From Candidatus Gastranaerophilales bacterium (lineage in GTDB: Bacteria > Cyanobacteriota > Vampirovibrionia > Gastranaerophilales > Gastranaerophilaceae), in assembly GCA_028693235.1 (NCBI GenBank), contig JAQUVW010000001.1, positions 408,616 through 472,615 on the forward strand: a DNA stretch of 64,000 bases, read 5' to 3'. Below the pieces are notes generated by a model that saw only the letters and a program-made list of their open reading frames with translations, did no database searches and was not told where the DNA came from. The translations under genes and the position numbers were made by a program. Of this stretch, positions 1 to 64,000 are shown piece after piece; the first letter of the stretch is position 1; each line of letters begins with the position of its first letter.

Positions 1-191
1 GTGGTTCTTTATCAAATGGACCTGAAATATTATTGACACCGCTTCCAATTGCTTGCGGGGTGGTTGTTTATGCTGTCAATGTGGCATTGTCACCCGTTTT
101 GTCAATTTTTTCCATGGGCGAATCTGTAACGTTGCCAAAGGGTACTTATTTTGAAATAAAGTTAGCCGAAGACGCAGTAGTCAGGTATTAG
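1..191 (+). CDS. C-terminal end of an unknown protein (cut by window edge)
   Basis: An open frame enters from the left edge (first full codon at base 3) and stops with TAG at 189-191, leaving about 62 residues. The tail reads as a hydrophobic stretch followed by VTLPKGTYFEIKLAED near the end, which looks like a short beta-strand-rich segment. I do not recognise the family and the start lies outside the window. No clear terminator follows, and the 256 bases up to the next gene are very AT-rich with nothing I can identify. Confidence 0.5.
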   Translation, partial: GSLSNGPEILLTPLPIACGVVVYAVNVALSPVLSIFSMGESVTLPKGTYFEIKLAEDAVVRY

Positions 192-447
192 GATATAGTC
201 TTTAATTATATTTTTAGGCTTTGTTGATTTGTAACTTTTATTTCGATTTTTTGGCTTCTCAATATTAAATATTTTATAAAATTTTATATTATTTACAGTT
301 CCCATCTCTCACTCATAGCAATATATTAGCCTGTTTTAACTCGGTCTTTATATTAATAATATTGCGTTTTATCTTGATTTATTCCTTGCTCTTTTGTATA
401 TTTTTGAGGATACTTATAGAAAAAGACATTAAGAGAACTGAAAAATC

Positions 448-2433
448 ATGAGCAATTTGAAAAAGATTATTATTGCAGTTGCTATATTTTTAATAGTATG
501 TGTAGGACTTGCGTTAAAGTACAATGACTTGGTGTCATTGAATAATCCGAAATATTATAAGCAGGCAGTCGTGTTTTTTGCAAAACAGGATTATCAAAAT
601 GCTTATTACAACTTCGGGAAAGTTAAAAAGATAAGCCCTCTGTATGTCGCAGCTTTGTTTAAACAAGGAGTTTGTGCCGAGAAGTTAGGTGATTACGATA
701 CAGCTATAAAAAAATACAATTTGTTGCTAGAAAAATCCCCAAAATCATTTTTTGCTCCACGTGCACGATATAGTCTGGCAAAAGCATATTTTCAACATAA
801 AGATTATGATGATGCAGAACGTCTGTTTAAACAGATTAAAAATCAAGGAGTGGTTGAAGACTATATTATTGCTTCAAATTATTATTTGGGCTTGTTGAAT
901 AAAAAGACCAATCCTGAAGTTGCGAAAAAATACTTTTTTGAATATATAAAATTGAGCCCGAAAGGCACATTCTCTGTAGCAAGTTCAGATGAGCTCGGTT
1001 CGATGCCTAACTTAACAGAGTTTGAAAACAGATTAATAGGCTCAATTAATATTGAAGATAAAAACTATGTAAAAGCAAAACCGTTTTTAGAAAAGTCAAA
1101 ATTAGGTTATGTATGGGCAGACTTGGCTACTTGCTATTGGGCAGAAGGCGATTATAAAAAAGCTAAAATTATTATTGAGCAAGGCTTGAAATTCTATTCT
1201 AAGAATGTCGATAAAGGGGATTTAAGACGTATTATTGATATTTATTCAAGTATATATTCTAATGAGGCGAAAACAGGATTATTCAAACTTTCAAAGATAA
1301 TCGACGAGAGTGATGCTCAAGGCGAAGATTATGTTTATTATAAATTAGCTAAAATCTTGGGTGGTAAAGAATCTTTAAATTTATATTCAAAGATAGCTTA
1401 TAAATATCCTAACAGTGATTTGGCAGATGTCGCATTGTGGAATTTGTTCTGGAACGAATATCAACATAAAAATTATAAAAAGGCTAAACAGTTAGGCTCT
1501 GAACATTTGAAAAGATATCCTGAATCAGATTTGAATGCAAGAATGTTGTTCTGGATGGGCAAAGTTGCTTTAAAACAAAAGAAATCTGCTGAAGCAAATG
1601 GCTATTGGAACAAAATATTGTCAAGGTACCCCGATGATTATTATGCTTTCAGAGCAGACGCTTTAGCTAAAGGTGATGTAAATGAATGGGGAACAAAAAA
1701 ATATCATAAACTTCTTGATAGAGAGGTAAATGTAGAATTCCCGATAAATTATTCAGAGTTGGATATCAAAGATTTGAAATTGATAAATACGTTGTTAGAG
1801 TTAGGTGATTATGAAGTTTGGTCAGAGCTTAATTTTAATAATAAATTTGTCGAAAGTTGGTTTGAATATAAAAGGGGCAATAAGTCCAAGTCTGTATTGC
1901 TGGCTCGTGAGGCATTGATTTCAATGGACGTAAAACCTCCTTTTAATGACGATATATATAAATTGGCTTATCCTTTGTATTATGTCGCTGACGTGAATAA
2001 AAATGCTACATCAACAGCGTTAGACCCTTATTTGATAATGTCATTGATAAGAGAAGAAAGCTACTTTAATTCAACGGCAAAAAGTAAAACAGGAGCGGTG
2101 GGATTGATGCAGTTGATGCCTTCTACAGCTTCTTATGTAGCTACAAAATATGGATATCTTCGCCCGAGTGTTTCTACTTTATTAATACCGGAGAAGAATA
2201 TTATATATGGTTGTTTGTATTTTAAATATATTAAAAATGCGTTACGAGGAAACGACGTTCTATCAGTCATTGCCTATAACGGCGGACCTAATGCGGTTAA
2301 TCAGTGGAGTAAAAATATTAAATATACTGATTATGATGAATTTGTTGAAAATATTCCATATTCTGAAACCAGAAATTACATAAAGAAAGTCTATAGGACA
2401 TATTGGAATTATCTAAATGTTTATAATTATTAA
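448..2433 (+). CDS. Soluble lytic murein transglycosylase, Slt-type with TPR repeats
   Basis: Cleaves the MurNAc-GlcNAc bond of peptidoglycan with 1,6-anhydro ring formation, in the periplasm. The 661-residue protein starts with a hydrophobic anchor or signal (about residues 5-23). TPR-like helical repeats follow to about residue 420 (motifs such as YKQAVVFFAKQDYQNAYYNF), then a C-terminal SLT domain. The catalytic Glu is E537 in IREES, followed by the family motif GAVGLMQLMPSTA and later AYNGGPNAV. The layout matches Slt70: superhelical N-terminus, catalytic C-terminus. It is a single-gene unit ending at a shared terminator with the convergent helicase gene. The SD is poor (AAGAGAAC about 10 nt upstream). 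The family is clear; the exact physiological role is not visible. Confidence 0.93.
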   Translation: MSNLKKIIIAVAIFLIVCVGLALKYNDLVSLNNPKYYKQAVVFFAKQDYQNAYYNFGKVKKISPLYVAALFKQGVCAEKLGDYDTAIKKYNLLLEKSPKSFFAPRARYSLAKAYFQHKDYDDAERLFKQIKNQGVVEDYIIASNYYLGLLNKKTNPEVAKKYFFEYIKLSPKGTFSVASSDELGSMPNLTEFENRLIGSINIEDKNYVKAKPFLEKSKLGYVWADLATCYWAEGDYKKAKIIIEQGLKFYSKNVDKGDLRRIIDIYSSIYSNEAKTGLFKLSKIIDESDAQGEDYVYYKLAKILGGKESLNLYSKIAYKYPNSDLADVALWNLFWNEYQHKNYKKAKQLGSEHLKRYPESDLNARMLFWMGKVALKQKKSAEANGYWNKILSRYPDDYYAFRADALAKGDVNEWGTKKYHKLLDREVNVEFPINYSELDIKDLKLINTLLELGDYEVWSELNFNNKFVESWFEYKRGNKSKSVLLAREALISMDVKPPFNDDIYKLAYPLYYVADVNKNATSTALDPYLIMSLIREESYFNSTAKSKTGAVGLMQLMPSTASYVATKYGYLRPSVSTLLIPEKNIIYGCLYFKYIKNALRGNDVLSVIAYNGGPNAVNQWSKNIKYTDYDEFVENIPYSETRNYIKKVYRTYWNYLNVYNY

Positions 2434-2437
2434 ATTA

Positions 2438-2460
2438 AAAGAGCCTGAATAAGGCTCTTT
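2438..2460. terminator. Bidirectional intrinsic terminator
   Basis: An 8-bp perfect stem, AAAGAGCC with GGCTCTTT, encloses a 7-nt loop and has T- or A-rich flanks on both sides. It sits between the convergent transglycosylase and helicase genes, and the helicase stop codon (2459-2461) lies in its right arm. Confidence 0.8.
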
Positions 2461-4435
2461 AATCTTGATTTTCAATAATCCAATGTTCTAAAACCTCTTT
2501 ATTTATCCCGTCAAAAAATCGGGAAGGTTTAGAGAGCACCATGCTTGTAGCGTAGTCAAACATATCAATCGGATAGGTTATGTATAAGAAGGTCTTAGCC
2601 CTTGTTATTGCTACGTACATTAGGCGTAATTCTTCATCTAATTCATCTTCTGAGTTGAACGAAAAGACAGAAGGAAATCGTCCGTCAACTGCTCCAATAA
2701 TAAAGATTGCTTTGTATTCAAGACCTTTAGCACTATGAATTGTAGAAAGTGTTAAATATTCATCTTTAACGCTGCCTTCTTCAATGTCGACAACGGAGCT
2801 GTCCGGTGGCTCAAGTGCCAAATCGCTTAAAAAGTCTTCCAGACTTGTATATTTAGCAGCAAGGTATGAAAAATGTTCCAAATCTTTTAATCTTTTTGAA
2901 AAATCGTCGTATTTATCTGTCAAAATCGGCTCGTAATAGGCTAATACTTGCTCAACTATTTTAGATGGTTCGAAGATGCTATTTTGACTTTTTGCAATCA
3001 ATTCTATTAATTTTTTAATTGACTCTGAGCTTTTTGATGGAAGATAAATTTTTGATTTATCAGTATCAGGATTTGAAAGCAGTGGGATTAATTTATTTGC
3101 AGTTTGGTTTCCAATGCCGTCAAGTAAAAGCAAAATTCGGTTGTAGCTGATGATATCGGCAGGGTTAAGAATAACACGCAAATGAGCAATAACGTCTTTG
3201 ACGTGAGCTGTTTCGATAAATTTAAGTCCGCCGAATTTCTTATAAGGGATATTCCTTTTAGCGAACTCTATTTCTAGATTGTAAGTCATTCGAGCACTTC
3301 GAGCCAAAACAGCGATATCGTTAAGCGATAAGTTTTCTTCTTCGTGGAGCTCAAGTATTCTTTGGGTGATAAATTCAGCTTCTGTTTGCATGTCAGAAGA
3401 TGTTATCAAGGCAGGTTTTATGGGGTTTTCTATTGTTGAAAACAAGTTTTTTGTATATTTTTCTTTAGCTTTTTTGATGACCTCGTTTGCGAGTTCCAAT
3501 ATATTTTGCGAGCTTCTGTAATTTTGCTCAAGCTTAATTATTTTAGTGTTTTCAAAAGTTTTCGGGAAGTCCAAAATGTTTTTAAAGTTTGCACCCCTAA
3601 ATGAATAGATACTTTGAGAGTCATCACCTACAGCCATAACATTGTTGTGCTCAGAGGCTAAAAGCTTGATGATTTCAGCTTGAATAGTGTTTGTGTCTTG
3701 GTATTCATCTATCAGTATATATTTATATGTGTTAGATAATTTTTTTCTAATATTTTCATTTGAAGTCAATAAGATTTTTAAATACAATAATAAATCATCG
3801 TAATCGAGAAGAGAGTTTTTCCTTTTATACTGTGTATATTCTTGTGAAATTTCGTTTATTTTATCAACACAATGTTCAAATTGTTTGTATTCTGTTTTGA
3901 TGATTTGTTCAGCAGGCATGTCCTTGTTTATCGCTTTGGAATAGATATCAAGAATCGTATGTTTTTTGGGGAATCTTTTTTCTTGTTTCCCTATTATTTG
4001 TCCTCTTATGTGAGCGATAACATCTTCAGAGTCACTTCTGTCGAGTATTGTGAAGTTGTTTTTAAGGTCAAGAAGCGTAGAATATTTTCTTAAAATTTGG
4101 TTTGCAAAAGAGTGGAAAGTGCCACCTGCAACTTTTTCGCATCGAGAGTCAAGGATTGAAGCTGCTCGAGATAGCATTTCATCCGCTGCTTTTTTAGTGA
4201 AGGTTAGAAGCAAGATGTTTTCAGGCTTTATACCGCTTTCGATAAGCCTTGCAACTCTGTAGGTAAGAGTTTTTGTTTTCCCTGAGCCTGCACCTGCGAT
4301 TGTCAATATAGAGGCGTCTTTTTGTTTTACTGCTTCAAGTTGTGTTGGATTGAGCTCTTTTTCGTAGTCTATTTTGTATTGAATATCTGTTTTAACTTTT
4401 TTCAATACATATTTTTTTACGGTTAAATTCTCCAT
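2459..4435 (-). CDS. uvrD: UvrD/PcrA/Rep family superfamily 1A DNA helicase
   Basis: ATP-dependent 3'-5' DNA helicase acting in repair and replication restart. All SF1 motifs are visible: Q-motif and LNPTQLEAV, Walker A GAGSGKT (residues 48-54 from the chosen start), Walker B LIDEYQDTN, motif III GDDSQSIYSFRGA, motif IV QNYRSSQNIL, motif V STIHSAKGLEYKAIF and motif VI RLMYVAITRAK. At 658 residues it is somewhat shorter than typical PcrA, and I see no long C-terminal extension. The frame opens earlier with GTG at 4450, but a TATAAT box lies over that stretch, so I place the start at the ATG at 4435. It is divergent from lptB. UvrD and PcrA cannot be separated from sequence alone. Confidence 0.92.
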   Translation of the reverse strand: MENLTVKKYVLKKVKTDIQYKIDYEKELNPTQLEAVKQKDASILTIAGAGSGKTKTLTYRVARLIESGIKPENILLLTFTKKAADEMLSRAASILDSRCEKVAGGTFHSFANQILRKYSTLLDLKNNFTILDRSDSEDVIAHIRGQIIGKQEKRFPKKHTILDIYSKAINKDMPAEQIIKTEYKQFEHCVDKINEISQEYTQYKRKNSLLDYDDLLLYLKILLTSNENIRKKLSNTYKYILIDEYQDTNTIQAEIIKLLASEHNNVMAVGDDSQSIYSFRGANFKNILDFPKTFENTKIIKLEQNYRSSQNILELANEVIKKAKEKYTKNLFSTIENPIKPALITSSDMQTEAEFITQRILELHEEENLSLNDIAVLARSARMTYNLEIEFAKRNIPYKKFGGLKFIETAHVKDVIAHLRVILNPADIISYNRILLLLDGIGNQTANKLIPLLSNPDTDKSKIYLPSKSSESIKKLIELIAKSQNSIFEPSKIVEQVLAYYEPILTDKYDDFSKRLKDLEHFSYLAAKYTSLEDFLSDLALEPPDSSVVDIEEGSVKDEYLTLSTIHSAKGLEYKAIFIIGAVDGRFPSVFSFNSEDELDEELRLMYVAITRAKTFLYITYPIDMFDYATSMVLSKPSRFFDGINKEVLEHWIIENQD

Positions 4436-4441
4436 GCTATT

Positions 4442-4447
4442 ATTATA
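4442..4447 (-). promoter_or_regulatory. -10 box of the helicase gene, 6 nt from ATG
   Basis: TATAAT on the minus strand is followed by six bases (AATAGC) and then the ATG. Transcription would be expected to begin at the start codon itself, giving a leaderless mRNA. I see no convincing -35. Confidence 0.5.
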
Positions 4448-4493
4448 CACTGTTTTAATCTTAAGCTCGTTATTATTAACAAAGATTAGTTTT

Positions 4494-4522
4494 TTGACAG
4501 TGAGGTCATTTTTATTTAAACT
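4494..4522 (+). promoter_or_regulatory. Promoter of the lptB operon
   Basis: TTGACA (perfect -35) at 4494-4499, a 17-nt spacer and TAAACT as -10 at 4517-4522. It predicts a leader of about 24 nt carrying a GGAA-type ribosome site before the lptB ATG. Confidence 0.5.
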
Positions 4523-4552
4523 TGAAGAAGTGGAAATTGGAAATTTATAATT

Positions 4553-5278
4553 ATGAAAATTAAAGCAGAAAATCTGATTAAAATATATAACGACAGAACT
4601 GTTGTTAATAACGTTTCTTTTGAGGTGAATAAAGGCGAAGTCGTTGGGCTATTAGGGCCAAATGGTGCCGGAAAAACCACCACATTTTATATGGTTGTCG
4701 GTTTGGTAAAACCTGATGGTGGCAGAATCTTCTTGGATGATAAAGATTTAACTACTGTTACAATGAATATTCGTGCAAAACACGGAATAGGCTACTTGCC
4801 ACAAGAACCTTCTATTTTTAGAAAACTTTCAGTTGAAGACAATATAAAACTTGTTCTTGAAGTCAATGACAAACTAACTTTAGATGAAAAAAAAGACAAA
4901 CTGGAAGAACTTTTAGATGAATTCGGTGTCAAAAAATTGAGAAAAGAAACAGCTGTATCGCTCTCAGGTGGTGAAAGAAGGAGGGTTGAACTAGCAAGAG
5001 CTCTGGCTGCAAGCCCAGAGTTTATATTGCTTGATGAACCTTTTACTGGTATCGACCCTATTGCGATAGGTGAGATTAAAGAAACGATAAGAAAACTTTC
5101 ACAAGAAAAAGGTTTGGGCGTGTTGATTACCGACCATAACCCTAAAGCGACCTTGTCTATTACGGATAGAGCCTATGTCATTTTTGATGGTGCTATTAAA
5201 ATCCAAGGCAAAAGTGAAGATGTTGCAACGGATGAAATCGCGAAACAATTCTATTTAGGAAAGGATTTCACTCTTTAA
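4553..5278 (+). CDS. lptB: LptB, ATPase of the LPS export ABC transporter
   Basis: Cytoplasmic ATPase that powers extraction of lipopolysaccharide from the inner membrane by the LptBFG complex. In its 241 residues are Walker A GPNGAGKTT (about 34-42), Q-loop YLPQEPSIF, signature LSGGERRR, Walker B FILLDEPFTGIDP and H-loop ITDHN. The start MKIKAENLIKIYNDRTVV and the LPQEPSIFRKLSVEDNI segment are typical of LptB rather than other ABC ATPases. Its stop overlaps the ATG of the permease gene by one base (TAATG), so translation is probably coupled. It implies an LPS-bearing outer membrane. Confidence 0.95.
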   Translation: MKIKAENLIKIYNDRTVVNNVSFEVNKGEVVGLLGPNGAGKTTTFYMVVGLVKPDGGRIFLDDKDLTTVTMNIRAKHGIGYLPQEPSIFRKLSVEDNIKLVLEVNDKLTLDEKKDKLEELLDEFGVKKLRKETAVSLSGGERRRVELARALAASPEFILLDEPFTGIDPIAIGEIKETIRKLSQEKGLGVLITDHNPKATLSITDRAYVIFDGAIKIQGKSEDVATDEIAKQFYLGKDFTL

Positions 5279-6381
5279 TGCGCATAAAATTGCTTGATAA
5301 ATATTTATTTAAACAAGTCATATTGGCAGGTGCAGTGTGCGTGTTGCTGTTTATGGTTATATGGATAGCCCCCGAGTTGTTGCTTAGGACTATACAAAGA
5401 GTTTTGGCAGGTGTTTATACGTTGAAAATGGGTGTTCAAATTATTACGTTTGAAATTCCGAAAATTCTTGATAATGCGTTGCCGGTTGGTTTGCTTTTAG
5501 GTGCGTTGTTTACGTTTGACAAAATGAGCAAAGACTTTGAACTTACAACATTTAGAAGTGTCGGGCTATCTTTTTGGCGAATATTGGCTCCTGTGATTGT
5601 ATTAAGTATATTGGTCATGGGCTTTTCGTTCTTTGTTCAAGATACATTGATTCCTTTTACATCACAGCGATTAAATGTCATAAAAGAAGAAAATGAAAGT
5701 TCTCATTTTGTTTATCCAATCAAGTCTGATGAGGAGCAAATGGAAAAAATTGTTATTGTATCAACCTTTGATAATAATTATATTCACGATATTACAGTTT
5801 TGGATTTTTCTAAAAACGAAGATGAAGGTGCAAGTATTTTAAATACGATTTCCATAGGAGGATATGCCAATTATTCCCAAGGTAAATGGATTTTGAAAGA
5901 TGCTAAAAAGTATAAAGTGGCTGAAAATGGTGTCTTTACTGACGTGTCAAGGCTAGATAATGTAGAGATTTTGTCAGGCCAAAGAGCTGATGATGCATAT
6001 AAATTAATGAAATATTCAGTAAAACGAGATAGAGATTTGAGCAATGCTGAAATGTTTAATTATATTTTGTTGTTAAAAAATTCTAATATGGATGATGAAT
6101 TTAGATTTATGCTTAATAAATTTTTGCAAAGATATACTCATTCATTTATGTGTGTGTTGTTTGCGATATTAGGTTGCTTGCTTGGCTTTTCAAAACCGAG
6201 AGAGCAACGCTTGGTTGGCTTTACAATTGCAGTTGCGACGATTTTCTTATACTATATAACTATGCCGTTTTTCGACTTGTTGGCAGAAAAAGGCATCTTA
6301 AACCCGGTTTTGACTGCATTTATTCCGCCGGTAGCTGTTTTGGTTGCAATTATTTGGTTTAAAAAACAAAAGGATTTATAG
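5278..6381 (+). CDS. lptF: LptF/LptG family permease (YjgP/YjgQ)
   Basis: Inner-membrane subunit of the LPS exporter. The 367 residues show the family layout: TM helices near residues 13-35, 55-80 and 98-125, a beta-rich periplasmic domain from about 130 to 270, and three C-terminal TM helices ending in IIWFKKQKDL. The start MRIKLLDKYLFKQVI matches the family. Only one permease gene is seen here, whereas gamma-proteobacteria carry a separate LptF and LptG, so it may act as a homodimer or a partner may lie elsewhere. It overlaps lptB by one base and is followed 2 nt later by the next gene. Confidence 0.92.
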   Translation: MRIKLLDKYLFKQVILAGAVCVLLFMVIWIAPELLLRTIQRVLAGVYTLKMGVQIITFEIPKILDNALPVGLLLGALFTFDKMSKDFELTTFRSVGLSFWRILAPVIVLSILVMGFSFFVQDTLIPFTSQRLNVIKEENESSHFVYPIKSDEEQMEKIVIVSTFDNNYIHDITVLDFSKNEDEGASILNTISIGGYANYSQGKWILKDAKKYKVAENGVFTDVSRLDNVEILSGQRADDAYKLMKYSVKRDRDLSNAEMFNYILLLKNSNMDDEFRFMLNKFLQRYTHSFMCVLFAILGCLLGFSKPREQRLVGFTIAVATIFLYYITMPFFDLLAEKGILNPVLTAFIPPVAVLVAIIWFKKQKDL

Positions 6382-6383
6382 AT

Positions 6384-7211
6384 ATGAAAAAAATATTTTT
6401 AGGCGTGATGTTAACTTGTTTAATGCTGATAACCAGCGGATTTACAATGCAGAAGGACGTTAAACCGCAATCAAAATCGATTGAAATATCAGAATCAATC
6501 CCCGGATTGTATGTTGTTAAAATAAATACACAACATTTAAAAGGTGAAATTAAACCCCATTATGTTGTGCATTTGACGACCAATAAAGATATTTACGAGG
6601 AAACAAAGGCAAAATTGGTAGTTAATGCAGGTTTTTTTGACCCTAAGAATGAGCAAACAATTTCTTACCTGACAATCGACGATAAACCAGTGCTTGACCC
6701 TCACAGAAATTCTAATTTAATGAATAATGTTGCTCTTAAACCATATTTACCAAAGATATTTAATCGTTCAGAGTTCAGAGTTTTGATAGATAAAGATGGA
6801 AAGCTAAAATATGATATTGCTCCACATAATTATGCAGTCCCTGAAGGTTACAAAATTAAATATGCAATACAAGGTGGACCTCAACTACTGCCCACGTTAA
6901 GGCTAGAGGAAGAATTTTTTGTATTGAAAAAGGACGGAAAAATTGTAAGCCAATCTGCTTCTTCTTTGAGAAAATATGCAAGAACTGCAATTGGTATTAA
7001 AGATAATGACGTCTATATAATAATTGCAACAACCAAAGTTCCAATGACGCTAGAGCAAGTTGCAAATTATGCAAAAACAATGGAACTGGAAAAAGCAATG
7101 GCGTTCGATGGAGGAGGTTCAACATCCATTGATGTTGAGGATTTACATATTGTTTCAGATAAGGATTCAACAGCTAGAAAATTGAAATCTTTCTTGATAG
7201 TTACAGACTAA
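6384..7211 (+). CDS. Exported phosphodiester glycosidase (NAGPA/DUF2233) family protein
   Basis: 275 residues with an N-terminal signal peptide (MKKIFLGVMLTCLMLITSGF). The mature part carries the family pattern VNAGFFDP, YAIQGGPQLL, ARTAIGIKDNDVYII and AFDGGGSTSI. The family includes the lysosomal uncovering enzyme that removes GlcNAc from phosphodiesters, and bacterial members act on envelope sugars. The substrate is unknown. It begins 2 nt after lptF, so it is probably co-transcribed with the LPS export genes and may have an envelope role. A lipoprotein cysteine is not evident. Confidence 0.85.
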   Translation: MKKIFLGVMLTCLMLITSGFTMQKDVKPQSKSIEISESIPGLYVVKINTQHLKGEIKPHYVVHLTTNKDIYEETKAKLVVNAGFFDPKNEQTISYLTIDDKPVLDPHRNSNLMNNVALKPYLPKIFNRSEFRVLIDKDGKLKYDIAPHNYAVPEGYKIKYAIQGGPQLLPTLRLEEEFFVLKKDGKIVSQSASSLRKYARTAIGIKDNDVYIIIATTKVPMTLEQVANYAKTMELEKAMAFDGGGSTSIDVEDLHIVSDKDSTARKLKSFLIVTD

Positions 7212-7276
7212 TTCCTTGCGAGTTGCAAGCTTTTATACTATTCTTACAGTAAAGATACTTAAAAAGGGGGACAAAA

Positions 7277-8374
7277 ATGCTAAGAGCGGGAATTGTCGGA
7301 CTGCCGAATGTTGGCAAATCTACATTATTTAATGCATTAACATCTACAAAAAACGCACAAAGTGCAAATTATCCGTTTTGTACAATTGAGCCAAATGTTG
7401 GAGTTGTAAATGTTCCTGATGAAAGATTAAATATCTTAAAAGATTTGGTTAAAACAGAGGTCGTAATCCCTACCGCTATTGAGTTTGTTGATATTGCAGG
7501 CTTGGTAAAAGGTGCAAGTAAAGGTGAGGGTTTAGGCAATCAGTTTTTGCATAATATAAGAGAAGTAGATGCTATTATTCAAGTTGTAAGATGCTTTGAT
7601 GATGAAAATACAATTCATGTGTCAGGCAAAGTCAGCCCGATTGATGACATTGAAGTTATCAATACAGAGCTTGCTTTAGCGGATATGGCTTCTATTGAAA
7701 AAAGAATTGCAAAATTGACAAAACAAGTAAAAAGTGGTGATAAGGAAGCAATTCTTGAAAATAATGTTTTGAATAAAATTAATGAATTGTTGCAAGATGG
7801 AAAGTTTATAAACTTAAACGACCATTTTAAAGATGATGAACTTGCATTTGCAAAACAATCACAATTAATGAGTATTAAACCTGTTATTTATGCCGCAAAT
7901 GTTTCAGAATCTGATTTGGCAACAGGTAATAGCTATGTTGAAGAAGTCAGAGAATATGCTAAAACGCACAATGCTGATGTTGTAGTCATATCTGCTAAAA
8001 TAGAGGAAGAATTGGCTGAACTTGAAAAAGAAGAAGCTAAAGTTTTTTTAGAAGAGCTTGGTGTTGAAAATTCAGGAATTGAAAGAATGATAAAATCAGT
8101 TTATCATTTGCTTGATTTGAGGACATATATTACAGCCGGAGAAAAAGAAGTAAGAGCTTGGACAATTCCTGCAGGAGCCAAGGCTCCACAAGCAGCAGGT
8201 GTAATTCATACAGATTTTGAGCGTGGATTTATATGTGCAGAAATTACAGGATATGATGATTTTGTAGTTTCTGGTTCGTATGCTGCAGCTAAGGAAAAGG
8301 GGCTAACTCGCCTTGAAGGCAAAGAGTATGTTGTTCAAGACGGTGATTTAGTTCATTTCAGATTTAATGTTTAG
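7277..8374 (+). CDS. ychF: YchF/Ola1 family P-loop NTPase
   Basis: Universally conserved ribosome-associated ATPase of the Obg family. The 365 residues include the P-loop GLPNVGKST (residues 8-16), switch/G2 region NYPFCTIEPN, G3 DIAGLVKGASKGEGLGNQFL and the degenerate G4 typical of this ATP-preferring family. The C-terminal TGS domain holds ITAGEKEVRAWTIPAGAKAP and ends DLVHFRFNV. A strong SD (AAGGGGG) lies 6 nt before the ATG. Its stop overlaps the stop of the opposite-strand gene by three bases (TTAG). Confidence 0.96.
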   Translation: MLRAGIVGLPNVGKSTLFNALTSTKNAQSANYPFCTIEPNVGVVNVPDERLNILKDLVKTEVVIPTAIEFVDIAGLVKGASKGEGLGNQFLHNIREVDAIIQVVRCFDDENTIHVSGKVSPIDDIEVINTELALADMASIEKRIAKLTKQVKSGDKEAILENNVLNKINELLQDGKFINLNDHFKDDELAFAKQSQLMSIKPVIYAANVSESDLATGNSYVEEVREYAKTHNADVVVISAKIEEELAELEKEEAKVFLEELGVENSGIERMIKSVYHLLDLRTYITAGEKEVRAWTIPAGAKAPQAAGVIHTDFERGFICAEITGYDDFVVSGSYAAAKEKGLTRLEGKEYVVQDGDLVHFRFNV

Positions 8375-9777
8375 TTTCCACTAACCATGCTGTAGGCTCT
8401 TGGTGATAGTTCATATAATTTATTAAGCGGCAATTTTAATGCTAAAATTTCAGATGGACGTAATCCGTCAAGATGTAAGGTTAAAGCGTTTTTGATAGAT
8501 TCTTTTTTTGTTGAATCTGTAGTTTTTAGCATAAGTTCATATTGTTGATTAAATATGCTTGTTTGAGTATTCAAATCAGAAGCATTTTGTAATTTCTTGT
8601 ATATTCTTCTAGTTAGCGGATTTTCTGACAGTTTCTTTTCGGAAGGAACCATACCGCCGAGGTCTATAATTTTTCCGCTGATAATGTTGTCTGCAGATTC
8701 GTCAGCATAAAAAATTCCTAAGTTATCAAGGTTTGTATGCTTATAATATTTGTGAGCTGGGGATTTTGGTATAAATTCAGATAAAGCATAATTTGCTTTT
8801 AAATCAAAAAGATATTGTTTTGCAAGATTGCTGTTGTCCATCTTGTGCCCCATTGCTTTTTTAATGAAAGCAGTAGAATTTGCTTCTCTGTAAAGTCCGT
8901 GAGCTTTGTCAAATTGTTGTAAGTCAACATGAGAAACTCTTTTTTGATATTGAAAGAAATCGTTTTCACTCATATCTTCAAATCTTTTAGGTATATTCAG
9001 ACTGTTTTCTGCTTGAATAAAGAATGTCTTTTGATTGGGGTATAATGCAGTTTGCTTTTTGAGGTGTTGTTTTAGTTCAGGAAGGCTTTCGTTTATAACT
9101 TTTTTCTTTAATAGAGCAGAATTCGCCATAAAATCTTCTTCTTGAGAAATGTCTTTATAGACTTTCATTACTTTGTCAGAGAGAACATTTTCACCATTAT
9201 TATTTTTGCAAGAAATTCGGAAAGCTCTGCCGAACATTCCTTCACCTAGGTCGTCAATTCTAATATTATCAGTTTGGGATAATACTTTGTGCTTTTTTAG
9301 TGTGGATTCAAGAATAGATTGAGCTTGAGAAATAGATTTTTTAGAATTTTCAGGATTGCTCCAGTTTATAAGCTTTGTGCTTCTATAGTCATCATCGAAA
9401 AAATACGAGTCGTCTAATTTCCTTATTTTTTCTAAAATTTGTTTAAAGGCTTCTAATCTTTCTTCTTTAGAACCGTTTACAATGTTTTGTAATCCTTGTT
9501 TGTTTGCAAGATTAATTTGATTTAAGGAGTCGGCGGCTTTGCCAAATGCTTGTTGGATGTCGACAATTGCTGCTTTTTTGTTGATAGGATTGGCAGCCAA
9601 AAGTTTTTTTATATAATCATTAGGTAGAGCTCCAACCATTGCAGACGCTGAGTTTGCAGTAGGAATTTTGAGTACATCGGAACTTTCATATAAAGTTCTT
9701 TGTGCAATCTTTTTGAGCCCATTGAAAGATATTGTAGATGAGTTTACACCGCTAGTGTAGAGTTTTGATACATTCAT
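8371..9777 (-). CDS. Unknown protein with protein-kinase-like motifs
   Basis: I recognise no named family, but 468 residues from the second Met carry several kinase-like landmarks. They are a glycine-rich loop LGEGMFGRAFRI (GxGxxG at about residues 178-183), a beta3-like lysine in VMKVYK (K205), a possible catalytic segment HTNLDN (about 347-352) and a DFG-like IDLGG (about 371-375). The N-terminus reads STISFNGLKK, a short Phe-x-Gly stretch I associate with proteins of this lineage. There is no signal peptide or TM helix from this start. The frame opens 48 bases earlier (9825), giving a hydrophobic start that I think is false. No good SD is seen. Kinase assignment is inference. Confidence 0.6.
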   Translation of the reverse strand: MNVSKLYTSGVNSSTISFNGLKKIAQRTLYESSDVLKIPTANSASAMVGALPNDYIKKLLAANPINKKAAIVDIQQAFGKAADSLNQINLANKQGLQNIVNGSKEERLEAFKQILEKIRKLDDSYFFDDDYRSTKLINWSNPENSKKSISQAQSILESTLKKHKVLSQTDNIRIDDLGEGMFGRAFRISCKNNNGENVLSDKVMKVYKDISQEEDFMANSALLKKKVINESLPELKQHLKKQTALYPNQKTFFIQAENSLNIPKRFEDMSENDFFQYQKRVSHVDLQQFDKAHGLYREANSTAFIKKAMGHKMDNSNLAKQYLFDLKANYALSEFIPKSPAHKYYKHTNLDNLGIFYADESADNIISGKIIDLGGMVPSEKKLSENPLTRRIYKKLQNASDLNTQTSIFNQQYELMLKTTDSTKKESIKNALTLHLDGLRPSEILALKLPLNKLYELSPRAYSMVSGN

Positions 9778-9938
9778 AAATAAATAAAGTACACGAGATA
9801 TCAAAAATTGCCAGTAAAAATGCATACATCGTTTGCAAATTTTTCACAGAACTTTTAGCGAAATAGTTAGTTATTCAGACATAATTTATTAATGATATGT
9901 AAAATGAATAACAATAAAGACAACTAAATAGAAAGTAT

Positions 9939-10011
9939 TACGCCCGACGGGAATCGAACCCATGCCTAAGACTTCGGAGATCTTTGCTCTATCCTACTAA
10001 GCTACGAGCGC
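9939..10011 (-). tRNA. tRNA-Arg (CCG anticodon)
   Basis: A 73-nt cloverleaf on the minus strand. The acceptor stem GCGCTCG pairs with CGGGCGT (G-U pairs at positions 1-72 and 5-68). The D-arm is GCTT...GAGC, the anticodon loop is CTCCGAA with anticodon CCG (reads CGG), and the T-loop is TTCGAAT. The discriminator is A and CCA is not encoded. Confidence 0.93.
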
Positions 10012-10015
10012 AAAA

Positions 10016-10342
10016 TTAGTTTTGTAATGAGGCACAAATGCCTTCCATTATGTTGGAAAAATCTTCCTCAGGAAGGAGCGAAATGACTTGAAAAGCTTCG
10101 TTTAGTTTTTCGGATTTGTCATACCATCTTCTAGCTTGATTTGATTGGTATAATCCGAGAACTCTTTTGAGCCCGATGCTTAATGGTAGGCTTTCTTGTT
10201 CTTTTCTAACTGATTTTATTGAATTTGCAATATTTATAATTTCAGAAGAAATCACGTTTTGCGAATTAAAATCCAATTTTTTCAAAAGGATAAGTGCATC
10301 TCTTGTGTTTTTATTTGAATCATACCATCTATTATCTAGCAC
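10016..10342 (-). CDS. Small soluble protein of unknown function
   Basis: 108 residues, predicted mainly helical, with two similar stretches: RWYDSNKNTRDALILLKKL near the start and RRWYDKSEKLNEAFQVISLL in the second half. These suggest an internal duplication of a roughly 60-residue unit with the pattern R-W-Y-D-x-S/N. The start is GTG, supported by an AGGAG Shine-Dalgarno about 6 nt upstream. It lies immediately upstream of the tRNA-Arg gene on the same strand (4-nt gap), so read-through could contribute to tRNA transcription. I know of no function. Confidence 0.7.
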   Translation of the reverse strand: MLDNRWYDSNKNTRDALILLKKLDFNSQNVISSEIINIANSIKSVRKEQESLPLSIGLKRVLGLYQSNQARRWYDKSEKLNEAFQVISLLPEEDFSNIMEGICASLQN

Positions 10343-10412
10343 AGAATTCTCCTGTTATCCCTCATATTTATATTATAGACTCAATGTGTGACATTTCAAT
10401 TTTGTAATATTT

Positions 10413-11081
10413 CTACAATGAAATTGTGTTAAAAGCAGAGAAAGTGTTTGTGTTATATGCTTTAGGTAAAACGTTGTGTTTAAGGGGTTGTTGAGCAGTT
10501 GTAGCTGGTGCAGACGGTGCTGTAATGGGTTGCATAGCGTTTGTTTGACCTTTTTTATTTTGGATTTTAGCGGAAACGAAATTTCTGCACAAAGGAGCAC
10601 AGATGTTACAAGATACTACAGAAGCAACAATTGTAGCGATTAGACCGAGGTCACCTGCTGTGTTTTTAATTGAGGAGACGTCTAAATCTTTAAAGACATT
10701 GTTAATATTTTTAACTCCGTTTTGAGAGAGTTCATTAAGGACTTCACTTCTTGTTGCCTTCCCGTTTTTGGCAACGAATTCGTCAATTGCATCAATTGAT
10801 GTTTTTGTTAAAATTTTTCCTTTATTAACAGCTGATTTAATTAGTTTTGAAGCAACAGTTGTCAAACCGAGGTATAGAGTAGTGTTTACAGTACCTTCAG
10901 CTATTTCTTGAGACAAAAGATATTGTTTCTTTTTAGGGTCAAGATTTTTGTTTGAAGAAACAGCAGTAACTTGAGCCAACATGCTTACGAGCCAGCCGAC
11001 AGCACCAAGTCCGATTAACATATTGTCGACTTGGTGAGAGTTATATAATTGAGCTAATAATTTAGTTGGAAGAGTTTGCAT
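10413..11081 (-). CDS. Lineage-specific membrane-associated protein, unknown
   Basis: 222 residues. Hydrophobic segments lie near residues 22-40 (MLIGLGAVGWLVSMLAQVTA), 65-80 (TLYLGLTTVASKLI) and 145-165 (LGLIATIVASVVSCNICAPL). The tail is rich in Pro, Thr and Gln and ends TFSAFNTISL. No known domain is recognised. It overlaps the upstream gene by 20 bp in another frame, so the two are almost certainly one transcription unit and probably act together. Both share small hydrophobic helices and a Lys-rich soluble part. Confidence 0.7.
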   Translation of the reverse strand: MQTLPTKLLAQLYNSHQVDNMLIGLGAVGWLVSMLAQVTAVSSNKNLDPKKKQYLLSQEIAEGTVNTTLYLGLTTVASKLIKSAVNKGKILTKTSIDAIDEFVAKNGKATRSEVLNELSQNGVKNINNVFKDLDVSSIKNTAGDLGLIATIVASVVSCNICAPLCRNFVSAKIQNKKGQTNAMQPITAPSAPATTAQQPLKHNVLPKAYNTNTFSAFNTISL

Positions 11082-11622
11082 TTTCGGCTTTCTTTCCTGT
11101 GGCGTAATTATAGAATTTGTTGGTTAAAGTTTTAGTAACAGGTGCATCCCATAAGAAGTTTGTAAATAGCATAACTCCAATGGCCGCAATCGAACCCAGA
11201 TTTTTTTTGAAGTTTTCCAGATGAACTTTATCGAGGGTGTCGGTCATTTTTGCAAGAACTTTTTGATAACTTTCGATTTTTTTAGGATTAACGTTATCTT
11301 TTTGCATTTGTTTAATTATTTTAGTTAATCTTTCTTTAATTTTTGTCGGGTCTAAGACATTGTCTTTTTGGACTAAACGAGAAAGTTCAGAAGTGCAGAA
11401 TTGTCTGACGCAGTATCCACTTGTTGTTCCTGCTATTATTTTTCCCAAAGAGCGGGAAGCAGATAGGACTTTCGTGTCTTTGTCGGCTCTTGGGTTAGTC
11501 AGGTCTATAACGGGTTGAGTTAATAGAGCAGAAACACCTATGATAACACGTTGTTCGGGTGCATTGATAGTACGCCCGATTTTTCTGATTGTATCCATAG
11601 CTATTTTGTTAGAGATTATCAT
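11062..11622 (-). CDS. Lineage-specific protein, unknown (partner of the overlapping gene)
   Basis: 186 residues. The N-terminal half holds a hydrophobic stretch RVIIGVSALLTQPVIDL. A Lys-rich helical region follows (about residues 95-140), then a hydrophobic segment LGSIAAIGVMLFTNFLW, and it ends in KKAENANSSN. The phrase LTNPRADKDTKVLSASRSLGKIIAGTT looks like a conserved core of a family I associate with uncultured gut Melainabacteria, though I cannot verify this. It is the first gene of the pair. An AGGAAAAT-type SD lies before the ATG. Confidence 0.7.
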   Translation of the reverse strand: MIISNKIAMDTIRKIGRTINAPEQRVIIGVSALLTQPVIDLTNPRADKDTKVLSASRSLGKIIAGTTSGYCVRQFCTSELSRLVQKDNVLDPTKIKERLTKIIKQMQKDNVNPKKIESYQKVLAKMTDTLDKVHLENFKKNLGSIAAIGVMLFTNFLWDAPVTKTLTNKFYNYATGKKAENANSSN

Positions 11623-11819
11623 ATTTTCCTGCCATAAAGTACAAACTAATAAAGATAATCAAGTATTGTAATTGCCTGATTTTCTTGTTTTGTAAACATA
11701 TTTTTACACTTTTTTGCAGAACTCAAAATTATATATCTTTTGTCAAAGTCGAATAAATTATGCAAATAAGCAGGTTAGCCTCAAATTGCCCCATTTAAAA
11801 ACACTAAATCAATAAAAAG

Positions 11820-12152
11820 AAAAGCAGCTCATAAGCCGAGTTCTGTTTCTAGATAATCATCTGTCTCGACGCCAAGTTGCCTTGACGCTCAAGCGATTTT
11901 TCAAAAGATGGCGGGTCACCTTAACCTTTTAGTCAATCTTGCATCCAATCGGGGTTTACCGAGCCGATATTTCTCAATACCGCTGGTAGTCTTTTACACT
12001 ACCGTTGCACCTGAACCTTAAATGAATAAGGTTGTTTACTTTTCTGTGGCACTAGCCTGACGATTGCTCGTACCGGACGTTATCCGGCGATTTGCCCTAA
12101 GATGCTCGGACTTTCCTCATGACAAATGTCACGCGATTATCCGGCTGCTTTT
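11820..12152 (-). ncRNA. rnpB: RNase P RNA (bacterial type A-like)
   Basis: Catalytic RNA of ribonuclease P, which matures tRNA 5' ends. On the minus strand the universally conserved GAGGAAAGTCCGAGCATC lies near the 5' end, and the ends pair as P1 (AAAAGCAGC with GCTGCTTTT). The conserved 3' part, with CAGAACTCGGCTTATGAGC, is also present. The length of about 333 nt is normal. The boundaries are set by the P1 helix and could be off by a few bases. Confidence 0.95.
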
Positions 12153-12199
12153 CTGATTTTATTATTGCATGTTAATAAATTTTTTTAAAGCATTAGTTA

Positions 12200-12970
12200 T
12201 TATGATAGTGGTGGATTCTTTGGCAAATGAATGTTGATATTTTGTAAAGACAGATTGTATTTTTTTAATTCAGCAATTCTTGATTGTTCATCAAGTAAAT
12301 TTCTGTCTGGAATGTTTATGGAATTTTTAACTTGCTCAAACTGTGATTGAGGGTTTTCTTTAGATATATAAGTAACGATGTCGTCAACATTATCCAAGTG
12401 GAGAGAATAACTTTGTGCGAGCTCTTTTATTGGAATTCCGCAAGGGAAACGGTAGAGCCATTTCAATGATTCAATATCACCTTTGCCGATATTAACGGTC
12501 CCGTATTGGTGTGGGGTGTACATTATATCGTCTTTGTTGTGACTGTGCCCAAGCCCAATGGCGTGACCGAGTTCGTGAATAATTGTGTGAAAAACTTCGT
12601 TTTCGTCCATATATTGAGCGTGTATAAGCCCGTCAGAAAGACCAATTTGAACTTCTGCCGAGTAAAGCCTGCCTATTTTGTCATAATGATAATGGCAGTG
12701 CCCGAGAGATTTTCTATCCACTCTACGCCAATCAATGTTGATTAGAGAGTCATTTAAAACGGTTACGATTTTAAATTTAATTTTATTTTGACTAACAGCT
12801 TCCCAAGCACGCATGGCTTGCAATATCATTTGTTGATATTTGTAAGAGTCACCTTGAGCGGCATACCATTTGAATGGAGCGATATAAACTGTCAAAGTTT
12901 TGCAGTTATCGGGCCACCTGATTAGTCTTCCGTTTTTTACGTTATCTTGTAGGTAAGTTAAATTTGTCAT
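12200..12970 (-). CDS. Matrixin-type zinc metalloprotease without a signal peptide
   Basis: 256 residues. The zinc site is HELGHAIGLGHS (H132, E133, H136, H142), followed by a Met-turn DIMYT (M150), which places it among metzincins, M10 matrixin-like. The N-terminal part (WPDNCKTLTVYI...AMRAWEAVS) matches the usual lead-in of small bacterial matrixin domains. Unlike most family members there is no signal peptide or propeptide cysteine switch at the chosen start. It is therefore either cytoplasmic or exported by a non-Sec route. It begins 2 nt after the zinc-ribbon gene, probably translationally coupled. Substrate unknown. Confidence 0.85.
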   Translation of the reverse strand: MTNLTYLQDNVKNGRLIRWPDNCKTLTVYIAPFKWYAAQGDSYKYQQMILQAMRAWEAVSQNKIKFKIVTVLNDSLINIDWRRVDRKSLGHCHYHYDKIGRLYSAEVQIGLSDGLIHAQYMDENEVFHTIIHELGHAIGLGHSHNKDDIMYTPHQYGTVNIGKGDIESLKWLYRFPCGIPIKELAQSYSLHLDNVDDIVTYISKENPQSQFEQVKNSINIPDRNLLDEQSRIAELKKYNLSLQNINIHLPKNPPLS

Positions 12971-12972
12971 GG

Positions 12973-13293
12973 TTAATTGTTGTGGCTTTGTTCATCCTTT
13001 TTAATAAAATCGCAAATTTCTTCCATTCTGGAGTCTTCCATTTTTTCGATAAGGTCATCGATATTTTTGAGTCTTTTCAAAGCGAAACCGGTTTCAGCGA
13101 TTAGAACGCAATCGTTGCATAGCCTGTGTTTACCATATTGGATTGAGCCTGCGTATGGTTTTGTTGCTCCGCAACAGCTGCAATCAAAGGTTTCTGTTTC
13201 AGAATCCGGATTTTCTTCAATATCGTCAGCTTTCATTTGTGCTGCTACTTTTTGCATTTCTTCTATTATTTTAAGTTTTTCTTTTTCGTCCAT
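12973..13293 (-). CDS. Small zinc-ribbon protein, unknown
   Basis: 106 residues. An acidic helical N-terminus is followed by a four-cysteine zinc ribbon: CSCCGATKPY, then about 18 residues later CNDCV, and a helical tail. An SD AGAGGT lies 6 nt before the ATG. It is the first gene of a two-gene unit with the metalloprotease. The ribbon might bind nucleic acid or a partner protein, but nothing in the sequence settles this. Confidence 0.75.
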   Translation of the reverse strand: MDEKEKLKIIEEMQKVAAQMKADDIEENPDSETETFDCSCCGATKPYAGSIQYGKHRLCNDCVLIAETGFALKRLKNIDDLIEKMEDSRMEEICDFIKKDEQSHNN

Positions 13294-13429
13294 AATTACC
13301 TCTTATAACAATTATATTTTATCATATAGCTTTATTTTATGCATTGTTTACTTTTATGACGACCTTGCACTATATGCTTTTTAGACTATTATTATGTTGT
13401 GTATAAGTCTGTTTTAGAGTGTATTTGTA

Positions 13430-14563
13430 ATGAAATTTAATAGAGAATCATACTTGAATACAAAAAGAGATGCTTGGGTTGAAATCAACCTTGATTGCGT
13501 TGAGAAAAATGTAAAAGAATTGAAACGATTTGCTAAAAAAGACGCTAAAATGCTTGCTGTTGTTAAGGCAGACGCATACGGGCATGGTAGCGTAATGCTT
13601 ACGCCTACTCTTTTGGCTTCAGGTGTGGATATGTTGGGAGTTGCTTCTATTGATGAGGGTATGCAACTTCGGGAAGCAAAGATAAATGTTCCTATTTTGG
13701 TTTTGGGTGCAGCTCCTGTTTGGGCTTTTGACTATGCTGCAGAGCACAATATTTCATTGTCTTTGTTTAATGAAGAACATATCAATGCTTCTAAATTGAC
13801 TTTTGAAAAAACAGGCATAAAACCTAAAGTTCATATCAAAATTGATACAGGCATGAATAGGATAGGCGTTGGAGTAGATGATGCAGTTGCTTTAATTAAA
13901 AAAGTGCAGGGATGTGATTTCATTGATTTACGGGGCATTTTTACTCACTTTGCCGCAGCGGAAGAACATGGCTGGTTTGAAAAACAGCTTGAAAAATGGA
14001 ATAGTGTTATATCTCAGATTGATACGACAGGGCTCTTAATCCACTGTGCCAATACGTCCGCAATGATTGCTTTTGACAATATTGACTATAATATGGCTAG
14101 GGCTGGGCTTGGAATATATGGCTTTGTGCCGGATTTGGTCCCTGATTCTAAAGGTATTCCCAATTTGTACCCTGTAATGTCTTTAAAAGGTAGAATTACC
14201 AACGTTCATAAGTCTAAAAAAGGCTGTGGAGTGAGCTATTGTCATACATATATTACCGATAAAGAAACTAAAATTGCGACTATTCCTATCGGGTACGCAG
14301 ATGGAGTTTCTCGTAAATTATCCAATAAAATATATGGGATTTTAAACGGCAAAAAAGTCCCTCAAATCGGAAATATTACAATGGATCAAATGATGTTTGA
14401 TATAACAGGGCTTGACGCCAATGAGGGTGATGTTATTACGTTAATCGGCACTGATGGCGAGTCTTCAATTTCTATAGATGAATGGGCAAAAATATTAGGT
14501 ACTATAAATTATGAGCTTTTATGTCGATTAAAAGTTCGTTTGTCACGGGTTTATACCAGATAA
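13430..14563 (+). CDS. alr: Alanine racemase
   Basis: PLP enzyme converting L-alanine to D-alanine for peptidoglycan. The 377 residues carry the PLP lysine in AVVKADAYGHG (about residues 42-52) and the second catalytic base Tyr in GCGVSYCHTY (about 265), plus the substrate/PLP segment IPIGYADGVSR. The C-terminal beta-domain contains GNITMDQMMFD. Length and order match the family. No good SD is visible before the ATG. Convergent with recN, with 7 bases between stops. Confidence 0.96.
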   Translation: MKFNRESYLNTKRDAWVEINLDCVEKNVKELKRFAKKDAKMLAVVKADAYGHGSVMLTPTLLASGVDMLGVASIDEGMQLREAKINVPILVLGAAPVWAFDYAAEHNISLSLFNEEHINASKLTFEKTGIKPKVHIKIDTGMNRIGVGVDDAVALIKKVQGCDFIDLRGIFTHFAAAEEHGWFEKQLEKWNSVISQIDTTGLLIHCANTSAMIAFDNIDYNMARAGLGIYGFVPDLVPDSKGIPNLYPVMSLKGRITNVHKSKKGCGVSYCHTYITDKETKIATIPIGYADGVSRKLSNKIYGILNGKKVPQIGNITMDQMMFDITGLDANEGDVITLIGTDGESSISIDEWAKILGTINYELLCRLKVRLSRVYTR

Positions 14564-14570
14564 AATAGGC

Positions 14571-16226
14571 TTAAACGCCCATTAGATTTTTTGCAAAATT
14601 TATGGAGTCATCGTTAATTTCACCACTTGCAAGGATTGCTATACCTTTGATTTTGTTTTCACCTTGAAGGTCGTAGACATTGATTTTCGTTTCATTGTCT
14701 TGGTCTTTTGTGACATAAAGGTGCTTATCTGCTTTTGCTGCAATAATTGGCTGGTGTGTGATTGAAATAACCTGATGATGTTTTGATAGTTCTACTATTG
14801 CGTCAGCAACGGCTTGCGAGGCTTTGCCTGAAATTCCTGTGTCGATTTCATCAAAAATAACGGTATTAGTTTTGTCAGCTTGAGCAAAAATGGTTTTTAT
14901 TGCGAGCATAATTCTTGAGATTTCACCACCTGAAGCTACTTTCGCAAGTGGTTTTAGGGGCTCAGATATGTTTGTTGAGATTAAAAATTCTACTTTATCA
15001 AATCCATTTTGACAAAGTGCTATGTTATCTATTTTTACTTCAAATTTGACTTTGGGAAGCTCTAGTTTTTCTAGTTCTTGCGTTATTTTTTCTGATAAAG
15101 TTTTAGCTAAAATTAATCTTGATTGGGTTAATTCTTTTGCTTCATTTTCAGCTTTTGCATTAATCGTTTTTAATTCATTTTCAAGTCTTAAAACTTCATC
15201 TTGTGAAAATTCAATGGAATTTAGCTCTGAAGTCAATTCTGTATATTTATCTAAAACGCTTTCAAGAGTTGATATTTTGCCGTATTTACGTTTCAATTTA
15301 TCTAAAATGTCAATTCTTTCTTGGATGTCGTTGATTTTTTGTTCATCTGGTTCTTGATTTTCAGAATAAAATTTGAGCTTGTAGGCAATATCTTTCAACA
15401 ATTCTTGGCAATTTATTATATCTTCTTCAAATTTAGTTGTATTGGTGTCTAAATTTGCGAGTTTAGAAAGAGTTGATTTTGTATTTGATAGTGCATTTGT
15501 TATGTTTCCATCTTCGCCATATAGTTCCCAATAAGCACTGTAGGAAAGTTCTTTGAGCTTTTCAGCGTTTAATAAAATTTCGAGTTCTTCTTCAAGTTTT
15601 TTGTCTTCCTCGATATCTTCAATCGAGGCATCTTCAATTTCTTTTATTTGAAATTTTAAAAAATCTATCTGTTGTTCTGTTGCATTTGCTGCGGAAACTG
15701 CTTTATTTAGAGAGTTTTGCAGTTGTTGTACACTTGAAAATGTTGTAGTATAGGTGTTTACAAGATTCTTGTGCGAGTCGTTTCCAAAGTTATCTAATAG
15801 TGTTATGTGCATCTTTGGCTGCAAGTAGTTATATGACTGGTGCTGAGAGTGTATATCGATAAGATTTTCTCTAATTTCTTTTATTAAATCTTGAGTGACG
15901 AGTATCCCGTTAATCCTTGAGCGAGTAGTCGTAGTGGTGATTTCTCTTGAAATTACTATGCTTTCTGTGGTATCAATCCCATTATCAGTGAGGATTTTTT
16001 TATCAAAATTCTCATCAAGCTCTAGTGCAACCTCAATCATAGCACGGTCCTTGCCATTTTTGATTAATTCTTTATTTGCTTTTGCACCCAGTGACACGTC
16101 AATAGCACTGATGATAATGCTTTTGCCAGCTCCTGTTTCGCCTGTAAAAATATTAAAGCCTTTATCAAGCTCTAACTGGAGTTCGTCGATTAATATGTAG
16201 TTCTGAATACGTATAGACTTAATCAT
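14571..16226 (-). CDS. recN: DNA repair protein RecN
   Basis: SMC-like ATPase involved in double-strand break repair. The 551 residues start IKSIRIQNYILIDELQLEL, with Walker A GETGAGKS (29-36). A characteristic RecN segment DIHSQHQSYNYLQP follows, then a long coiled coil from about 160 to 370. The signature is ASGGEISRIMLAIK and Walker B is TVIFDEIDTGISG. It directly follows nadK (one base between genes) with an AAAGG SD inside the nadK end, the nadK-recN order common in bacteria. Confidence 0.95.
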   Translation of the reverse strand: MIKSIRIQNYILIDELQLELDKGFNIFTGETGAGKSIIISAIDVSLGAKANKELIKNGKDRAMIEVALELDENFDKKILTDNGIDTTESIVISREITTTTTRSRINGILVTQDLIKEIRENLIDIHSQHQSYNYLQPKMHITLLDNFGNDSHKNLVNTYTTTFSSVQQLQNSLNKAVSAANATEQQIDFLKFQIKEIEDASIEDIEEDKKLEEELEILLNAEKLKELSYSAYWELYGEDGNITNALSNTKSTLSKLANLDTNTTKFEEDIINCQELLKDIAYKLKFYSENQEPDEQKINDIQERIDILDKLKRKYGKISTLESVLDKYTELTSELNSIEFSQDEVLRLENELKTINAKAENEAKELTQSRLILAKTLSEKITQELEKLELPKVKFEVKIDNIALCQNGFDKVEFLISTNISEPLKPLAKVASGGEISRIMLAIKTIFAQADKTNTVIFDEIDTGISGKASQAVADAIVELSKHHQVISITHQPIIAAKADKHLYVTKDQDNETKINVYDLQGENKIKGIAILASGEINDDSINFAKNLMGV

Positions 16227-16227
16227 A

Positions 16228-17082
16228 TTAACCTTTCCAAGAAATTCCCCAGTGTAATTTTTCTCTTAAAATTGAATAAAAACCGTTATGCTCAATGTTT
16301 AAAAGCAGTAATTTTGCTTTAAATTTATTTTGTTTAATGATAATTTTATCAGAAGATGAAATGTTCATAACGGATTGTCCGTCAGCTGCGATTTTTAAGC
16401 GTGGTCTTGATTGGCAAGTTGTTATTTGAATTTTTTCTGTTGCAGGAACCACCAATGGTCTTGCATTCATAGTGTGAGGGCAAATAGGGACAATAACTAT
16501 AGCCTCCAAACTTGGAACTAAAATAGGGCCTCCTGCGGATAATGTGTAAGCTGTAGACCCAGTAGGCGTTGCGACAATGAGCCCATCAGCTAAATAATCA
16601 CAAACTATTTTGTCGTTGATATGAACATAAAGTCTTGAGGTTCTGGAAAAACTATCTCCTTTTATCACTATGTCATTAAGTGCTGAAAGCTTGCCGTCTA
16701 GTGCACTTAGCATTAATCTTTCTTCGATTTTAAATTGACCTTCAATAATTTTTTCAATGGCAAATTCAATATTATCAGGTTTTGCTTGGGATAAAAATCC
16801 TAATCTACCTAAATTTATACCGAAAACAGGTGTCGAAAATTGGCTATAAAACCTTGCCGCTCTTAGAATTGTACCGTCACCACCGACAACAATTGCAAAG
16901 GTCGTTTTCGGGTCTAAACGGTCTGTTGTGAATACTTTTGATTTTAGCCCTCTGTTGTCCAATGATTTTCTTATGATTTTTATTGTATCTTGAGATTTGA
17001 GATTGTCTGAATTGTAGACAATGCCAATATGTTCAAGAGAAATTTTTTCATCATGTATTGATTTTATAATCGCATTTTCCAT
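16228..17082 (-). CDS. nadK: NAD kinase
   Basis: Phosphorylates NAD to NADP. The 284 residues contain the GGDGTILRAARF motif (catalytic Asp), GINLGRLGFLSQ, the conserved NDIVI, and GSTAYTLSAGGPI in the C-terminal beta-sandwich domain. The open frame extends 15 bases further to a TTG, but a TATAAT box covers that extension, so I choose the ATG at 17082. It would be translated from a leaderless message. First gene of the nadK-recN unit. Confidence 0.95.
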   Translation of the reverse strand: MENAIIKSIHDEKISLEHIGIVYNSDNLKSQDTIKIIRKSLDNRGLKSKVFTTDRLDPKTTFAIVVGGDGTILRAARFYSQFSTPVFGINLGRLGFLSQAKPDNIEFAIEKIIEGQFKIEERLMLSALDGKLSALNDIVIKGDSFSRTSRLYVHINDKIVCDYLADGLIVATPTGSTAYTLSAGGPILVPSLEAIVIVPICPHTMNARPLVVPATEKIQITTCQSRPRLKIAADGQSVMNISSSDKIIIKQNKFKAKLLLLNIEHNGFYSILREKLHWGISWKG

Positions 17083-17088
17083 AAGCAA

Positions 17089-17118
17089 ATTATACAATAA
17101 ATTCTATACGTTAGGCAA
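17089..17118 (-). promoter_or_regulatory. nadK promoter, start codon at +1
   Basis: -35 TTGCCT (17118-17113), an 18-nt spacer and -10 TATAAT (17094-17089), then six bases and the ATG. This predicts a leaderless nadK-recN mRNA. Confidence 0.55.
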
Positions 17119-17128
17119 AAATTTTGCT

Positions 17129-17680
17129 TTATTTTTTTCTCGCAAGCAATAATCCTGCGGGTAAATTTAATATTTCAACTTGATAATCAGGATTGTTTTT
17201 TATTGCGTCAACGAAAGGTTTAACTTTTGTTTCATGGGACAATACATTGTCGGCTGCTATTATACCTCCTGATTTTAAAATCGGGTCAATAAGTTCGAAA
17301 TATTTAATATATTCACCTTTGTTAGCGTCAATAAAGGCAAAGTCAATTTTTTTGTCGAAGTCATTTGACAAGATATCAAGAGCAGAGCCTAATAGTGGGG
17401 TTATTAAGTCATTTACTCCGCATTTTTTGAAATTTTCTATAGCTAAAGATTGTCTGTTGTCCCAAAATTCAATGGTTGAAAGGTGTCCACCGGTTTCTTT
17501 TAAGGCTTTAGCTATCCAAATTCCCGAATAGCCATTGGAGGTACCGATTTCCAAGACTTCTTTTGCATTTGCCGATTTGATCAGCATATTCAAAAAATTG
17601 CCGGTTTCTCTTGCTATATTCCAAAAGTTTTTTGAGGTTTTTTCAAGTTCTTCAAAAGTTTGTTCTGTAATTGTGTCCAT
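17129..17680 (-). CDS. SAM-dependent O-methyltransferase (class I, family 3/CCoAOMT-like)
   Basis: 183 residues with the SAM motif VLEIGTSNGYSGIWIA, the acidic motif TIEFWDN, the metal-site segment DFAFIDANKGEY and GGIIAADNVL. This is the cation-dependent small O-methyltransferase fold (TrmR/CCoAOMT-like). Bacterial relatives include tRNA U34 carboxymethyl methyltransferase TrmR, but the substrate is not readable here. Its ATG overlaps the stop of the upstream beta-propeller gene by one base (TAATG), so it belongs to the grpE-dnaJ unit. Confidence 0.85.
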   Translation of the reverse strand: MDTITEQTFEELEKTSKNFWNIARETGNFLNMLIKSANAKEVLEIGTSNGYSGIWIAKALKETGGHLSTIEFWDNRQSLAIENFKKCGVNDLITPLLGSALDILSNDFDKKIDFAFIDANKGEYIKYFELIDPILKSGGIIAADNVLSHETKVKPFVDAIKNNPDYQVEILNLPAGLLLARKK

Positions 17681-19260
17681 TATTTTTTGTCAATGATAGT
17701 TATAGCATTGACCGGAAGATTTATGTTTGCGGTTTGCAAAGCTGTCATCTTGTCTAGGTCAACTATAACGTATCTTCTTTCTAGTACATTTGTTATTATT
17801 GCGAGATTAGAGCTTCCGAGTTGGGTTATTCTTTTGGAAAAGCCTGAAATTGGAAGTCTTATTGTTTTGGTCATTTTTTGAGTGTTTATATCAAAAACAT
17901 TTATTTCATTTTCTTGAGCACTTAAAATATATATTTTGTCTTTATATAACAGCATATCAGTTGGCTTTTCGCCTGTTTTAAATGTTTTTTCGTCCGTTGC
18001 AAAACATTTTTGGGGGTCAGCTTTTAAATCTCCTTTAGGAATTGCAACGTCAAAGCCTGACATAAACGCTTCTTTAAAGGACATATCTTTTTTTTGCCCA
18101 CTTTCGTTTATTGGAAATTCTTTGTTTAGGTCATATTCTGTTGATTTTAGTTCAGATGCGGTTCTTGAGATTGTATAAATATGGTTTTTATGGGCAATGA
18201 TTTTTGATAAGTTTTCACCAGTTGTAATCCATTTATTTTCATAAGTTCCATCAAGCTTCAATACATATACATTTGATGTGGCTCTATCGTGATATACGAA
18301 CTCGTCGCCATTGTCGCTGATTGCTATATTTTCAGGTTCTCCTAAAACTTTGATTTTTTCTTTAATTTGCATTCCGTTGATATCGATTACAAAAATAGAT
18401 TTATCTTTTAAACTTGCTACGTAGGCTTTGTTTTGGGCGTTGTCCGCTATTATTTCGCTCGGAATTGCTGCCAAATCAATTTGCTTTGCTATATACTCGT
18501 TTTTTACATCAACAACGTCAATTTGTTTTTTGTTGTTTGTCAAAATTAAAAGAAATTGGTCGTTCAAAACGGATTGCATATCTTTGTAAACGCCACTTAG
18601 CTTTAAGCTATATAATGGTTCTGCGACATCAGCAGAGAAAACTTTTAAATATTGTGAGTCATAATTGCTTACGAGATATATTTTGTTTTTGATTTTTGCA
18701 TTAATAGCTTCTTTATCAAATGTGTTTAATCTTTTGTTTGGTAAAGGGGCTTTTTTAACTACTTCTGCCGGTTTTACGACGTTAGCAGATTTCAAAAGCG
18801 GTATTTGTACATCACCTAAAATACCCTTCAAAGTTTCAGGTAGTACCAAGCCTTTTGGCACCAATATATCTTGAGGCAGTGAGCCTGTTTTGATAGAAAT
18901 AGGAATTTCAGGATATTGGCAAACTGTCAAAACTCCGTTTTTAGTTTTTACAAGTTTTAAAAGTGCATAATTTGTATTGAAGATAATGACTTCAGGTTTT
19001 TTTGAAAAAGCGGTTTTGTTCGGGTAAGTATATGTTATTTGAAGTTTCTCAACCTTGTCTGTATAAGCAGGAATGACGGGCAAATATATGGTTCCGTCAG
19101 GTAGAGTAATCAAGCCGTCAAATCTAATGTTAGCTGCAGGAAAAGTTTTGAAAATACAATCTTTGACCTGAATTGGGATTTGTGTTGCAAAAGCACTTGC
19201 CGCAGTTATCAGTAATGCTATAAAAGTAAAAAATACTTTTTTAATATTAAATAATTTCAT
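17680..19260 (-). CDS. Exported beta-propeller (YncE-like) protein
   Basis: 526 residues with a clear signal peptide ending near AASAFA. Repeated beta-propeller blades follow from about residue 190, with phrases such as IYLVSNYDSQYLKVFS, KAYVASLKDKSIFVIDING, IYILSAQENEINVFDI and LAIITNVLERRYVIVDL. The N-terminal 150 residues are beta-rich and of unknown fold. Such seven-bladed repeats usually serve in protein binding. It lies 24 nt behind dnaJ and overlaps the methyltransferase gene, so it is probably co-transcribed with the chaperone genes. The function is unknown. Confidence 0.75.
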   Translation of the reverse strand: MKLFNIKKVFFTFIALLITAASAFATQIPIQVKDCIFKTFPAANIRFDGLITLPDGTIYLPVIPAYTDKVEKLQITYTYPNKTAFSKKPEVIIFNTNYALLKLVKTKNGVLTVCQYPEIPISIKTGSLPQDILVPKGLVLPETLKGILGDVQIPLLKSANVVKPAEVVKKAPLPNKRLNTFDKEAINAKIKNKIYLVSNYDSQYLKVFSADVAEPLYSLKLSGVYKDMQSVLNDQFLLILTNNKKQIDVVDVKNEYIAKQIDLAAIPSEIIADNAQNKAYVASLKDKSIFVIDINGMQIKEKIKVLGEPENIAISDNGDEFVYHDRATSNVYVLKLDGTYENKWITTGENLSKIIAHKNHIYTISRTASELKSTEYDLNKEFPINESGQKKDMSFKEAFMSGFDVAIPKGDLKADPQKCFATDEKTFKTGEKPTDMLLYKDKIYILSAQENEINVFDINTQKMTKTIRLPISGFSKRITQLGSSNLAIITNVLERRYVIVDLDKMTALQTANINLPVNAITIIDKK

Positions 19261-19284
19261 TATTTCTATACCCGTTAGCTGTAA

Positions 19285-20412
19285 TTAATTGTGTAGTGCA
19301 CTTTTTACTTTGTCCATAATGGATTCAGACGGCTTTTTTTTGTTATAAATCTCAAACAATCTTGAATATAGTTTCTTTTCTTCTTCAGCCATATTTTTAG
19401 GAGTTGTAAGCTTTATTATAACGTGGTGGTCGCCTCGTCTGTTTTCTTGTCCGATAAACGGTACCCCTTTAGATTTTAGCGTTAATATTTTATCATGTTC
19501 TACGCCTTGAGGGATAGTTAAAATTTCTTCACCGTCAACAGTTTTTATGGAAACCTTATCACCAAGGGCTGCTTGGGGGAAGCTTACGTCTAATGTTGTG
19601 TAAATATCGTTACCTTTTCTTATAAAATCTTTGCTTTCTTTTACAAAAAGAACGATGTAAAGGTCACCTGATGGTCCGCCGTTTTTGCCTGCATCACCTT
19701 CACCTGAAATTCTTATTTTTGAGCGATTGTCAACGCCGGCAGGTATTTTGACAGAAAGTTTTTTGTCTTTATCAATTCTGCCTTTTCCTTTGCATTCAGG
19801 GCAAGGATCGGTTATTGTTTGACCTGTTCCATGGCAATTTGGGCATGTCGTTATTTGGCTAAAGTGTCCCAAAATTGTTTGGGTTACTTGTTGAACACGA
19901 CCTGTTCCGCCACAAGTTTTGCAGGTTGTAGGTTTAGAGCCTGCTTTTGCACCAGAGCCGTTACAAGAAGCACAGGGCTCCAAATGTGTAATTTTGATTT
20001 CTTTTTCAGTCCCAAAAACTGCCTCTTCAAAATCCAGTTCAATGTCTAATCTAAGGTCAGCACCTTGTTGAGGGGCATTGGGGTCAGCTTGACGTTCTTG
20101 AAAACCGCCGAAACCTCCACCAAAGAAGCTTTCGAAAATATCGTTTAAGCCGCCAAATCCATAGTCAAAAGGACCTTGCGAACTATAACCTGCACTGGAA
20201 AGACCATCTTCGCCGTATCGGTCGTAGGTGGCTCTTTTGTCATCGTCCATCAGTGTTTCGTATGCTTTGCCTAATTCTTTGAATTTTTCTTCAGCATCTG
20301 GTTCTTTGTTTACGTCTGGGTGAAGTTGGCGTGCTTTTTTTCTGAAAGCACTTTTTATCTCATCTTTACCGGCGTTTTCTGTTACGCCTAATATTTCGTA
20401 ATAACTGCTCAT
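19285..20412 (-). CDS. dnaJ: Chaperone protein DnaJ
   Basis: Type I Hsp40 co-chaperone for DnaK. The 375 residues show the J-domain with HPD ([10 protein letters not shown]), a Gly/Phe-rich region ([20 protein letters not shown]), and four CxxCxGxG zinc repeats ([32 protein letters not shown]). The client-binding and dimerisation domains follow. It follows grpE by 41 nt. dnaK, often between them, is absent here. Confidence 0.97.
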
Positions 20413-20453
20413 TTTACTTTTAACTCTCTTCTGATTGTGGTTGTATATCTATA

Positions 20454-21074
20454 TTATTGCACAGCCACGTTGACAAGTGCAGCTCTTAACACTTTATCGT
20501 TAAATTTGTAACCTTTTTGAAGTTCATTTATTATTGTATCTTCTTCTTGCTCTGTTGAGGGTGTTTGCATTACTGCTTCGTGGAAGTTAGGGTCAAATTT
20601 TTCGCCTTCGGTTTTTATTTCTTCAAGCCCCATTTTTTCTAAGGCCTCTACTGTTTGTTTGTGCAATATGTTGAAAACTTCTTTTAGTTTTCCGCAATCT
20701 TCGACTGCATCAATTGATTTTTGAGCTCTGTCGAAATTGTCCAAAACTTCTATAACTTTTTTCAATGCTTCTTCTGTTCCATATTTTAACAAGGATTCCC
20801 TTTCTTGAGATTGGCGTTTACGGAAATTTTCAAAATCAGCTGCGAGCCTTACATATTGATTGTTTAGGTTGTCATAATCTTGTTGCAATTTGTCGGCAGA
20901 GTCATTTGTTTGTTGAGCTTCTTCTTGGATTTCTGTTTCCTCGTCAGGCGTTTCAGTTGCGTCGTCTTTTATCTCTTCATTAATTTCTTCGTTATTATCA
21001 ATCATATCTTGTTTTTCTCCATTATAATTTTCTTTTGAAAAAGGATTATTTCCGTGTCTATTATGTTTTTTCAT
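20454..21074 (-). CDS. grpE: Nucleotide exchange factor GrpE
   Basis: Exchange factor for DnaK. The 206 residues have an acidic disordered start and a long coiled coil with YVRLAADFENFRKRQSQERE. The family end motif reads FDPNFHEAVMQTPS, then GYKFNDKVLRAALVNVAVQ. A GGGGAT SD lies 5 nt before the ATG. It is the first gene of the unit grpE-dnaJ-propeller-methyltransferase. No CIRCE inverted repeat is visible upstream, so HrcA control is not evident. Confidence 0.95.
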   Translation of the reverse strand: MKKHNRHGNNPFSKENYNGEKQDMIDNNEEINEEIKDDATETPDEETEIQEEAQQTNDSADKLQQDYDNLNNQYVRLAADFENFRKRQSQERESLLKYGTEEALKKVIEVLDNFDRAQKSIDAVEDCGKLKEVFNILHKQTVEALEKMGLEEIKTEGEKFDPNFHEAVMQTPSTEQEEDTIINELQKGYKFNDKVLRAALVNVAVQ

Positions 21075-21106
21075 TTTATCCCCATATTCTATTTTAACCT
21101 TTCTAT

Positions 21107-21134
21107 ATTATAAGTTATCAAGCTTTATTCTCAA
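21107..21134 (-). promoter_or_regulatory. Promoter of the grpE-dnaJ unit
   Basis: TTGAGA (-35) at 21134-21129, a 16-nt spacer and TATAAT (-10) at 21112-21107 on the minus strand. The predicted leader is about 26 nt and includes the GGGG ribosome site. Confidence 0.5.
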
Positions 21135-21184
21135 TCTTTTTTAATGTTTTTTTAACTTTTGGCTACATAAGCGTTGATTAAATC

Positions 21185-21213
21185 TTGAAAAAAAGCTATT
21201 ATGTTTGTATAAA
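21185..21213 (+). promoter_or_regulatory. Promoter of the GNAT-like gene
   Basis: TTGAAA (-35) at 21185-21190, a 17-nt spacer and TATAAA (-10) at 21208-21213, nine bases before the ATG. The GGGG between box and ATG resembles an SD but would lie upstream of the likely +1, so the message would have at most about 3 nt of leader. Confidence 0.5.
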
Positions 21214-21222
21214 GGGGCTTTT

Positions 21223-22257
21223 ATGGCGAAATTAAAAAAGTTAGGCTTAATTGATATGGTGGAAATACATAAAATGATGTCTATGGTGGCATCTGGTGAT
21301 TTCCCTTCGTTTTCTGAATTGCTGCTTTTATCCCCTTTTATATTTTTTCAGAGCTTTTTGCCCTTGAAAATGAGAAAACTCCCGGAATCCTTTGTTTCAA
21401 GAGAAAATAAGGTGCTAAACGGCATGATTTCTGTTCAATCTGCCCCGGGGAATCCTTATAAGTGGAATATTAAAAACCTCTTTTTAGCAAAAAATTCGTT
21501 TGCAGCAGGTCGCCAACTTGTCGATTATGTGCTTGCCAGATTTGGTGCAATGGGGGCTAACACCTTTAGAGTTACGGTTTCTGATTCTAATGAAGAACTT
21601 TTGGATTTGTTTTCAAAAGGGTGTGGGTTTAGATTGTGCTCCCATGAATCTTTGTGGAAAATGAATGAATATGTCATCTCCAAAACACCTACAAATGGTG
21701 ACTTCTTTAGACCTTTCAGAAATGCTGACGCAAAAGAAGTCTGCGAGCTATATAATGACGCAATTTTCCCTCATTTTAGATATTCTTTAGCCAGAGTTAA
21801 ACAAGAATTTTATGATGTTTTCTTTCAAGGTTTATCTAAAACCAGTTATTTTAAGTATCTTTTATGCGACGCAAAAACAAAACGGATTAAAGGTATTATT
21901 CAGTTTCAAACAGAAGATAATGAAAATTTCTTTCTGGATATCGTTTTGCCGGCTCCTTATGAAGAAAATTATCCCGATGCTTTGAATTTTTCAATTTCTC
22001 AAATATCTCGCAGGAAAAAGAAATTCAATTTGTTTATTCAAAATCGTAAATATATGATGACTTCTAAAAAATATGAAGAATTCCTCAAAGAACACAACTT
22101 CTCCTGTTTGCAAAACAATGTTGTACTTGTCAAAGATTTCTTTAAAACTATTAAACAAGAAGAAAAAATTATCAAACCAGCTATCGCATTTAGTGAAATA
22201 AAAGGTAAGCCTGCGTTTGATGCTGTTGAAGAAAAATCTTGTAAAATTCATTCGTAG
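21223..22257 (+). CDS. GNAT-fold acetyltransferase-like protein
   Basis: 344 residues. The N-terminal half resembles a GNAT domain: LNGMISVQSAPGNPYKWNIKNLFL, then AGRQLVDYVLARFGAMGANTFRVTV and LLDLFSKGCGFRLCSHESLWKM (the usual order of beta4, beta5 and alpha4). A second divergent half follows (RPFRNADAKEVCELYNDAIFPHF), so it may be a tandem GNAT. The frame could start 18 bases earlier, but those bases overlap the -10 box. The substrate is unknown and the acetyl-CoA-binding Q/R-x-x-G-x-G/A is degenerate. Confidence 0.6.
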   Translation: MAKLKKLGLIDMVEIHKMMSMVASGDFPSFSELLLLSPFIFFQSFLPLKMRKLPESFVSRENKVLNGMISVQSAPGNPYKWNIKNLFLAKNSFAAGRQLVDYVLARFGAMGANTFRVTVSDSNEELLDLFSKGCGFRLCSHESLWKMNEYVISKTPTNGDFFRPFRNADAKEVCELYNDAIFPHFRYSLARVKQEFYDVFFQGLSKTSYFKYLLCDAKTKRIKGIIQFQTEDNENFFLDIVLPAPYEENYPDALNFSISQISRRKKKFNLFIQNRKYMMTSKKYEEFLKEHNFSCLQNNVVLVKDFFKTIKQEEKIIKPAIAFSEIKGKPAFDAVEEKSCKIHS

Positions 22258-22282
22258 ACTTTAATTTTCTTAAGGTTTCATA

Positions 22283-22288
22283 TATAAT
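22283..22288 (+). promoter_or_regulatory. -10 box of proB, 6 nt from ATG
   Basis: TATAAT is followed by CACCTT and then the ATG. The upstream hexamer TTTAAT at 22260-22265 (17-nt spacer) is a weak -35. Predicts a leaderless proBA mRNA. Confidence 0.5.
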
Positions 22289-22294
22289 CACCTT

Positions 22295-23431
22295 ATGAAT
22301 GAAATTAAAAACGCAAAAAGACTTGTATTCAAATTCGGCACAAATGTGTTAAGAAATGAAGATAAAGAAATCTCTCTATCTCGTATTTATTCTTTTGTGG
22401 AAGATATCGCCAAACTCCATAAACAGGGTAAAGAAATTATTATTGTCACATCAGGGGCTGTTGGATTAGGTGCTAAAAAAGTAGGCGTCGATGCTTCTGA
22501 TAATATAATTTTAAAACAAGCCTGTGCTGCAATCGGACAAGGTCAACTTATGTCTATTTATGAGCACGGTTTTGATAAGTATTCTATCAATACGGCTCAA
22601 ATCCTTTTGACAGAAAGTGACTTTGACCAAAGAATTAAATATCTTAATTTAAGCAGTGTTTTGAATGAATTGTTGAATTTAAAAGTAATTCCTATCATTA
22701 ATCAAAACGACACTGTTTCAACCGAGGAGCTTGAAGAATCTATTCACAATACAATAAAAGTTTCTTTCTCTGATAATGACAAACTTTCAGCATTAGTCGC
22801 AAGCAAACTTGATGCGGATTTGCTTGTTATTCTATCTGATATTGACGGGCTTTTTGATGACAATCCGAAAGAAAATCCAAATGCAAAATTAATCCACAAA
22901 GTTGACAAGGTTGATGAAAGTATTGAAAAATATGGTCTAAATCCGTCAAAGGGCGGTCGAGGCGGTATGAAAACCAAGCTGGAAGCCGCTAAAGTCGTGA
23001 CTCGCTCAGGTGGATATGTGGTTATTGCAAACGGTACCGTCCCGCAAATTATTAAAAAAGTTTTCAATGAAAAAGAAGTAGGAACTTTGTTCTTGCCTTC
23101 TGACCAACTTTCTGAAAAACGTCGCTGGATTGGTTATGCAACAAATATCACAGGGCAAATAGTTGTTAATAAAGGTGCAAAAAAAGCACTTTTGGAACAA
23201 GAATCAAGCCTCTTGTCTATCGGTATTGTTGACATAAACGGTGATTTCCTAAAGGGTGATGTTATAAGTATTCTTGATGAAAATAACCAAGAAATTGCTC
23301 GAGGGATTGCGAATTACAACTGCAAAGATTGCAAAAAAATTCAAGGTTTACATTCTGACAAAATTTTAGATACTTTGGGTTTTAAAAACTATGATGCGGT
23401 TATTACCCGTGACAATATTGTTATACTTTAA
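22295..23431 (+). CDS. proB: Glutamate 5-kinase
   Basis: First step of proline synthesis, making glutamyl 5-phosphate. The 378 residues include the amino-acid kinase core KRLVFKFGTNVL, VTSGAVGLGAKKVG, NQNDTVSTEE, FSDNDKLSALVA, LSDIDGLFDDNP and GRGGMKTKLEAAK. A C-terminal PUA domain follows (from about 280; GQIVVNKGAKKALLEQ, ARGIANY). The length matches the PUA-containing form. It is followed by proA 2 nt later. No SD; see the -10 box directly upstream. Confidence 0.97.
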   Translation: MNEIKNAKRLVFKFGTNVLRNEDKEISLSRIYSFVEDIAKLHKQGKEIIIVTSGAVGLGAKKVGVDASDNIILKQACAAIGQGQLMSIYEHGFDKYSINTAQILLTESDFDQRIKYLNLSSVLNELLNLKVIPIINQNDTVSTEELEESIHNTIKVSFSDNDKLSALVASKLDADLLVILSDIDGLFDDNPKENPNAKLIHKVDKVDESIEKYGLNPSKGGRGGMKTKLEAAKVVTRSGGYVVIANGTVPQIIKKVFNEKEVGTLFLPSDQLSEKRRWIGYATNITGQIVVNKGAKKALLEQESSLLSIGIVDINGDFLKGDVISILDENNQEIARGIANYNCKDCKKIQGLHSDKILDTLGFKNYDAVITRDNIVIL

Positions 23432-23433
23432 TT

Positions 23434-24744
23434 ATGGTGAAAATTATGCTTAATCTTGAACAAATGGCTCAAAATGCAAAAAATGCTTCTATTGAACTTG
23501 CCTCTTTATCTCTTGAGACAAAAAATAAGGCTCTTGAAGCTATGGCAAATGCGTTAGAAATTAATAAACAAAAAATTGTTGATGCTAATAAAGAAGATTT
23601 ATTGCTTGCTTCTGAGATGGTCAAGTCTGGCGATTTGTCAGAGTCTGTTTATAATAGATTGAAACTTGATGATAACAAGGCTCGGGATATGATACAAGGC
23701 ATTCGTGACATGATAAAGCTTGAAGATCCTGTCAATAATATAGTTTGGACAAAAGAATTGGCTGAAAATTTAGTATTAAAAAAGGTTACTTGTCCGATTG
23801 GTGTCATTGGGGTTATTTTCGAAGCTCGACCTGATGTTATCGCTCAAATCTCCGCTCTTGCTGTGAAATCTGCAAATGCGGTTTTGCTAAAAGGTGGCAA
23901 AGAAGCTCAAAAAACTAATACTATTATTGCCTCTCTTATAAATGAGGCTTTGGCGTCTGTTGATGGCTTCCCTAAAAATGTTATTAACCTTTTATTTACA
24001 CGTGAAGATGTTGCAAAAATGCTTGAATTGAACGCTTACATTGATTTGATTATTCCGAGAGGCTCAAATTCACTTGTTAAATATATTCAATCAAATACGA
24101 AAATTCCCGTTTTGGGACATGCTGAAGGTATTTGTCATATCTATATTGATGAAACTGCTGATATAAAAAAAGTTTTGCCGATTTGCGTTGATTCAAAATG
24201 CCAATATCCGAGTGCTTGCAATGCAGTCGAAACAATTTTGATTAATAAAAATGTAATCAATTCTATTTTGCCGGCTTTGGTTTTGGAGTTTAGAAACAAC
24301 AGTGTTAAGGTCAAAGGTGATGAAGTTTGCAAAAAAACAGTTGTTGATTTGGATTTAGCTATAGAAAAAGATTGGGCTACTGAATATGGTGACAAAATCG
24401 TTGCGATAAAAGCCGTTGACTCAATAAAAGAAGCTATTGACCATATAAATAAATATGGCTCTGGGCACACAGATAGTATAATTACTGAAAATAGCGAAAA
24501 TGCTACACTTTTTATGAATAACGTTGATTCTGCCGGTGTATATCAAAATGCTTCCACCAGATTTTCAGACGGTTTCCGCTATGGGTTTGGTGCAGAAGTA
24601 GGTATTTCAACCAACAAAACTCACGCCAGAGGTCCGGTCGGTTTGGACGGCTTAACAATATACAAATATAAAATGGTCGGAAATGGCGATATTGTGGCTG
24701 ATTTTGCCTCAGGTAAAAAACACTTTACTCACAAATATTTATAA
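23434..24744 (+). CDS. proA: Gamma-glutamyl phosphate reductase
   Basis: Second step of proline synthesis, reducing glutamyl phosphate to the semialdehyde with NADPH. The 436 residues show the aldehyde dehydrogenase fold, with GVIGVIFEARPDVIAQISAL, LKGGKEAQKTN, IIPRGSNSLVKYI, GHAEGICHIYID and the active-site Cys in SKCQYPSACNAVET. An alternative ATG at 23446 has a GGTGA site in front and may be the real start. Forms an operon with proB. Confidence 0.97.
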   Translation: MVKIMLNLEQMAQNAKNASIELASLSLETKNKALEAMANALEINKQKIVDANKEDLLLASEMVKSGDLSESVYNRLKLDDNKARDMIQGIRDMIKLEDPVNNIVWTKELAENLVLKKVTCPIGVIGVIFEARPDVIAQISALAVKSANAVLLKGGKEAQKTNTIIASLINEALASVDGFPKNVINLLFTREDVAKMLELNAYIDLIIPRGSNSLVKYIQSNTKIPVLGHAEGICHIYIDETADIKKVLPICVDSKCQYPSACNAVETILINKNVINSILPALVLEFRNNSVKVKGDEVCKKTVVDLDLAIEKDWATEYGDKIVAIKAVDSIKEAIDHINKYGSGHTDSIITENSENATLFMNNVDSAGVYQNASTRFSDGFRYGFGAEVGISTNKTHARGPVGLDGLTIYKYKMVGNGDIVADFASGKKHFTHKYL

Positions 24745-24748
24745 GGTT

Positions 24749-25786
24749 TTATTTTATAAACATACAATCGCCATAGCTGAAAAATCTGTACTCAGTTTCA
24801 ACAGCGTGTTTATAGGATTCAAAAATATAGTCTTTCCCCGCAAAAGCACAGACCAGCATTAGCAGGGTGGATTTTGGCAGGTGAAAATTAGTTATGATTT
24901 TATCCACGATTTTGAATTCATACCCCGGATAAATAAACAGCTCAGATGCGTCTTTTACTGCTTTAATTTCGCCGTATTTTTTCATTGCCGTTTCTAAAGT
25001 TCTTACGCTTGTTGTGCCTACAGCAACAATGTTTTTGCCTGCTTTTTTGGCTTCATTTATTATTCTTGCACTTTCTTCTGATATTTCATAGGCTTCTGAG
25101 TGCATTTTGTGCTCTAGTATATTGTCGCATTTTACGGGTTTAAAAGTCCCGAGTCCCACTGTAAGATTGACAAAACAGTGTTTTACACCTTTTTTTTCAA
25201 GTTTATCTATTATTTCATTTGTGAAATGCAAGCCTGCAGTTGGAGCAGCAACTGAACCTTCGTTTTTTGCGTAGACTGTCTGGTAACGGTCAGTATCGAG
25301 TTTCTTGATATCTTCTGTTGTCATTTTTCTCTCGATATATGGCGGAAGCGGTAAATTTCCAACTTTTTCTAAAATTTCATAGATATTTCCGTCATATAAA
25401 AGCCGAATTTTCCAGCTGTCATCATCTTTTTCCAATGCTTCAACAGAAAGCTCATCTGAAACTTTTAGTACCATGCCTGCTTTTACACGTTTTGAGGGTT
25501 TGATTAAAGCTTCCCAAACATCGGGTTCTGTTTCTTTTGCTAAGAAAATTTCAATGTGAGCACCGGTTTCTTTTTGGGCAAAAATTCTTGCAGGAATAAC
25601 TTTTGTATTATTCATAACGAGCAAGTCATTTTCTGTAAGTTCATCAATTATATTAAAGAAATGTTCATCTTTAACTGTCTTTAAACACTTGTCAAGTACC
25701 ATCATTCTTGACATTTCTCGTTTTTGAGATGGTACTTGAGCAATTAATTCTTTAGGCAGTTCATAATCGAAATTTGAAAGTTTCAA
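24749..25786 (-). CDS. queA: S-adenosylmethionine:tRNA ribosyltransferase-isomerase
   Basis: Transfers the ribosyl part of SAM to preQ1-tRNA to make epoxyqueuosine. The family motifs are DYELPKELIAQVPSQKRE, HFFNIIDEL, VMNNTKVIPARI, VAAPTAGLHFT, TVGLGTFKPV and IITNFHLPKSTLLMLV. The open frame extends to 25819, but homologues begin (M)KLSxFDYELP, which points to TTG at 25786 (345 residues), one base after the yidC stop. Translation is probably coupled to yidC. No good SD. Confidence 0.95.
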   Translation of the reverse strand: MKLSNFDYELPKELIAQVPSQKREMSRMMVLDKCLKTVKDEHFFNIIDELTENDLLVMNNTKVIPARIFAQKETGAHIEIFLAKETEPDVWEALIKPSKRVKAGMVLKVSDELSVEALEKDDDSWKIRLLYDGNIYEILEKVGNLPLPPYIERKMTTEDIKKLDTDRYQTVYAKNEGSVAAPTAGLHFTNEIIDKLEKKGVKHCFVNLTVGLGTFKPVKCDNILEHKMHSEAYEISEESARIINEAKKAGKNIVAVGTTSVRTLETAMKKYGEIKAVKDASELFIYPGYEFKIVDKIITNFHLPKSTLLMLVCAFAGKDYIFESYKHAVETEYRFFSYGDCMFIK

Positions 25787-25787
25787 G

Positions 25788-26858
25788 TTATTCTTTTGTG
25801 TCTGGTTCAATGTATTCAACTGCTTTTGCTTCCTTTTTCTTCATATCTTCTTTTTCAAGTTGTTTGTTTATAACAACAGTTTGAATGATTTGGAAGATAT
25901 TGCTGACGATTAGGTATAACAATACACCTGCCGGAATTGGTATGAAAATAAATGTTGCGGTAAGCATAATCGGCATTGTTGCACCCATCGTTTTTTGCAT
26001 CGCTTCTTGGTTAGGGTCCATTTTGACATTTTTATTAGTCGCCATCATTATTTTTTGAGAAAGCCACATTGTGAAGCCAAAGAATACAACGAGCAACAAT
26101 ACATCAAGATGGAAAGATTGTTTTACGGCAGCTGTAGGTACAGACGCTTTTAAAATACTACCATCACGTGTAAACGTTACGTTTTCGACTTCTCTAGTTG
26201 TTCTGTCGACGATTGTTGCATCAGCTTTTTTGACTTTTTCTAATTGGCTGAATTTCAAATCAAGTTCATCAAGGCTGATTTTGAAATCAATAGATTCACC
26301 GGGGGCTACTTCGCCTTGCGTCTTTAGTGCTTTTTTAGAGTCTAAAACTTTTACATCATCTAATGCCTTGTCGCCAATATAAACTTTTACATTTTTATTA
26401 ATTGTGAACATATCGTGTTTTGAAACTTGGAATGTTCCGTCATAAGAGCGTCCTGCGTTTCCTCTCAAGGTAGCGTCAAGTCTGTTTATGAATAAAAATT
26501 TTGCATTACCTGCCATTTCAATAAATTGAGGGCTCATCAAAGCTGAGTACAACAAAATAAATATAGGCATTTGCAATAATAACGGCAAACAACCGGCCAT
26601 AGGATTGAATTTATGTTCTTTGTAAAATTCCATCATTTTGCGTTGCATAGTTTGTGGGTCATTTTTGTATCTGTCTTGAATCATTTTCATCTTTGGCTGC
26701 AAAAGTTGCATTTGTCTCATAGAACGTTGTTGTGAAGCATTCAACGGCCACAATGCTAGTCTTACTATTATGGTTAAAATTATTATGCCGAAACCGTAGC
26801 TACCTGCTACGTTGCTTAATGATTTCAGTAATTCAATGGTTAGTGTTGTAAAATCCAT
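25788..26858 (-). CDS. yidC: YidC/Oxa1 membrane insertase with a periplasmic insertion
   Basis: Inserts and folds inner-membrane proteins. The core motifs are GSYGFGIIILTIIVRLALWPLN with the conserved groove Arg (R33), LQPKMKMIQDRYKNDPQ, MAGCLPLLLQMPIFI, and in the last helices GATMPIMLTATFIFIPIPAG and LYLIVSNIFQIIQ. Between the second and third family helices an insertion of about 130 residues (about 118-248) replaces the usual short loop. It is beta-rich and ends TRDGSILKASVPTAAV. The long N-terminal periplasmic domain of proteobacterial YidC is missing. Followed by queA. Confidence 0.95.
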   Translation of the reverse strand: MDFTTLTIELLKSLSNVAGSYGFGIIILTIIVRLALWPLNASQQRSMRQMQLLQPKMKMIQDRYKNDPQTMQRKMMEFYKEHKFNPMAGCLPLLLQMPIFILLYSALMSPQFIEMAGNAKFLFINRLDATLRGNAGRSYDGTFQVSKHDMFTINKNVKVYIGDKALDDVKVLDSKKALKTQGEVAPGESIDFKISLDELDLKFSQLEKVKKADATIVDRTTREVENVTFTRDGSILKASVPTAAVKQSFHLDVLLLVVFFGFTMWLSQKIMMATNKNVKMDPNQEAMQKTMGATMPIMLTATFIFIPIPAGVLLYLIVSNIFQIIQTVVINKQLEKEDMKKKEAKAVEYIEPDTKE

Positions 26859-26879
26859 ATTATCCTCTCTCTGTATATG

Positions 26880-28211
26880 TTATACAGTAACATCTTCTTT
26901 TTTGTCTGCTGCGACAGGCGTTAAAACTCCGTGTGCTGTTTTTCCCCAGTCCATAGTCTTCTTTCCGAATATTATTTTGAATACGATAAAGACTACTACC
27001 GGGAACCATAATACAACAAGATAAACACAAGTTTCAACAGATTGTTTAATTGTTTCAAAAATATTTAACTTATTGTATTTTTTCAAGCTATATGCAAATG
27101 CACAAATGAAGAATACGCACATAATTGCCGCCAATGTCATTGATGACATTACCTGATTTCCGTATCCTTTTACAAATCTAAAAACTTGGAATGTGATTTC
27201 AGACATTAACCAGAAAGGTAAAATAAATTCTGAAATATATGCTGTCATATCTAGGGCTACACGTTTTGATACATCTTTTGAGGTTAAAACGCTCATAAAA
27301 TGTTCAAGGTAACGTCTAATACTTCCTTCTATCCAGCGTCTTCTTTGTTTAACAAGCGGTATATATTTTAAAACGCCTTCTTCATAAACGCACACATTCG
27401 GACAAAAACGTACGTCCCAGCCTTTTATGTGCATTCTTGTTGACATATCCAAGTCGTCTGTAATTGTATAGTTATTCCAACCGCCGATGTCATTTAGAGC
27501 AGTTCTTTTTATTAACTCGCCGTTCCCTCTTAGTTCTACTGCCCCTTTAACAGCGTCACGACCTACTTGGAAGTGGGTATCAAGCGACATTTCGTTGTCT
27601 TGACATCTGGTTAAAAAGTTATAATCTCTGTTTATAATAACTTTTCTTGCTTGGACAGCTCCAACGTCTTGCGGTTCAAGAGCGGGTAGCAAGTTTTTTA
27701 AAAAGTCAGAATTAGTTCTTGCATCTGCGTCAAAAACAAGTATTGCTTCGCCTTCTGCAATCTTTAATGCATCATTCAACACAGCTGATTTGCCTGGAAA
27801 TGCATCCATTCTTCTGATTAATGATTTAACATTATCATATTTTTCACTTAAACTTTTTACTATTTCAGCAGTGTTATCTGTACTCCTGTCGTCAATTACG
27901 ATTATTTCGAAGTGCTCGTAATCCATTTTTAAAACATTTTCGACAGTTTTATCAATAACAGTTGCTTCATTGTGAGCCGGTATCATAATGGTTACAAAGG
28001 GTTTATAATTTTTATTAATAATAGGTGGGTTCTTTCTTTGTTTTCTCATTTGGTGCTTGAATGCAATTTGCATATAAATTGTATAAAGCACCATGAATAT
28101 CATTAAGGTGATAATTGCCCAAAAAGTATCCATGTAATTTTGGAATATAAACAAAAATACCCATAAACAGCTTATTATTGTAAGTAAAACTACTCTTTCC
28201 TTCATCCCCAT
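26880..28211 (-). CDS. Processive family 2 glycosyltransferase (poly-GlcNAc/cellulose synthase-like)
   Basis: 443 residues: two N-terminal TM helices (about 8-50), a GT2 catalytic domain and three or four C-terminal TM helices. The nucleotide-sugar motifs are PAHNEATVID, VIDDRSTDNTAEIV, VFDADART (DxD), TDDLDMSTR (ED-like base) and QRRRW (acceptor-site QxxRW). This is the arrangement of PgaC- and hyaluronan-synthase-like enzymes that build and export a polysaccharide. No partner genes (deacetylase, PilZ) lie beside it, so the product is not known. A weak AGGA site lies before the ATG; an alternative ATG is two codons on. Confidence 0.85.
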   Translation of the reverse strand: MGMKERVVLLTIISCLWVFLFIFQNYMDTFWAIITLMIFMVLYTIYMQIAFKHQMRKQRKNPPIINKNYKPFVTIMIPAHNEATVIDKTVENVLKMDYEHFEIIVIDDRSTDNTAEIVKSLSEKYDNVKSLIRRMDAFPGKSAVLNDALKIAEGEAILVFDADARTNSDFLKNLLPALEPQDVGAVQARKVIINRDYNFLTRCQDNEMSLDTHFQVGRDAVKGAVELRGNGELIKRTALNDIGGWNNYTITDDLDMSTRMHIKGWDVRFCPNVCVYEEGVLKYIPLVKQRRRWIEGSIRRYLEHFMSVLTSKDVSKRVALDMTAYISEFILPFWLMSEITFQVFRFVKGYGNQVMSSMTLAAIMCVFFICAFAYSLKKYNKLNIFETIKQSVETCVYLVVLWFPVVVFIVFKIIFGKKTMDWGKTAHGVLTPVAADKKEDVTV

Positions 28212-28342
28212 TTTCCTAATATTATGTGTTTACATTTATATATTCTATCAAAAACACGCTCCTTTATCCTTAAATGCAATAATTTATTACTTTTTGTTGC
28301 GAGCTGTTTATCCCTTTAGCTAGTATTTTGTTTTCAATTTTG

Positions 28343-28351
28343 TGTTATAAT
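28343..28351 (+). promoter_or_regulatory. Extended -10 promoter of the membrane protein-miaA pair
   Basis: TG-n-TATAAT, nine bases before the ATG at 28361. The expected +1 is an A three bases before the start codon. No good -35, which is acceptable for an extended -10. Confidence 0.45.
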
Positions 28352-28360
28352 CTTGGCATT

Positions 28361-29236
28361 ATGATTAAATCGATTAAAGATGCGTTTATTATTTTAAAAG
28401 ACAATTTGATTGTTGTTCAACCATTGATTTTGTTCTTGTTGTTGGTCGGCTTTGTCGCTCAGCCTATAAGATTAAGTGTTCAACAATCCGTTCCATCTCT
28501 TATTGCGGTAGTTATAACATTCGCTTTTACCGCTGCATTTTTGGCTGGATGGTTCTATAATATGAAACTTGCCGTCGCCATGAAAGGTAAGGTCTATGAA
28601 ACTCCCGAAGAAAAAGGGCTTGCTCAACTAGATTTGTTGAAACAGTTCTTTACAGGTGTTGGTGATTATTTCTTATCTACGATGGGAATGATTGTTGTTT
28701 ATATGATACTTGTTTCTATTTTCGCTTTCTTTGCCTATAAAATAGGTGTGCATTATATTGGCTCTTTGGACAAAGTTGCTGATTTTATCAAAATATTAAG
28801 TGTTGATACTAAAGATACAATGGCTATTGCCGCAGGCAAGTTTCCGCAAGGCGAACAATTAAAAATATTCTACTGGAGTGCTTATGTATCTCTTTTGAGC
28901 GTTATTTTTACTTTTGTAACAATGTTTTTTGCACCTGTTTTGTTTTATAAAACAAAAAATCCGTTGTTGGCTTTTTTCTATAACGTCGTTTTTATCTTTA
29001 AAAATTTCCTCGGCTCGTTAGGTGTTTTGATGTTTTTGGCAGTTGTAAATTTTGTTGTTTCCTTTATTTATGTACTGTCTGTATCGAATATAATACTTTC
29101 TGTAATTGCTTTGTTGATAACTTTCTTTTATATGTCGTATCATGTTATGCTAATATTTGTATATTATGAAGAAAAAACAAAAGATAATTGCGATTGTGGG
29201 TCCGAGTGCATCGGGGAAAACGGGACTTGCTGTTAA
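28361..29236 (+). CDS. Polytopic membrane protein, unknown
   Basis: 291 residues with about six hydrophobic helices (near 17-35, 45-70, 105-130, 170-195, 210-235 and 240-265 from this start). The last soluble piece is a cysteine-rich tail, DNCDCGSECIGENGTCC. The layout recalls DUF4013-like or other small membrane families, but I cannot name it. The last 71 bases overlap the start of miaA in another frame. The frame is open 33 bases further upstream, but the promoter lies there. Function unknown. Confidence 0.75.
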   Translation: MIKSIKDAFIILKDNLIVVQPLILFLLLVGFVAQPIRLSVQQSVPSLIAVVITFAFTAAFLAGWFYNMKLAVAMKGKVYETPEEKGLAQLDLLKQFFTGVGDYFLSTMGMIVVYMILVSIFAFFAYKIGVHYIGSLDKVADFIKILSVDTKDTMAIAAGKFPQGEQLKIFYWSAYVSLLSVIFTFVTMFFAPVLFYKTKNPLLAFFYNVVFIFKNFLGSLGVLMFLAVVNFVVSFIYVLSVSNIILSVIALLITFFYMSYHVMLIFVYYEEKTKDNCDCGSECIGENGTCC

Positions 29237-30080
29237 GCTTGCTGAGTTGCTTGATGGTGAAATCGTTTCTGCTGATTCAAGGCTCATTTATAAAGATTTA
29301 AACATTGCAACAGCAAAGCCTGATAATGAGGAAAGAAACGGTATTTTGCATCATCTTGTTGATATTAAGTCCCCATCAGAAGACTATACAGTTGCAGAGT
29401 TTGCTGATGACGCGAAAATAGCTGTAGCTTCAATTATAGATAAAGGCAAAACGCCAATTGTCGCCGGCGGAACAGGGCTCTATTTCAGGATATTGCTCGA
29501 AAATTATGACCTTCCTCGAGTTGCTCCTAATGAGGCACTAAGAGTAAGACTTAATCAAAAATCAAACGAGGAATTATATGCTCAACTTTGTGAACTTGAT
29601 AAAACAATTGCAACAAAAATCCATGAAAATAATCGAGTTAAAATTATACGTGCATTAGAAGTCTGTATCTCTTTAGGAATACCTATGTCTGAGGCTCAAG
29701 GTAAAAAAGAAGGCGATTTCGATACTCTGTGGATTGGGTTGAATGCAAAAAACAGAACTTTTTTATATGACAGAATTAACGTTCGTGTTGATATCATGCT
29801 TCAAAAAGGCTTGATTGAGGAAGCTAAAAATCTGCTTGAAAAATATGGAAATCTTGACCTTTTTCATAACACAATAGGCTATCAAGAATTATTTCCATAT
29901 TTTAATAATGAATGCCCACTTGCTGTGGCTACAGATTTGATAAAGCAAAATACAAGACGCTATGCAAAACGTCAATTAAGCTGGTTTAGAGCAAACAAAG
30001 ATATAAATTGGTTTAATATAGATGAATTGTCTGAAAATCAAATTGTTGATAATATTTTGACTCTATGGAAACAAGTCTAA
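29166..30080 (+). CDS. miaA: tRNA dimethylallyltransferase MiaA
   Basis: Adds dimethylallyl to A37 of tRNAs reading UNN codons. The 304 residues hold the P-loop VGPSASGKT, the segment GEIVSADSRLIYKDLNIATAKP, HHLVDI, VAGGTGLYFRILLE, NRVKIIRALEV and NTIGYQELFPY. Three earlier codons are open (TTG at 29157), but ATG at 29166 fits homologues. The first 71 bases overlap the previous gene. It ends tail-to-tail with the uridine-kinase-like gene, sharing 4 bases. Confidence 0.95.
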   Translation: MKKKQKIIAIVGPSASGKTGLAVKLAELLDGEIVSADSRLIYKDLNIATAKPDNEERNGILHHLVDIKSPSEDYTVAEFADDAKIAVASIIDKGKTPIVAGGTGLYFRILLENYDLPRVAPNEALRVRLNQKSNEELYAQLCELDKTIATKIHENNRVKIIRALEVCISLGIPMSEAQGKKEGDFDTLWIGLNAKNRTFLYDRINVRVDIMLQKGLIEEAKNLLEKYGNLDLFHNTIGYQELFPYFNNECPLAVATDLIKQNTRRYAKRQLSWFRANKDINWFNIDELSENQIVDNILTLWKQV

Positions 30081-30940
30081 TCTACATTTTGAAAACAATT
30101 TGTAATCGTATGGATGTATTCAATAATTTGTTCAAAATAATCCAACGAAGATGTCCCATTGATAATTATATCTGCATTTTCTTTTTGCGGATGTATAAAT
30201 TCTTTCGCTATTCTTCTTACGTAGGATAATTGTTTTAATGCGTTTTCTTTAGTTTGATTTCTTGATGCGGCACGCTCAACATACCATTTTTCCTGAGTAG
30301 AGCGGTCAATATCCACATATACTTTTATGTCAAATAAATCACGGATAGAGTCATGCATTGTAACGATACCCTCTACAACCACAATCTTTTCTGATTTTGC
30401 AGGTACTGATTTTGGCAAGCTTCTTCCTGTTCCGTCAGGTATATAGGAAGGCATTTTAATATCTGTGCCTTGTGACAATTCAGCTAAATCTTCTTTTAAC
30501 AAATCAAGTTGGAAATTGTCCGGAGTATCAACGTCATAGCCGGATTCTAAAAGTTTATCAAACGAGCCATGAATACGAATAAGCTCTGATATATCATTAA
30601 AATAGTTATCAGAGCTCAAAATTTCCACAGGCATATTAAGTTTATCGGTTGAATGTTTAATTCTTTGGCAAATCGTAGTTTTCCCACTTGCTGATTCGCC
30701 GCAAATTCCCACGAGAATACGTTTCTCAGGATGGTTGATAATCCTTTTTGTGAACTTGCTGATGAAATTGGATTTTACATTCATTAGGATTGGCGTGTCA
30801 GCTTTTTTGTCATAAGCACAAATTTGTTTAAACTTTGTTTGTAGGAAGAATGCAAGGAACTCTCTCCCCGTTCTTGTTGAAAAATCAGGCTTTGATATTT
30901 TATTATAAATACTGTTTTCTTTTTCGAGTAGTGTTTGCAT
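30077..30940 (-). CDS. Uridine kinase/phosphoribulokinase-like P-loop kinase
   Basis: 287 residues. A roughly 60-residue N-terminal extension of unknown role precedes a kinase core with P-loop GICGESASGKTT, the SSDNYFND segment that in uridine kinases holds the substrate Asp, DTPDNFQLDLL, VVVEGIVTMHD (Walker B-like) and a lid with VERAASRNQTKEN. It closes ENADIIINGTSSLDYF, as in Udk-like proteins. A phosphoribosyl- or nucleoside-kinase role is likely, but the precise substrate is not readable. No SD is visible, and the only nearby -10 candidate (TTTATT) is weak. Confidence 0.78.
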   Translation of the reverse strand: MQTLLEKENSIYNKISKPDFSTRTGREFLAFFLQTKFKQICAYDKKADTPILMNVKSNFISKFTKRIINHPEKRILVGICGESASGKTTICQRIKHSTDKLNMPVEILSSDNYFNDISELIRIHGSFDKLLESGYDVDTPDNFQLDLLKEDLAELSQGTDIKMPSYIPDGTGRSLPKSVPAKSEKIVVVEGIVTMHDSIRDLFDIKVYVDIDRSTQEKWYVERAASRNQTKENALKQLSYVRRIAKEFIHPQKENADIIINGTSSLDYFEQIIEYIHTITNCFQNVD

Positions 30941-30995
30941 GTTCTAATAAAGTGTCCTAAATACAAAAGTTGCTATCTTTATCTACATTGTAAAG

Positions 30996-32795
30996 TTATA
31001 CTAACGAATTTTCTATTTTTTCAGCGTCTTCCTTTGTGAATTGCATTTCGTATAACTTTCTGTATATACCGTTTTCAATTTGCATAAGTTCATTGTGGTT
31101 TCCGAGTTCTGCGAGTTCGCCCTCGTTTATAACTGCTATTCTATCAGCATTTTGGATTGTTGACAATCTATGTGCTATTACAAAAACCGTTTTATTTTCC
31201 ATTAAGTTGTCTAAAGCTTTTTGTACAATCTTTTCTGATTTGTTGTCTAAGGCTGATGTAGCTTCGTCTAAGATTACAATCGGAGCATCTTTTACCATTG
31301 CTCTTGCGATTGCGACACGTTGTCTTTGACCGCCTGAAAGGGTTGTTCCTCGTTCTCCTAAAACTGTGTCTATTCCTTCAGGAAGCGTTCCTATAAATTC
31401 ATCAAGGTGTGCTCCTGTTATTGCTCTTTGAATTTCTGCATCAGTTGCGTTGAAGTTTCCCATAACGATATTATCTTTTATTGTGCCTGTAAATAGGAAG
31501 TTGTCTTGAAATACAACTGAAATTAAGTTTCTCAAGGATTTTAGTTTTATATCACGAATATCTCGTCCATCAATTGTAATATTGCCTGATTTGATATCGT
31601 AAAATCTCGGTATAAGGTTTGCAATTGTACTTTTTCCCCCACCTGAGTTGCCGACAAGTGCCAAAGTCTCGCCTTTTTTAACTTCTATTGATAAATCTTT
31701 AAGGACTGGTTGGTTTTCTAAATATTCAAAATTTACATGGTCAAATTTGACGCTGCCATTAAGTTCTTTTACATCAATAGCACCCTCTTTGTCTTTTATG
31801 TCAGATTCGCAGTCAAATAATTCAAAAACTCTGCTCATTGCAACAAAGATAGATTGAATTCCAGTGAATGTTTCGCCTAAACTTTTAACCGGTTTGTATA
31901 AAAGTAATAAGGAAGTTACAAATGATGTCATACTACCTACTGAGAGTTGACCTGAAATAATAAGGTAGGTACCGTATCCCATGACGAGTGCAAGCCCTAT
32001 TGCTGATATCAAGTACATCATAGGTGACATCCAACCTGCACGTTTTATCAATGACATTGAAAGATAGAATGTTTCATTGATTTGGTCGATAAATTTGTTG
32101 TTTCTTTGTTCTTGCAAGTTATATGATGTTACAATTTTGTTTCCTAAGCATGTTTCATTAAAGTTTGTAGTGATATCTCCGCCAACTTTTATTGAAGCAT
32201 TTGATGTTCTTTTTATTCTGTTTCTGATTAAAGCTGCGGGTAAAACTGAGCAACTAAGTATTGCAACACCAACGAGTGCGAGCTTCCAAGAGTTGTATAA
32301 TAATACAAAGATTAATGAAATAGCACCGACTCCTGTGGTTAATATTTCTTTTGTTTCTGTCAAAACGCCTGTTGACGCTGTTTGTGGATCTCCAAGATAT
32401 CTTTGTATAATATCGCCTGTTTGGTTTTCATCATAGAATTTTGGACTCATTGTTGTTAATTTTTTGAACAAATCAAATTTAACAGCGTTTGTAATTTTTT
32501 GTCCGCACCATTCTGTCAAATAATTGTTTAAGTATTTCATACAGCCTTGTCCGACTGCAAATAAAACTATTCCGAACGGTATTATAAATGCCAAGAGCAT
32601 GTTTTTTTTGATTAAAACTTCATCAATATAAGGCTTTAGTGACCAAGCTATTACTGCGTCAAGCATGCCTACTATTGTTGCTAATATAAAGTTTAGAATG
32701 ATTCTACCCATATGAGGCTTTAAATATTTGAATATTCTTTTAAATAAATATATATAACTAAAAGCACTGTCTGATGTTGTATTTTTTAGTTTCAT
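30996..32795 (-). CDS. msbA: MsbA-type lipid A/ABC exporter
   Basis: A 599-residue half transporter with six TM helices fused to an ABC domain. The TM part starts YIYLFKRIFKYLKPHMGRI. The ATPase has Walker A VGNSGGGKST (about residue 388), Q-loop VFQDNFLFTGT, signature LSGGQRQRVAIARAM, Walker B IVILDEATSALD and H-loop VIAHRLST. In a bacterium with LptB/F this is most likely the lipid A flippase, though other lipid or peptide exporters look alike. GAGGGA SD before the ATG. Confidence 0.85.
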   Translation of the reverse strand: MKLKNTTSDSAFSYIYLFKRIFKYLKPHMGRIILNFILATIVGMLDAVIAWSLKPYIDEVLIKKNMLLAFIIPFGIVLFAVGQGCMKYLNNYLTEWCGQKITNAVKFDLFKKLTTMSPKFYDENQTGDIIQRYLGDPQTASTGVLTETKEILTTGVGAISLIFVLLYNSWKLALVGVAILSCSVLPAALIRNRIKRTSNASIKVGGDITTNFNETCLGNKIVTSYNLQEQRNNKFIDQINETFYLSMSLIKRAGWMSPMMYLISAIGLALVMGYGTYLIISGQLSVGSMTSFVTSLLLLYKPVKSLGETFTGIQSIFVAMSRVFELFDCESDIKDKEGAIDVKELNGSVKFDHVNFEYLENQPVLKDLSIEVKKGETLALVGNSGGGKSTIANLIPRFYDIKSGNITIDGRDIRDIKLKSLRNLISVVFQDNFLFTGTIKDNIVMGNFNATDAEIQRAITGAHLDEFIGTLPEGIDTVLGERGTTLSGGQRQRVAIARAMVKDAPIVILDEATSALDNKSEKIVQKALDNLMENKTVFVIAHRLSTIQNADRIAVINEGELAELGNHNELMQIENGIYRKLYEMQFTKEDAEKIENSLV

Positions 32796-32933
32796 AGTTC
32801 CCTCAAATCTTATCCTTTATGTTAATTTTACATTAAAAAATCTAGTCGGGATATCTTTAGGCTTTTTTCTATTGAAAATCTTTACAAGAATATTCACAAT
32901 ACATGTGTTATATGTGTTTGGAGTGTTTGGAGT

Positions 32934-33209
32934 ATGAAAAAATGCTTATTAGTATTGGCTTTTATCGCTTTCTCAACTAATTTATCAGTTGTGTTTGCTG
33001 ATTGCCCAACTGGTTATGCGTGTCTTTTGAAAGATATTAAACTTCAACAAGAAGTTCAAAATCAGATGGGTGCGGGACAAAAAAAAATTATTGATGATTA
33101 TTACAAAATTAAATTTGAAAAACCTGCTTATCAGGATGTAAATGATAATGACAAGTTTATTGATTATAGCGAATTGATGCCGTTTTTACCTCGCTATATA
33201 CACAATTAA
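32934..33209 (+). CDS. Small exported protein, unknown
   Basis: 91 residues with a signal peptide ending near VVFADCPTG (cleavage after Ala-Asp region likely). The mature part has a Cys pair (CPTGYAC), a charged helix and DVNDNDKFIDYSELMPFLP. No known domain. Upstream is a 9-bp tandem duplication carrying two GGAG sites. A strong terminator follows the stop, so it is a single-gene unit. Confidence 0.75.
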   Translation: MKKCLLVLAFIAFSTNLSVVFADCPTGYACLLKDIKLQQEVQNQMGAGQKKIIDDYYKIKFEKPAYQDVNDNDKFIDYSELMPFLPRYIHN

Positions 33210-33212
33210 GAT

Positions 33213-33242
33213 AAAGGGCAACCCTTTTCGGGTTACCCTTTT
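33213..33242 (+). terminator. Intrinsic terminator after the small exported protein
   Basis: AAGGGCAACCC pairs with GGGTTACCCTT (one mismatch, C-A) around a TTTTC loop, followed by a short T-run. The A-rich left flank could also terminate the opposite-strand unit. Confidence 0.75.
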
Positions 33243-33276
33243 AACTTTTCGTTTGCTTTTTATTGACTTTTAAAGT

Positions 33277-35436
33277 CTAACAAGAGCAACAAGCACAGTC
33301 ACAATTCAAAGCTTTTTTTGCTTCTTCCATTCTGACTTTAATTCTGCCGTCAACAGCTATGCCTTCGCCGGTTTTTTCAGAAATTAACAATGGGTTAATA
33401 TCCAATTCGTCGATGAATTTATAGTCTGAAACTAATTGAGATAATCTCAATAATGTTTCTTGGATTTGTGTCATTTGAGCAGGTTTTGTGCCTCTAGCAC
33501 CTTCTAACAATTTGTATGCTTTAACTGATTTAATCATTTCTTCAGCGTCAACATCTGTCAATGGAGCAATTCTGAATGTTACGTCTTTCATAACTTCAAT
33601 GAATACACCGCCAAGACCGAACATCATCATAGGACCGTATTGAGGGTCTGTTGCGATACCGCAAACCATTTCACGGTTACCTTTAACCATTTCTTGAATG
33701 ATTACGCCTTCCAAGCCTTCAAGTAATCCTTTTTCTTTTAATTTAGCGATTAAATCTTGGTATTCAGCTCTTAATTGTTCTGCTGATTGGATATTTACTC
33801 TTACACCACCAACATCTGTTTTGTGAGAAGTAGTTTTTGATGTCATTTTCATTACGACCGGATATCCGATTGAATCTGCGATTGTAACAGCTTCATCTTC
33901 TGTTTTAGCAAAACCTGATTTACAAACTCTGATACCGTATGCGTCTAAAACATCTATTGATTCACGAGTTGTTAATTGTGCTCTGTTTTCTTTAATAGCT
34001 TGTTTCATTATGCTTTCAGCTTTAGCTTTGTCAACTGAATAAGATGGAGTTTTTCCTTCCGGTCTTTCCATCCACAATCTTTGTTGATTTAGTCTGAATA
34101 AGCCGTCTGCAGCTTCTTCTGCGTACATAAAGAATGGCATATTCACGTCCATGTTTGACAATTTGGTAAAGAATTCGCTTTTTGTCATAAATACGCCGAT
34201 AACAGGTTTTTCAGGATGTTCTGCTTTTATTTCCATTAGAGCTTGAGCAACATCAATATCTTTCAAACCTAAGAATGGCAAGTAGATTGTGATAATCATA
34301 TCAACATTTTCATCAGCAATAACTGTTTCCAATGTTTGTTTGTAGTGTTCGATAGGAGCTGAAGCAATCATATCGATAGGGTTTTTAACAGAAGCAGCAG
34401 AAGGTAAGAAACTTCTCAATTTGTCTTTTGTTGCGTCTGAAATTTTTGCAATTTGCATTCCATGTTCACAAATTGCGTCTGTTGCCATGATTCCCGGACC
34501 ACCTGAATTTGTGATGATGGCAACTCTGTCACCCTTTGGAATTGGTGATGTTGCAAATACTTTTGCAGTTGCAAAAAGGTTTTTCAATGAATATTCTCTG
34601 ATTACACCTGATTGTCCAAGAAGTGCGTTAGCGGCTTTATCAGCACCTGCTAAGGAGCCTGTGTGTGATGAAGCTGCTGAAGCACCTGCAGCTGAACGGC
34701 CTGCTTTTAGTGCTAGGATTGGTTTTTTCTTTGATATTCTTGTTGCTAATTTTCTGAAGTTAGCAGGGTTTTGGATTGATTCCATATATAGAAGAATTTG
34801 TTCAACATCTGCTTCGTTTTCCCAGTATTCAAGAGCAGTTTCAGCGTTTACATCTGCTTGGTTACCGATAGAGATGAATTGAGCAAAACCTAAGTTCAAG
34901 TCTTTTAATATATTTAAGATACCGCCGCCGAGAGCACCTGATTGAGATACGAAACCGATGTTTCCTCTTTCGGGAAGTGATTCAGCAAAACAACCGTCCA
35001 TTCTTACGTCAGGAGCTGTGTTTACAACGCCTAAGCAGTTAGGACCTACGCAACGCATGCCATATTCTTTTAATTTGTCAGCCATTTGTTGTTCTAAAGC
35101 AGCACCTTCTTTGCCTGTTTCTTTGAAACCTGCTGTAATGATGCAAAGACCTTTGATTCCTTTTTCATTACATTGGTCAATTGTTGAAAGTACGAATTTT
35201 GCGTTTACAACGATAATAGCTAAATCAACTGATTCAGGTACTTCTAAAACGCTAGTATAAGCCTGAATTCCTTCAATAACTCCACCTTTTGGGTTAATCG
35301 GGAAAATCTTTCCTTCAAATTTGTATTCTTGCAATCTTTTCATGATGTCAGAACCAATTGTATGTTCTTTGGTAGATGCACCAACTACTGCAATTGTTTT
35401 AGGACGCATGATTTTGTCTAGTTGTTCTTTTAGCAT
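33277..35436 (-). CDS. ADP-forming acetyl/acyl-CoA synthetase, fused alpha and beta subunits
   Basis: Makes ATP and acetate (or another acid) from acyl-CoA, ADP and phosphate, an energy-conserving fermentation step. The 719 residues comprise a CoA-binding domain (about 5-130; PKTIAVVGASTKEHTIGS) and two succinyl-CoA-synthetase-like domains with the phosphohistidine H258 in SSHTGSLAG. An ATP-grasp domain follows (about 490-705; YPVVMKMTSKTTSHKTDVGG). The end is a cysteine cluster CDCACCSC. The SD is AAAGGTGAG. The acid specificity is not readable. Fits an anaerobic fermenter. Confidence 0.9.
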   Translation of the reverse strand: MLKEQLDKIMRPKTIAVVGASTKEHTIGSDIMKRLQEYKFEGKIFPINPKGGVIEGIQAYTSVLEVPESVDLAIIVVNAKFVLSTIDQCNEKGIKGLCIITAGFKETGKEGAALEQQMADKLKEYGMRCVGPNCLGVVNTAPDVRMDGCFAESLPERGNIGFVSQSGALGGGILNILKDLNLGFAQFISIGNQADVNAETALEYWENEADVEQILLYMESIQNPANFRKLATRISKKKPILALKAGRSAAGASAASSHTGSLAGADKAANALLGQSGVIREYSLKNLFATAKVFATSPIPKGDRVAIITNSGGPGIMATDAICEHGMQIAKISDATKDKLRSFLPSAASVKNPIDMIASAPIEHYKQTLETVIADENVDMIITIYLPFLGLKDIDVAQALMEIKAEHPEKPVIGVFMTKSEFFTKLSNMDVNMPFFMYAEEAADGLFRLNQQRLWMERPEGKTPSYSVDKAKAESIMKQAIKENRAQLTTRESIDVLDAYGIRVCKSGFAKTEDEAVTIADSIGYPVVMKMTSKTTSHKTDVGGVRVNIQSAEQLRAEYQDLIAKLKEKGLLEGLEGVIIQEMVKGNREMVCGIATDPQYGPMMMFGLGGVFIEVMKDVTFRIAPLTDVDAEEMIKSVKAYKLLEGARGTKPAQMTQIQETLLRLSQLVSDYKFIDELDINPLLISEKTGEGIAVDGRIKVRMEEAKKALNCDCACCSC

Positions 35437-35493
35437 GTTCTCACCTTTCTTTTATTATTAATAGCGATAGTCGCTTAAGTTATGTTTATATGG

Positions 35494-36117
35494 TTAATAA
35501 CCAGATTCGAGCCATTCACGGACTCTGAATTTTGCACCTAGTGATTTTGTTATTTCTTCGCATTTTTGTACGTCAACATTGTAGTGCTTATAGCCTGTTA
35601 CAATTGTTGCTGTTGTATCTATGCCTGACTCAACGCATTCTTTTATAAAATTTTTAACAGCTTCATAAGAATTTTTGTTTTTAGGTTGAGAAAGTTCATT
35701 GTAAACAGCTTCATTTTCTCCGTTCAAGCTGATTGAAACTTTGTCAATAAGACCTTTTAATTCAGGAACAATATCCCTTTTGTAAACGAGATTAGCTTGT
35801 CCGTTCGTATTAATTCTTATTTTAACATTTTTATAATTGTCTTTAATATATTGAGCGACTTCTTTGAGTACATCAAGTTTCAAAGTCGGTTCCCCGTAGC
35901 CGCAGAAGACAATTTCGGTGCTCATTTCTTTTTCAAACTTTTTAAGTTGTTCAATTACCTGTGCTGTTGTGATTTTTTCATCTTTTAAAAATAAATTTGC
36001 ACCGACCACGTCATCTTTAATGGCTCGAATACAAAATACACAATCATTTGTGCACATATTTGTTAAATTTATGTAGATGGTTCCATCTAGGGTATAAACT
36101 AAATTATTTTCTTCCAT
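35494..36117 (-). CDS. Radical SAM protein (TatD-associated type)
   Basis: 207 residues with the cluster motif CTNDCVFC (CxxxCxxC), a SAM site FCGYGEPTLK and INTNGQANL. The short length, the start TIYINLTNMCTNDCVFC and the end RVREWLESGY match what I recall as the TatD-linked radical SAM family. No tatD gene is next to it here. It lies 57 nt upstream of the acyl-CoA synthetase gene on the same strand. Reaction unknown. Confidence 0.85.
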   Translation of the reverse strand: MEENNLVYTLDGTIYINLTNMCTNDCVFCIRAIKDDVVGANLFLKDEKITTAQVIEQLKKFEKEMSTEIVFCGYGEPTLKLDVLKEVAQYIKDNYKNVKIRINTNGQANLVYKRDIVPELKGLIDKVSISLNGENEAVYNELSQPKNKNSYEAVKNFIKECVESGIDTTATIVTGYKHYNVDVQKCEEITKSLGAKFRVREWLESGY

Positions 36118-36260
36118 TTTGCAAAATTTCCTTAATTCAATTTTTGCACAAGTATAGCCAGATAATCAAGTCATTTTTTTATTTTATGTATAAATCGTGA
36201 AAAAAATCTTTATTTTGTTTTAAAAAGGCACGATTGTAATGCTTAAACCTTTTACACAAT

Positions 36261-36290
36261 TTTACTTTTCGGGCTGATTTGTGCTATCCT
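36261..36290 (+). promoter_or_regulatory. Promoter of the PadR-like gene, start codon at +1
   Basis: TTTACT (-35), an 18-nt spacer and extended -10 TGCTATCCT, then six bases and the ATG at 36297. Predicts a leaderless mRNA. Confidence 0.45.
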
Positions 36291-36296
36291 GTCTTT

Positions 36297-36815
36297 ATGA
36301 TTGAAATTCTTATTCTGTATATTATTTATAATCGTGAAAAGACTATCTATTCTATTAGAAAAGAAATTATAGATAGATTCGGAAATTTTACAAAACCAAG
36401 CTTGGGGACTATTCACCCTGCTCTTAAACGTTTAAGAGCTAAAAATGCTGTTTCTGTTTCTGACAAAATGTCAGAAGGCGGTAAAAAATCAAGCTATTAT
36501 ATTATTACACAAGACGGAAAAAAACTCTTTAGAGAATTGTTTAAACACGATTGCAGTACAAACCCATGCCTGTTTTATGCTCAAATTCAAGCTCGCTTTG
36601 CGACGATTGGACTTTTAGCCAAAGAAGAACGTAATGAGTTTTTAGACGGCATGATTACTGTGATTGACAGATATAACCTACTTAATGAAAATAAGTTGCT
36701 TGATGAATATATCGGTTTTGATTTTTATCAAAAAGAACTCGTTAAAAAAACGTTGGCAGAAGCCCAAACTCTCAAAAATTACGCTCTGATGCTAAAGGAA
36801 CACAATGAGCGGTAA
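36297..36815 (+). CDS. PadR family transcriptional regulator
   Basis: 172 residues. The N-terminal winged helix reads LILYIIYNREKTIYSIRKEI, then PSLGTIHPALKRLRAKNAVSV and the wing KKSSYYIITQDGKKLFREL, typical of PadR. A helical C-terminal part carries the dimerisation region. The frame is open 18 bases earlier, but those bases cover the -10 box. It overlaps the next gene by 11 bases, so regulator and radical SAM protein are co-expressed. Ligand unknown. Confidence 0.85.
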   Translation: MIEILILYIIYNREKTIYSIRKEIIDRFGNFTKPSLGTIHPALKRLRAKNAVSVSDKMSEGGKKSSYYIITQDGKKLFRELFKHDCSTNPCLFYAQIQARFATIGLLAKEERNEFLDGMITVIDRYNLLNENKLLDEYIGFDFYQKELVKKTLAEAQTLKNYALMLKEHNER

Positions 36816-38091
36816 AATTGCTGAGGTCTTGAATAATTCTATCGCCAAAGACTTAGAGTTTAAAAAGAATGATGAAATATTGAAAATTAATGGCGTTATT
36901 CCTTCTGATTACATTGATTACAAATATCTTTTGGCTGCTGAAAATGTTGATATTGAGTTGCGTAGACAAAATGGTGAAATCGAAATCTTTGAGATTGAAA
37001 AAGATTTTGATGAAGACTTGGGTATAGTCTTCGAGTCCGCTATTTTTGATAAGATAAAACCTTGTTTAAATAAATGTATTTTTTGCTTTGTTGACCAGCA
37101 ACCCAAAGGCTTGCGTAAATCTTTATATATAAAAGACGATGATTACAGACTTTCTTATTTGCAAGGCACTTACGTTACTTTGACGAATTTAAAAGATGAA
37201 GATAAAAAACGAATACAAAAAATGCACCTCGGACCTTTGTATGTTTCTGTTCACACAACAAATCCCGAATTGCGTGCTAAAATGCTTCGAAATCCGAATG
37301 CTGCAAATATAATGAAGGAGCTCAAGTGGCTGCAAAAAGCTGATATTCCAATTCATACGCAAATAGTTTTATGCCCCGGATATAATGATGGCGTTGAGCT
37401 TGAAAGGACTTTGAATGATTTGTATTCTCTCTCCGATATTTTATTATCAATAGCAATAGTGCCATTAGGCGTCACAAAGTTTCGCAAAGAGCCGATGCTA
37501 ACCGTTTCCAATGAATGTGCTCTTGAAACTATAAATATAATTGAAAATTTCAACAAAAAAGCTCAAAAAAATCTTGCCTGTGCTTCTGATGAATTCTTTT
37601 TAAAAGCAGGGTTTGACATACCTAAAAAAGACTACTATTCTGGTTTTGCTCAAATAGAAGATGGAGTCGGGGCTATCAGATTGTTGAAAGATGATTTTGA
37701 CAAAAGAGCGAAAAAATTGCCTGAAAAATTGCAGCAAAAATCTGAATTTACATTCGCTACATCTTTTGCTGCACTTGACATAATGAGCTATATTTCAAAT
37801 TCTTTAAACAAGGTTGAAAATGTTTCTACAAATGTTATCCCCGTAAAAAGTGAATTTTGGGGTGAGCATATCAGTGTTGCGGGGCTTATAACTGCAAACG
37901 ACTTAATCAATGCGTTAAAAAACAAGAATGTCAAAAATGTCATTATACCATCTGTAATGCTCAGACCTTATACGAAGGAGTTTTTGGACGGATTTACTAC
38001 GACTGAAGTTGAAAAAACTCTTAACTGCAAAATATATCCAATAAAGGATATATATTCTGCAAAAGAAATTGTGGATATTATTTGTAAATAA
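36805..38091 (+). CDS. DUF512 radical SAM protein (PDZ-like N-terminus)
   Basis: 428 residues. An N-terminal PDZ-like part (SIAKDLEFKKNDEILKINGV) is followed by a radical SAM core with CLNKCIFCFVDQQPKGLR (CxxxCxxC) and YVTLTN. Then come LYVSVHTTNPELR, and the DUF512 part with VPLGVTKFR, ASDEFFLKAG and ENGVG-like QIEDGVGAIRLL. The family is widespread in Firmicutes and cyanobacteria. Its reaction has not been established to my knowledge. Starts inside the PadR gene end. Confidence 0.9.
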   Translation: MSGKIAEVLNNSIAKDLEFKKNDEILKINGVIPSDYIDYKYLLAAENVDIELRRQNGEIEIFEIEKDFDEDLGIVFESAIFDKIKPCLNKCIFCFVDQQPKGLRKSLYIKDDDYRLSYLQGTYVTLTNLKDEDKKRIQKMHLGPLYVSVHTTNPELRAKMLRNPNAANIMKELKWLQKADIPIHTQIVLCPGYNDGVELERTLNDLYSLSDILLSIAIVPLGVTKFRKEPMLTVSNECALETINIIENFNKKAQKNLACASDEFFLKAGFDIPKKDYYSGFAQIEDGVGAIRLLKDDFDKRAKKLPEKLQQKSEFTFATSFAALDIMSYISNSLNKVENVSTNVIPVKSEFWGEHISVAGLITANDLINALKNKNVKNVIIPSVMLRPYTKEFLDGFTTTEVEKTLNCKIYPIKDIYSAKEIVDIICK

Positions 38092-38104
38092 ATAAATTTT
38101 ATCT

Positions 38105-38926
38105 CTATGAAAGGTTTTGAACAGATTTGCTGTCAGCTTCAATAGATTCTTTAAGCATTTTCTTAACGATATCTCCTTGCGTATCCAACATTTTTACAAC
38201 TGTTTCAATGTTTTTAACCTTGTTTGTTAATATTACGTCTGCATTTGATAAAACGTTACTTGTAACTTTTTGGTAAGCAGATAAAGCCGCACTGCTTGTG
38301 CCTTGTAATAAGTTACCGGCAATAGTTGCACCCAGCCCGAAAGTGCCCATGTAAGGTGACATTGCTTGCAAAATACCACCCCAACCGGAAATAACACCCG
38401 CTGTCGGTAAAACCCAGTTTGGAGCGGCACCTACGCCAGCCGTTAATCCGGCACCGTAAGCTGCTGCGTTAACTCCTGCCATTCCACCGATACTTGAAGC
38501 TGCTGTTAAAGCAGATGCACCGCCTGTCGCATATCCGTCAGAAGAAGAACTTCCAAAACTCCAAGAAATAGGAGCTGCACCACTTGGAAATCCGGGGTAG
38601 TTGCCGATAGAGCCTATTCCAAAAGCTGAGTTTCCGCCGTCAACAGTCGCATTTCCGCCTTGCATTGGTGTCCAGTATGAAGTACCGGCAATGTTCATCG
38701 CTGTACTTCCGCCCATTGCTGTCATAAATGAGCTTGGAGCAATCAATCTTGCTAATTGCCATAGAAAACCGCCAGCTGTACCAAATCCTGCACCGTCTAA
38801 AGCTGAACCACTGACAGTTATGTCCCTTAATCTATCGTAAGTTTCAAATAATTGTGCTTTCGCATCAGAACTGGCACTTCCAAATTTATTGGATATTACC
38901 AAATAACTATCATTTTTGTAACTCAT
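38105..38926 (-). CDS. Gly/Ala/Ser-rich hydrophobic protein, unknown
   Basis: 273 residues. An N-terminal helical 40 residues (SSDAKAQLFETYDRLRDI) precedes a long Gly/Ala/Ser-rich part (about 45-215) with phrases such as GGMAGVNAAAYGAGLTAGVG. The end is a heptad-rich C-terminus (NKVKNIETVVKMLDTQGDIV). There is no signal peptide. The composition recalls surface or secreted structural proteins, but this is not a call. An AAGGGAAA site lies 7 nt before the ATG. It lies 54 nt downstream of the next unknown protein on the same strand, so the two form a likely pair. Confidence 0.65.
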   Translation of the reverse strand: MSYKNDSYLVISNKFGSASSDAKAQLFETYDRLRDITVSGSALDGAGFGTAGGFLWQLARLIAPSSFMTAMGGSTAMNIAGTSYWTPMQGGNATVDGGNSAFGIGSIGNYPGFPSGAAPISWSFGSSSSDGYATGGASALTAASSIGGMAGVNAAAYGAGLTAGVGAAPNWVLPTAGVISGWGGILQAMSPYMGTFGLGATIAGNLLQGTSSAALSAYQKVTSNVLSNADVILTNKVKNIETVVKMLDTQGDIVKKMLKESIEADSKSVQNLS

Positions 38927-38980
38927 CTGTTTTTCCCTTTACCCGTGTTTATTTCTTCCCTATCAAAACATTCGCAAGAA

Positions 38981-39937
38981 TTATGCGAATGTTTTGAATG
39001 TTGATTCTACGTTCTTTTCGATAACTTTAGAAACTGCTTCAAGTTCTGTTTGAAGAGCACTTTGTTCTGTATCTAATTGTTTTAATCTTAATTCAAGAGT
39101 TTTATCTTGTTGTTGGATGTTTTCAGTTTTAGCGTTGATATCAGAAATTTCTTTGTCGTATTGGTTTTTTGCAGTTGTGTATTGAGTCATTGCTCTAGCA
39201 TATGCTTGATCATCCATTTCTCTTGTTGATGTTGTTGTGCAGTTTGTTTTTTTGCCGTCTTCGTCAGTGATTACAACGTTGTAGTAGTTGCCATCTTCGT
39301 CTTTATACATACTTACATTTTCGAATTGTTTGTATTTTGTGACGGATTGGTTAACGTTATAGTAATCGCTTACATTATTGATAGTTTCGCCTTCTTTATT
39401 ATTTAATTGGTCTTCTGAAATGTAGTTTGTAACACCTTCTGAATTGACGTAAGAATAGAACATTGTGTTTTCATCTAACCATTCTTGTTTTTCATGATTA
39501 TCATTCCAGTTTTGAACCATTGTCGGGTTCTTTTTTGAAGCGTACAAGTCATAAGTTGAACCGCCTATTGAGATAGAACCATTGTTAGCGTTTGCAGGCA
39601 ATGAATCAAGATATAATTGTGAAATTTGCTTATAAGTAGCCATAGCTGTTGTTTGATTGTATTTTGTGTTGATATTGTAAACGTTGTCAGTAGTAGTATT
39701 AGAGATGTTTACAATAGTATAGTTATCGCCATCATAGTCGAATTTATAAGTGTCTTTGTAGTAATTATATGAATCAGGAGGTGTCGGAACTTGTAGTTCT
39801 AACATTCTATTGAATAAGCCTGAACTTTCGTTAGCCAATGCTGTACGTTGTTGGTTAACTTGTTGTCCTTCATATTCTGTGTTGGTTTTTCTTGCTGTTA
39901 AACCTAAGAATCTAGCTTGTGATGCTGCCATTCCCAT
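38981..39937 (-). CDS. Unknown protein with conserved MGMAASQARFLGLTARKTN start
   Basis: 318 residues. A conserved start (SQARFLGLTARKTNTEYEGQQVNQQRTALAN) looks like a helical bundle element. A Tyr/Asn/Thr-rich middle follows, and a C-terminal coiled coil (about 235-310; EISDINAKTENIQQQDKTLELRLKQ). I recall this start from hypothetical proteins of uncultured gut bacteria, with no known function. The start loosely resembles flagellar hook-associated helices, but no flagellar gene is nearby. GGAGAAC SD 8 nt before the ATG. Confidence 0.7.
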   Translation of the reverse strand: MGMAASQARFLGLTARKTNTEYEGQQVNQQRTALANESSGLFNRMLELQVPTPPDSYNYYKDTYKFDYDGDNYTIVNISNTTTDNVYNINTKYNQTTAMATYKQISQLYLDSLPANANNGSISIGGSTYDLYASKKNPTMVQNWNDNHEKQEWLDENTMFYSYVNSEGVTNYISEDQLNNKEGETINNVSDYYNVNQSVTKYKQFENVSMYKDEDGNYYNVVITDEDGKKTNCTTTSTREMDDQAYARAMTQYTTAKNQYDKEISDINAKTENIQQQDKTLELRLKQLDTEQSALQTELEAVSKVIEKNVESTFKTFA

Positions 39938-40175
39938 AGTGGCTGTTCTCCATTTTGTTGTTGTTACTTATTATGTTATTCGACCTAATTGCTCGTAAAC
40001 TTTAGCGGTTAAGCCTATTTCGTTACGAATTGTTACATAAATTATAACTTATCAACAAAAATATTTATACATCCTAAAAATGTATTTTTGCACCTACTTT
40101 CGACCTCAATTTTTTATTAATGATTTTTTTGTTTAGGTCAATATTAAAAATTAGTTTTTAAAAATTTTACAAAAC

Positions 40176-41780
40176 TTAATTGTTGCTGCTCAAAATTAAT
40201 CCATATTGCAAACTGTCGACAATTGCCATATATGAAGCTTCGATGATATTTTCACTAACTCCAACTGTATCCCACTTGTTGTATCCGTCAGTTGTCTCAA
40301 TGTTTACTCTTACTTGAGCTGCTGTGCCATCAGTGCTGTCTAAAATTCTTACTTTGAAATCTTTCAATCTGAAATTATTTACAGTAGGGTAAATAGGTGC
40401 CAATGCTTTTCTCAACGCTTTGTCGAGGGCGTTTACAGGACCTTCGCCTTCTGATACCGTGTGGAAAATTTCATTTTTTATTTTTAATTTTACAGAAGCT
40501 TCGGTGATAATAGATTCTTTGATGTTGTCAACAGAGTTGTCGCCGATTACTCTAAATCCTAAAATATCAAAATATGTTGGCATCTTTTCAAGTATTTTCA
40601 TAATTAAAAGCTCGAAAGAAGCTTCTGCTCCTTCGTAGGCAAAGCCTTTCCATTCAAGTCTTTTTATTTTGTCTATGATTTTAGGAATGTCTTTTTCGTT
40701 CAAGTTTTTGACTATTCTCAAATTGTCAATTTTTTCTTTGATTGAAGCCGCACCAGCCTGGTCACTTATCAATATTTTTCTTGTATTTCCTACAGAATCA
40801 GGGCTTATGTGTTCGTATGTTTGAGAGTTTTTGCGGACGCCACTAGCGTGTACTCCTGCTTTATGTGTAAATGCACTATTCCCTACAAACGGAGCATTTA
40901 CTGGGGTTGAAAAGTTGCTGATTTCTGCAATTGATTTTGAAACATAAACGAGTTTTTTTATATTTTCGCCGATAGCATTATAGTCTTTTTTTAGTTGTAT
41001 ATTCGGGATAATAGAGCATAGATTAGCATTTCCGCATCTTTCGCCATATCCGTTTATTGTGCCTTGAATTTGAATAGCCCCGGCATCTGCTGCTGCTATT
41101 GAGTTCGCAACTGCCATATCTCCATCGTTGTGTGCATGAATGCCAAAGTGCGTTTCAGGCATTATATTTACTATTTCTTTTGTTATTTTGTATATTTCAC
41201 CATGAGTGCAGCCACCGTTTGTGTCGCAAAGTATGATTCTTTCAGCACCTGCTTCTTTAGCTGTTTTTATTGCTTTAACAGCATATTCACTGTTGTTTTT
41301 ATATCCATCGAAAAAATGTTCTGCGTCAAAAAAAACATTTTTCCCTTGTCCTTTTAGAAAAAGAATGCTGTCGTGAATCATATCGAGATTTTCGCTTAAA
41401 GTTGTTCCTAAGGCGTGTTCTACGTGAAAGTCCCAAGTTTTACCGAAAATTGTAATAATATCTGTATCAGCTTCTAAAAGTTTTTTTAATACAGAGTCTT
41501 CTTTAGCGTCGCTATTTGGTTTTCGAGTGCAACCAAAAGCTGTAATTTTTGCATTTTTAAGTTTAAGGTCTTTTAATTCATTAAAAACCTCAATATCTTT
41601 TGGGTTTGCACCGGGCCATCCTGCTTCAATATAAGTTACGCCAAGTTCATCAAGCAATTTTATGATTTTGATTTTGTCTGAAGCTGAAAAATTTATACCC
41701 TCTGATTGGGCACCATCTCTAAGTGTTGTGTCGTAAATTTCAATGTGTTTCAATGTCGGCTTTTCCCGTTTTTTATACAC
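40176..41780 (-). CDS. cimA: (R)-citramalate synthase
   Basis: Condenses pyruvate and acetyl-CoA to citramalate for isoleucine synthesis. The 534 residues begin with HIEIYDTTLRDGAQSEGINFS, and contain GTCxH-like HAHNDGDMAVANS and GERCGNANL. The C-terminal LeuA-type regulatory domain carries RVNIETTDGYNKWDTVGVSENIIEAS. This length and the DTTLRDGAQ start are typical of CimA rather than LeuA. A GTG at 41780 lies directly after the -10 box; a TTG at 41753 is an alternative start. Confidence 0.93.
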   Translation of the reverse strand: MYKKREKPTLKHIEIYDTTLRDGAQSEGINFSASDKIKIIKLLDELGVTYIEAGWPGANPKDIEVFNELKDLKLKNAKITAFGCTRKPNSDAKEDSVLKKLLEADTDIITIFGKTWDFHVEHALGTTLSENLDMIHDSILFLKGQGKNVFFDAEHFFDGYKNNSEYAVKAIKTAKEAGAERIILCDTNGGCTHGEIYKITKEIVNIMPETHFGIHAHNDGDMAVANSIAAADAGAIQIQGTINGYGERCGNANLCSIIPNIQLKKDYNAIGENIKKLVYVSKSIAEISNFSTPVNAPFVGNSAFTHKAGVHASGVRKNSQTYEHISPDSVGNTRKILISDQAGAASIKEKIDNLRIVKNLNEKDIPKIIDKIKRLEWKGFAYEGAEASFELLIMKILEKMPTYFDILGFRVIGDNSVDNIKESIITEASVKLKIKNEIFHTVSEGEGPVNALDKALRKALAPIYPTVNNFRLKDFKVRILDSTDGTAAQVRVNIETTDGYNKWDTVGVSENIIEASYMAIVDSLQYGLILSSNN

Positions 41781-41784
41781 GTTA

Positions 41785-41813
41785 ATTGTAGCTAAAAACG
41801 CAAATACTGTCCA
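41785..41813 (-). promoter_or_regulatory. cimA promoter
   Basis: TGGACA (-35), a 17-nt spacer and TACAAT (-10) on the minus strand, four bases before GTG 41780. The best-matching sigma70-like promoter in the window. The GTG would be at or next to +1. Confidence 0.6.
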
Positions 41814-41818
41814 GTATT

Positions 41819-42046
41819 TTAAGCTTTTCCGTTATTTCCGTTAATAAATTTACTTATGCTTTGTTTTAGTTGTGCGAGTTTCAAATTCATTTGATTTTTA
41901 AGGTTTTCTGCTCTTATTCTTTCTGCAATAATGTCAAATTCCATATCGTGAAGTTGGTTATATCTGACAGTGCTTGGGATAAAATCTCTTGCGTTACCTT
42001 TTTTTTCTAAATTATTTATTTGAAATCTAATAGGAGATACTCTCAT
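41819..42046 (-). CDS. Small unknown protein (75 aa)
   Basis: 75 residues starting MRVSPIRFQINNLEKKG. A short basic start is followed by one long helix (IIAERIRAENLKNQMNLKLAQLKQ) and an Asn/Gly tail. The start SPIRF resembles short N-terminal motifs of other proteins I associate with this lineage. The SD is AGAGAAC. It lies upstream of cimA on the same strand but has a separate promoter in between. No function recognised. Confidence 0.6.
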   Translation of the reverse strand: MRVSPIRFQINNLEKKGNARDFIPSTVRYNQLHDMEFDIIAERIRAENLKNQMNLKLAQLKQSISKFINGNNGKA

Positions 42047-42314
42047 AGTTCTCTAAATGTCCTTTTGCTAGTGTTATTAATTTTAATGTCTCGTTGGGGT
42101 ATTCATTATACGTAAAAAACAAACAAAAATAAATTGTATATTGTGATATTTTTCTCGGTTCCTGCTAAACCCTTTGATATAAAGCATTAAACTTCATTTT
42201 AATTTATTTTTACAAAACTTAATATTTGGCATTTCTTACCCCATTCTTCATATATAACCATTTTCATGTTATTATATTTAGTCAATACTATTGTTAATGA
42301 ATTAAGGAATTGTT

Positions 42315-44027
42315 ATGCAAATTGAAGATGTTATTAAAGTTGCTAAAGGCGACACTAAAGCTGATTTGGTAATCAAAAACGCTAAATTGGTTAATGTACT
42401 TTCGGAGGAAATCCATAATACAGATATCGCTATTGTTGACGGCGTCGTCGCTGGTATCGGCGAAGGTTATGAAGGTGTTCAAGAAATTGATGTTAGAGGG
42501 GCTTATGTTTCTCCTTCTTTTATTGACGGACATGTCCATATTGAAAGCTCAATGTTGTTGCCTTCAGAATTTGCAAGAGCTGTCGTCCCTGCTGGTACTA
42601 CTACTGTCGTTTCTGACCCCCATGAAATATCTAATGTATTCGGTTTGCACGGTATAAGTTTTATGAAAGAGGCTGTTTCGGGTATTCCTCTAAGTGTATT
42701 TGTCATGTTGCCCTCGTGCGTACCTGCTACAAATTCTGAAACTTCAGGTTTTGAGTTGAGTGCTTATGACCTCTCATTGTTAATTGACAGCCCTTGGGTT
42801 CTCGGTATTGCTGAAATGATGAATTTCCCCGGAGTTTTGTCTATGGATAAAAATGTTATGGCTAAGTTGGATTTAGGTAAGAAAAAAAATAAAAGGATTG
42901 ACGGGCATGCACCACTGCTTTCAGGAAAAGATTTGTGTGCTTATGTTGCTGCCGGTATTAAATCTGACCATGAATGTACTAATCCGGCTGAAGCTATTGA
43001 AAAAATAAGAAAAGGTATGTATCTTCAAGTTAGAGAAGGGTCTGCGGCTAAAGATTTGGACGCATTAATCCCTATTCTTGAAAAAATTAACACCAGAAAA
43101 TGCTTCTTTGTTACAGACGATAGACATCCTACAGAACTCTATGAACATATCAATTCTATGGTCCGAAGATGCGTAGCTGCGGGAATTTCCCCTGTTAAAG
43201 CTATTCAAATGGCTAGTTTGAACGCAGCAGAATATTTCGACATAAAAGACGTAGGTGCCATTGCTCCAGGCTATAAAGCGGATTTCGTCGTGTTAGAAGA
43301 TTTGAAATCTTTTAAACCAAAAATGGTTTTCAAGGGCGGTATAATGGTTGCAAAAGAGGGCAAAATGATTGAACAAGCCCACAAGCCTGAATTGCCTACT
43401 TTAAGAGGTTCTGTAAACGTAAAATGGATTGAACCTGCTGATTTTAAAATCCCTGCTGAAGGCGACAAAGTCAGAGCTATTGAAGTCATTCCAAATCAGT
43501 TGGTTACAAAATCTGCGGTTGCAAAAATTAAGGTGGTTGATGATTACGCAGAAGCAAATTTGGATGACGATGTTTTAAAAATTGTTGTAATTGAAAGACA
43601 TAGAGCAAGCGGAAATATCGGCAAAGGCTTTGTTAAAGGCTTTGGCTTGAAATCCGGTGCCATTGCTTCTACTGTGGCTCATGACTCTCATAATATGATT
43701 ATTATCGGCACAAATGACGCAGATATGCATGCGGCTGGTGTTGAGTTGGTTAAATATCAGGGTGGAAAGGTTATTGTTAAAGACGGCGAAGTTATTTCTT
43801 CATTGCCTCTTCCGGTTGCTGGTTTGATGTCTGATGAAACTTTTGAGTTCGTTTTAGATAAATGCCATGAGCTCAAAGAATCGGCTAAAAAAATAGGTTG
43901 CAGTTTAGATGACCCCTTTATGTCTATGGCGTTTTTATCCTTGTCTGTAATTCCTGAATTAAAAATAACAGATAAGGGTGTTGTTGATGTTATGAAGTCA
44001 AAATTTGTTGATATATTTGATATTTAA
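42315..44027 (+). CDS. ade: Adenine deaminase
   Basis: Converts adenine to hypoxanthine and ammonia for purine salvage. The 570 residues show the amidohydrolase metal motif GHVHIESSMLLP, then VSDPHEISNVFG, GHAPLLSGKDL, SDHECTNP and DDRHPTELYEH. The C-terminal adenine deaminase part has RHRASGNIGKGFVKGFG. Length fits the family. An AAGGA SD lies before the ATG. I found no purine riboswitch in the 268 bases upstream. A strong terminator follows. Confidence 0.95.
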   Translation: MQIEDVIKVAKGDTKADLVIKNAKLVNVLSEEIHNTDIAIVDGVVAGIGEGYEGVQEIDVRGAYVSPSFIDGHVHIESSMLLPSEFARAVVPAGTTTVVSDPHEISNVFGLHGISFMKEAVSGIPLSVFVMLPSCVPATNSETSGFELSAYDLSLLIDSPWVLGIAEMMNFPGVLSMDKNVMAKLDLGKKKNKRIDGHAPLLSGKDLCAYVAAGIKSDHECTNPAEAIEKIRKGMYLQVREGSAAKDLDALIPILEKINTRKCFFVTDDRHPTELYEHINSMVRRCVAAGISPVKAIQMASLNAAEYFDIKDVGAIAPGYKADFVVLEDLKSFKPKMVFKGGIMVAKEGKMIEQAHKPELPTLRGSVNVKWIEPADFKIPAEGDKVRAIEVIPNQLVTKSAVAKIKVVDDYAEANLDDDVLKIVVIERHRASGNIGKGFVKGFGLKSGAIASTVAHDSHNMIIIGTNDADMHAAGVELVKYQGGKVIVKDGEVISSLPLPVAGLMSDETFEFVLDKCHELKESAKKIGCSLDDPFMSMAFLSLSVIPELKITDKGVVDVMKSKFVDIFDI

Positions 44028-44047
44028 TTAAATTATTTGTTCATACT

Positions 44048-44077
44048 AAAAAGAGTTGCTTGTGGCAACTCTTTTTT
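44048..44077 (+). terminator. Intrinsic terminator after ade
   Basis: AAAAGAGTTGC and GCAACTCTTTT pair around a short TTGTG loop, followed by a run of six T's. Confidence 0.85.
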
Positions 44078-44096
44078 ATAATGAAAATTTTTACAA

Positions 44097-44384
44097 CTAT
44101 ATTCTGTTGTGCCAAACTCCGCCGTTTCTGTCTACAACTGCGTCATAGCAAGACCAAAATCTGAAAACACCTGTTAAACCTAGTAAAGCGTGGGTTAAAA
44201 TTTTGTCATCTTGTTGGGCATTTACAGCTTGCCCGATTCCTGGCCAGATGAGTAGAGATAAAGCACCTGCTCCTACACTTTTACCTGTGATTTTTCCGTC
44301 TTTTCCGTGGGTTCCGGCAAAAGCGGCAGTGGTTGTTGTTGAAATAATTGTTGCTAATAATAATACAGCTAATATCTTTTTCAT
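44097..44384 (-). CDS. Small exported protein, unknown
   Basis: 95 residues with a signal peptide ending AAFA (MKKILAVLLLATIISTTTTA...). A hydrophobic segment GALSLLIWPGIGQAVN follows, then the second half SCYDAVVDRNGGVWHNRI. It resembles small exported proteins that keep a TM-like helix, but I cannot name it. AAGGAG SD 6 nt before ATG. Confidence 0.75.
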   Translation of the reverse strand: MKKILAVLLLATIISTTTTAAFAGTHGKDGKITGKSVGAGALSLLIWPGIGQAVNAQQDDKILTHALLGLTGVFRFWSCYDAVVDRNGGVWHNRI

Positions 44385-44438
44385 ATCTTTCTCCTTTTTT
44401 TCACTATCATACTGGCTTAAATATTTTTAGTCAAAATT

Positions 44439-45251
44439 TTATGATTTAAGCCATTGTGTGCAATTTTTTATAAATAATTTAGGGTCTTTTAGGTATAAAT
44501 CTTCGGCGTGATTACCGTTTTTTATAATCCATATATCTTTAGGGTTATTGGCTTTATCATATAATATTTCTGAATGCCAAAGGTGAATTGTAGGGTCGTT
44601 TTCTCCTGCAATTATTAATATGGGAATAGGGGATATTCTATCTATTATTTTTAAAGGAGCTGTTTTATTTAACCAGATTTTTCCCGGTCGAATAGTGCAC
44701 CATCTTTTAAATTCGAATTTTTGTAATGTCGGGATATATGCTTCTTTTCGCCACATTTCATTTTCTATTTTATCGAAACTTACAGGTGCTGAAACCAAAA
44801 TTAATTTGTCTACATCTTTGTTGTGAGCGGTGTAGATTGCGGTAGTGGCTGCACCAAGCGAAAATCCTGCAATATAGACTTTTTTATATTTCGGTTTTGC
44901 ATATTGGACAACCGTTTCTAAGTCTAACGGTTCTTTGCTCGTAAATGTAAAGGTTCCGCCACTTTTGCAATGCCCTCTGAAATCCATTGTTATGATATCA
45001 AAATATTTGCTGAAATCTTTAGACATATCAGCAAACGCTTTGGAGTCTTTGCTCATAAACCACCCAGGGGCGATTATTAAAACTTCATTGTGGTTCGTTT
45101 TGTAATGGTTTATTGCTATTTTTATGCCGTCTTCTGTTTTCAAGAAGGTTTCAATATCTGAATTTTGATTTTTTGATGCAGCACTGCATAATAAAACGGT
45201 TACCAAAACTATAAAAATAGATAAAACTGCTACAATTTTTCTTTTTATCAT
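44439..45251 (-). CDS. Alpha/beta hydrolase (serine aminopeptidase-like), exported or membrane-anchored
   Basis: 270 residues. An N-terminal hydrophobic anchor or signal ends near LLCSAAS. The nucleophile elbow is GFSLG (Ser), the oxyanion region APGWFMS and the acid region IAGENDPTIHL. The His lies in NGNHAEDLY. The fold matches the serine aminopeptidase/S33-type hydrolases. The Cys after the hydrophobic stretch (VLLC) is not a good lipobox. Its ATG overlaps the MATE stop (ATGA), so the two are co-transcribed. Substrate unknown. Confidence 0.82.
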   Translation of the reverse strand: MIKRKIVAVLSIFIVLVTVLLCSAASKNQNSDIETFLKTEDGIKIAINHYKTNHNEVLIIAPGWFMSKDSKAFADMSKDFSKYFDIITMDFRGHCKSGGTFTFTSKEPLDLETVVQYAKPKYKKVYIAGFSLGAATTAIYTAHNKDVDKLILVSAPVSFDKIENEMWRKEAYIPTLQKFEFKRWCTIRPGKIWLNKTAPLKIIDRISPIPILIIAGENDPTIHLWHSEILYDKANNPKDIWIIKNGNHAEDLYLKDPKLFIKNCTQWLKS

Positions 45252-46582
45252 TTATATTCTGCCTTAATTTTTTTGAATTTCAATGCTACTATTATTGACT
45301 CAACAAGGCCGATGAGCGTTAGTGAAACTGCAAGTCCAATCCAAAAACCTTTTAAAGAATAGCAAAACGGATATGCAAGAATTATACCAAGCGGAAGACC
45401 TACAAGCCAATAACCTCCGAGCACGCATACAGATACTGTTTTGGTCATTTTTAGTCCTTTTAAAATTCCTCCGACAGTGACTTGAAATCCGTCTGATATT
45501 TGGAATAAGCCTGCAATTATTATGATAGGTGTTGCTATTTTTAAAATTTCAGTTGATTGAGTAAATATTTTTATGAAAAATGCAGGATAAGATATTAATG
45601 CAGCTGCACATAATCCCATAACTGTAATGCCCATAACTGTTCCTGCAATGGAATAATTTCTTATTTCAGGGTAATTTTTGGCTCCATTGCAAAATCCGAC
45701 TTTTATGGAAATTGCGTTTGAAATTGCCAACGGCACCATAAATGTGCTTGATGTTATTGTTGTAATTATATTGTGTGTCGCAGCTAAAATACTTGCATCT
45801 CTGCCTACGAGTATTGTAATAAGATTAAATGCGAAGAATTCCAAAAGCAGTGCTAATCCTATTGGTGAGCCTATTCTTAAAAGTTTTTTTGCAAAATCAA
45901 GGTTTATATTTGTTTTGAAGTCAAAAAGTCTTCTGCAATATATAATCATTGCCAGTCCCATAAGGGTTCTTACTATGAAGGTCGACAGGGCAAGACCGAC
46001 TTCGCCCATTGATGGTATTGGACCAATTCCGAAGACGAAAGCAAAATCCATAATTAAGTTTACGAAAACAGCCCCTATCAAAATCATATTAGGAAAATGC
46101 ACTATTTCATGAGCTTGCAAAAATTCTTTTGTGCCTTGGTAAATATACATTCCAAAAAATGAAAAAGCACTTATAAACATATATTGTTTTATCATTGGTA
46201 CAAGATTTGTTGCAAAGCCCATAATGTCTATAAATGGAATTATCGACAAAGTTATGAAGCAAAATAATGTTGCCAAAACAAGTGTATAAAACATGCTTGT
46301 TTGGAAAAACTTTTTAGTGAATTTTCTCGCCCCTCTATAGTTTGAAAGCATTATAGAGATGCTTGCCAAAAGTCCTATTCCCATAATGAAAATAGTGAAA
46401 ATTATAGAATTAGCTATACTTATTGCTGCAAGTGTTTCAATGCTGTGCTTAGCCGCAACAAATACGTCTGTCGCACCTATTAGCATTAAGCCTAAATGCC
46501 CTACAGCAAGTGGTGCTGCAAGTTTTAGTAATTCTACTGTGTATTTCTTGTATTGTTCAACAAAATTTTTAAATATCTGCAT
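45248..46582 (-). CDS. MATE family efflux transporter
   Basis: 444 residues from the ATG at 46582, with about twelve TM helices. MATE-like segments include LLKLAAPLAVGHLGLMLIGATDVFVA and the second-half repeat LLRIGSPIGLALLLEFFAFN. Such proteins export cationic drugs or other metabolites with a Na+ or H+ gradient. The open frame extends 90 bases further upstream with a poor-quality leader (MVIKEINCG...), but an extended -10 box sits just before the inner ATG, so the inner start is chosen. Linked to the hydrolase by ATGA overlap. Confidence 0.88.
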   Translation of the reverse strand: MQIFKNFVEQYKKYTVELLKLAAPLAVGHLGLMLIGATDVFVAAKHSIETLAAISIANSIIFTIFIMGIGLLASISIMLSNYRGARKFTKKFFQTSMFYTLVLATLFCFITLSIIPFIDIMGFATNLVPMIKQYMFISAFSFFGMYIYQGTKEFLQAHEIVHFPNMILIGAVFVNLIMDFAFVFGIGPIPSMGEVGLALSTFIVRTLMGLAMIIYCRRLFDFKTNINLDFAKKLLRIGSPIGLALLLEFFAFNLITILVGRDASILAATHNIITTITSSTFMVPLAISNAISIKVGFCNGAKNYPEIRNYSIAGTVMGITVMGLCAAALISYPAFFIKIFTQSTEILKIATPIIIIAGLFQISDGFQVTVGGILKGLKMTKTVSVCVLGGYWLVGLPLGIILAYPFCYSLKGFWIGLAVSLTLIGLVESIIVALKFKKIKAEYK

Positions 46583-46588
46583 TACAAA

Positions 46589-46597
46589 ATGGTAGCA
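46589..46597 (-). promoter_or_regulatory. Extended -10 of the MATE gene, 6 nt from ATG
   Basis: TGCTACCAT on the minus strand, then TTTGTA and the ATG. Same geometry as uvrD, nadK and proB, without a clear -35. Confidence 0.4.
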
Positions 46598-46690
46598 CAA
46601 CTGCATTTTAATTTCTGTTAATTTTCTTAACAACAAAAATACTATTCCGCAATTTATCTCCTTTATCACCATTGAAATTAATGTACTAAC

Positions 46691-47896
46691 ATGAATTTAG
46701 ATAATAAAATGAACATATCTTCAGATTTTTCTATTAAAAAACCGTTTCAAGTAAAACAAAAATCTAATAATGGAATTAAGTCACCAACTTTAACACCTAT
46801 TCAATATGATACTTTTCAAAAGTCTTCAAGTGTAGGTGCTAAAAATAATTACAAAGTTCCTTTTGGGCAAAATAGTGTAAAAGCTGTAGAATCTGCTATG
46901 CAAAATATATTAATTGCTTTTAACGAAAAATCAAAAGGGAATTTGATTGATGATTTGAATACCGTATTTAATATTGCAAAAACCGACCACCTTACAGGTT
47001 TGAAAAATAAGAGAACTTTGCTCTCTGACATTCAAAAACATATCTCAGAATTAAAGAAAAACGGTAGTCATTTGACTGTTGCGATGTTTGATATGGATAA
47101 TTTTAAGGGTGTTAATGATTTATTAGGATATGATACCGGTGATTTGTTCATAAAGACTATTGGCTCTGAAGTTAATAATGTTTTTGCTCCAATGGGGAAA
47201 AATGTTTATCGCTTTGGTGGTGAAGAATTTGTGGTATTAATGCCCAATACTTCTGTTGCTGAGGCTAAAAAAATGGCTTCTCAAGCACGAGATAATCTTA
47301 TAAATAACAAACAACTCAAAAGTTTCGTAACTCCTTATATCAAAGAAGGTCATCACAAAATAGCTACCTATTCGGCTCAACAAGCACCTTTAACAAAGTT
47401 AAATAAATCCATGTCGGAGTTGGATTCCATTATTAGTTTGAAAAAATCATCTGCACACGATTCTTCATTCAATTCTCAAATCTCAACTTTTCTTGATGCA
47501 AAAATTGATGAGGCAACCTCTAATACTCAAAAATCATTAAGGCAAATAATGATAAAAGCCTTAAAAGAAGCTCCTTCTCAAGAAGATAAAAATATGCTTC
47601 ACTCATATGTTCAAAAAATGAGAAATGGTGAAGATGTTCATTCTGTTGTTGATAAAAAATTGATGAACTATTTGAATTGTGCTTACAATAACGAAGCAAA
47701 AATCGGACAAATTGAAAAATGGCTTGCTAATTTGCAAAAAATTGTTGACGGAAAACCACAAGGGTTTACTATTACAGCAGGTGTTAAAAAGTTTGGCGGA
47801 AAAGATTTAGATACTACGCCGGTAGATATAATTGGAAAAACAGGACAAGTTTTGTCGCAAGGTAAAACAACCTTGAAAGGTCAAGTCTATTCATAA
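46691..47896 (+). CDS. Diguanylate cyclase (GGDEF) with a long internal insertion
   Basis: 401 residues. A disordered N-terminus (about 1-75, with YKVPFGQN) precedes a GGDEF domain: DHLTGLKNKRTLL, VAMFDMDNFKGVNDLLGYDTGD and YRFGGEEFVVLM (GGEEF 176-180, active-site type). The usual C-terminal strand appears only at about 359-365 (FTITAGV) and is followed by GKTGQVLSQGKTTLKGQV, which parallels the AK-GRN ending. About 150 helical residues (about 209-357) are therefore inserted inside the fold. No RxxD inhibitory site is seen before GGEEF. It makes c-di-GMP if active. Confidence 0.83.
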   Translation: MNLDNKMNISSDFSIKKPFQVKQKSNNGIKSPTLTPIQYDTFQKSSSVGAKNNYKVPFGQNSVKAVESAMQNILIAFNEKSKGNLIDDLNTVFNIAKTDHLTGLKNKRTLLSDIQKHISELKKNGSHLTVAMFDMDNFKGVNDLLGYDTGDLFIKTIGSEVNNVFAPMGKNVYRFGGEEFVVLMPNTSVAEAKKMASQARDNLINNKQLKSFVTPYIKEGHHKIATYSAQQAPLTKLNKSMSELDSIISLKKSSAHDSSFNSQISTFLDAKIDEATSNTQKSLRQIMIKALKEAPSQEDKNMLHSYVQKMRNGEDVHSVVDKKLMNYLNCAYNNEAKIGQIEKWLANLQKIVDGKPQGFTITAGVKKFGGKDLDTTPVDIIGKTGQVLSQGKTTLKGQVYS

Positions 47897-47897
47897 C

Positions 47898-47927
47898 AAA
47901 AAGTCACCTTTGATAGATGACTTTTTT
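47898..47927. terminator. Intrinsic terminator between convergent genes
   Basis: AAAAAGTCA pairs with TGACTTTTT around a 12-nt loop, with a T-run on one side and an A-run on the other. It can serve both the GGDEF gene and the opposite CHAP gene. Confidence 0.75.
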
Positions 47928-47932
47928 GAATT

Positions 47933-49816
47933 TTAATTAATTGAAACGTAACTGGTGATTTTTTCGTACCCTGAATCTCCAGGGTGGTAAGTTCTTTCAG
48001 CTACAGTGTTGCTTGTGTTACCTTCAATCGTATGGACAGCGGTGATATTTCCTGATGAATCACGTTCAACGCTGGTAACAAGCCCTGTATGAGATGCTCC
48101 GTTGTTCTTTTGTATCATAACTTGACCTGCCTCAACGTCATTTTTACCCACTGTTCTTCCGTTGTTTTTGCCCCACTCTTGCAAGCCTGAAACGGATGCA
48201 GAACCAAATCCTTCTGGCAATTTGTCACCGTAGGTTTCTTTTGCAACGTATGAAACGAAGTCTGCACACCAAGCTTCTGTACGTCCGTTTGTGAATAGTT
48301 TGTATGAACCGTTTGCTTCGTTGTAGCCCAAATATTTTTTTGCATTTTCAATCAATTCTTCTGATGAAGTTGTTGATTCTTTTTTTGTGATTTGGGTATT
48401 GATATCGTTGAGTGCGTCTTTTTTCTCATCAAGTTTTGTTTGACTCGTTTCTAAAGTTTCTTTTGCTTTGTCAAGGTCGCTTTGGGCTGTGTTTTTAGCC
48501 TCTTGAGCTTTGTCGTATTTTGCTTTTATGTCATTGAAATTTTTAATTGCAGTTTGTGTTAATGGATTAGTGCTGTTCAATGCCAAAGAAGTTGCACTTT
48601 TTTGTTTTTCGCTTAATAAGTTATTTTTTTCGGTTTCTATTGTTTTTTGAGTTTCTTTTAGCTTATCAAGTTCGCTTTTCAATGTTTCTTGTTTTTTAGT
48701 TAATTCGTCTCTTTTTTTAACAAGTTCCTCACGTTCTTGTTTTGCTTGAGCCAAAGCTGCTTGTTTTTGAGTTAGTTCAGCGGTTGCAGATTCTTTATCT
48801 GAACCTTCTTTTGAGTCTGATTTTTGAGAGTTTAATTTTGACACAGCAGATTCTAAGTCCGCGATTGATGAATCTTTGTCCGCAATGTCTGTTCTTGCTT
48901 TATCTAAGTTTGAATCATTTTCAGAAATTGCAGATTCTTTTTCAGAAATTGCTTTGTCGTTTTCAGTCTTCTTTTTATCATTTTCAGCTATTTCTTTGTC
49001 AGTTTTTGCAAATTCTTCTTTTTTTGTACTGTCAATTGTGTTGTCGGCTTCAACAGCTTTTGATAAAGCTGAATCCTTACCGTTCATTTGCTTTTCAATA
49101 TCTTCATATTCTTTTTCTGCTGTTTCAAGAGCTTTTTGTTTAGTTTCAACGTCTGTTTTAGCTGTTTTAACCTCTGATTCTGCAGTTTTTATATCATTTT
49201 CAACAGTTGATTTTTCTGATTTTAATTCTTCAAGATTCATTCCTGAATACTTGTTGCCGTCAGTTGCATCAGAGCCTTCTGTTGAGCTGGCTCCAGAGGT
49301 GCCGTTGTTTCCGTAAACTTGATTTGCACTTGAACCAGATGGTGCACTGTATCCGCCGGAGGCAGGCATGTTGTAATAGTCATTACCTGTTGGTAATGTT
49401 GCGTTTAGTGCATCTTCAACATTTGGTGCTTCTATATTTAATGCGTCAAGTGCTTTTGAAATTACGTCGTGTAAAACAACTTTAAGTTCTTGTGTGGAAA
49501 ATCCTTTTTTGTCTGAATCTAAGCCGGCAACTTTAGAAAGCTCATTGTCATCGAGTTTTCCGTCGTTGTTTGTATCTATCGCACTAAACACATCATCAGT
49601 GCCTATATCTTTAATATTTTGATAAAATATTGAGTCCGATGCTTTCTCGCTGCTTGATTTATCTACAAGCTTAGAAAATTCATCACTTGTCATTCCTGAA
49701 AAGATATTAATATCTACGTTAGATTTGTCAGTTGATGTCTTTTTAATGCTGTCGGTTGCATTTTGAATATCTTCCAGTGTTTGTAATTTTGTTAATTTTA
49801 GTTTATCCAATGACAT
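47933..49816 (-). CDS. EF-hand, coiled-coil and CHAP-domain protein (long paralogue)
   Basis: 627 residues. The N-terminal conserved part (about 1-130) has one clear EF-hand DTNNDGKLDDNE (81-92) and a degenerate second. A Ser/Gly/Ala-rich linker follows, then a coiled coil (about 190-490). The C-terminal CHAP domain has Cys517 in WCADFVSYVAK, His576 in GASHTG and IEGNT. CHAP domains are amidases or endopeptidases of peptidoglycan. No Sec signal peptide is visible, so the export route is unknown. A TGAGGAT SD lies before the ATG. A shorter paralogue lies 113 nt upstream on the same strand. Confidence 0.87.
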   Translation of the reverse strand: MSLDKLKLTKLQTLEDIQNATDSIKKTSTDKSNVDINIFSGMTSDEFSKLVDKSSSEKASDSIFYQNIKDIGTDDVFSAIDTNNDGKLDDNELSKVAGLDSDKKGFSTQELKVVLHDVISKALDALNIEAPNVEDALNATLPTGNDYYNMPASGGYSAPSGSSANQVYGNNGTSGASSTEGSDATDGNKYSGMNLEELKSEKSTVENDIKTAESEVKTAKTDVETKQKALETAEKEYEDIEKQMNGKDSALSKAVEADNTIDSTKKEEFAKTDKEIAENDKKKTENDKAISEKESAISENDSNLDKARTDIADKDSSIADLESAVSKLNSQKSDSKEGSDKESATAELTQKQAALAQAKQEREELVKKRDELTKKQETLKSELDKLKETQKTIETEKNNLLSEKQKSATSLALNSTNPLTQTAIKNFNDIKAKYDKAQEAKNTAQSDLDKAKETLETSQTKLDEKKDALNDINTQITKKESTTSSEELIENAKKYLGYNEANGSYKLFTNGRTEAWCADFVSYVAKETYGDKLPEGFGSASVSGLQEWGKNNGRTVGKNDVEAGQVMIQKNNGASHTGLVTSVERDSSGNITAVHTIEGNTSNTVAERTYHPGDSGYEKITSYVSIN

Positions 49817-49929
49817 AAATTTTAATCCTCACTTTTATATATTAATAAAGTAAGGAACCTTGAAAATATTGACAAAATATATCTGTAATATATATTTTAT
49901 TTACATTAGTTTACAAATGGGTTTAATGC

Positions 49930-50931
49930 TTATGCTATGCTTACGAAGCAAGTTATCTTGTTGAAGCCGGAACTTCCTCTTTGGTAAGTTCTTTCAGCTA
50001 CAGTGTCGCTTGTGTTTCCTTCTATAGTGTGGATTGCAACTACGTTTCCTGATGAATCTCTGTCTACTTTTGTAACTAAGCCTGTGTGAGATGCCCCATT
50101 ATTTTTTTGAATCATGACTTGACCTGCTTGAACGTTATTTACAGCTACGGTTTTGCCGTTTCTTTTACCCCAGTTCCATAGTTCTGAAACAGATGGAGAG
50201 CCAAATCCTGAAGGTAGGCTACCACCATACGTTTGTTTTGCGATATATGTTACAAAGTCTGCACACCAGTGTTCAACTCTGCCATTTGTAAATAGTTTGT
50301 ATGAGCCGTTAGCTTCATTGTAGCCCAAGTATTTTCTTGCGTTAGCGATTAATGCAGCAGCTTTGCCGGTTGCAGAAGTGCTTGATGATACTGTTTGTCC
50401 ACCTTGAGCTCCTGAAGATGAGTATGAGCCGTTTGATGTTGAGCTTGATTTTGCTGAATTTATAAATGAGCGAATTTCGTTCATTCCTTCTTCTAATTGT
50501 TTTGCGAATGATTTTTTCCCTGTGCTTTTTGTTGAGCTGCTTGAAGATGATTTTGCAGGTTTATATGAGTCAAGTGCTTTGCCGATTACATCGTGGAGTG
50601 CTATTTTTAGCTCTGTGCCGTTTAGAGAATCTGATTTTTTATCTTTTCCGCTATATTTAGAAATTTCTGATTGAGATAATTTTCCGTCATTGTTTGAGTC
50701 AAGGGCTGTAAAAACATTATCAGCTCCAACTGCTTTTATATTTTGGTAAAAAATTGATTGTGAATTTGAGCCTTTTGCGTTTTTCTTAACTAAGCTGTTA
50801 AATTTGCTTTTAGTTAATCCTGAGAAAATATCAGTATCGATTTCAGCATCTGTAGCTTTTAATGAATCAGATGCTTTGTTGATATCTTCAAGTGTTTTCA
50901 AATTCGTCAATGGAATTTTATTCAATGACAT
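49930..50931 (-). CDS. EF-hand and CHAP-domain protein (short paralogue)
   Basis: 333 residues. The N-terminal half is closely similar to the long paralogue (LTNLKTLEDINKASDSL and EF-hand DSNNDGKLSQSE), then a Ser-rich linker. The CHAP domain has Cys223 in WCADFVTYIAK and His282 in GASHTG. The last 111 residues align with the long paralogue without gaps. The long coiled coil is absent. No signal peptide. A purine-rich AGAGGT/AAGAAGAG region provides the SD. Likely a peptidoglycan hydrolase, perhaps Ca2+-dependent. Confidence 0.87.
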   Translation of the reverse strand: MSLNKIPLTNLKTLEDINKASDSLKATDAEIDTDIFSGLTKSKFNSLVKKNAKGSNSQSIFYQNIKAVGADNVFTALDSNNDGKLSQSEISKYSGKDKKSDSLNGTELKIALHDVIGKALDSYKPAKSSSSSSTKSTGKKSFAKQLEEGMNEIRSFINSAKSSSTSNGSYSSSGAQGGQTVSSSTSATGKAAALIANARKYLGYNEANGSYKLFTNGRVEHWCADFVTYIAKQTYGGSLPSGFGSPSVSELWNWGKRNGKTVAVNNVQAGQVMIQKNNGASHTGLVTKVDRDSSGNVVAIHTIEGNTSDTVAERTYQRGSSGFNKITCFVSIA

Positions 50932-51058
50932 ACTCTTCTTTTACCTCTTATAATTTCGTTATATGGCTCTCTTATATTAATAAAGGAAAGTGTGTCAAAT
51001 ATATTGATACAGTATATACTTTTATTTGCGTTTTAGTAACAAAAGTTTACAATAAATG

Positions 51059-52163
51059 TTATTTGCTAAATTGTTTTAGATATGAATCGATGAAAGGCTC
51101 TATTTCTCCGTTCATTACAGAGTCTACGTTACCTATTTCAAGGTTCGTTCTGTGGTCTTTGACCATTTTGTACGGATGGAATACGTATGAGCGAATTTGC
51201 GAGCCAAAGTTTATGTCGACATTTTCGCCTTTTAGTTTTGATAATTTTTGTTCGTGCTCAGCCTGCTTAATTGCAAGTAATTTTGAGGCAAGAATTTGCA
51301 TTGCTGTTTCTTTGTTTTGAAGTTGTGAACGTTGTTGTTGACAGCGTACGACAATGCCAGTTGGTTTATGCAAAATTCTTACGGCAGTTTCGACTTTGTT
51401 GACATTTTGACCGCCGGCACCACCTGAACGCATTGTGTCTACGACCAAATCTTCTTGGGGAATTTCTATTTTTTTGCTGAAATCTTCTATTACCGGGCTG
51501 ACTTCGAGGCTTGCAAAGCTTGTTTGCCTTTTTCCATTTGCGTTAAAAGGCGATATCCTGACAAGACGGTGGACTCCTCTTTCTGCTTTTGCCAAGCCGA
51601 AAGCGTATTTGCCGCAAATTTTTATAGTAACTGATTTTAAGCCTGCTTCTTCTCCATCGGAGCGTTCTATGAGCTCGATTTTCCAGTTGCGAGATTCTGC
51701 CCATCTTGTGTACATTCTGAGTAGCATTTGAGCCCAATCTTGAGCGTCTGTGCCGCCTGCTCCTGCGTTGATTGATATGATAGCGTCAGATTTGTCGTAT
51801 TCTCCGCCAAGCGTTTTTTCAATTTCCCATTTTTCAAGTTCTTTGTTGAGAATTTTTATTCTTTTTTCAGCTTCTTCAAGAGGCTCATTATCGTGAGTTT
51901 CTTCAAAAAGTTCAAACATAACTTCAATATCACTCAATATGGTTTCCCAATTTTCAATTTGAGTAATAGTATCTTTATTTTCTTTTAGTTCTTGTGAAAT
52001 TTTAGTAGAGGCATCTGTATCGTTCCAAATTTCAGGATTTTGGAGTTTTCTTTCAAGTTCTACGACATTTTTTTCTGTTAAAGGAAGGTCAAAGATACTC
52101 CTTTGCTTTTTCAAGCATAGTTTTCGTTGTGTTATAGAATTGTTTTAGCTCAAGTGGTATCAA
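51059..52163 (-). CDS. prfB: Peptide chain release factor 2, with programmed +1 frameshift
   Basis: Releases peptides at UGA and UAA. The product of 367 residues requires a shift: a short first frame starts at TTG 52163 ([24 protein letters not shown]), reads CTT at 52094-52092, then meets TGA. Skipping base 52091 gives GAC and the rest (DLPLTEKNV...). The GGQ motif is [12 protein letters not shown], with SPF in [12 protein letters not shown]. The first frame starts 3 nt after metG. Reading the second frame alone would start at an internal TTG and lose the first helix. Operon with metG. Confidence 0.95.
52088..52102 (-). promoter_or_regulatory. RF2 autoregulatory frameshift site
   Basis: On the minus strand an internal SD-like AGGAG is followed by TAT CTT TGA C, with the spacing of the classical RF2 site. 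Low RF2 lets the ribosome shift +1 at CTT and read on. Confidence 0.95.
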
Positions 52164-52166
52164 TTC

Positions 52167-53735
52167 TTACTTCCCTTTTTTCTTGTCGGTCGCAAATTCA
52201 GAGTCGAGTCTTAAAAATACAGGTTTGATTTTTGATTTATCGGTTATAATGCCTGTTTTTAAATCTCCCCATTTTAGATTTGCTAATTTGAAATCAACAG
52301 GAAGGTCTAATTGTTGAAGAATATCTTTTGCTATGTTAGGGCAATAAGGATATATCATAACCGCAATGTAGTGCATTGCTTCAAGTGTATTGTATAGTAC
52401 ATTTGCACATTCTTGCATTTTTTCTTCTTTAGCGAGTCCCCAAGGTGCATTGTCTGTTACATATTTGTTTACTGCGTTAGAAAAATCTACTATTGAATCT
52501 GCTGCTTCTGCCACTTGATGTTTTTCAAAATATTCATTAACAGTGTTGACAGCATTTTTTGCAAGAACTGCAATTGTTGAGTCTTCTGTCGTTTTAAATT
52601 CAGGTTTGATTTCTCCGTCAAAATACTTAACAAGCATATTTAATGTACGATTTAAAAGGTTTCCGATGTTGTTTGCCAAGTCGGCGTTTACCTTTTCTTT
52701 GAAATCCAAATCGGAATAATTTCCGTCTTTTCCAAAAGGAGCACAAGCCATCATATAGTATCTCAAGGCGTCAGAGTTATTCATCTCAAAGTGTTCAATA
52801 ACATCGTGAGGTGCGATGACGTTACCGATTGATTTGCTCATTTTTGATTCATCGATTGTAATCCAGCCGTGTCCCAATATTGTTTTTGGGAGCTCAATGC
52901 CTAGTGCCATAAGAATTGCAATCCAGTATATAGAGTGGAATTTTATGATATCTTTGCCAATTACTTGAACATCAGCAGGCCAATATTTTTTAAATCTATC
53001 AGACGGATTTTCAGTATCATAGCCGAGTGCTGTAATATAGTTTGACAATGCATCAATCCAAACATAAATTATTTGGCTGTCGTCACCCGGAACAGGGATT
53101 CCCCAGGAAACTGATGATTTTGCTCTTGAAACAGAAATATCTTCTATATCTTCAAGTTGGTTCAAAACCTCATTGGCTCTAAAGGCTGGTTGCAAGAAAG
53201 TTGGATTATTTTTAATATGTTCAATAATTCTGTCTTTGTATTTTGTTAATTTAAAGAAATAATTTTCTTCCTTTACTTCCTCGGGCTTTTTTTGGTGGTC
53301 AGGACACAAGCCGTCTTCTGTAAGGTCTCTTGCGTTTAAAAATGATTCACAACCTGAGCAATATAAACCTGTATAAGAATGTTTATAAATATCGCCGTTT
53401 TCAAGAAGTTTTTTAAATATTTTTTGAACGATTTCCCTATGGTCTTCATCCGTTGTTCTAATTAGTTTATCGTAATCTATTTCGAGTTCTTTCCAAGCGT
53501 CGACGAATTTTTGATTATTTTCATCGCATAGTTCTTTTGGCGTTATGCCTCTTGTTTCTGCGGTTTTTTGTATTTTAATCCCGTGCTCGTCGGTGCCTGT
53601 TAAAAAATATACATCATCTAAAAGTTGTTTTTGGTGTCTTATAATTACATCTGACATTATTTTTTCATAGGCGTGACCGATGTGAGGTGCACCATTTACG
53701 TAATCTATAGCTGTTGTTAAATAAAATTTGTTCAT
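52167..53735 (-). CDS. metG: Methionyl-tRNA synthetase
   Basis: Charges tRNA-Met. The 522 residues have HIGH-type GAPHIGHAYE near residue 15, one zinc-knuckle pair CSGCE with CPDH, WIDALSNYITALGY and the KMSKS loop SKMSKSIGN. The anticodon-binding helical domain follows. The C-terminal tRNA-binding domain of longer MetRS is absent, ending KKKGK. Three bases separate it from prfB. Confidence 0.97.
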   Translation of the reverse strand: MNKFYLTTAIDYVNGAPHIGHAYEKIMSDVIIRHQKQLLDDVYFLTGTDEHGIKIQKTAETRGITPKELCDENNQKFVDAWKELEIDYDKLIRTTDEDHREIVQKIFKKLLENGDIYKHSYTGLYCSGCESFLNARDLTEDGLCPDHQKKPEEVKEENYFFKLTKYKDRIIEHIKNNPTFLQPAFRANEVLNQLEDIEDISVSRAKSSVSWGIPVPGDDSQIIYVWIDALSNYITALGYDTENPSDRFKKYWPADVQVIGKDIIKFHSIYWIAILMALGIELPKTILGHGWITIDESKMSKSIGNVIAPHDVIEHFEMNNSDALRYYMMACAPFGKDGNYSDLDFKEKVNADLANNIGNLLNRTLNMLVKYFDGEIKPEFKTTEDSTIAVLAKNAVNTVNEYFEKHQVAEAADSIVDFSNAVNKYVTDNAPWGLAKEEKMQECANVLYNTLEAMHYIAVMIYPYCPNIAKDILQQLDLPVDFKLANLKWGDLKTGIITDKSKIKPVFLRLDSEFATDKKKGK

Positions 53736-53840
53736 ACTTTGCCTTACTGATTTAATTAATCCGTCCCATTTTTATATATTATTATATAATATATACATGA
53801 AAAATTTATCATAAAGAAATAGATAAGAAAAGAGGATTAT

Positions 53841-54542
53841 ATGTCAGTAAGATATAATGCAAGAAAAAACAGTGAATTAAGACCTTTTAAAATTACAAAA
53901 GGTTTTACAAAACATGCCTTGGGTTCAGTGTTAATTGAGTGTGGCGAAACAAGAGTAATTGTAACAGCTTCAGTTGACGAGCAGAAGCCTCGCTGGATGG
54001 ACAAAGAAGACAAAAGAGGATGGGTTACAGCTGAATATTCATTGCTTCCTTCTGCGACAAATACCAGATGTCAACGTGAAAGAACTAAAATCTCAGGAAG
54101 AACTCAAGAAATTCAAAGATTGATAGGAAGAAGTTTGCGTTCTTGCGTTGATTTAGCAAAATTGGGCGAACGAACTATTACAATTGATGCTGATGTTATT
54201 CAAGCAGATGGCGGAACCAGATGTGCTAGTATTTGTGGTGGATTTGTGGCTCTTAAAATAGCAGTTGACAAACTATTACAAGCCGGTTTGTTGTCCGAAA
54301 GTCCTATTCTTGAACCGATAGCTGCTGTTTCAGCAGGTATTGTTGGTGGTGAAGTAAAACTTGATTTGGATTATTCAGAAGATTCAAACGCTCAAGTCGA
54401 CAGCAATATTGTTATGACAAAAAGTGGTAAAATTATTGAGTTTCAGACAACTGCTGAGGGGAACCCTTACGACAAGTCTGAAATGCTTGAAATACTTGAT
54501 TTAGGCGAAAAAGCGGTTAAAAATATTATTGAAATGTATTAA
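53841..54542 (+). CDS. rph: Ribonuclease PH
   Basis: Phosphorolytic 3'-5' exonuclease trimming tRNA 3' ends. The 233 residues contain RPFKITKGFTKHALGSVLIECGETRV, GWVTAEYSLLPSATNTR, GRTQEIQRLIGRSLR, DADVIQADGGTRCASICGGF and TAEGNPYDKSEM. AGAGGAT SD 5 nt before ATG. It is divergent from metG, with a TATAAT candidate at 53785-53790. Confidence 0.97.
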   Translation: MSVRYNARKNSELRPFKITKGFTKHALGSVLIECGETRVIVTASVDEQKPRWMDKEDKRGWVTAEYSLLPSATNTRCQRERTKISGRTQEIQRLIGRSLRSCVDLAKLGERTITIDADVIQADGGTRCASICGGFVALKIAVDKLLQAGLLSESPILEPIAAVSAGIVGGEVKLDLDYSEDSNAQVDSNIVMTKSGKIIEFQTTAEGNPYDKSEMLEILDLGEKAVKNIIEMY

Positions 54543-54549
54543 CTCAATT

Positions 54550-54565
54550 AATCTTTATAAAGATT
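54550..54565. repeat. 16-bp perfect palindrome between rph and glmS
   Basis: AATCTTTATAAAGATT is an exact inverted repeat. It lies 8 bases after the rph stop and upstream of the glmS -10 candidate TATAAT (about 54592). It could be a weak terminator or an operator; the AT content makes a stable RNA stem unlikely. Confidence 0.45.
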
Positions 54566-54631
54566 TAATATTGCTTTTTATTTTAATCGGGTATAATTAT
54601 TAAATAAATTTTAGAGTGAGGATTTTTACTT

Positions 54632-56479
54632 ATGTGCGGAATCGTAGGATATATCGGACCTAAACCTGTTGTTAAGGTTCTTTTGGATGGATTGACAAGT
54701 TTGGAATACAGAGGCTATGACTCCTCCGGTATTGCAATTAATGACGAAGGTGATATCAAGGTCTATAAGGCTATCGGTAAACTTCAAAATTTGCGGGAAG
54801 TCATGGAAAACGCAAAAAATGAAATAAAAGCTCCTACTGCCGGCATTGGACATATTAGATGGGCAACTCACGGTGCTCCGACTGAGCTTAATGCTCACCC
54901 TCATACTTGCTCATGTGGCAAGTTGGTTCTTGTTCATAACGGAATTATTGAAAATTTTAAAGAACTCCGTGCCGAATTGATAAAAAAAGGTTGTGAATTC
55001 CGCTCTGAAACAGATACAGAAACAATTGCTCACCTTATAGCTTATGAATACGGTAAAACAAATTCGTTGACTCAGGCTGTACGTAATGCAATACCTCAAC
55101 TTCAAGGAGCTTATGCTTTGTGTGTAATGCATAAAGATGAACCTGATAAAATTGTCGGCATAAGAAAAAATGCTCCGCTTTTAATCGGAGTTGGTGAAGG
55201 TGAAAACTTTATTGCAAGTGATATTCCGGCTACTATTGAACATACCAAAAAAGCTATTTATCTTGATGATAATGAAGTTGCTGTTGTTACAAAAGACTCT
55301 GTTAATATATCTACTTTAGAGCGTGAAGAAGTCTCTAAAAAAGTAGAAATGTTACCTTGGGAGCCTATTGCACTTAGTAAAATGGGCTTTAAACACTTTA
55401 TGCTTAAAGAAATTCATGAGCAACCTGATGTTATAAGAAATGTTTTGAACGGGAAATTGTATGATATTGATGCCCCGATTAATTTAGACGAGGTAAAATT
55501 AAACCAAGATATACTCAAAAACTTGAACAGAATTGAAATTATTGCTTGTGGAACATCTTTACATGCGGCAATGGTCGGTAAGTATATTATAGAAGATTTT
55601 ACAGGTATAGCTGTTGACGTTGAGCCATCTAGTGAATATATATACAGAAAAACAGTTACTAATGCTTCAACTCTTGTTGTCGGAGTTTCTCAATCAGGTG
55701 AAACCGCTGATACTATTACGGCAATTCGTCAAGCAAAAGAAAAAGGCTCTCATGTATTAATTATTACTAATAGACCCGATTCAAGTATGGCTCGTTATGC
55801 GGATAGCTTGATTCCAGTTTCTGCAGGTATTGAAGTCAGTGTCGCCGCTACAAAATCATATACCGCACAGTTAATTTCATTCTACTTGTTAGCAATACAT
55901 CTTGCTGAAATTAAAAAATCTTTAGATAAAGATTATTTGAAAAATTTAAAAAGAGAATTAATTCAAATTCCTGCAAAAATTGAACAAATTCTAAACTCAA
56001 AAGACCAAATCAAAGAATGTGCCAAAAAATTTGCTAATACAAAAGATTTTATTTATATAGCAAGAGGCATTAACCTCCCGACTGCTCTTGAAGGGGCTTT
56101 GAAGTTAAAAGAAATCAGCTATATTAATGCAACAGGATATGCAGCAGGTGAGCTAAAACATGGTCCTATTGCTATGCTTGATGAAACCATGCCTGTTTTG
56201 TCTATATTAATTCCGGGGCATATTACGTACGAAAAAATATTATCAAATTCAGAAGAAGCAAAAGCTCGCAATGCAAGACTCATAGCCTTGACTTCATCAG
56301 AAGATAAAGCATTAGAGAATTTATTTGAGTCAATTATCAGAATTCCTCAAGTTTCTGAAATATTGTCCCCGATAATAGCTAATGTACCATTGCAGTTGAT
56401 GGCTTATTACATTGCTGAGTTCTTAGGTAAAGATGTCGACCAGCCTAGAAATCTAGCGAAATCAGTTACGGTAGAATAA
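54632..56479 (+). CDS. glmS: Glutamine-fructose-6-phosphate aminotransferase
   Basis: Makes glucosamine-6-phosphate for peptidoglycan and LPS. The 615 residues start MCGIVGYIG (Cys2 nucleophile), with GIGHIRWATHG, and two SIS domains (ACGTSLHAAMVGKY; VSQSGETADTI; AGELKHGPIAM). The C-terminus QPRNLAKSVTVE carries the family ending. GAGGAT SD 8 nt before ATG. No glmS ribozyme is recognised upstream. Its stop overlaps the start of a 52-codon ORF. Confidence 0.97.
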   Translation: MCGIVGYIGPKPVVKVLLDGLTSLEYRGYDSSGIAINDEGDIKVYKAIGKLQNLREVMENAKNEIKAPTAGIGHIRWATHGAPTELNAHPHTCSCGKLVLVHNGIIENFKELRAELIKKGCEFRSETDTETIAHLIAYEYGKTNSLTQAVRNAIPQLQGAYALCVMHKDEPDKIVGIRKNAPLLIGVGEGENFIASDIPATIEHTKKAIYLDDNEVAVVTKDSVNISTLEREEVSKKVEMLPWEPIALSKMGFKHFMLKEIHEQPDVIRNVLNGKLYDIDAPINLDEVKLNQDILKNLNRIEIIACGTSLHAAMVGKYIIEDFTGIAVDVEPSSEYIYRKTVTNASTLVVGVSQSGETADTITAIRQAKEKGSHVLIITNRPDSSMARYADSLIPVSAGIEVSVAATKSYTAQLISFYLLAIHLAEIKKSLDKDYLKNLKRELIQIPAKIEQILNSKDQIKECAKKFANTKDFIYIARGINLPTALEGALKLKEISYINATGYAAGELKHGPIAMLDETMPVLSILIPGHITYEKILSNSEEAKARNARLIALTSSEDKALENLFESIIRIPQVSEILSPIIANVPLQLMAYYIAEFLGKDVDQPRNLAKSVTVE

Positions 56480-56637
56480 TGATAGAAAATAAAATAGTCA
56501 AAATTAAAAAAACAGATAATTTGACTTCTCTATATATTGATGAAAATTTAAAAACATTTAATTATAATGTTTTGAGTTGGGCAATTGTTGAGATTAAAGA
56601 TGATTGCTATATATTAAATGTTTCAGTGGTAGAGTGA
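56479..56637 (+). CDS. Small ORF translationally coupled to glmS (52 aa)
   Basis: ATG at 56479 overlaps the glmS stop (TAATG) and the frame runs to TGA at 56635-56637, exactly adjoining the opposite serB end. The product is 52 residues, beginning MIENKIVKIKKTDNLTSLYI and ending YILNVSVVE. It has no signal or TM segment, with mixed beta-like strands. The coupling and the neat fit between genes make it plausible as a real gene. Function unknown. Confidence 0.5.
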   Translation: MIENKIVKIKKTDNLTSLYIDENLKTFNYNVLSWAIVEIKDDCYILNVSVVE

Positions 56638-57261
56638 CTATAATATATTGTCTATAATTTTGGTAAGATTTTTTTCTTCAATTGTTATTGTAGCTTCTCG
56701 TTTCAAAATTTCTTTAGCACAAAAAGCAATACGAGTGTCAGCATGTTTAAACATGCTTAAATCATTAGCACCATCTCCGACTGCTATGGTGTTGTTAGGA
56801 GTTACTTTTAATATGTTTTGTAAAGTTTGTATCATCTGCCCTTTGCTATGTGAAAACATCATCTCGCCACCGACGAGCCCTGTCATTTCGCCGTTTTTGA
56901 AATGAAGCTCGTTTGCAAATTCCCCATCTAATCCCAGAAGTGATTTAGCAGGCACTGTGGCTGTTTTAAAACCTCCGGAAAAGCAAATTACTGTATATCC
57001 TGCTTTTTTTAGTTCAGATATGGTTTCTTTGGCTCCGGGCATGAACGGAAGATTTTCGCAAATGTTTTTTACTCTTGTTTCTTTTAGTCCCTTTAGTAGA
57101 GCAACACGTTGAGTCAAGCTTTCAAAAAAGTCTAATTTGCCTTCCATAGCTTGAGTTGTAATGGCTTTAACCTTTTCTTGAATACCAAATTCATTGGCTA
57201 AGAACTCAATGGTTTCGCCGTCCATTAATGTAGAATCAAAGTCAAAAACAGCTAGTTTCAT
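56638..57261 (-). CDS. serB: Phosphoserine phosphatase (HAD family)
   Basis: Last step of serine synthesis. The 207 residues have HAD motif I DFDSTLMDGE, motif II CFSGGFKTA (Ser), the Lys in SKGQM and motif III VGDGANDLSMFKHA. The cap is the short helical type (LANEFGIQEKVKAITTQAMEG), as in SerB. It lacks the N-terminal ACT domain of some SerB proteins. Other small HAD phosphatases remain possible. Its ATG overlaps the stop of the upstream gene by four bases (ATGA). Confidence 0.85.
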   Translation of the reverse strand: MKLAVFDFDSTLMDGETIEFLANEFGIQEKVKAITTQAMEGKLDFFESLTQRVALLKGLKETRVKNICENLPFMPGAKETISELKKAGYTVICFSGGFKTATVPAKSLLGLDGEFANELHFKNGEMTGLVGGEMMFSHSKGQMIQTLQNILKVTPNNTIAVGDGANDLSMFKHADTRIAFCAKEILKREATITIEEKNLTKIIDNIL

Positions 57262-57608
57262 GATAATTCTTTCTTATAAGCAGCTTTTCTGGTTTGAATT
57301 TGGATTATTTTTTGTTTAATTTCTTCAGACATCTCAGTTTGACGACTTTTTATTTCGTTCATGACTTTCGCCATGATTTTAACTGAATTTTCATTAGCTT
57401 TTGCTTCACCGATAGAATCTTTCAAAACTTGAATATCGGCTTCTGCAAGCGAAATGATATCCAACACCTCTTTAACTTCCAGCCTTGTAAAGCCTCTGTC
57501 TTTGAGTTTGCTGATTAAAAGTCCTTTTGATTTTTCTCTGTGATGAGGGTCCGGCTTTTTTTCAGATTTTTTATCTTTAGGTTTAAAAAAGTTATCTAAA
57601 ATACCCAT
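57258..57608 (-). CDS. Small basic protein, unknown
   Basis: 116 residues. A Lys-rich disordered start (FFKPKDKKSEKKPDPHHREKSKG) is followed by LISKLKDRGFTRLEVKEVLDII and a helical C-terminus (QTEMSEEIKQKIIQIQTRKAAY). The short repeat-like piece RGFTRLEVKEVLDIISLAEAD looks like a two-helix unit. No known family. An AAGGAG SD 7 nt upstream. It is the first gene of the serB pair. Confidence 0.7.
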   Translation of the reverse strand: MGILDNFFKPKDKKSEKKPDPHHREKSKGLLISKLKDRGFTRLEVKEVLDIISLAEADIQVLKDSIGEAKANENSVKIMAKVMNEIKSRQTEMSEEIKQKIIQIQTRKAAYKKELS

Positions 57609-57923
57609 ATCTGCTCCTTATTAATATTATACTCTAAATAAATTAATCCGCCTACATCAAATTGCATATATTTTTCATGTTTTACATGGGTATTTTAGCT
57701 TTGTAAATTTATGTAAAATGTGTTAATATTTCCATTAAAGTAGCCAAAAAATAGTTATTTTAAGATATCGTTACATCTATAGTAATTGGTTGTCTAATTC
57801 AATAGGGGTAATACATTGTAACTATCTTTATACAGATGGAGTTAGAAAAATTCTTGCGTTCATGGTATGTTGTTGGTATAAAGTTCAACGAAGATAGTTA
57901 AAGAAAAAATGCAAAGGAGAACT
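57609..57923 (+). promoter_or_regulatory. Long intergenic leader of the phosphorylase gene with an inverted repeat
   Basis: A 315-base gap. Perfect 10-bp arms TAACTATCTT (57819-57828) and AAGATAGTTA (57891-57900) enclose 62 bases. Inside is a smaller stem, GTTGG with TCAAC, and a weak AGAA/TTCT pair. The right arm ends 11 bases before the AGGAG SD (57912-57916). It looks like a structured 5' leader just ahead of the ribosome site. I recognise no riboswitch class. The rest of the gap is AT-rich with no clear gene. Confidence 0.4.
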
Positions 57924-59615
57924 ATGGGATTACCAAACGTAGCATATTTTTCAATGGAAATAGCAATGGACCAATCGCTATGCACTTATTCAGGTGGTTT
58001 GGGGTTCTTGGCAGGTTCGCACATGCAATCAGCCGGTTACTTACAAATGCCTATGGTGGGTGTCACTATGTTGTGGTCTTATGGTTATTACAATCAAAGA
58101 ATTGACCACGAAGGAAACGTAGAAGTTGCTTACATTAGAAAACATTATGACTTTTTAACAGATTTAGACATGTCAGTTGACGTAGAAGTATTTGGTGAAA
58201 CAGTAAAAGTTAAGGCTTACAAAGTCGATCCGTCTTTATTCGGAACTTGCCCTGTTTACTTATTAACTACTGATATTGAAGAAAATTCAGAATGGGCTAG
58301 AAGTATTTCTCACAAATTATATGATGGTGATGAAAGAATCAGAATTGCTCAAGAAACTATTCTTGGTATAGGCGGTGTCAGATTGCTTCAAAAAGTCGGA
58401 TACAATTTCGATTGTATTCACTTGAACGAAGGTCATGCACTTCCTGCCGCTTTTGAACTTTTGAAACAGTACAATGGCGATTTGAACCAAGTTAAACGTA
58501 AAACAGTATTTACTACACATACTCCGGTAGCTGCCGGTAACGAAGTTCATTGGGTTGACACTTTACTTGAAGGTGGCTTCTTCTCAGGCTGCTCTAGAGA
58601 AAGAGCTATTGAACTTGGCGGAGAACACTTCTCTCTTACAGTTGCAGCTCTTAGAATGAGTAGAATAGCTAATGCTGTTTCTCAATTACACGGGTTGGTT
58701 GCTAACAAAATGTGGGAATGGGTTCAAGGCCGTTGCCCGATTAGAGCTATTACCAACGCTGTAAACTTGCACTATTGGCAAGATAAAAGAATTGGGAATG
58801 CTCAAACTTCTGAAGATTTGCTAAATGCAAAACTTGAGATGAAAAAAGAAGTTTTCAGCTATATTGCGAATACAACTGGCAAAAGGCTTGATCCAAACGT
58901 TTTAACAATTACTTGGGCAAGAAGATTTGCTGATTATAAGAGAGCATGGCTTATCCTTATGGACAAAGACAGAATTTCTAAACTTCTGGATGCTAACAAA
59001 GTTCAGTTGATTTTCGCCGGCAAATTCCATCCCGATGATGTTATGGGCCGTGAAATGTTCAACAAAATTCTACATAAATCAGTAAATATGAAAAATGTTG
59101 TTGTTTTGGCAGGTTATGAACTTGAATTATCAGGTAAGTTGAAAAGGGCAACTGATGTTTGGTTAAACACTCCGTTGAGACCTTTTGAGGCTTCAGGTAC
59201 TTCAGGCATGTCTGCTAATATGAATGGTGCTTTGCACTTGTCAACATTTGATGGTTGGACTGTTGAAGGTACCTTCCCGGGAATTAATGGTTATACTATT
59301 GAATACCCCGGTCTAGATGACGATATTCCATGGGAAGAAAGACACTGGAAAGATCATCAATGTATGATGGACATAATTGAAAATCAAATTATTCCTACAT
59401 ACTATGATAATAAGCCAGAATGGGCTAGAATGATGCGTCAAGCAATCAGAACATCTGAAGCATACTTCAATTCTGATAGAATGGTAATTGAATATTACAA
59501 CAGATTGTATAAACCAATTGCTCATGAAGATCCTAAAGATGGTGGTTTGAACGGCGATATTAAAATTGCTGAAAATCCAAACTACGACGCTTGGACATTC
59601 TCAAATATTAAATAA
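57924..59615 (+). CDS. glgP: Alpha-glucan phosphorylase family protein (GT35, short form) lacking the PLP lysine
   Basis: 563 residues. Typical family landmarks are VAYFSMEIAMD, YSGGLGFLAG, LNEGHALPAAFELL, FTTHTPVAAGNE, ITWARRFADYKRA and LAGYELELSGKL. The C-terminal LRPFEASGTSGMSANMNGAL has Ser430 where glycogen phosphorylases have the lysine that binds pyridoxal phosphate (GxxMK). The following DGWT replaces DGWW. It is therefore a clear homologue, but phosphorylase activity is uncertain. The frame opens at 57909, but AGGAG sits 7 nt before the ATG at 57924, which is the start. Confidence 0.85.
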   Translation: MGLPNVAYFSMEIAMDQSLCTYSGGLGFLAGSHMQSAGYLQMPMVGVTMLWSYGYYNQRIDHEGNVEVAYIRKHYDFLTDLDMSVDVEVFGETVKVKAYKVDPSLFGTCPVYLLTTDIEENSEWARSISHKLYDGDERIRIAQETILGIGGVRLLQKVGYNFDCIHLNEGHALPAAFELLKQYNGDLNQVKRKTVFTTHTPVAAGNEVHWVDTLLEGGFFSGCSRERAIELGGEHFSLTVAALRMSRIANAVSQLHGLVANKMWEWVQGRCPIRAITNAVNLHYWQDKRIGNAQTSEDLLNAKLEMKKEVFSYIANTTGKRLDPNVLTITWARRFADYKRAWLILMDKDRISKLLDANKVQLIFAGKFHPDDVMGREMFNKILHKSVNMKNVVVLAGYELELSGKLKRATDVWLNTPLRPFEASGTSGMSANMNGALHLSTFDGWTVEGTFPGINGYTIEYPGLDDDIPWEERHWKDHQCMMDIIENQIIPTYYDNKPEWARMMRQAIRTSEAYFNSDRMVIEYYNRLYKPIAHEDPKDGGLNGDIKIAENPNYDAWTFSNIK

Positions 59616-59634
59616 TTTGTTTATCAAATTTCTT

Positions 59635-59665
59635 AAAAGCCTCAATTTTATATTGGGGCTTTTTT
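59635..59665 (+). terminator. Intrinsic terminator of the phosphorylase gene
   Basis: AAAAGCCTCAA pairs with TTGGGGCTTTT (one G-U) around a TTTTATA loop, followed by T's. The -10 box of the next gene starts in its T-tail. Confidence 0.85.
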
Positions 59666-59673
59666 GTTATAAT
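59665..59673 (+). promoter_or_regulatory. Extended -10 of the cyclo-ligase gene
   Basis: TGTTATAAT directly after the terminator, eight bases before the ATG. The expected +1 lies within about 3 nt of the start codon, and any -35 would fall in the terminator stem. Confidence 0.45.
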
Positions 59674-59681
59674 ATGAAATT

Positions 59682-60224
59682 ATGCAAGAAAAACTTTTGT
59701 TAAGAAAAAAAGCTAAAAATATCCGTTCAGGACTGGATATAGTTTCAATCAGCGAAAAAATTGTCAATAACCTCTTTGGTTTAGAATGTTTTATTAGTGC
59801 AAAAAATATATTTTGTTATAACTCTTTTGGCAATGAGGTTATAACTCAACAAATTTTAAACATTGCTGAGAAAAATATATACATACCGAGGGTTCGGGGT
59901 GATTTGATGGAAGTTTGTCCATATGAAAAAGGTCAATTTACTGTTAGTTCTTTTGGTATTTATGAGCCGACAGGAAGCCCGTTAAAAGAATTAGGTGTGC
60001 TTGATTTAATTATTATGCCTGCTCTAATGGCAGACAAAAAAGGCTATAGGTTAGGGTATGGAAAAGGCTATTACGATAGATTTGTTGCTGGTTTGCAAAA
60101 GGCTGTTCCTAAGGTGATTTTAATACCTCAAGAATTGGTTGTTGATGAATTGCCTAGGGATTGTTTTGATTGTAAGTCTGAGATTTCAGTTACTCAAAAT
60201 CGGATTTTATATTCTCAGTTATAA
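59682..60224 (+). CDS. 5-formyltetrahydrofolate cyclo-ligase family protein
   Basis: 180 residues. The start LLLRKKAKNIRSGLD and VITQQILNIA fit the family, and the ATP-site signature GYRLGYGKGYYDRF is exact. It converts 5-formyl-THF to methenyl-THF in folate recycling. Length is normal for the family. Followed by a small membrane ORF after 104 bases. Near-leaderless start. Confidence 0.9.
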   Translation: MQEKLLLRKKAKNIRSGLDIVSISEKIVNNLFGLECFISAKNIFCYNSFGNEVITQQILNIAEKNIYIPRVRGDLMEVCPYEKGQFTVSSFGIYEPTGSPLKELGVLDLIIMPALMADKKGYRLGYGKGYYDRFVAGLQKAVPKVILIPQELVVDELPRDCFDCKSEISVTQNRILYSQL

Positions 60225-60328
60225 AACTGTAAATATTGGTCTCAATTTTATTTTAACTATGTTAATATATTTGCACTTGCGTATTTTATGGGTAAAATAT
60301 TAATAGGGACTTAGGTGAGAGAAAAATC

Positions 60329-60442
60329 ATGATGGAATTTTTTAGAAATAATCAAAAATTTATAATATTGTTGATAGCATTTTGTTTCGTAATGTGGACA
60401 GTTGGTCCTATCGTAATTGCTGTTCTTGCATCTCATCACTAA
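60329..60442 (+). CDS. Small single-TM membrane protein (37 aa)
   Basis: An open frame of 37 codons begins ATGATG with an AGGTGA SD about 9 nt upstream. It reads MMEFFRNNQK followed by one hydrophobic helix, FIILLIAFCFVMWTVGPIVI, and a short end AVLASHH. The frame, SD and composition support a small membrane protein. It lies 17 bases upstream of the M23 peptidase gene, probably in the same transcript. Upstream, TTGCAC-16-TAAAAT at 60271-60298 is a weak promoter candidate. Function unknown. Confidence 0.55.
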   Translation: MMEFFRNNQKFIILLIAFCFVMWTVGPIVIAVLASHH

Positions 60443-60459
60443 TTTTACGGGAATTTATT

Positions 60460-61587
60460 ATGCTTTCAGGCAGTCAGAAAAAATTTTTTACATCAATGTT
60501 GCTTGCTATATTTTTGGCAAGTTCCATTGGGCTGGAAGCTTTTGCTAATACTACAAGAAACCATATAGAAAAAAAACGAAAAGAAACTCGTGCAAAAATC
60601 ATAAAATTAAAAAAATTAGAAAGTGCTGAAACAAACAAATTATACAGAAATCAGCTTAAACTTGAACAAAATCAAAAAAATCTTTCTGTTTCGAAATCAG
60701 AATATACAAATGCACAATCACGTTTGACTGAACTTCAAAGCCAGTTGTCACGCTCAATGGCGGCTTTTTCTTATACGGAATTTAAAAGTAGAAATAGAAT
60801 TCGTCAAATTTATAAAAAACAACGTTATGGGCTTATTCAGTGGATATTCTCTACAAAGGATTTAAATCAGCTTTTAGATAGAGTTTATTATCAAAGTATA
60901 ATTGCAAAGCAAGATAAACAACGATTGGCTTACGTAAAAGCAAGAGCGAGAAAAATAGCTATGCTTAAAGCCCAAGCAGAAGAACAACGAAAAATACTTC
61001 AAGGTGCTGTTCAAACTATGAGATATGAACAGGCTTCAATTCAGACTGCAATCGATAAAAATTCTACAATGATTCAAAAATTGCGAACTGACAGAAAGGC
61101 TTATGAGCGTTCAGAAAAAGAATTGGCAAGACAATCTGCAAATTTACAAAATATGATTCAACGTCAATCCTACAGTAACGATATCAGAGTTACATCGGGC
61201 TTTATAAAACCAATAGCAGGTCCGATTACCTCTCCATTCGGTTGGAGAGTTCACCCTATATTCAAAAGCAGAACTTTCCATTCAGGAATTGATATCGGTG
61301 GCAGATACGGAGGTCCAATCAGGGCATCTAACTCAGGCAAGGTTATTTACTCAGGATGGTATGGCGGTTATGGCAAAGTTGTAATTGTTGACCATGGTCG
61401 TTATAATGGAGTACGTACTACCACTTTGTATGCACATTTATCGGGATTTGCGGTTAATAATGGCGATTATGTTTCTAAAGGGCAAGTTATTGCTTATGAG
61501 GGCTCTACAGGCTACAGCACCGGACCTCACTGCCATTTTGAAGTTCGGGTCAACGGTCAACCAACTAATCCTTTAAATTATATATAA
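60460..61587 (+). CDS. Exported M23 (LytM) peptidase with coiled coil, EnvC-like
   Basis: 375 residues from the ATG at 60460. A signal peptide ends near GLEAFA. A long coiled coil follows (about 25-250; with KKRKETRAKIIKLKKLESAE), then a LytM domain. The domain has FHSGIDIG (His/Asp), LYAHLSG and GPHCHFEVRV, so all zinc ligands are present. The layout resembles EnvC or NlpD-type proteins at division sites, but those usually lack the zinc ligands. Here it looks catalytically intact. The longer frame from 60382 overlaps the small ORF and is not used. Confidence 0.88.
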   Translation: MLSGSQKKFFTSMLLAIFLASSIGLEAFANTTRNHIEKKRKETRAKIIKLKKLESAETNKLYRNQLKLEQNQKNLSVSKSEYTNAQSRLTELQSQLSRSMAAFSYTEFKSRNRIRQIYKKQRYGLIQWIFSTKDLNQLLDRVYYQSIIAKQDKQRLAYVKARARKIAMLKAQAEEQRKILQGAVQTMRYEQASIQTAIDKNSTMIQKLRTDRKAYERSEKELARQSANLQNMIQRQSYSNDIRVTSGFIKPIAGPITSPFGWRVHPIFKSRTFHSGIDIGGRYGGPIRASNSGKVIYSGWYGGYGKVVIVDHGRYNGVRTTTLYAHLSGFAVNNGDYVSKGQVIAYEGSTGYSTGPHCHFEVRVNGQPTNPLNYI

Positions 61588-61597
61588 GAGGTTTTCA

Positions 61598-63532
61598 GTG
61601 AAACGTAACTTATTTTCTATATTTTTAATATTATTTATTGCTTGTTGCTTTGCATCTGAGTCTTTTGCTGCGGATTTTGTTGAAGAAAATTTGCCTGCAA
61701 ATGAAGTTCAATCTCCGGTTAAAACGACTAAAGCTGACAAGAAAGTTATAAAATTGAAAGCTGCAACGGAGAAGAAAAAGAAAAAATCTAAAAAAAATCA
61801 AGTTCAAACCCAAGAAGAAGAAAAATCTGAAATAACTCTTGACGCTGATCACATGGATTATTACCCTGATAGATTTGAAATGGAAGCTTTGGGTAATGCT
61901 GTTTTAACAATGAAAAAAGAAAATTTAGTCATTAAGGCAAATAAAATAGTTTATAATCATGATTTAAATACCGTAAAAGCTTATGATAACGTTCAGATAA
62001 TCAATGGAGATATGGTCACTGACGGTGATTTCGTCAATTTGAATTTTGGGCAGTATAACGGCTGGCTTACTCACCCTGTTACCAAAAATTTCATGGTTCG
62101 ATTATCTGCAAATGAAGGATACATTTATTCCGACAGAATTGAAGAATTTGATGGGGTTGCAAAAATTATAAAAAACTATGATTTGCGTTTTGGTGCTACC
62201 TCCTTTGGCTCACTCATCAACCCTGGTGGAATGGGGCTTGGATTAAATTCTGAAGCTAACGCAGCTAAAGATAGAATACCTGATAGAGGTACTTATAAAA
62301 TTAAGGCTAAGACAATCATAATAGATTCTCGTGATGAGCATAATTACATGACTGTAAAAAACGGCGATTTGTATATGAAAAATCTACGAATCGGAAGTGC
62401 ACCGAATATGAAATTTATTTCTGATAAAGAGCAACAATTTGTTGAAACAAATATTCCGGAATTTGGTCAGGTTTCTGAGTTGGGAATGTTTGCCGGTCCC
62501 GGTATTGCATTGGATTTACCAGGCACTTCTACTTTGAAATTGGTGCCATTGTTGAATTATTGCGATAGTGAACTTGGCGTCGGAGGTATTGCAAGATACA
62601 GAAATCCTCATAATGTTACAGAAATTGCTTATGGGTCTGCAGCCGATTCTTTCGTTGTCAGAGGTGAGCAAAAAATTACTAAGAATTTAAGATTAAGTTA
62701 TTCTCAAAATGCTTATAATGACGAATGGTTTTTAGGCTATAGAATGCCTCGATGGGGTACCCAATTACAATATGATAATATCTATGAAAATAAAGATTTA
62801 GGGGTGAATTTTGCTCAAAGGATAAATGCCGGCCTTTTTGTCGATGAAAACAAGCAATTCCGTGATTTTGAAGGTAGAGCCAGATGGATGACTCAATCTT
62901 GGAAGCCTATATATTCTTATACAAATCAAAAAAAAGATTTCAATTTTAATATGAATGTTGTAGCACAAACAGCTCTTTCTCTATACACAACCGGTGATAC
63001 AGTTGGTATCGCAAGATTGGGACCTGCTTTTCAAACTACATATAAGAAATGGGCACAGTCTTTAATCTATTACCAATCAGCTGTGGCAGGACATTCGCCA
63101 TTTTTGTTTGATGAGTATATGTATGGCAAATCCAATGTCGTTTTAATTGAGTCTTTGAAAATTAATAAATATTTGACACTTGGCTTCTTGTCTTCATTAG
63201 CTTTGTTGAAAGACAATTATGAAAATGATATGTTGCAAGAAGCTCGCTTTTTGGTAAGTGTTGGACCTGATTATGCAAAAGTAACTTTAGGATATGATGC
63301 TTACAGGCAGTCAACAATGATGCTTTTTTCTATGATGGTAGGAACAGAAGGTTCTGATGTTAAATTTAAAAAAGCAGTTTTGAAAAATCCTGAAAACTTG
63401 AATAAAAAGAACAAACGTCACTTTGATATAGATAAAAAGCTTCAAAAGTTGTTCCCGAAAGTAGATACGACAAAGCCGTTAGCTCCGGCGGATAATATTA
63501 CGCCTGTAAATTATGGGTTAGTTACTTTTTAG
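61598..63532 (+). CDS. OstA/LptA-domain outer membrane protein, LptD-like
   Basis: 644 residues with a signal peptide ending near ESFAA. A Lys-rich linker (about 45-70) precedes an OstA/LptA beta-jellyroll (TLDADHMDYYPDRFEMEALGNAVLTM, ...KIVYNHDLNTVKAYDNVQ). The C-terminal half from about residue 290 has alternating strands (LRLSYSQNAYNDEWFLGYRM, WGTQLQYDNIYENKDLGV), as expected for a beta-barrel. LptD would match this order, receiving LPS from LptA. It is shorter than proteobacterial LptD. Lies 10 nt after the M23 gene. Confidence 0.8.
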   Translation: MKRNLFSIFLILFIACCFASESFAADFVEENLPANEVQSPVKTTKADKKVIKLKAATEKKKKKSKKNQVQTQEEEKSEITLDADHMDYYPDRFEMEALGNAVLTMKKENLVIKANKIVYNHDLNTVKAYDNVQIINGDMVTDGDFVNLNFGQYNGWLTHPVTKNFMVRLSANEGYIYSDRIEEFDGVAKIIKNYDLRFGATSFGSLINPGGMGLGLNSEANAAKDRIPDRGTYKIKAKTIIIDSRDEHNYMTVKNGDLYMKNLRIGSAPNMKFISDKEQQFVETNIPEFGQVSELGMFAGPGIALDLPGTSTLKLVPLLNYCDSELGVGGIARYRNPHNVTEIAYGSAADSFVVRGEQKITKNLRLSYSQNAYNDEWFLGYRMPRWGTQLQYDNIYENKDLGVNFAQRINAGLFVDENKQFRDFEGRARWMTQSWKPIYSYTNQKKDFNFNMNVVAQTALSLYTTGDTVGIARLGPAFQTTYKKWAQSLIYYQSAVAGHSPFLFDEYMYGKSNVVLIESLKINKYLTLGFLSSLALLKDNYENDMLQEARFLVSVGPDYAKVTLGYDAYRQSTMMLFSMMVGTEGSDVKFKKAVLKNPENLNKKNKRHFDIDKKLQKLFPKVDTTKPLAPADNITPVNYGLVTF

Positions 63533-64000
63533 AAAAAGGGAAACAGCCTTCGTCTAAGTTATCAGTTTTGCCGTCAAAATCATTATCTATCCCGTCATTG
63601 CAAGAGCCGATTGATGCGAAGCTTTCTGCTGAAGGTGACAGATAAAGATATTTTTCAGGTATTGAGTTCCACATTATCAAGAAACTTCCTTTTAGATATT
63701 TTGCAATGTCTGAGTTCTCTATAACAAGAGTATTTTCATCATTTATTTGGTTTCCGCTTTTAGTATAATTCATTGAGCCAATTATGGAATATTTGTCATC
63801 TGCGATAATTGCTTTCATATGCATTTTACCTGCTTTATTTTCAACTTTTGTAGGTATTTTAGCTAGTCTAAGTGTTTTGCAGAGGCTATATTTACCGTTT
63901 GCATTAGTTGCATCCATTATTATTTTTATGTCTACGCCTCTTACTTTTGCAGATATCAAATGCTCTGCAATTCTTTTATCTGTTAAAAAGAATATTGGCA
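63522..64000 (-). CDS. Phospholipase D-like protein, 5' part outside the window
   Basis: The frame reads from the right edge to a stop at 63522 (159 residues visible). The visible PLD half has FLTDKRIAEHLISAKVRGV, HMKAIIADDKYSIIGSMNYT (an HKD motif: H, K, D) and NTLVIENSDIAKYLKG. It ends in a compact acidic tail SCNDGIDNDFDGKTDNLDEGC, like Ca2+-binding DG-DND repeats. The second HKD half would lie further 5', outside. It overlaps the LptD-like stop by 11 bases. A nuclease or phospholipase role is possible; the start is unseen. Confidence 0.8.
   Translation of the reverse strand, partial: PIFFLTDKRIAEHLISAKVRGVDIKIIMDATNANGKYSLCKTLRLAKIPTKVENKAGKMHMKAIIADDKYSIIGSMNYTKSGNQINDENTLVIENSDIAKYLKGSFLIMWNSIPEKYLYLSPSAESFASIGSCNDGIDNDFDGKTDNLDEGCFPFSKK

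Follow-up and report, generated by a model that had tools for sequence, protein, structure and literature searches.

Candidate leaderless, AUG-specific promoters with a short fixed -10 spacing in a Gastranaerophilales genome and its relatives

The stretch of DNA analysed here (hereafter the window, 64,000 nucleotides) corresponds to C1:408616-472615 of a Gastranaerophilales genome of 2.10 Mb, assembled in 7 contigs and 98.82% complete; the lineage is a gut-dwelling, non-photosynthetic relative of cyanobacteria. An earlier note on the window had singled out eight genes in which a TATAAT-like -10 box stands within a few nucleotides of the start codon, and all eight sites were found as described, five with the box at 6 nt (three of them exact TATAAT) and three with it at 8-9 nt. 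The boxes, and the genes that follow several of them, are:

22283..22288, + strand: TATAAT, -10 box of proB, 6 nt to ATG 22295
22295..23431, + strand: proB (glutamate 5-kinase), predicted leaderless; TIGR01027, 389.5 bits over the cut-off
4442..4447, - strand: TATAAT, -10 box of the uvrD-like helicase gene, 6 nt to ATG 4435
2459..4435, - strand: UvrD/PcrA-type helicase (PF00580/PF13361); start moved from GTG 4450 to ATG 4435
17089..17094, - strand: TATAAT, -10 box of nadK, 6 nt to ATG 17082
16228..17082, - strand: NAD kinase (PF01513/PF20143); start moved from TTG 17097 to ATG 17082
36282..36290, + strand: TGC TATCCT, degenerate extended -10 of the PadR gene, 6 nt to ATG 36297
36297..36815, + strand: PadR-family regulator (PF03551); start moved from TTG 36279 to ATG 36297
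46589..46594, - strand: TACCAT preceded by TGC, degenerate and weak candidate -10 of the MATE gene, 6 nt to ATG 46582
28346..28351, + strand: TATAAT, 9 nt before ATG 28361; predicted 3-nt leader (C-ATT-ATG)
59668..59673, + strand: TATAAT, 8 nt before ATG 59682 (5-formyltetrahydrofolate cyclo-ligase); putative short leader, start uncertain
21208..21213, + strand: TATAAA, 9 nt before ATG 21223; weak candidate

For the helicase gene the arrangement of box, six bases and ATG stood, while the coordinates first given for it were slightly off, the box being 4447-4442; the protein is named by type, as its NCBIfam equivalog scores fall below the cut-off. Relative to the program-made ORF list, the starts of uvrD, nadK, PadR, MATE, 28361 and 21223 all lie inward of the longest reading, as had been claimed, the shift being 5-6 codons for uvrD, nadK and PadR; the proB start is kept in relatives. 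Elsewhere in the window we observed a class A bacterial RNase P RNA (11816-12152, - strand, 241 bits) and two neighbouring genes on the - strand, 47933-49816 and 49930-50931, whose N-termini are similar by eye (MSLDKLKLTKLQTLEDI and MSLNKIPLTNLKTLEDI), which suggests a tandem duplication.

Three exact TATAAT-N6-ATG arrangements occur among the 52 ORFs of the window, where 0.24 would be expected from the other distances (Poisson P about 0.002). For a larger sample from the same genome we took the window plus 800 kb (864 kb, 41% of the genome, GC 0.339), which holds 751 ORFs with a minimum length of 100 aa. In-frame ATGs within the first 90 nt of an ORF were treated as candidate starts, and exact TATAAT boxes were tallied by how far ahead of these they lie. 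Here 27 boxes fell at 6 nt, where distances outside 5-10 average 3.44 (P about 1e-15), while single distances of 0-5 nt yielded 0-3 boxes, those of 7-12 nt 1-4, and the highest value elsewhere up to 39 was 10. The genome-wide -10-to-ATG histogram that the earlier note had named as the check able to overturn its reading thus has a sharp, ATG-specific peak at 6 nt. That the distance is 'exactly six' holds well in the source genome, where 7 nt accounts for two cases, and less well in relatives (167 loci, 1.67 Mb, 1,396 ORFs), where 96 exact boxes have the 6-nt spacing, 40 have 7 nt and 16 have 9 nt, with 2-21 at other distances; these loci share common ancestry and the counts are not independent, 66 six-nt sites remaining once similar upstreams are removed.

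The association is specific to ATG, and to ATG in its role as start: in the own-genome sample a box stands at 6 nt before just 2 of 4,244 internal ATGs, none of 194 GTG candidates and 2 of 591 TTG candidates. TATAATN10TTG was slightly in excess (7 cases); reading site by site revealed no convincing TTG-start promoter, and these cases were taken as chance or in-coding sequence. Across the whole genome TATAATN6ATG occurs 95 times and the reversed pattern, an imperfect control, 33 times, an excess of about 62 that compares with about 24 of the 751 sampled ORFs. Consensus-box leaderless genes would accordingly be a minority, about 3-4% of genes, and degenerate and 7-nt sites would raise this share. 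Since the Pfam content of the 27 sampled genes is mixed (smpB, mnmG, ribF-type, mutS2-type, ruvC, prephenate dehydrogenase, histidine kinases and a GGDEF protein), no special functional set is apparent. When start signals were learned de novo by EM, with the spacer left free between 0 and 20 nt, one class showed a -10-like motif, T at -1 (0.76) and a peak distance of 6 nt, which accounted for 0.395 of that class; the weight of this class, 0.19, was discarded, as shuffled upstreams gave 0.49 with a diffuse motif.

Several signatures of a promoter accompany the box. T occupies -1 in 60 of the 66 non-redundant six-nt sites of relatives and in 22 of the 27 own-genome sites, compared with 219/454 (48%) of other first-type genes (Fisher P=0.001) and 62/216 tightly spaced genes in the same genome. 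A match to TTGACA of at least 4/6 lies upstream of the relatives' boxes at a spacer of 16 in 10/66 and of 17 in 14/66, the other 26 spacers averaging about 3.8; the same search confined to the 27 own sites gave 2, 3 and 4 at spacers 16, 17 and 18, which is not significant. In the relatives' 9-nt class a YR step is found at -4/-3 in 12 of 16 sites (counted by eye), so that it follows the box rather than the ATG and points to a leader of about 3 nt. T is also at -1 in 10 of these 16 sites, and in so small a set the effects bound to the box and those bound to the ATG are therefore incompletely separated. We also observed by eye terminator-like hairpins with a T run directly before leaderless-type promoters, with almost no spacer between, at window positions 59620-59682 and at C1:74663, C1:158854 and C2:303156.

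Individual sites differ in how well they are conserved. Among 80 loci with proB homologues (best identity 73%), 20 have an exact TATAAT with 6-nt spacing and 22 one with 7-nt spacing, and all 42 have T at -1. Near-consensus boxes at 5-9 nt precede proB in 51 of the 59 loci in which it does not overlap the upstream gene, and in none of the 21 in which it starts inside the upstream stop; the remaining 8 of the 59 score no box, although one of them, L049, carries a box before an earlier ATG. Around the box the flanking bases change, while the ATG stays conserved together with it. All 29 PadR relatives align from ATG 36297 at offset 0; 24 carry TAnnnT at 6 nt, TGn being present in 22 of these and T at -1 likewise in 22, so that the extended -10 persists at 33-50% protein identity. 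For uvrD we used 15 orthologues at 63-77% identity, leaving out hits at 36-39% that look like paralogues: seven have TATAAT with 6-nt spacing, two have it with 7-nt spacing, and six have an exact box at neither distance. Of the 25 nadK relatives scored (4 of 29 were dropped for want of a usable ATG within reach), 7 have TATAAT 6 nt before the ATG, 3 have it at 7 nt and 1 at 5 nt. Conservation thus backs uvrD, nadK, proB and PadR as leaderless candidates.

The MATE gene, which had been grouped with these four, parted from them. TAnnnT is at 6 nt in 3 of its 28 scored relatives (1 of 29 was dropped for the same reason as in nadK), and exact TATAAT falls instead at 8 nt (2), 9 nt (6) and 10 nt (1), so the 6-nt spacing is not conserved and exact boxes cluster at 8-9 nt. 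The window's own MATE site is unproven as leaderless, or may have a very short leader; this site and that at 21223, as single weak sites, may be due to chance. Six MATE relatives (L165, L168, L170, L172, L174 and L181) have exact TATAAT at 9 nt, mostly with YR at -4/-3, and the 9-nt relatives may form a class with leaders of about 3 nt beside the strictly leaderless one.

The source genome otherwise uses SD sequences, and most of its genes are SD-led. The anti-SD GGATCACCTCCTTTCT is intact in the 16S tail, and SD-like 4-mers precede 59-61% of genes outside the box-bearing class, compared with 12% of internal ATGs. The earlier note had set genes inside operons, as often having an SD, against its listed genes; a contrast between operon-internal and first genes disappears on counting (131/216 tightly spaced downstream genes and 270/454 other first-type genes); first genes, too, therefore mostly have an SD. 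Within the box-bearing class an SD-like 4-mer was found at 2 of the 27 own sites and 1 of the 66 in relatives. We rejected this absence as independent evidence, because the -10 box sits where an SD would and the absence is partly by construction. Four of the 27 own-genome sites lie at most 25 nt from a same-strand gene, and the class appears to serve first or single genes rather than tightly coupled downstream ones.

Geometry, ATG specificity, promoter signatures and conservation are all directly visible in these genomes. The 6-nt peak, the restriction to ATG, T at -1, the -35-like element, the YR step and conservation support the leaderless reading that the earlier note proposed, and we consider it very probable that the sites give AUG-specific leaderless mRNAs, made from sigma-70-type promoters that start transcription at the A of the ATG. 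In such promoters a weak -35 would be separated by 16-17 bp from the -10, itself often TG-extended. Their -10-to-start distance would be normal, the peculiarity being that the coding sequence begins at +1, and with the predicted 5' end on the A of the start codon the product would be a 5'-AUG leaderless mRNA. As such a message begins at AUG, SD pairing would be impossible, and by analogy with other bacteria the 5' AUG may be bound by the 70S ribosome, or by the 30S subunit with initiator tRNA. The class would require ATG and would coexist with an SD-led majority read by ribosomes with an intact anti-SD.

Other explanations of the same pattern were weighed. At 34% GC both TATAAT and ATG are common, and a reader could have picked out coincidences; the background is indeed not zero (33 reversed patterns genome-wide, a mean of 3.4 per distance in the sample). 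Against this stand the 27 boxes at 6 nt where 3.44 are expected, the 2/4,244 internal ATGs, an excess in 52/52 family genomes (see below) and the conservation of sites, so that chance is scarcely credible, and for the class as a whole it is refuted. The A/T-rich hexamer might alternatively be a translation-initiation element on a longer transcript, an S1- or Bacteroidota-like non-SD site, and there is precedent in the AT-rich non-SD ribosome sites of the FCB group (PMC9581028) and in the discussion of S1 as an alternative source of such biases (PMC5397173). A ribosome site would not, however, account for a -35 partner at 16-17 bp, the TGn extension (22/24 in PadR), the use of ATG alone, the fixed distance or a YR initiator whose position shifts along with that of the box. 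It would, moreover, still be needed in the overlapping proB genes, where the box is missing, unless translation there is coupled. We regard this explanation as very improbable.

The promoters could also be real and the assumed transcription start wrong by 1-3 nt, with leaders of 1-5 nt or slippage among adjacent positions. The relatives' spacings of 7 nt (40) and 9 nt (16) speak for this, as do 28361, 59682, 21223 and the many MATE relatives at 8-10 nt, whereas sites of the 6- and 7-nt classes have an invariant T at -1 followed by A at +1 (42/42 in proB), the preferred YR start; for the class we think such an offset unlikely. A transcript might, finally, begin inside the gene and leave the counted ATG untranslated, since from general knowledge a -10 box could serve starts a few nucleotides further downstream. 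The ATG is nevertheless conserved with the box, all 29 PadR relatives align from it and GTG is without excess, and we give an internal start almost no credence. Returning to the leaderless reading, the sites are, overall, best described as predicted leaderless or nearly leaderless AUG promoters.

In leaderless mRNAs of Deinococcus and mycobacteria the -10 box lies close to the start codon at a constant spacing, and mycobacteria accept GUG leaderless starts, in which they differ from the window's family, where GTG is without excess in the family total. Zheng et al. (2011, PMC3160421) described a TANNNT some 12 bp ahead of the start codon as the -10 box of leaderless genes and reported such TA-led genes as common among Actinobacteria and in Deinococcus-Thermus. 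The box position is the same here, with the class a minority alongside SD-led genes. Many Cyanobacteria genomes, according to that survey, use neither SD-led nor leaderless genes; the window's lineage belongs to the same phylum as the photosynthetic genomes compared below and is not named in the available part of the paper. GeneMarkS-2 predicts a bacterial leaderless group for 21.6% of bacterial species, in which, as here, SD-led and leaderless genes share one genome, Cyanobacteria being given as one instance of a separate group with weak signals (PMC9581028). Another account of how initiation modes are distributed cites reports of leaderless mRNAs in Cyanobacteria too (PMC5397173), which runs counter to the contrast within the phylum described below. 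By Cappable-seq of mouse caecum, 10-15% of the TSSs of Akkermansia and Bifidobacterium coincide with a start codon, and YR at -1/+1 is universal (PMC4782308); that study is experimental and covers four species, none of the window's lineage, whereas the present case is known from sequence alone. The leaderless start is thus of a known kind in other bacteria and seems to be undescribed in the Gastranaerophilales lineage, in that the open-licence literature yielded no leaderless report for Melainabacteria, Gastranaerophilales, Sericytochromatia or Vampirovibrio, and the term did not occur among the papers listed by a broader search.

Beyond the source genome, TATAATN6ATG exceeded its reversed-pattern control in 52/52 genomes of the family (6390 vs 2097, 3.05-fold). 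The N8 spacing was near control (2975 vs 2619, 1.14-fold) and a GTG start at N6 level with it in the family total (1200 vs 1190, 1.01-fold), each over 52 family genomes in draws that overlap the N6 draw in part only; rows for f1 and f6 present in two draws were counted once. Two genomes carry an excess of TATAATN6GTG, G223 (family f1, g129; 43 vs 10) and G228 (19 vs 5), possibly marking a sublineage that accepts GUG leaderless starts. Other families of the same class also exceed control (f2, 745 vs 515; f3, 186 vs 81), and one f2 genome (G051, 229 kb) has no peak in its ORF distance counts.

Outside the class, the 47 genomes with PF00124, a photosynthetic reaction-centre family, fall below control (1323 vs 2034) and the 19 without it lie above (586 vs 340). 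The photosynthetic family f18 is itself below control (789 vs 1318, 16 genomes), and in a PF00124-positive genome of 37% GC the same ORF pipeline found no exact site at 6 nt in 279 ORFs. Among families without PF00124 the excess is clear in f12 (213 vs 55) and f20 (36 vs 1). The ORF pipeline gave 13 near-consensus sites at 6 nt and 9 at 7 nt, against a mean of 3.8, in an f12 genome, and no peak in a small 120-kb sample of an f20 genome (G174) whose genome-wide count is 30 vs 1. Because f23 and f37, likewise without PF00124, show no clear excess over control, a simple photosynthetic/non-photosynthetic split is weakened. As GC differs between the groups and the reversed-pattern control is imperfect, the phylum-wide contrast is a lead, not a demonstration. 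AUG-only leaderless initiation could, tentatively, be an old trait of the phylum, kept in non-photosynthetic lineages and lost or counter-selected toward the photosynthetic cyanobacteria. Its survival would then be strong in the window's family and perhaps extend to f12, f16, f19 and f20, a history that we hold to be possible and rather doubtful.

If the leaderless reading is true, automatic annotation that expects an SD will misplace some starts in a widespread, mostly uncultured gut group, and leaderless mRNAs are expected to respond differently to some antibiotics (PMC9581028). Comparison with the photosynthetic members, which lack the signal, would let gain or loss of leaderless translation be traced within the phylum; were the trait indeed an old one, the mode of translation initiation would have changed just when the photosynthetic class arose.
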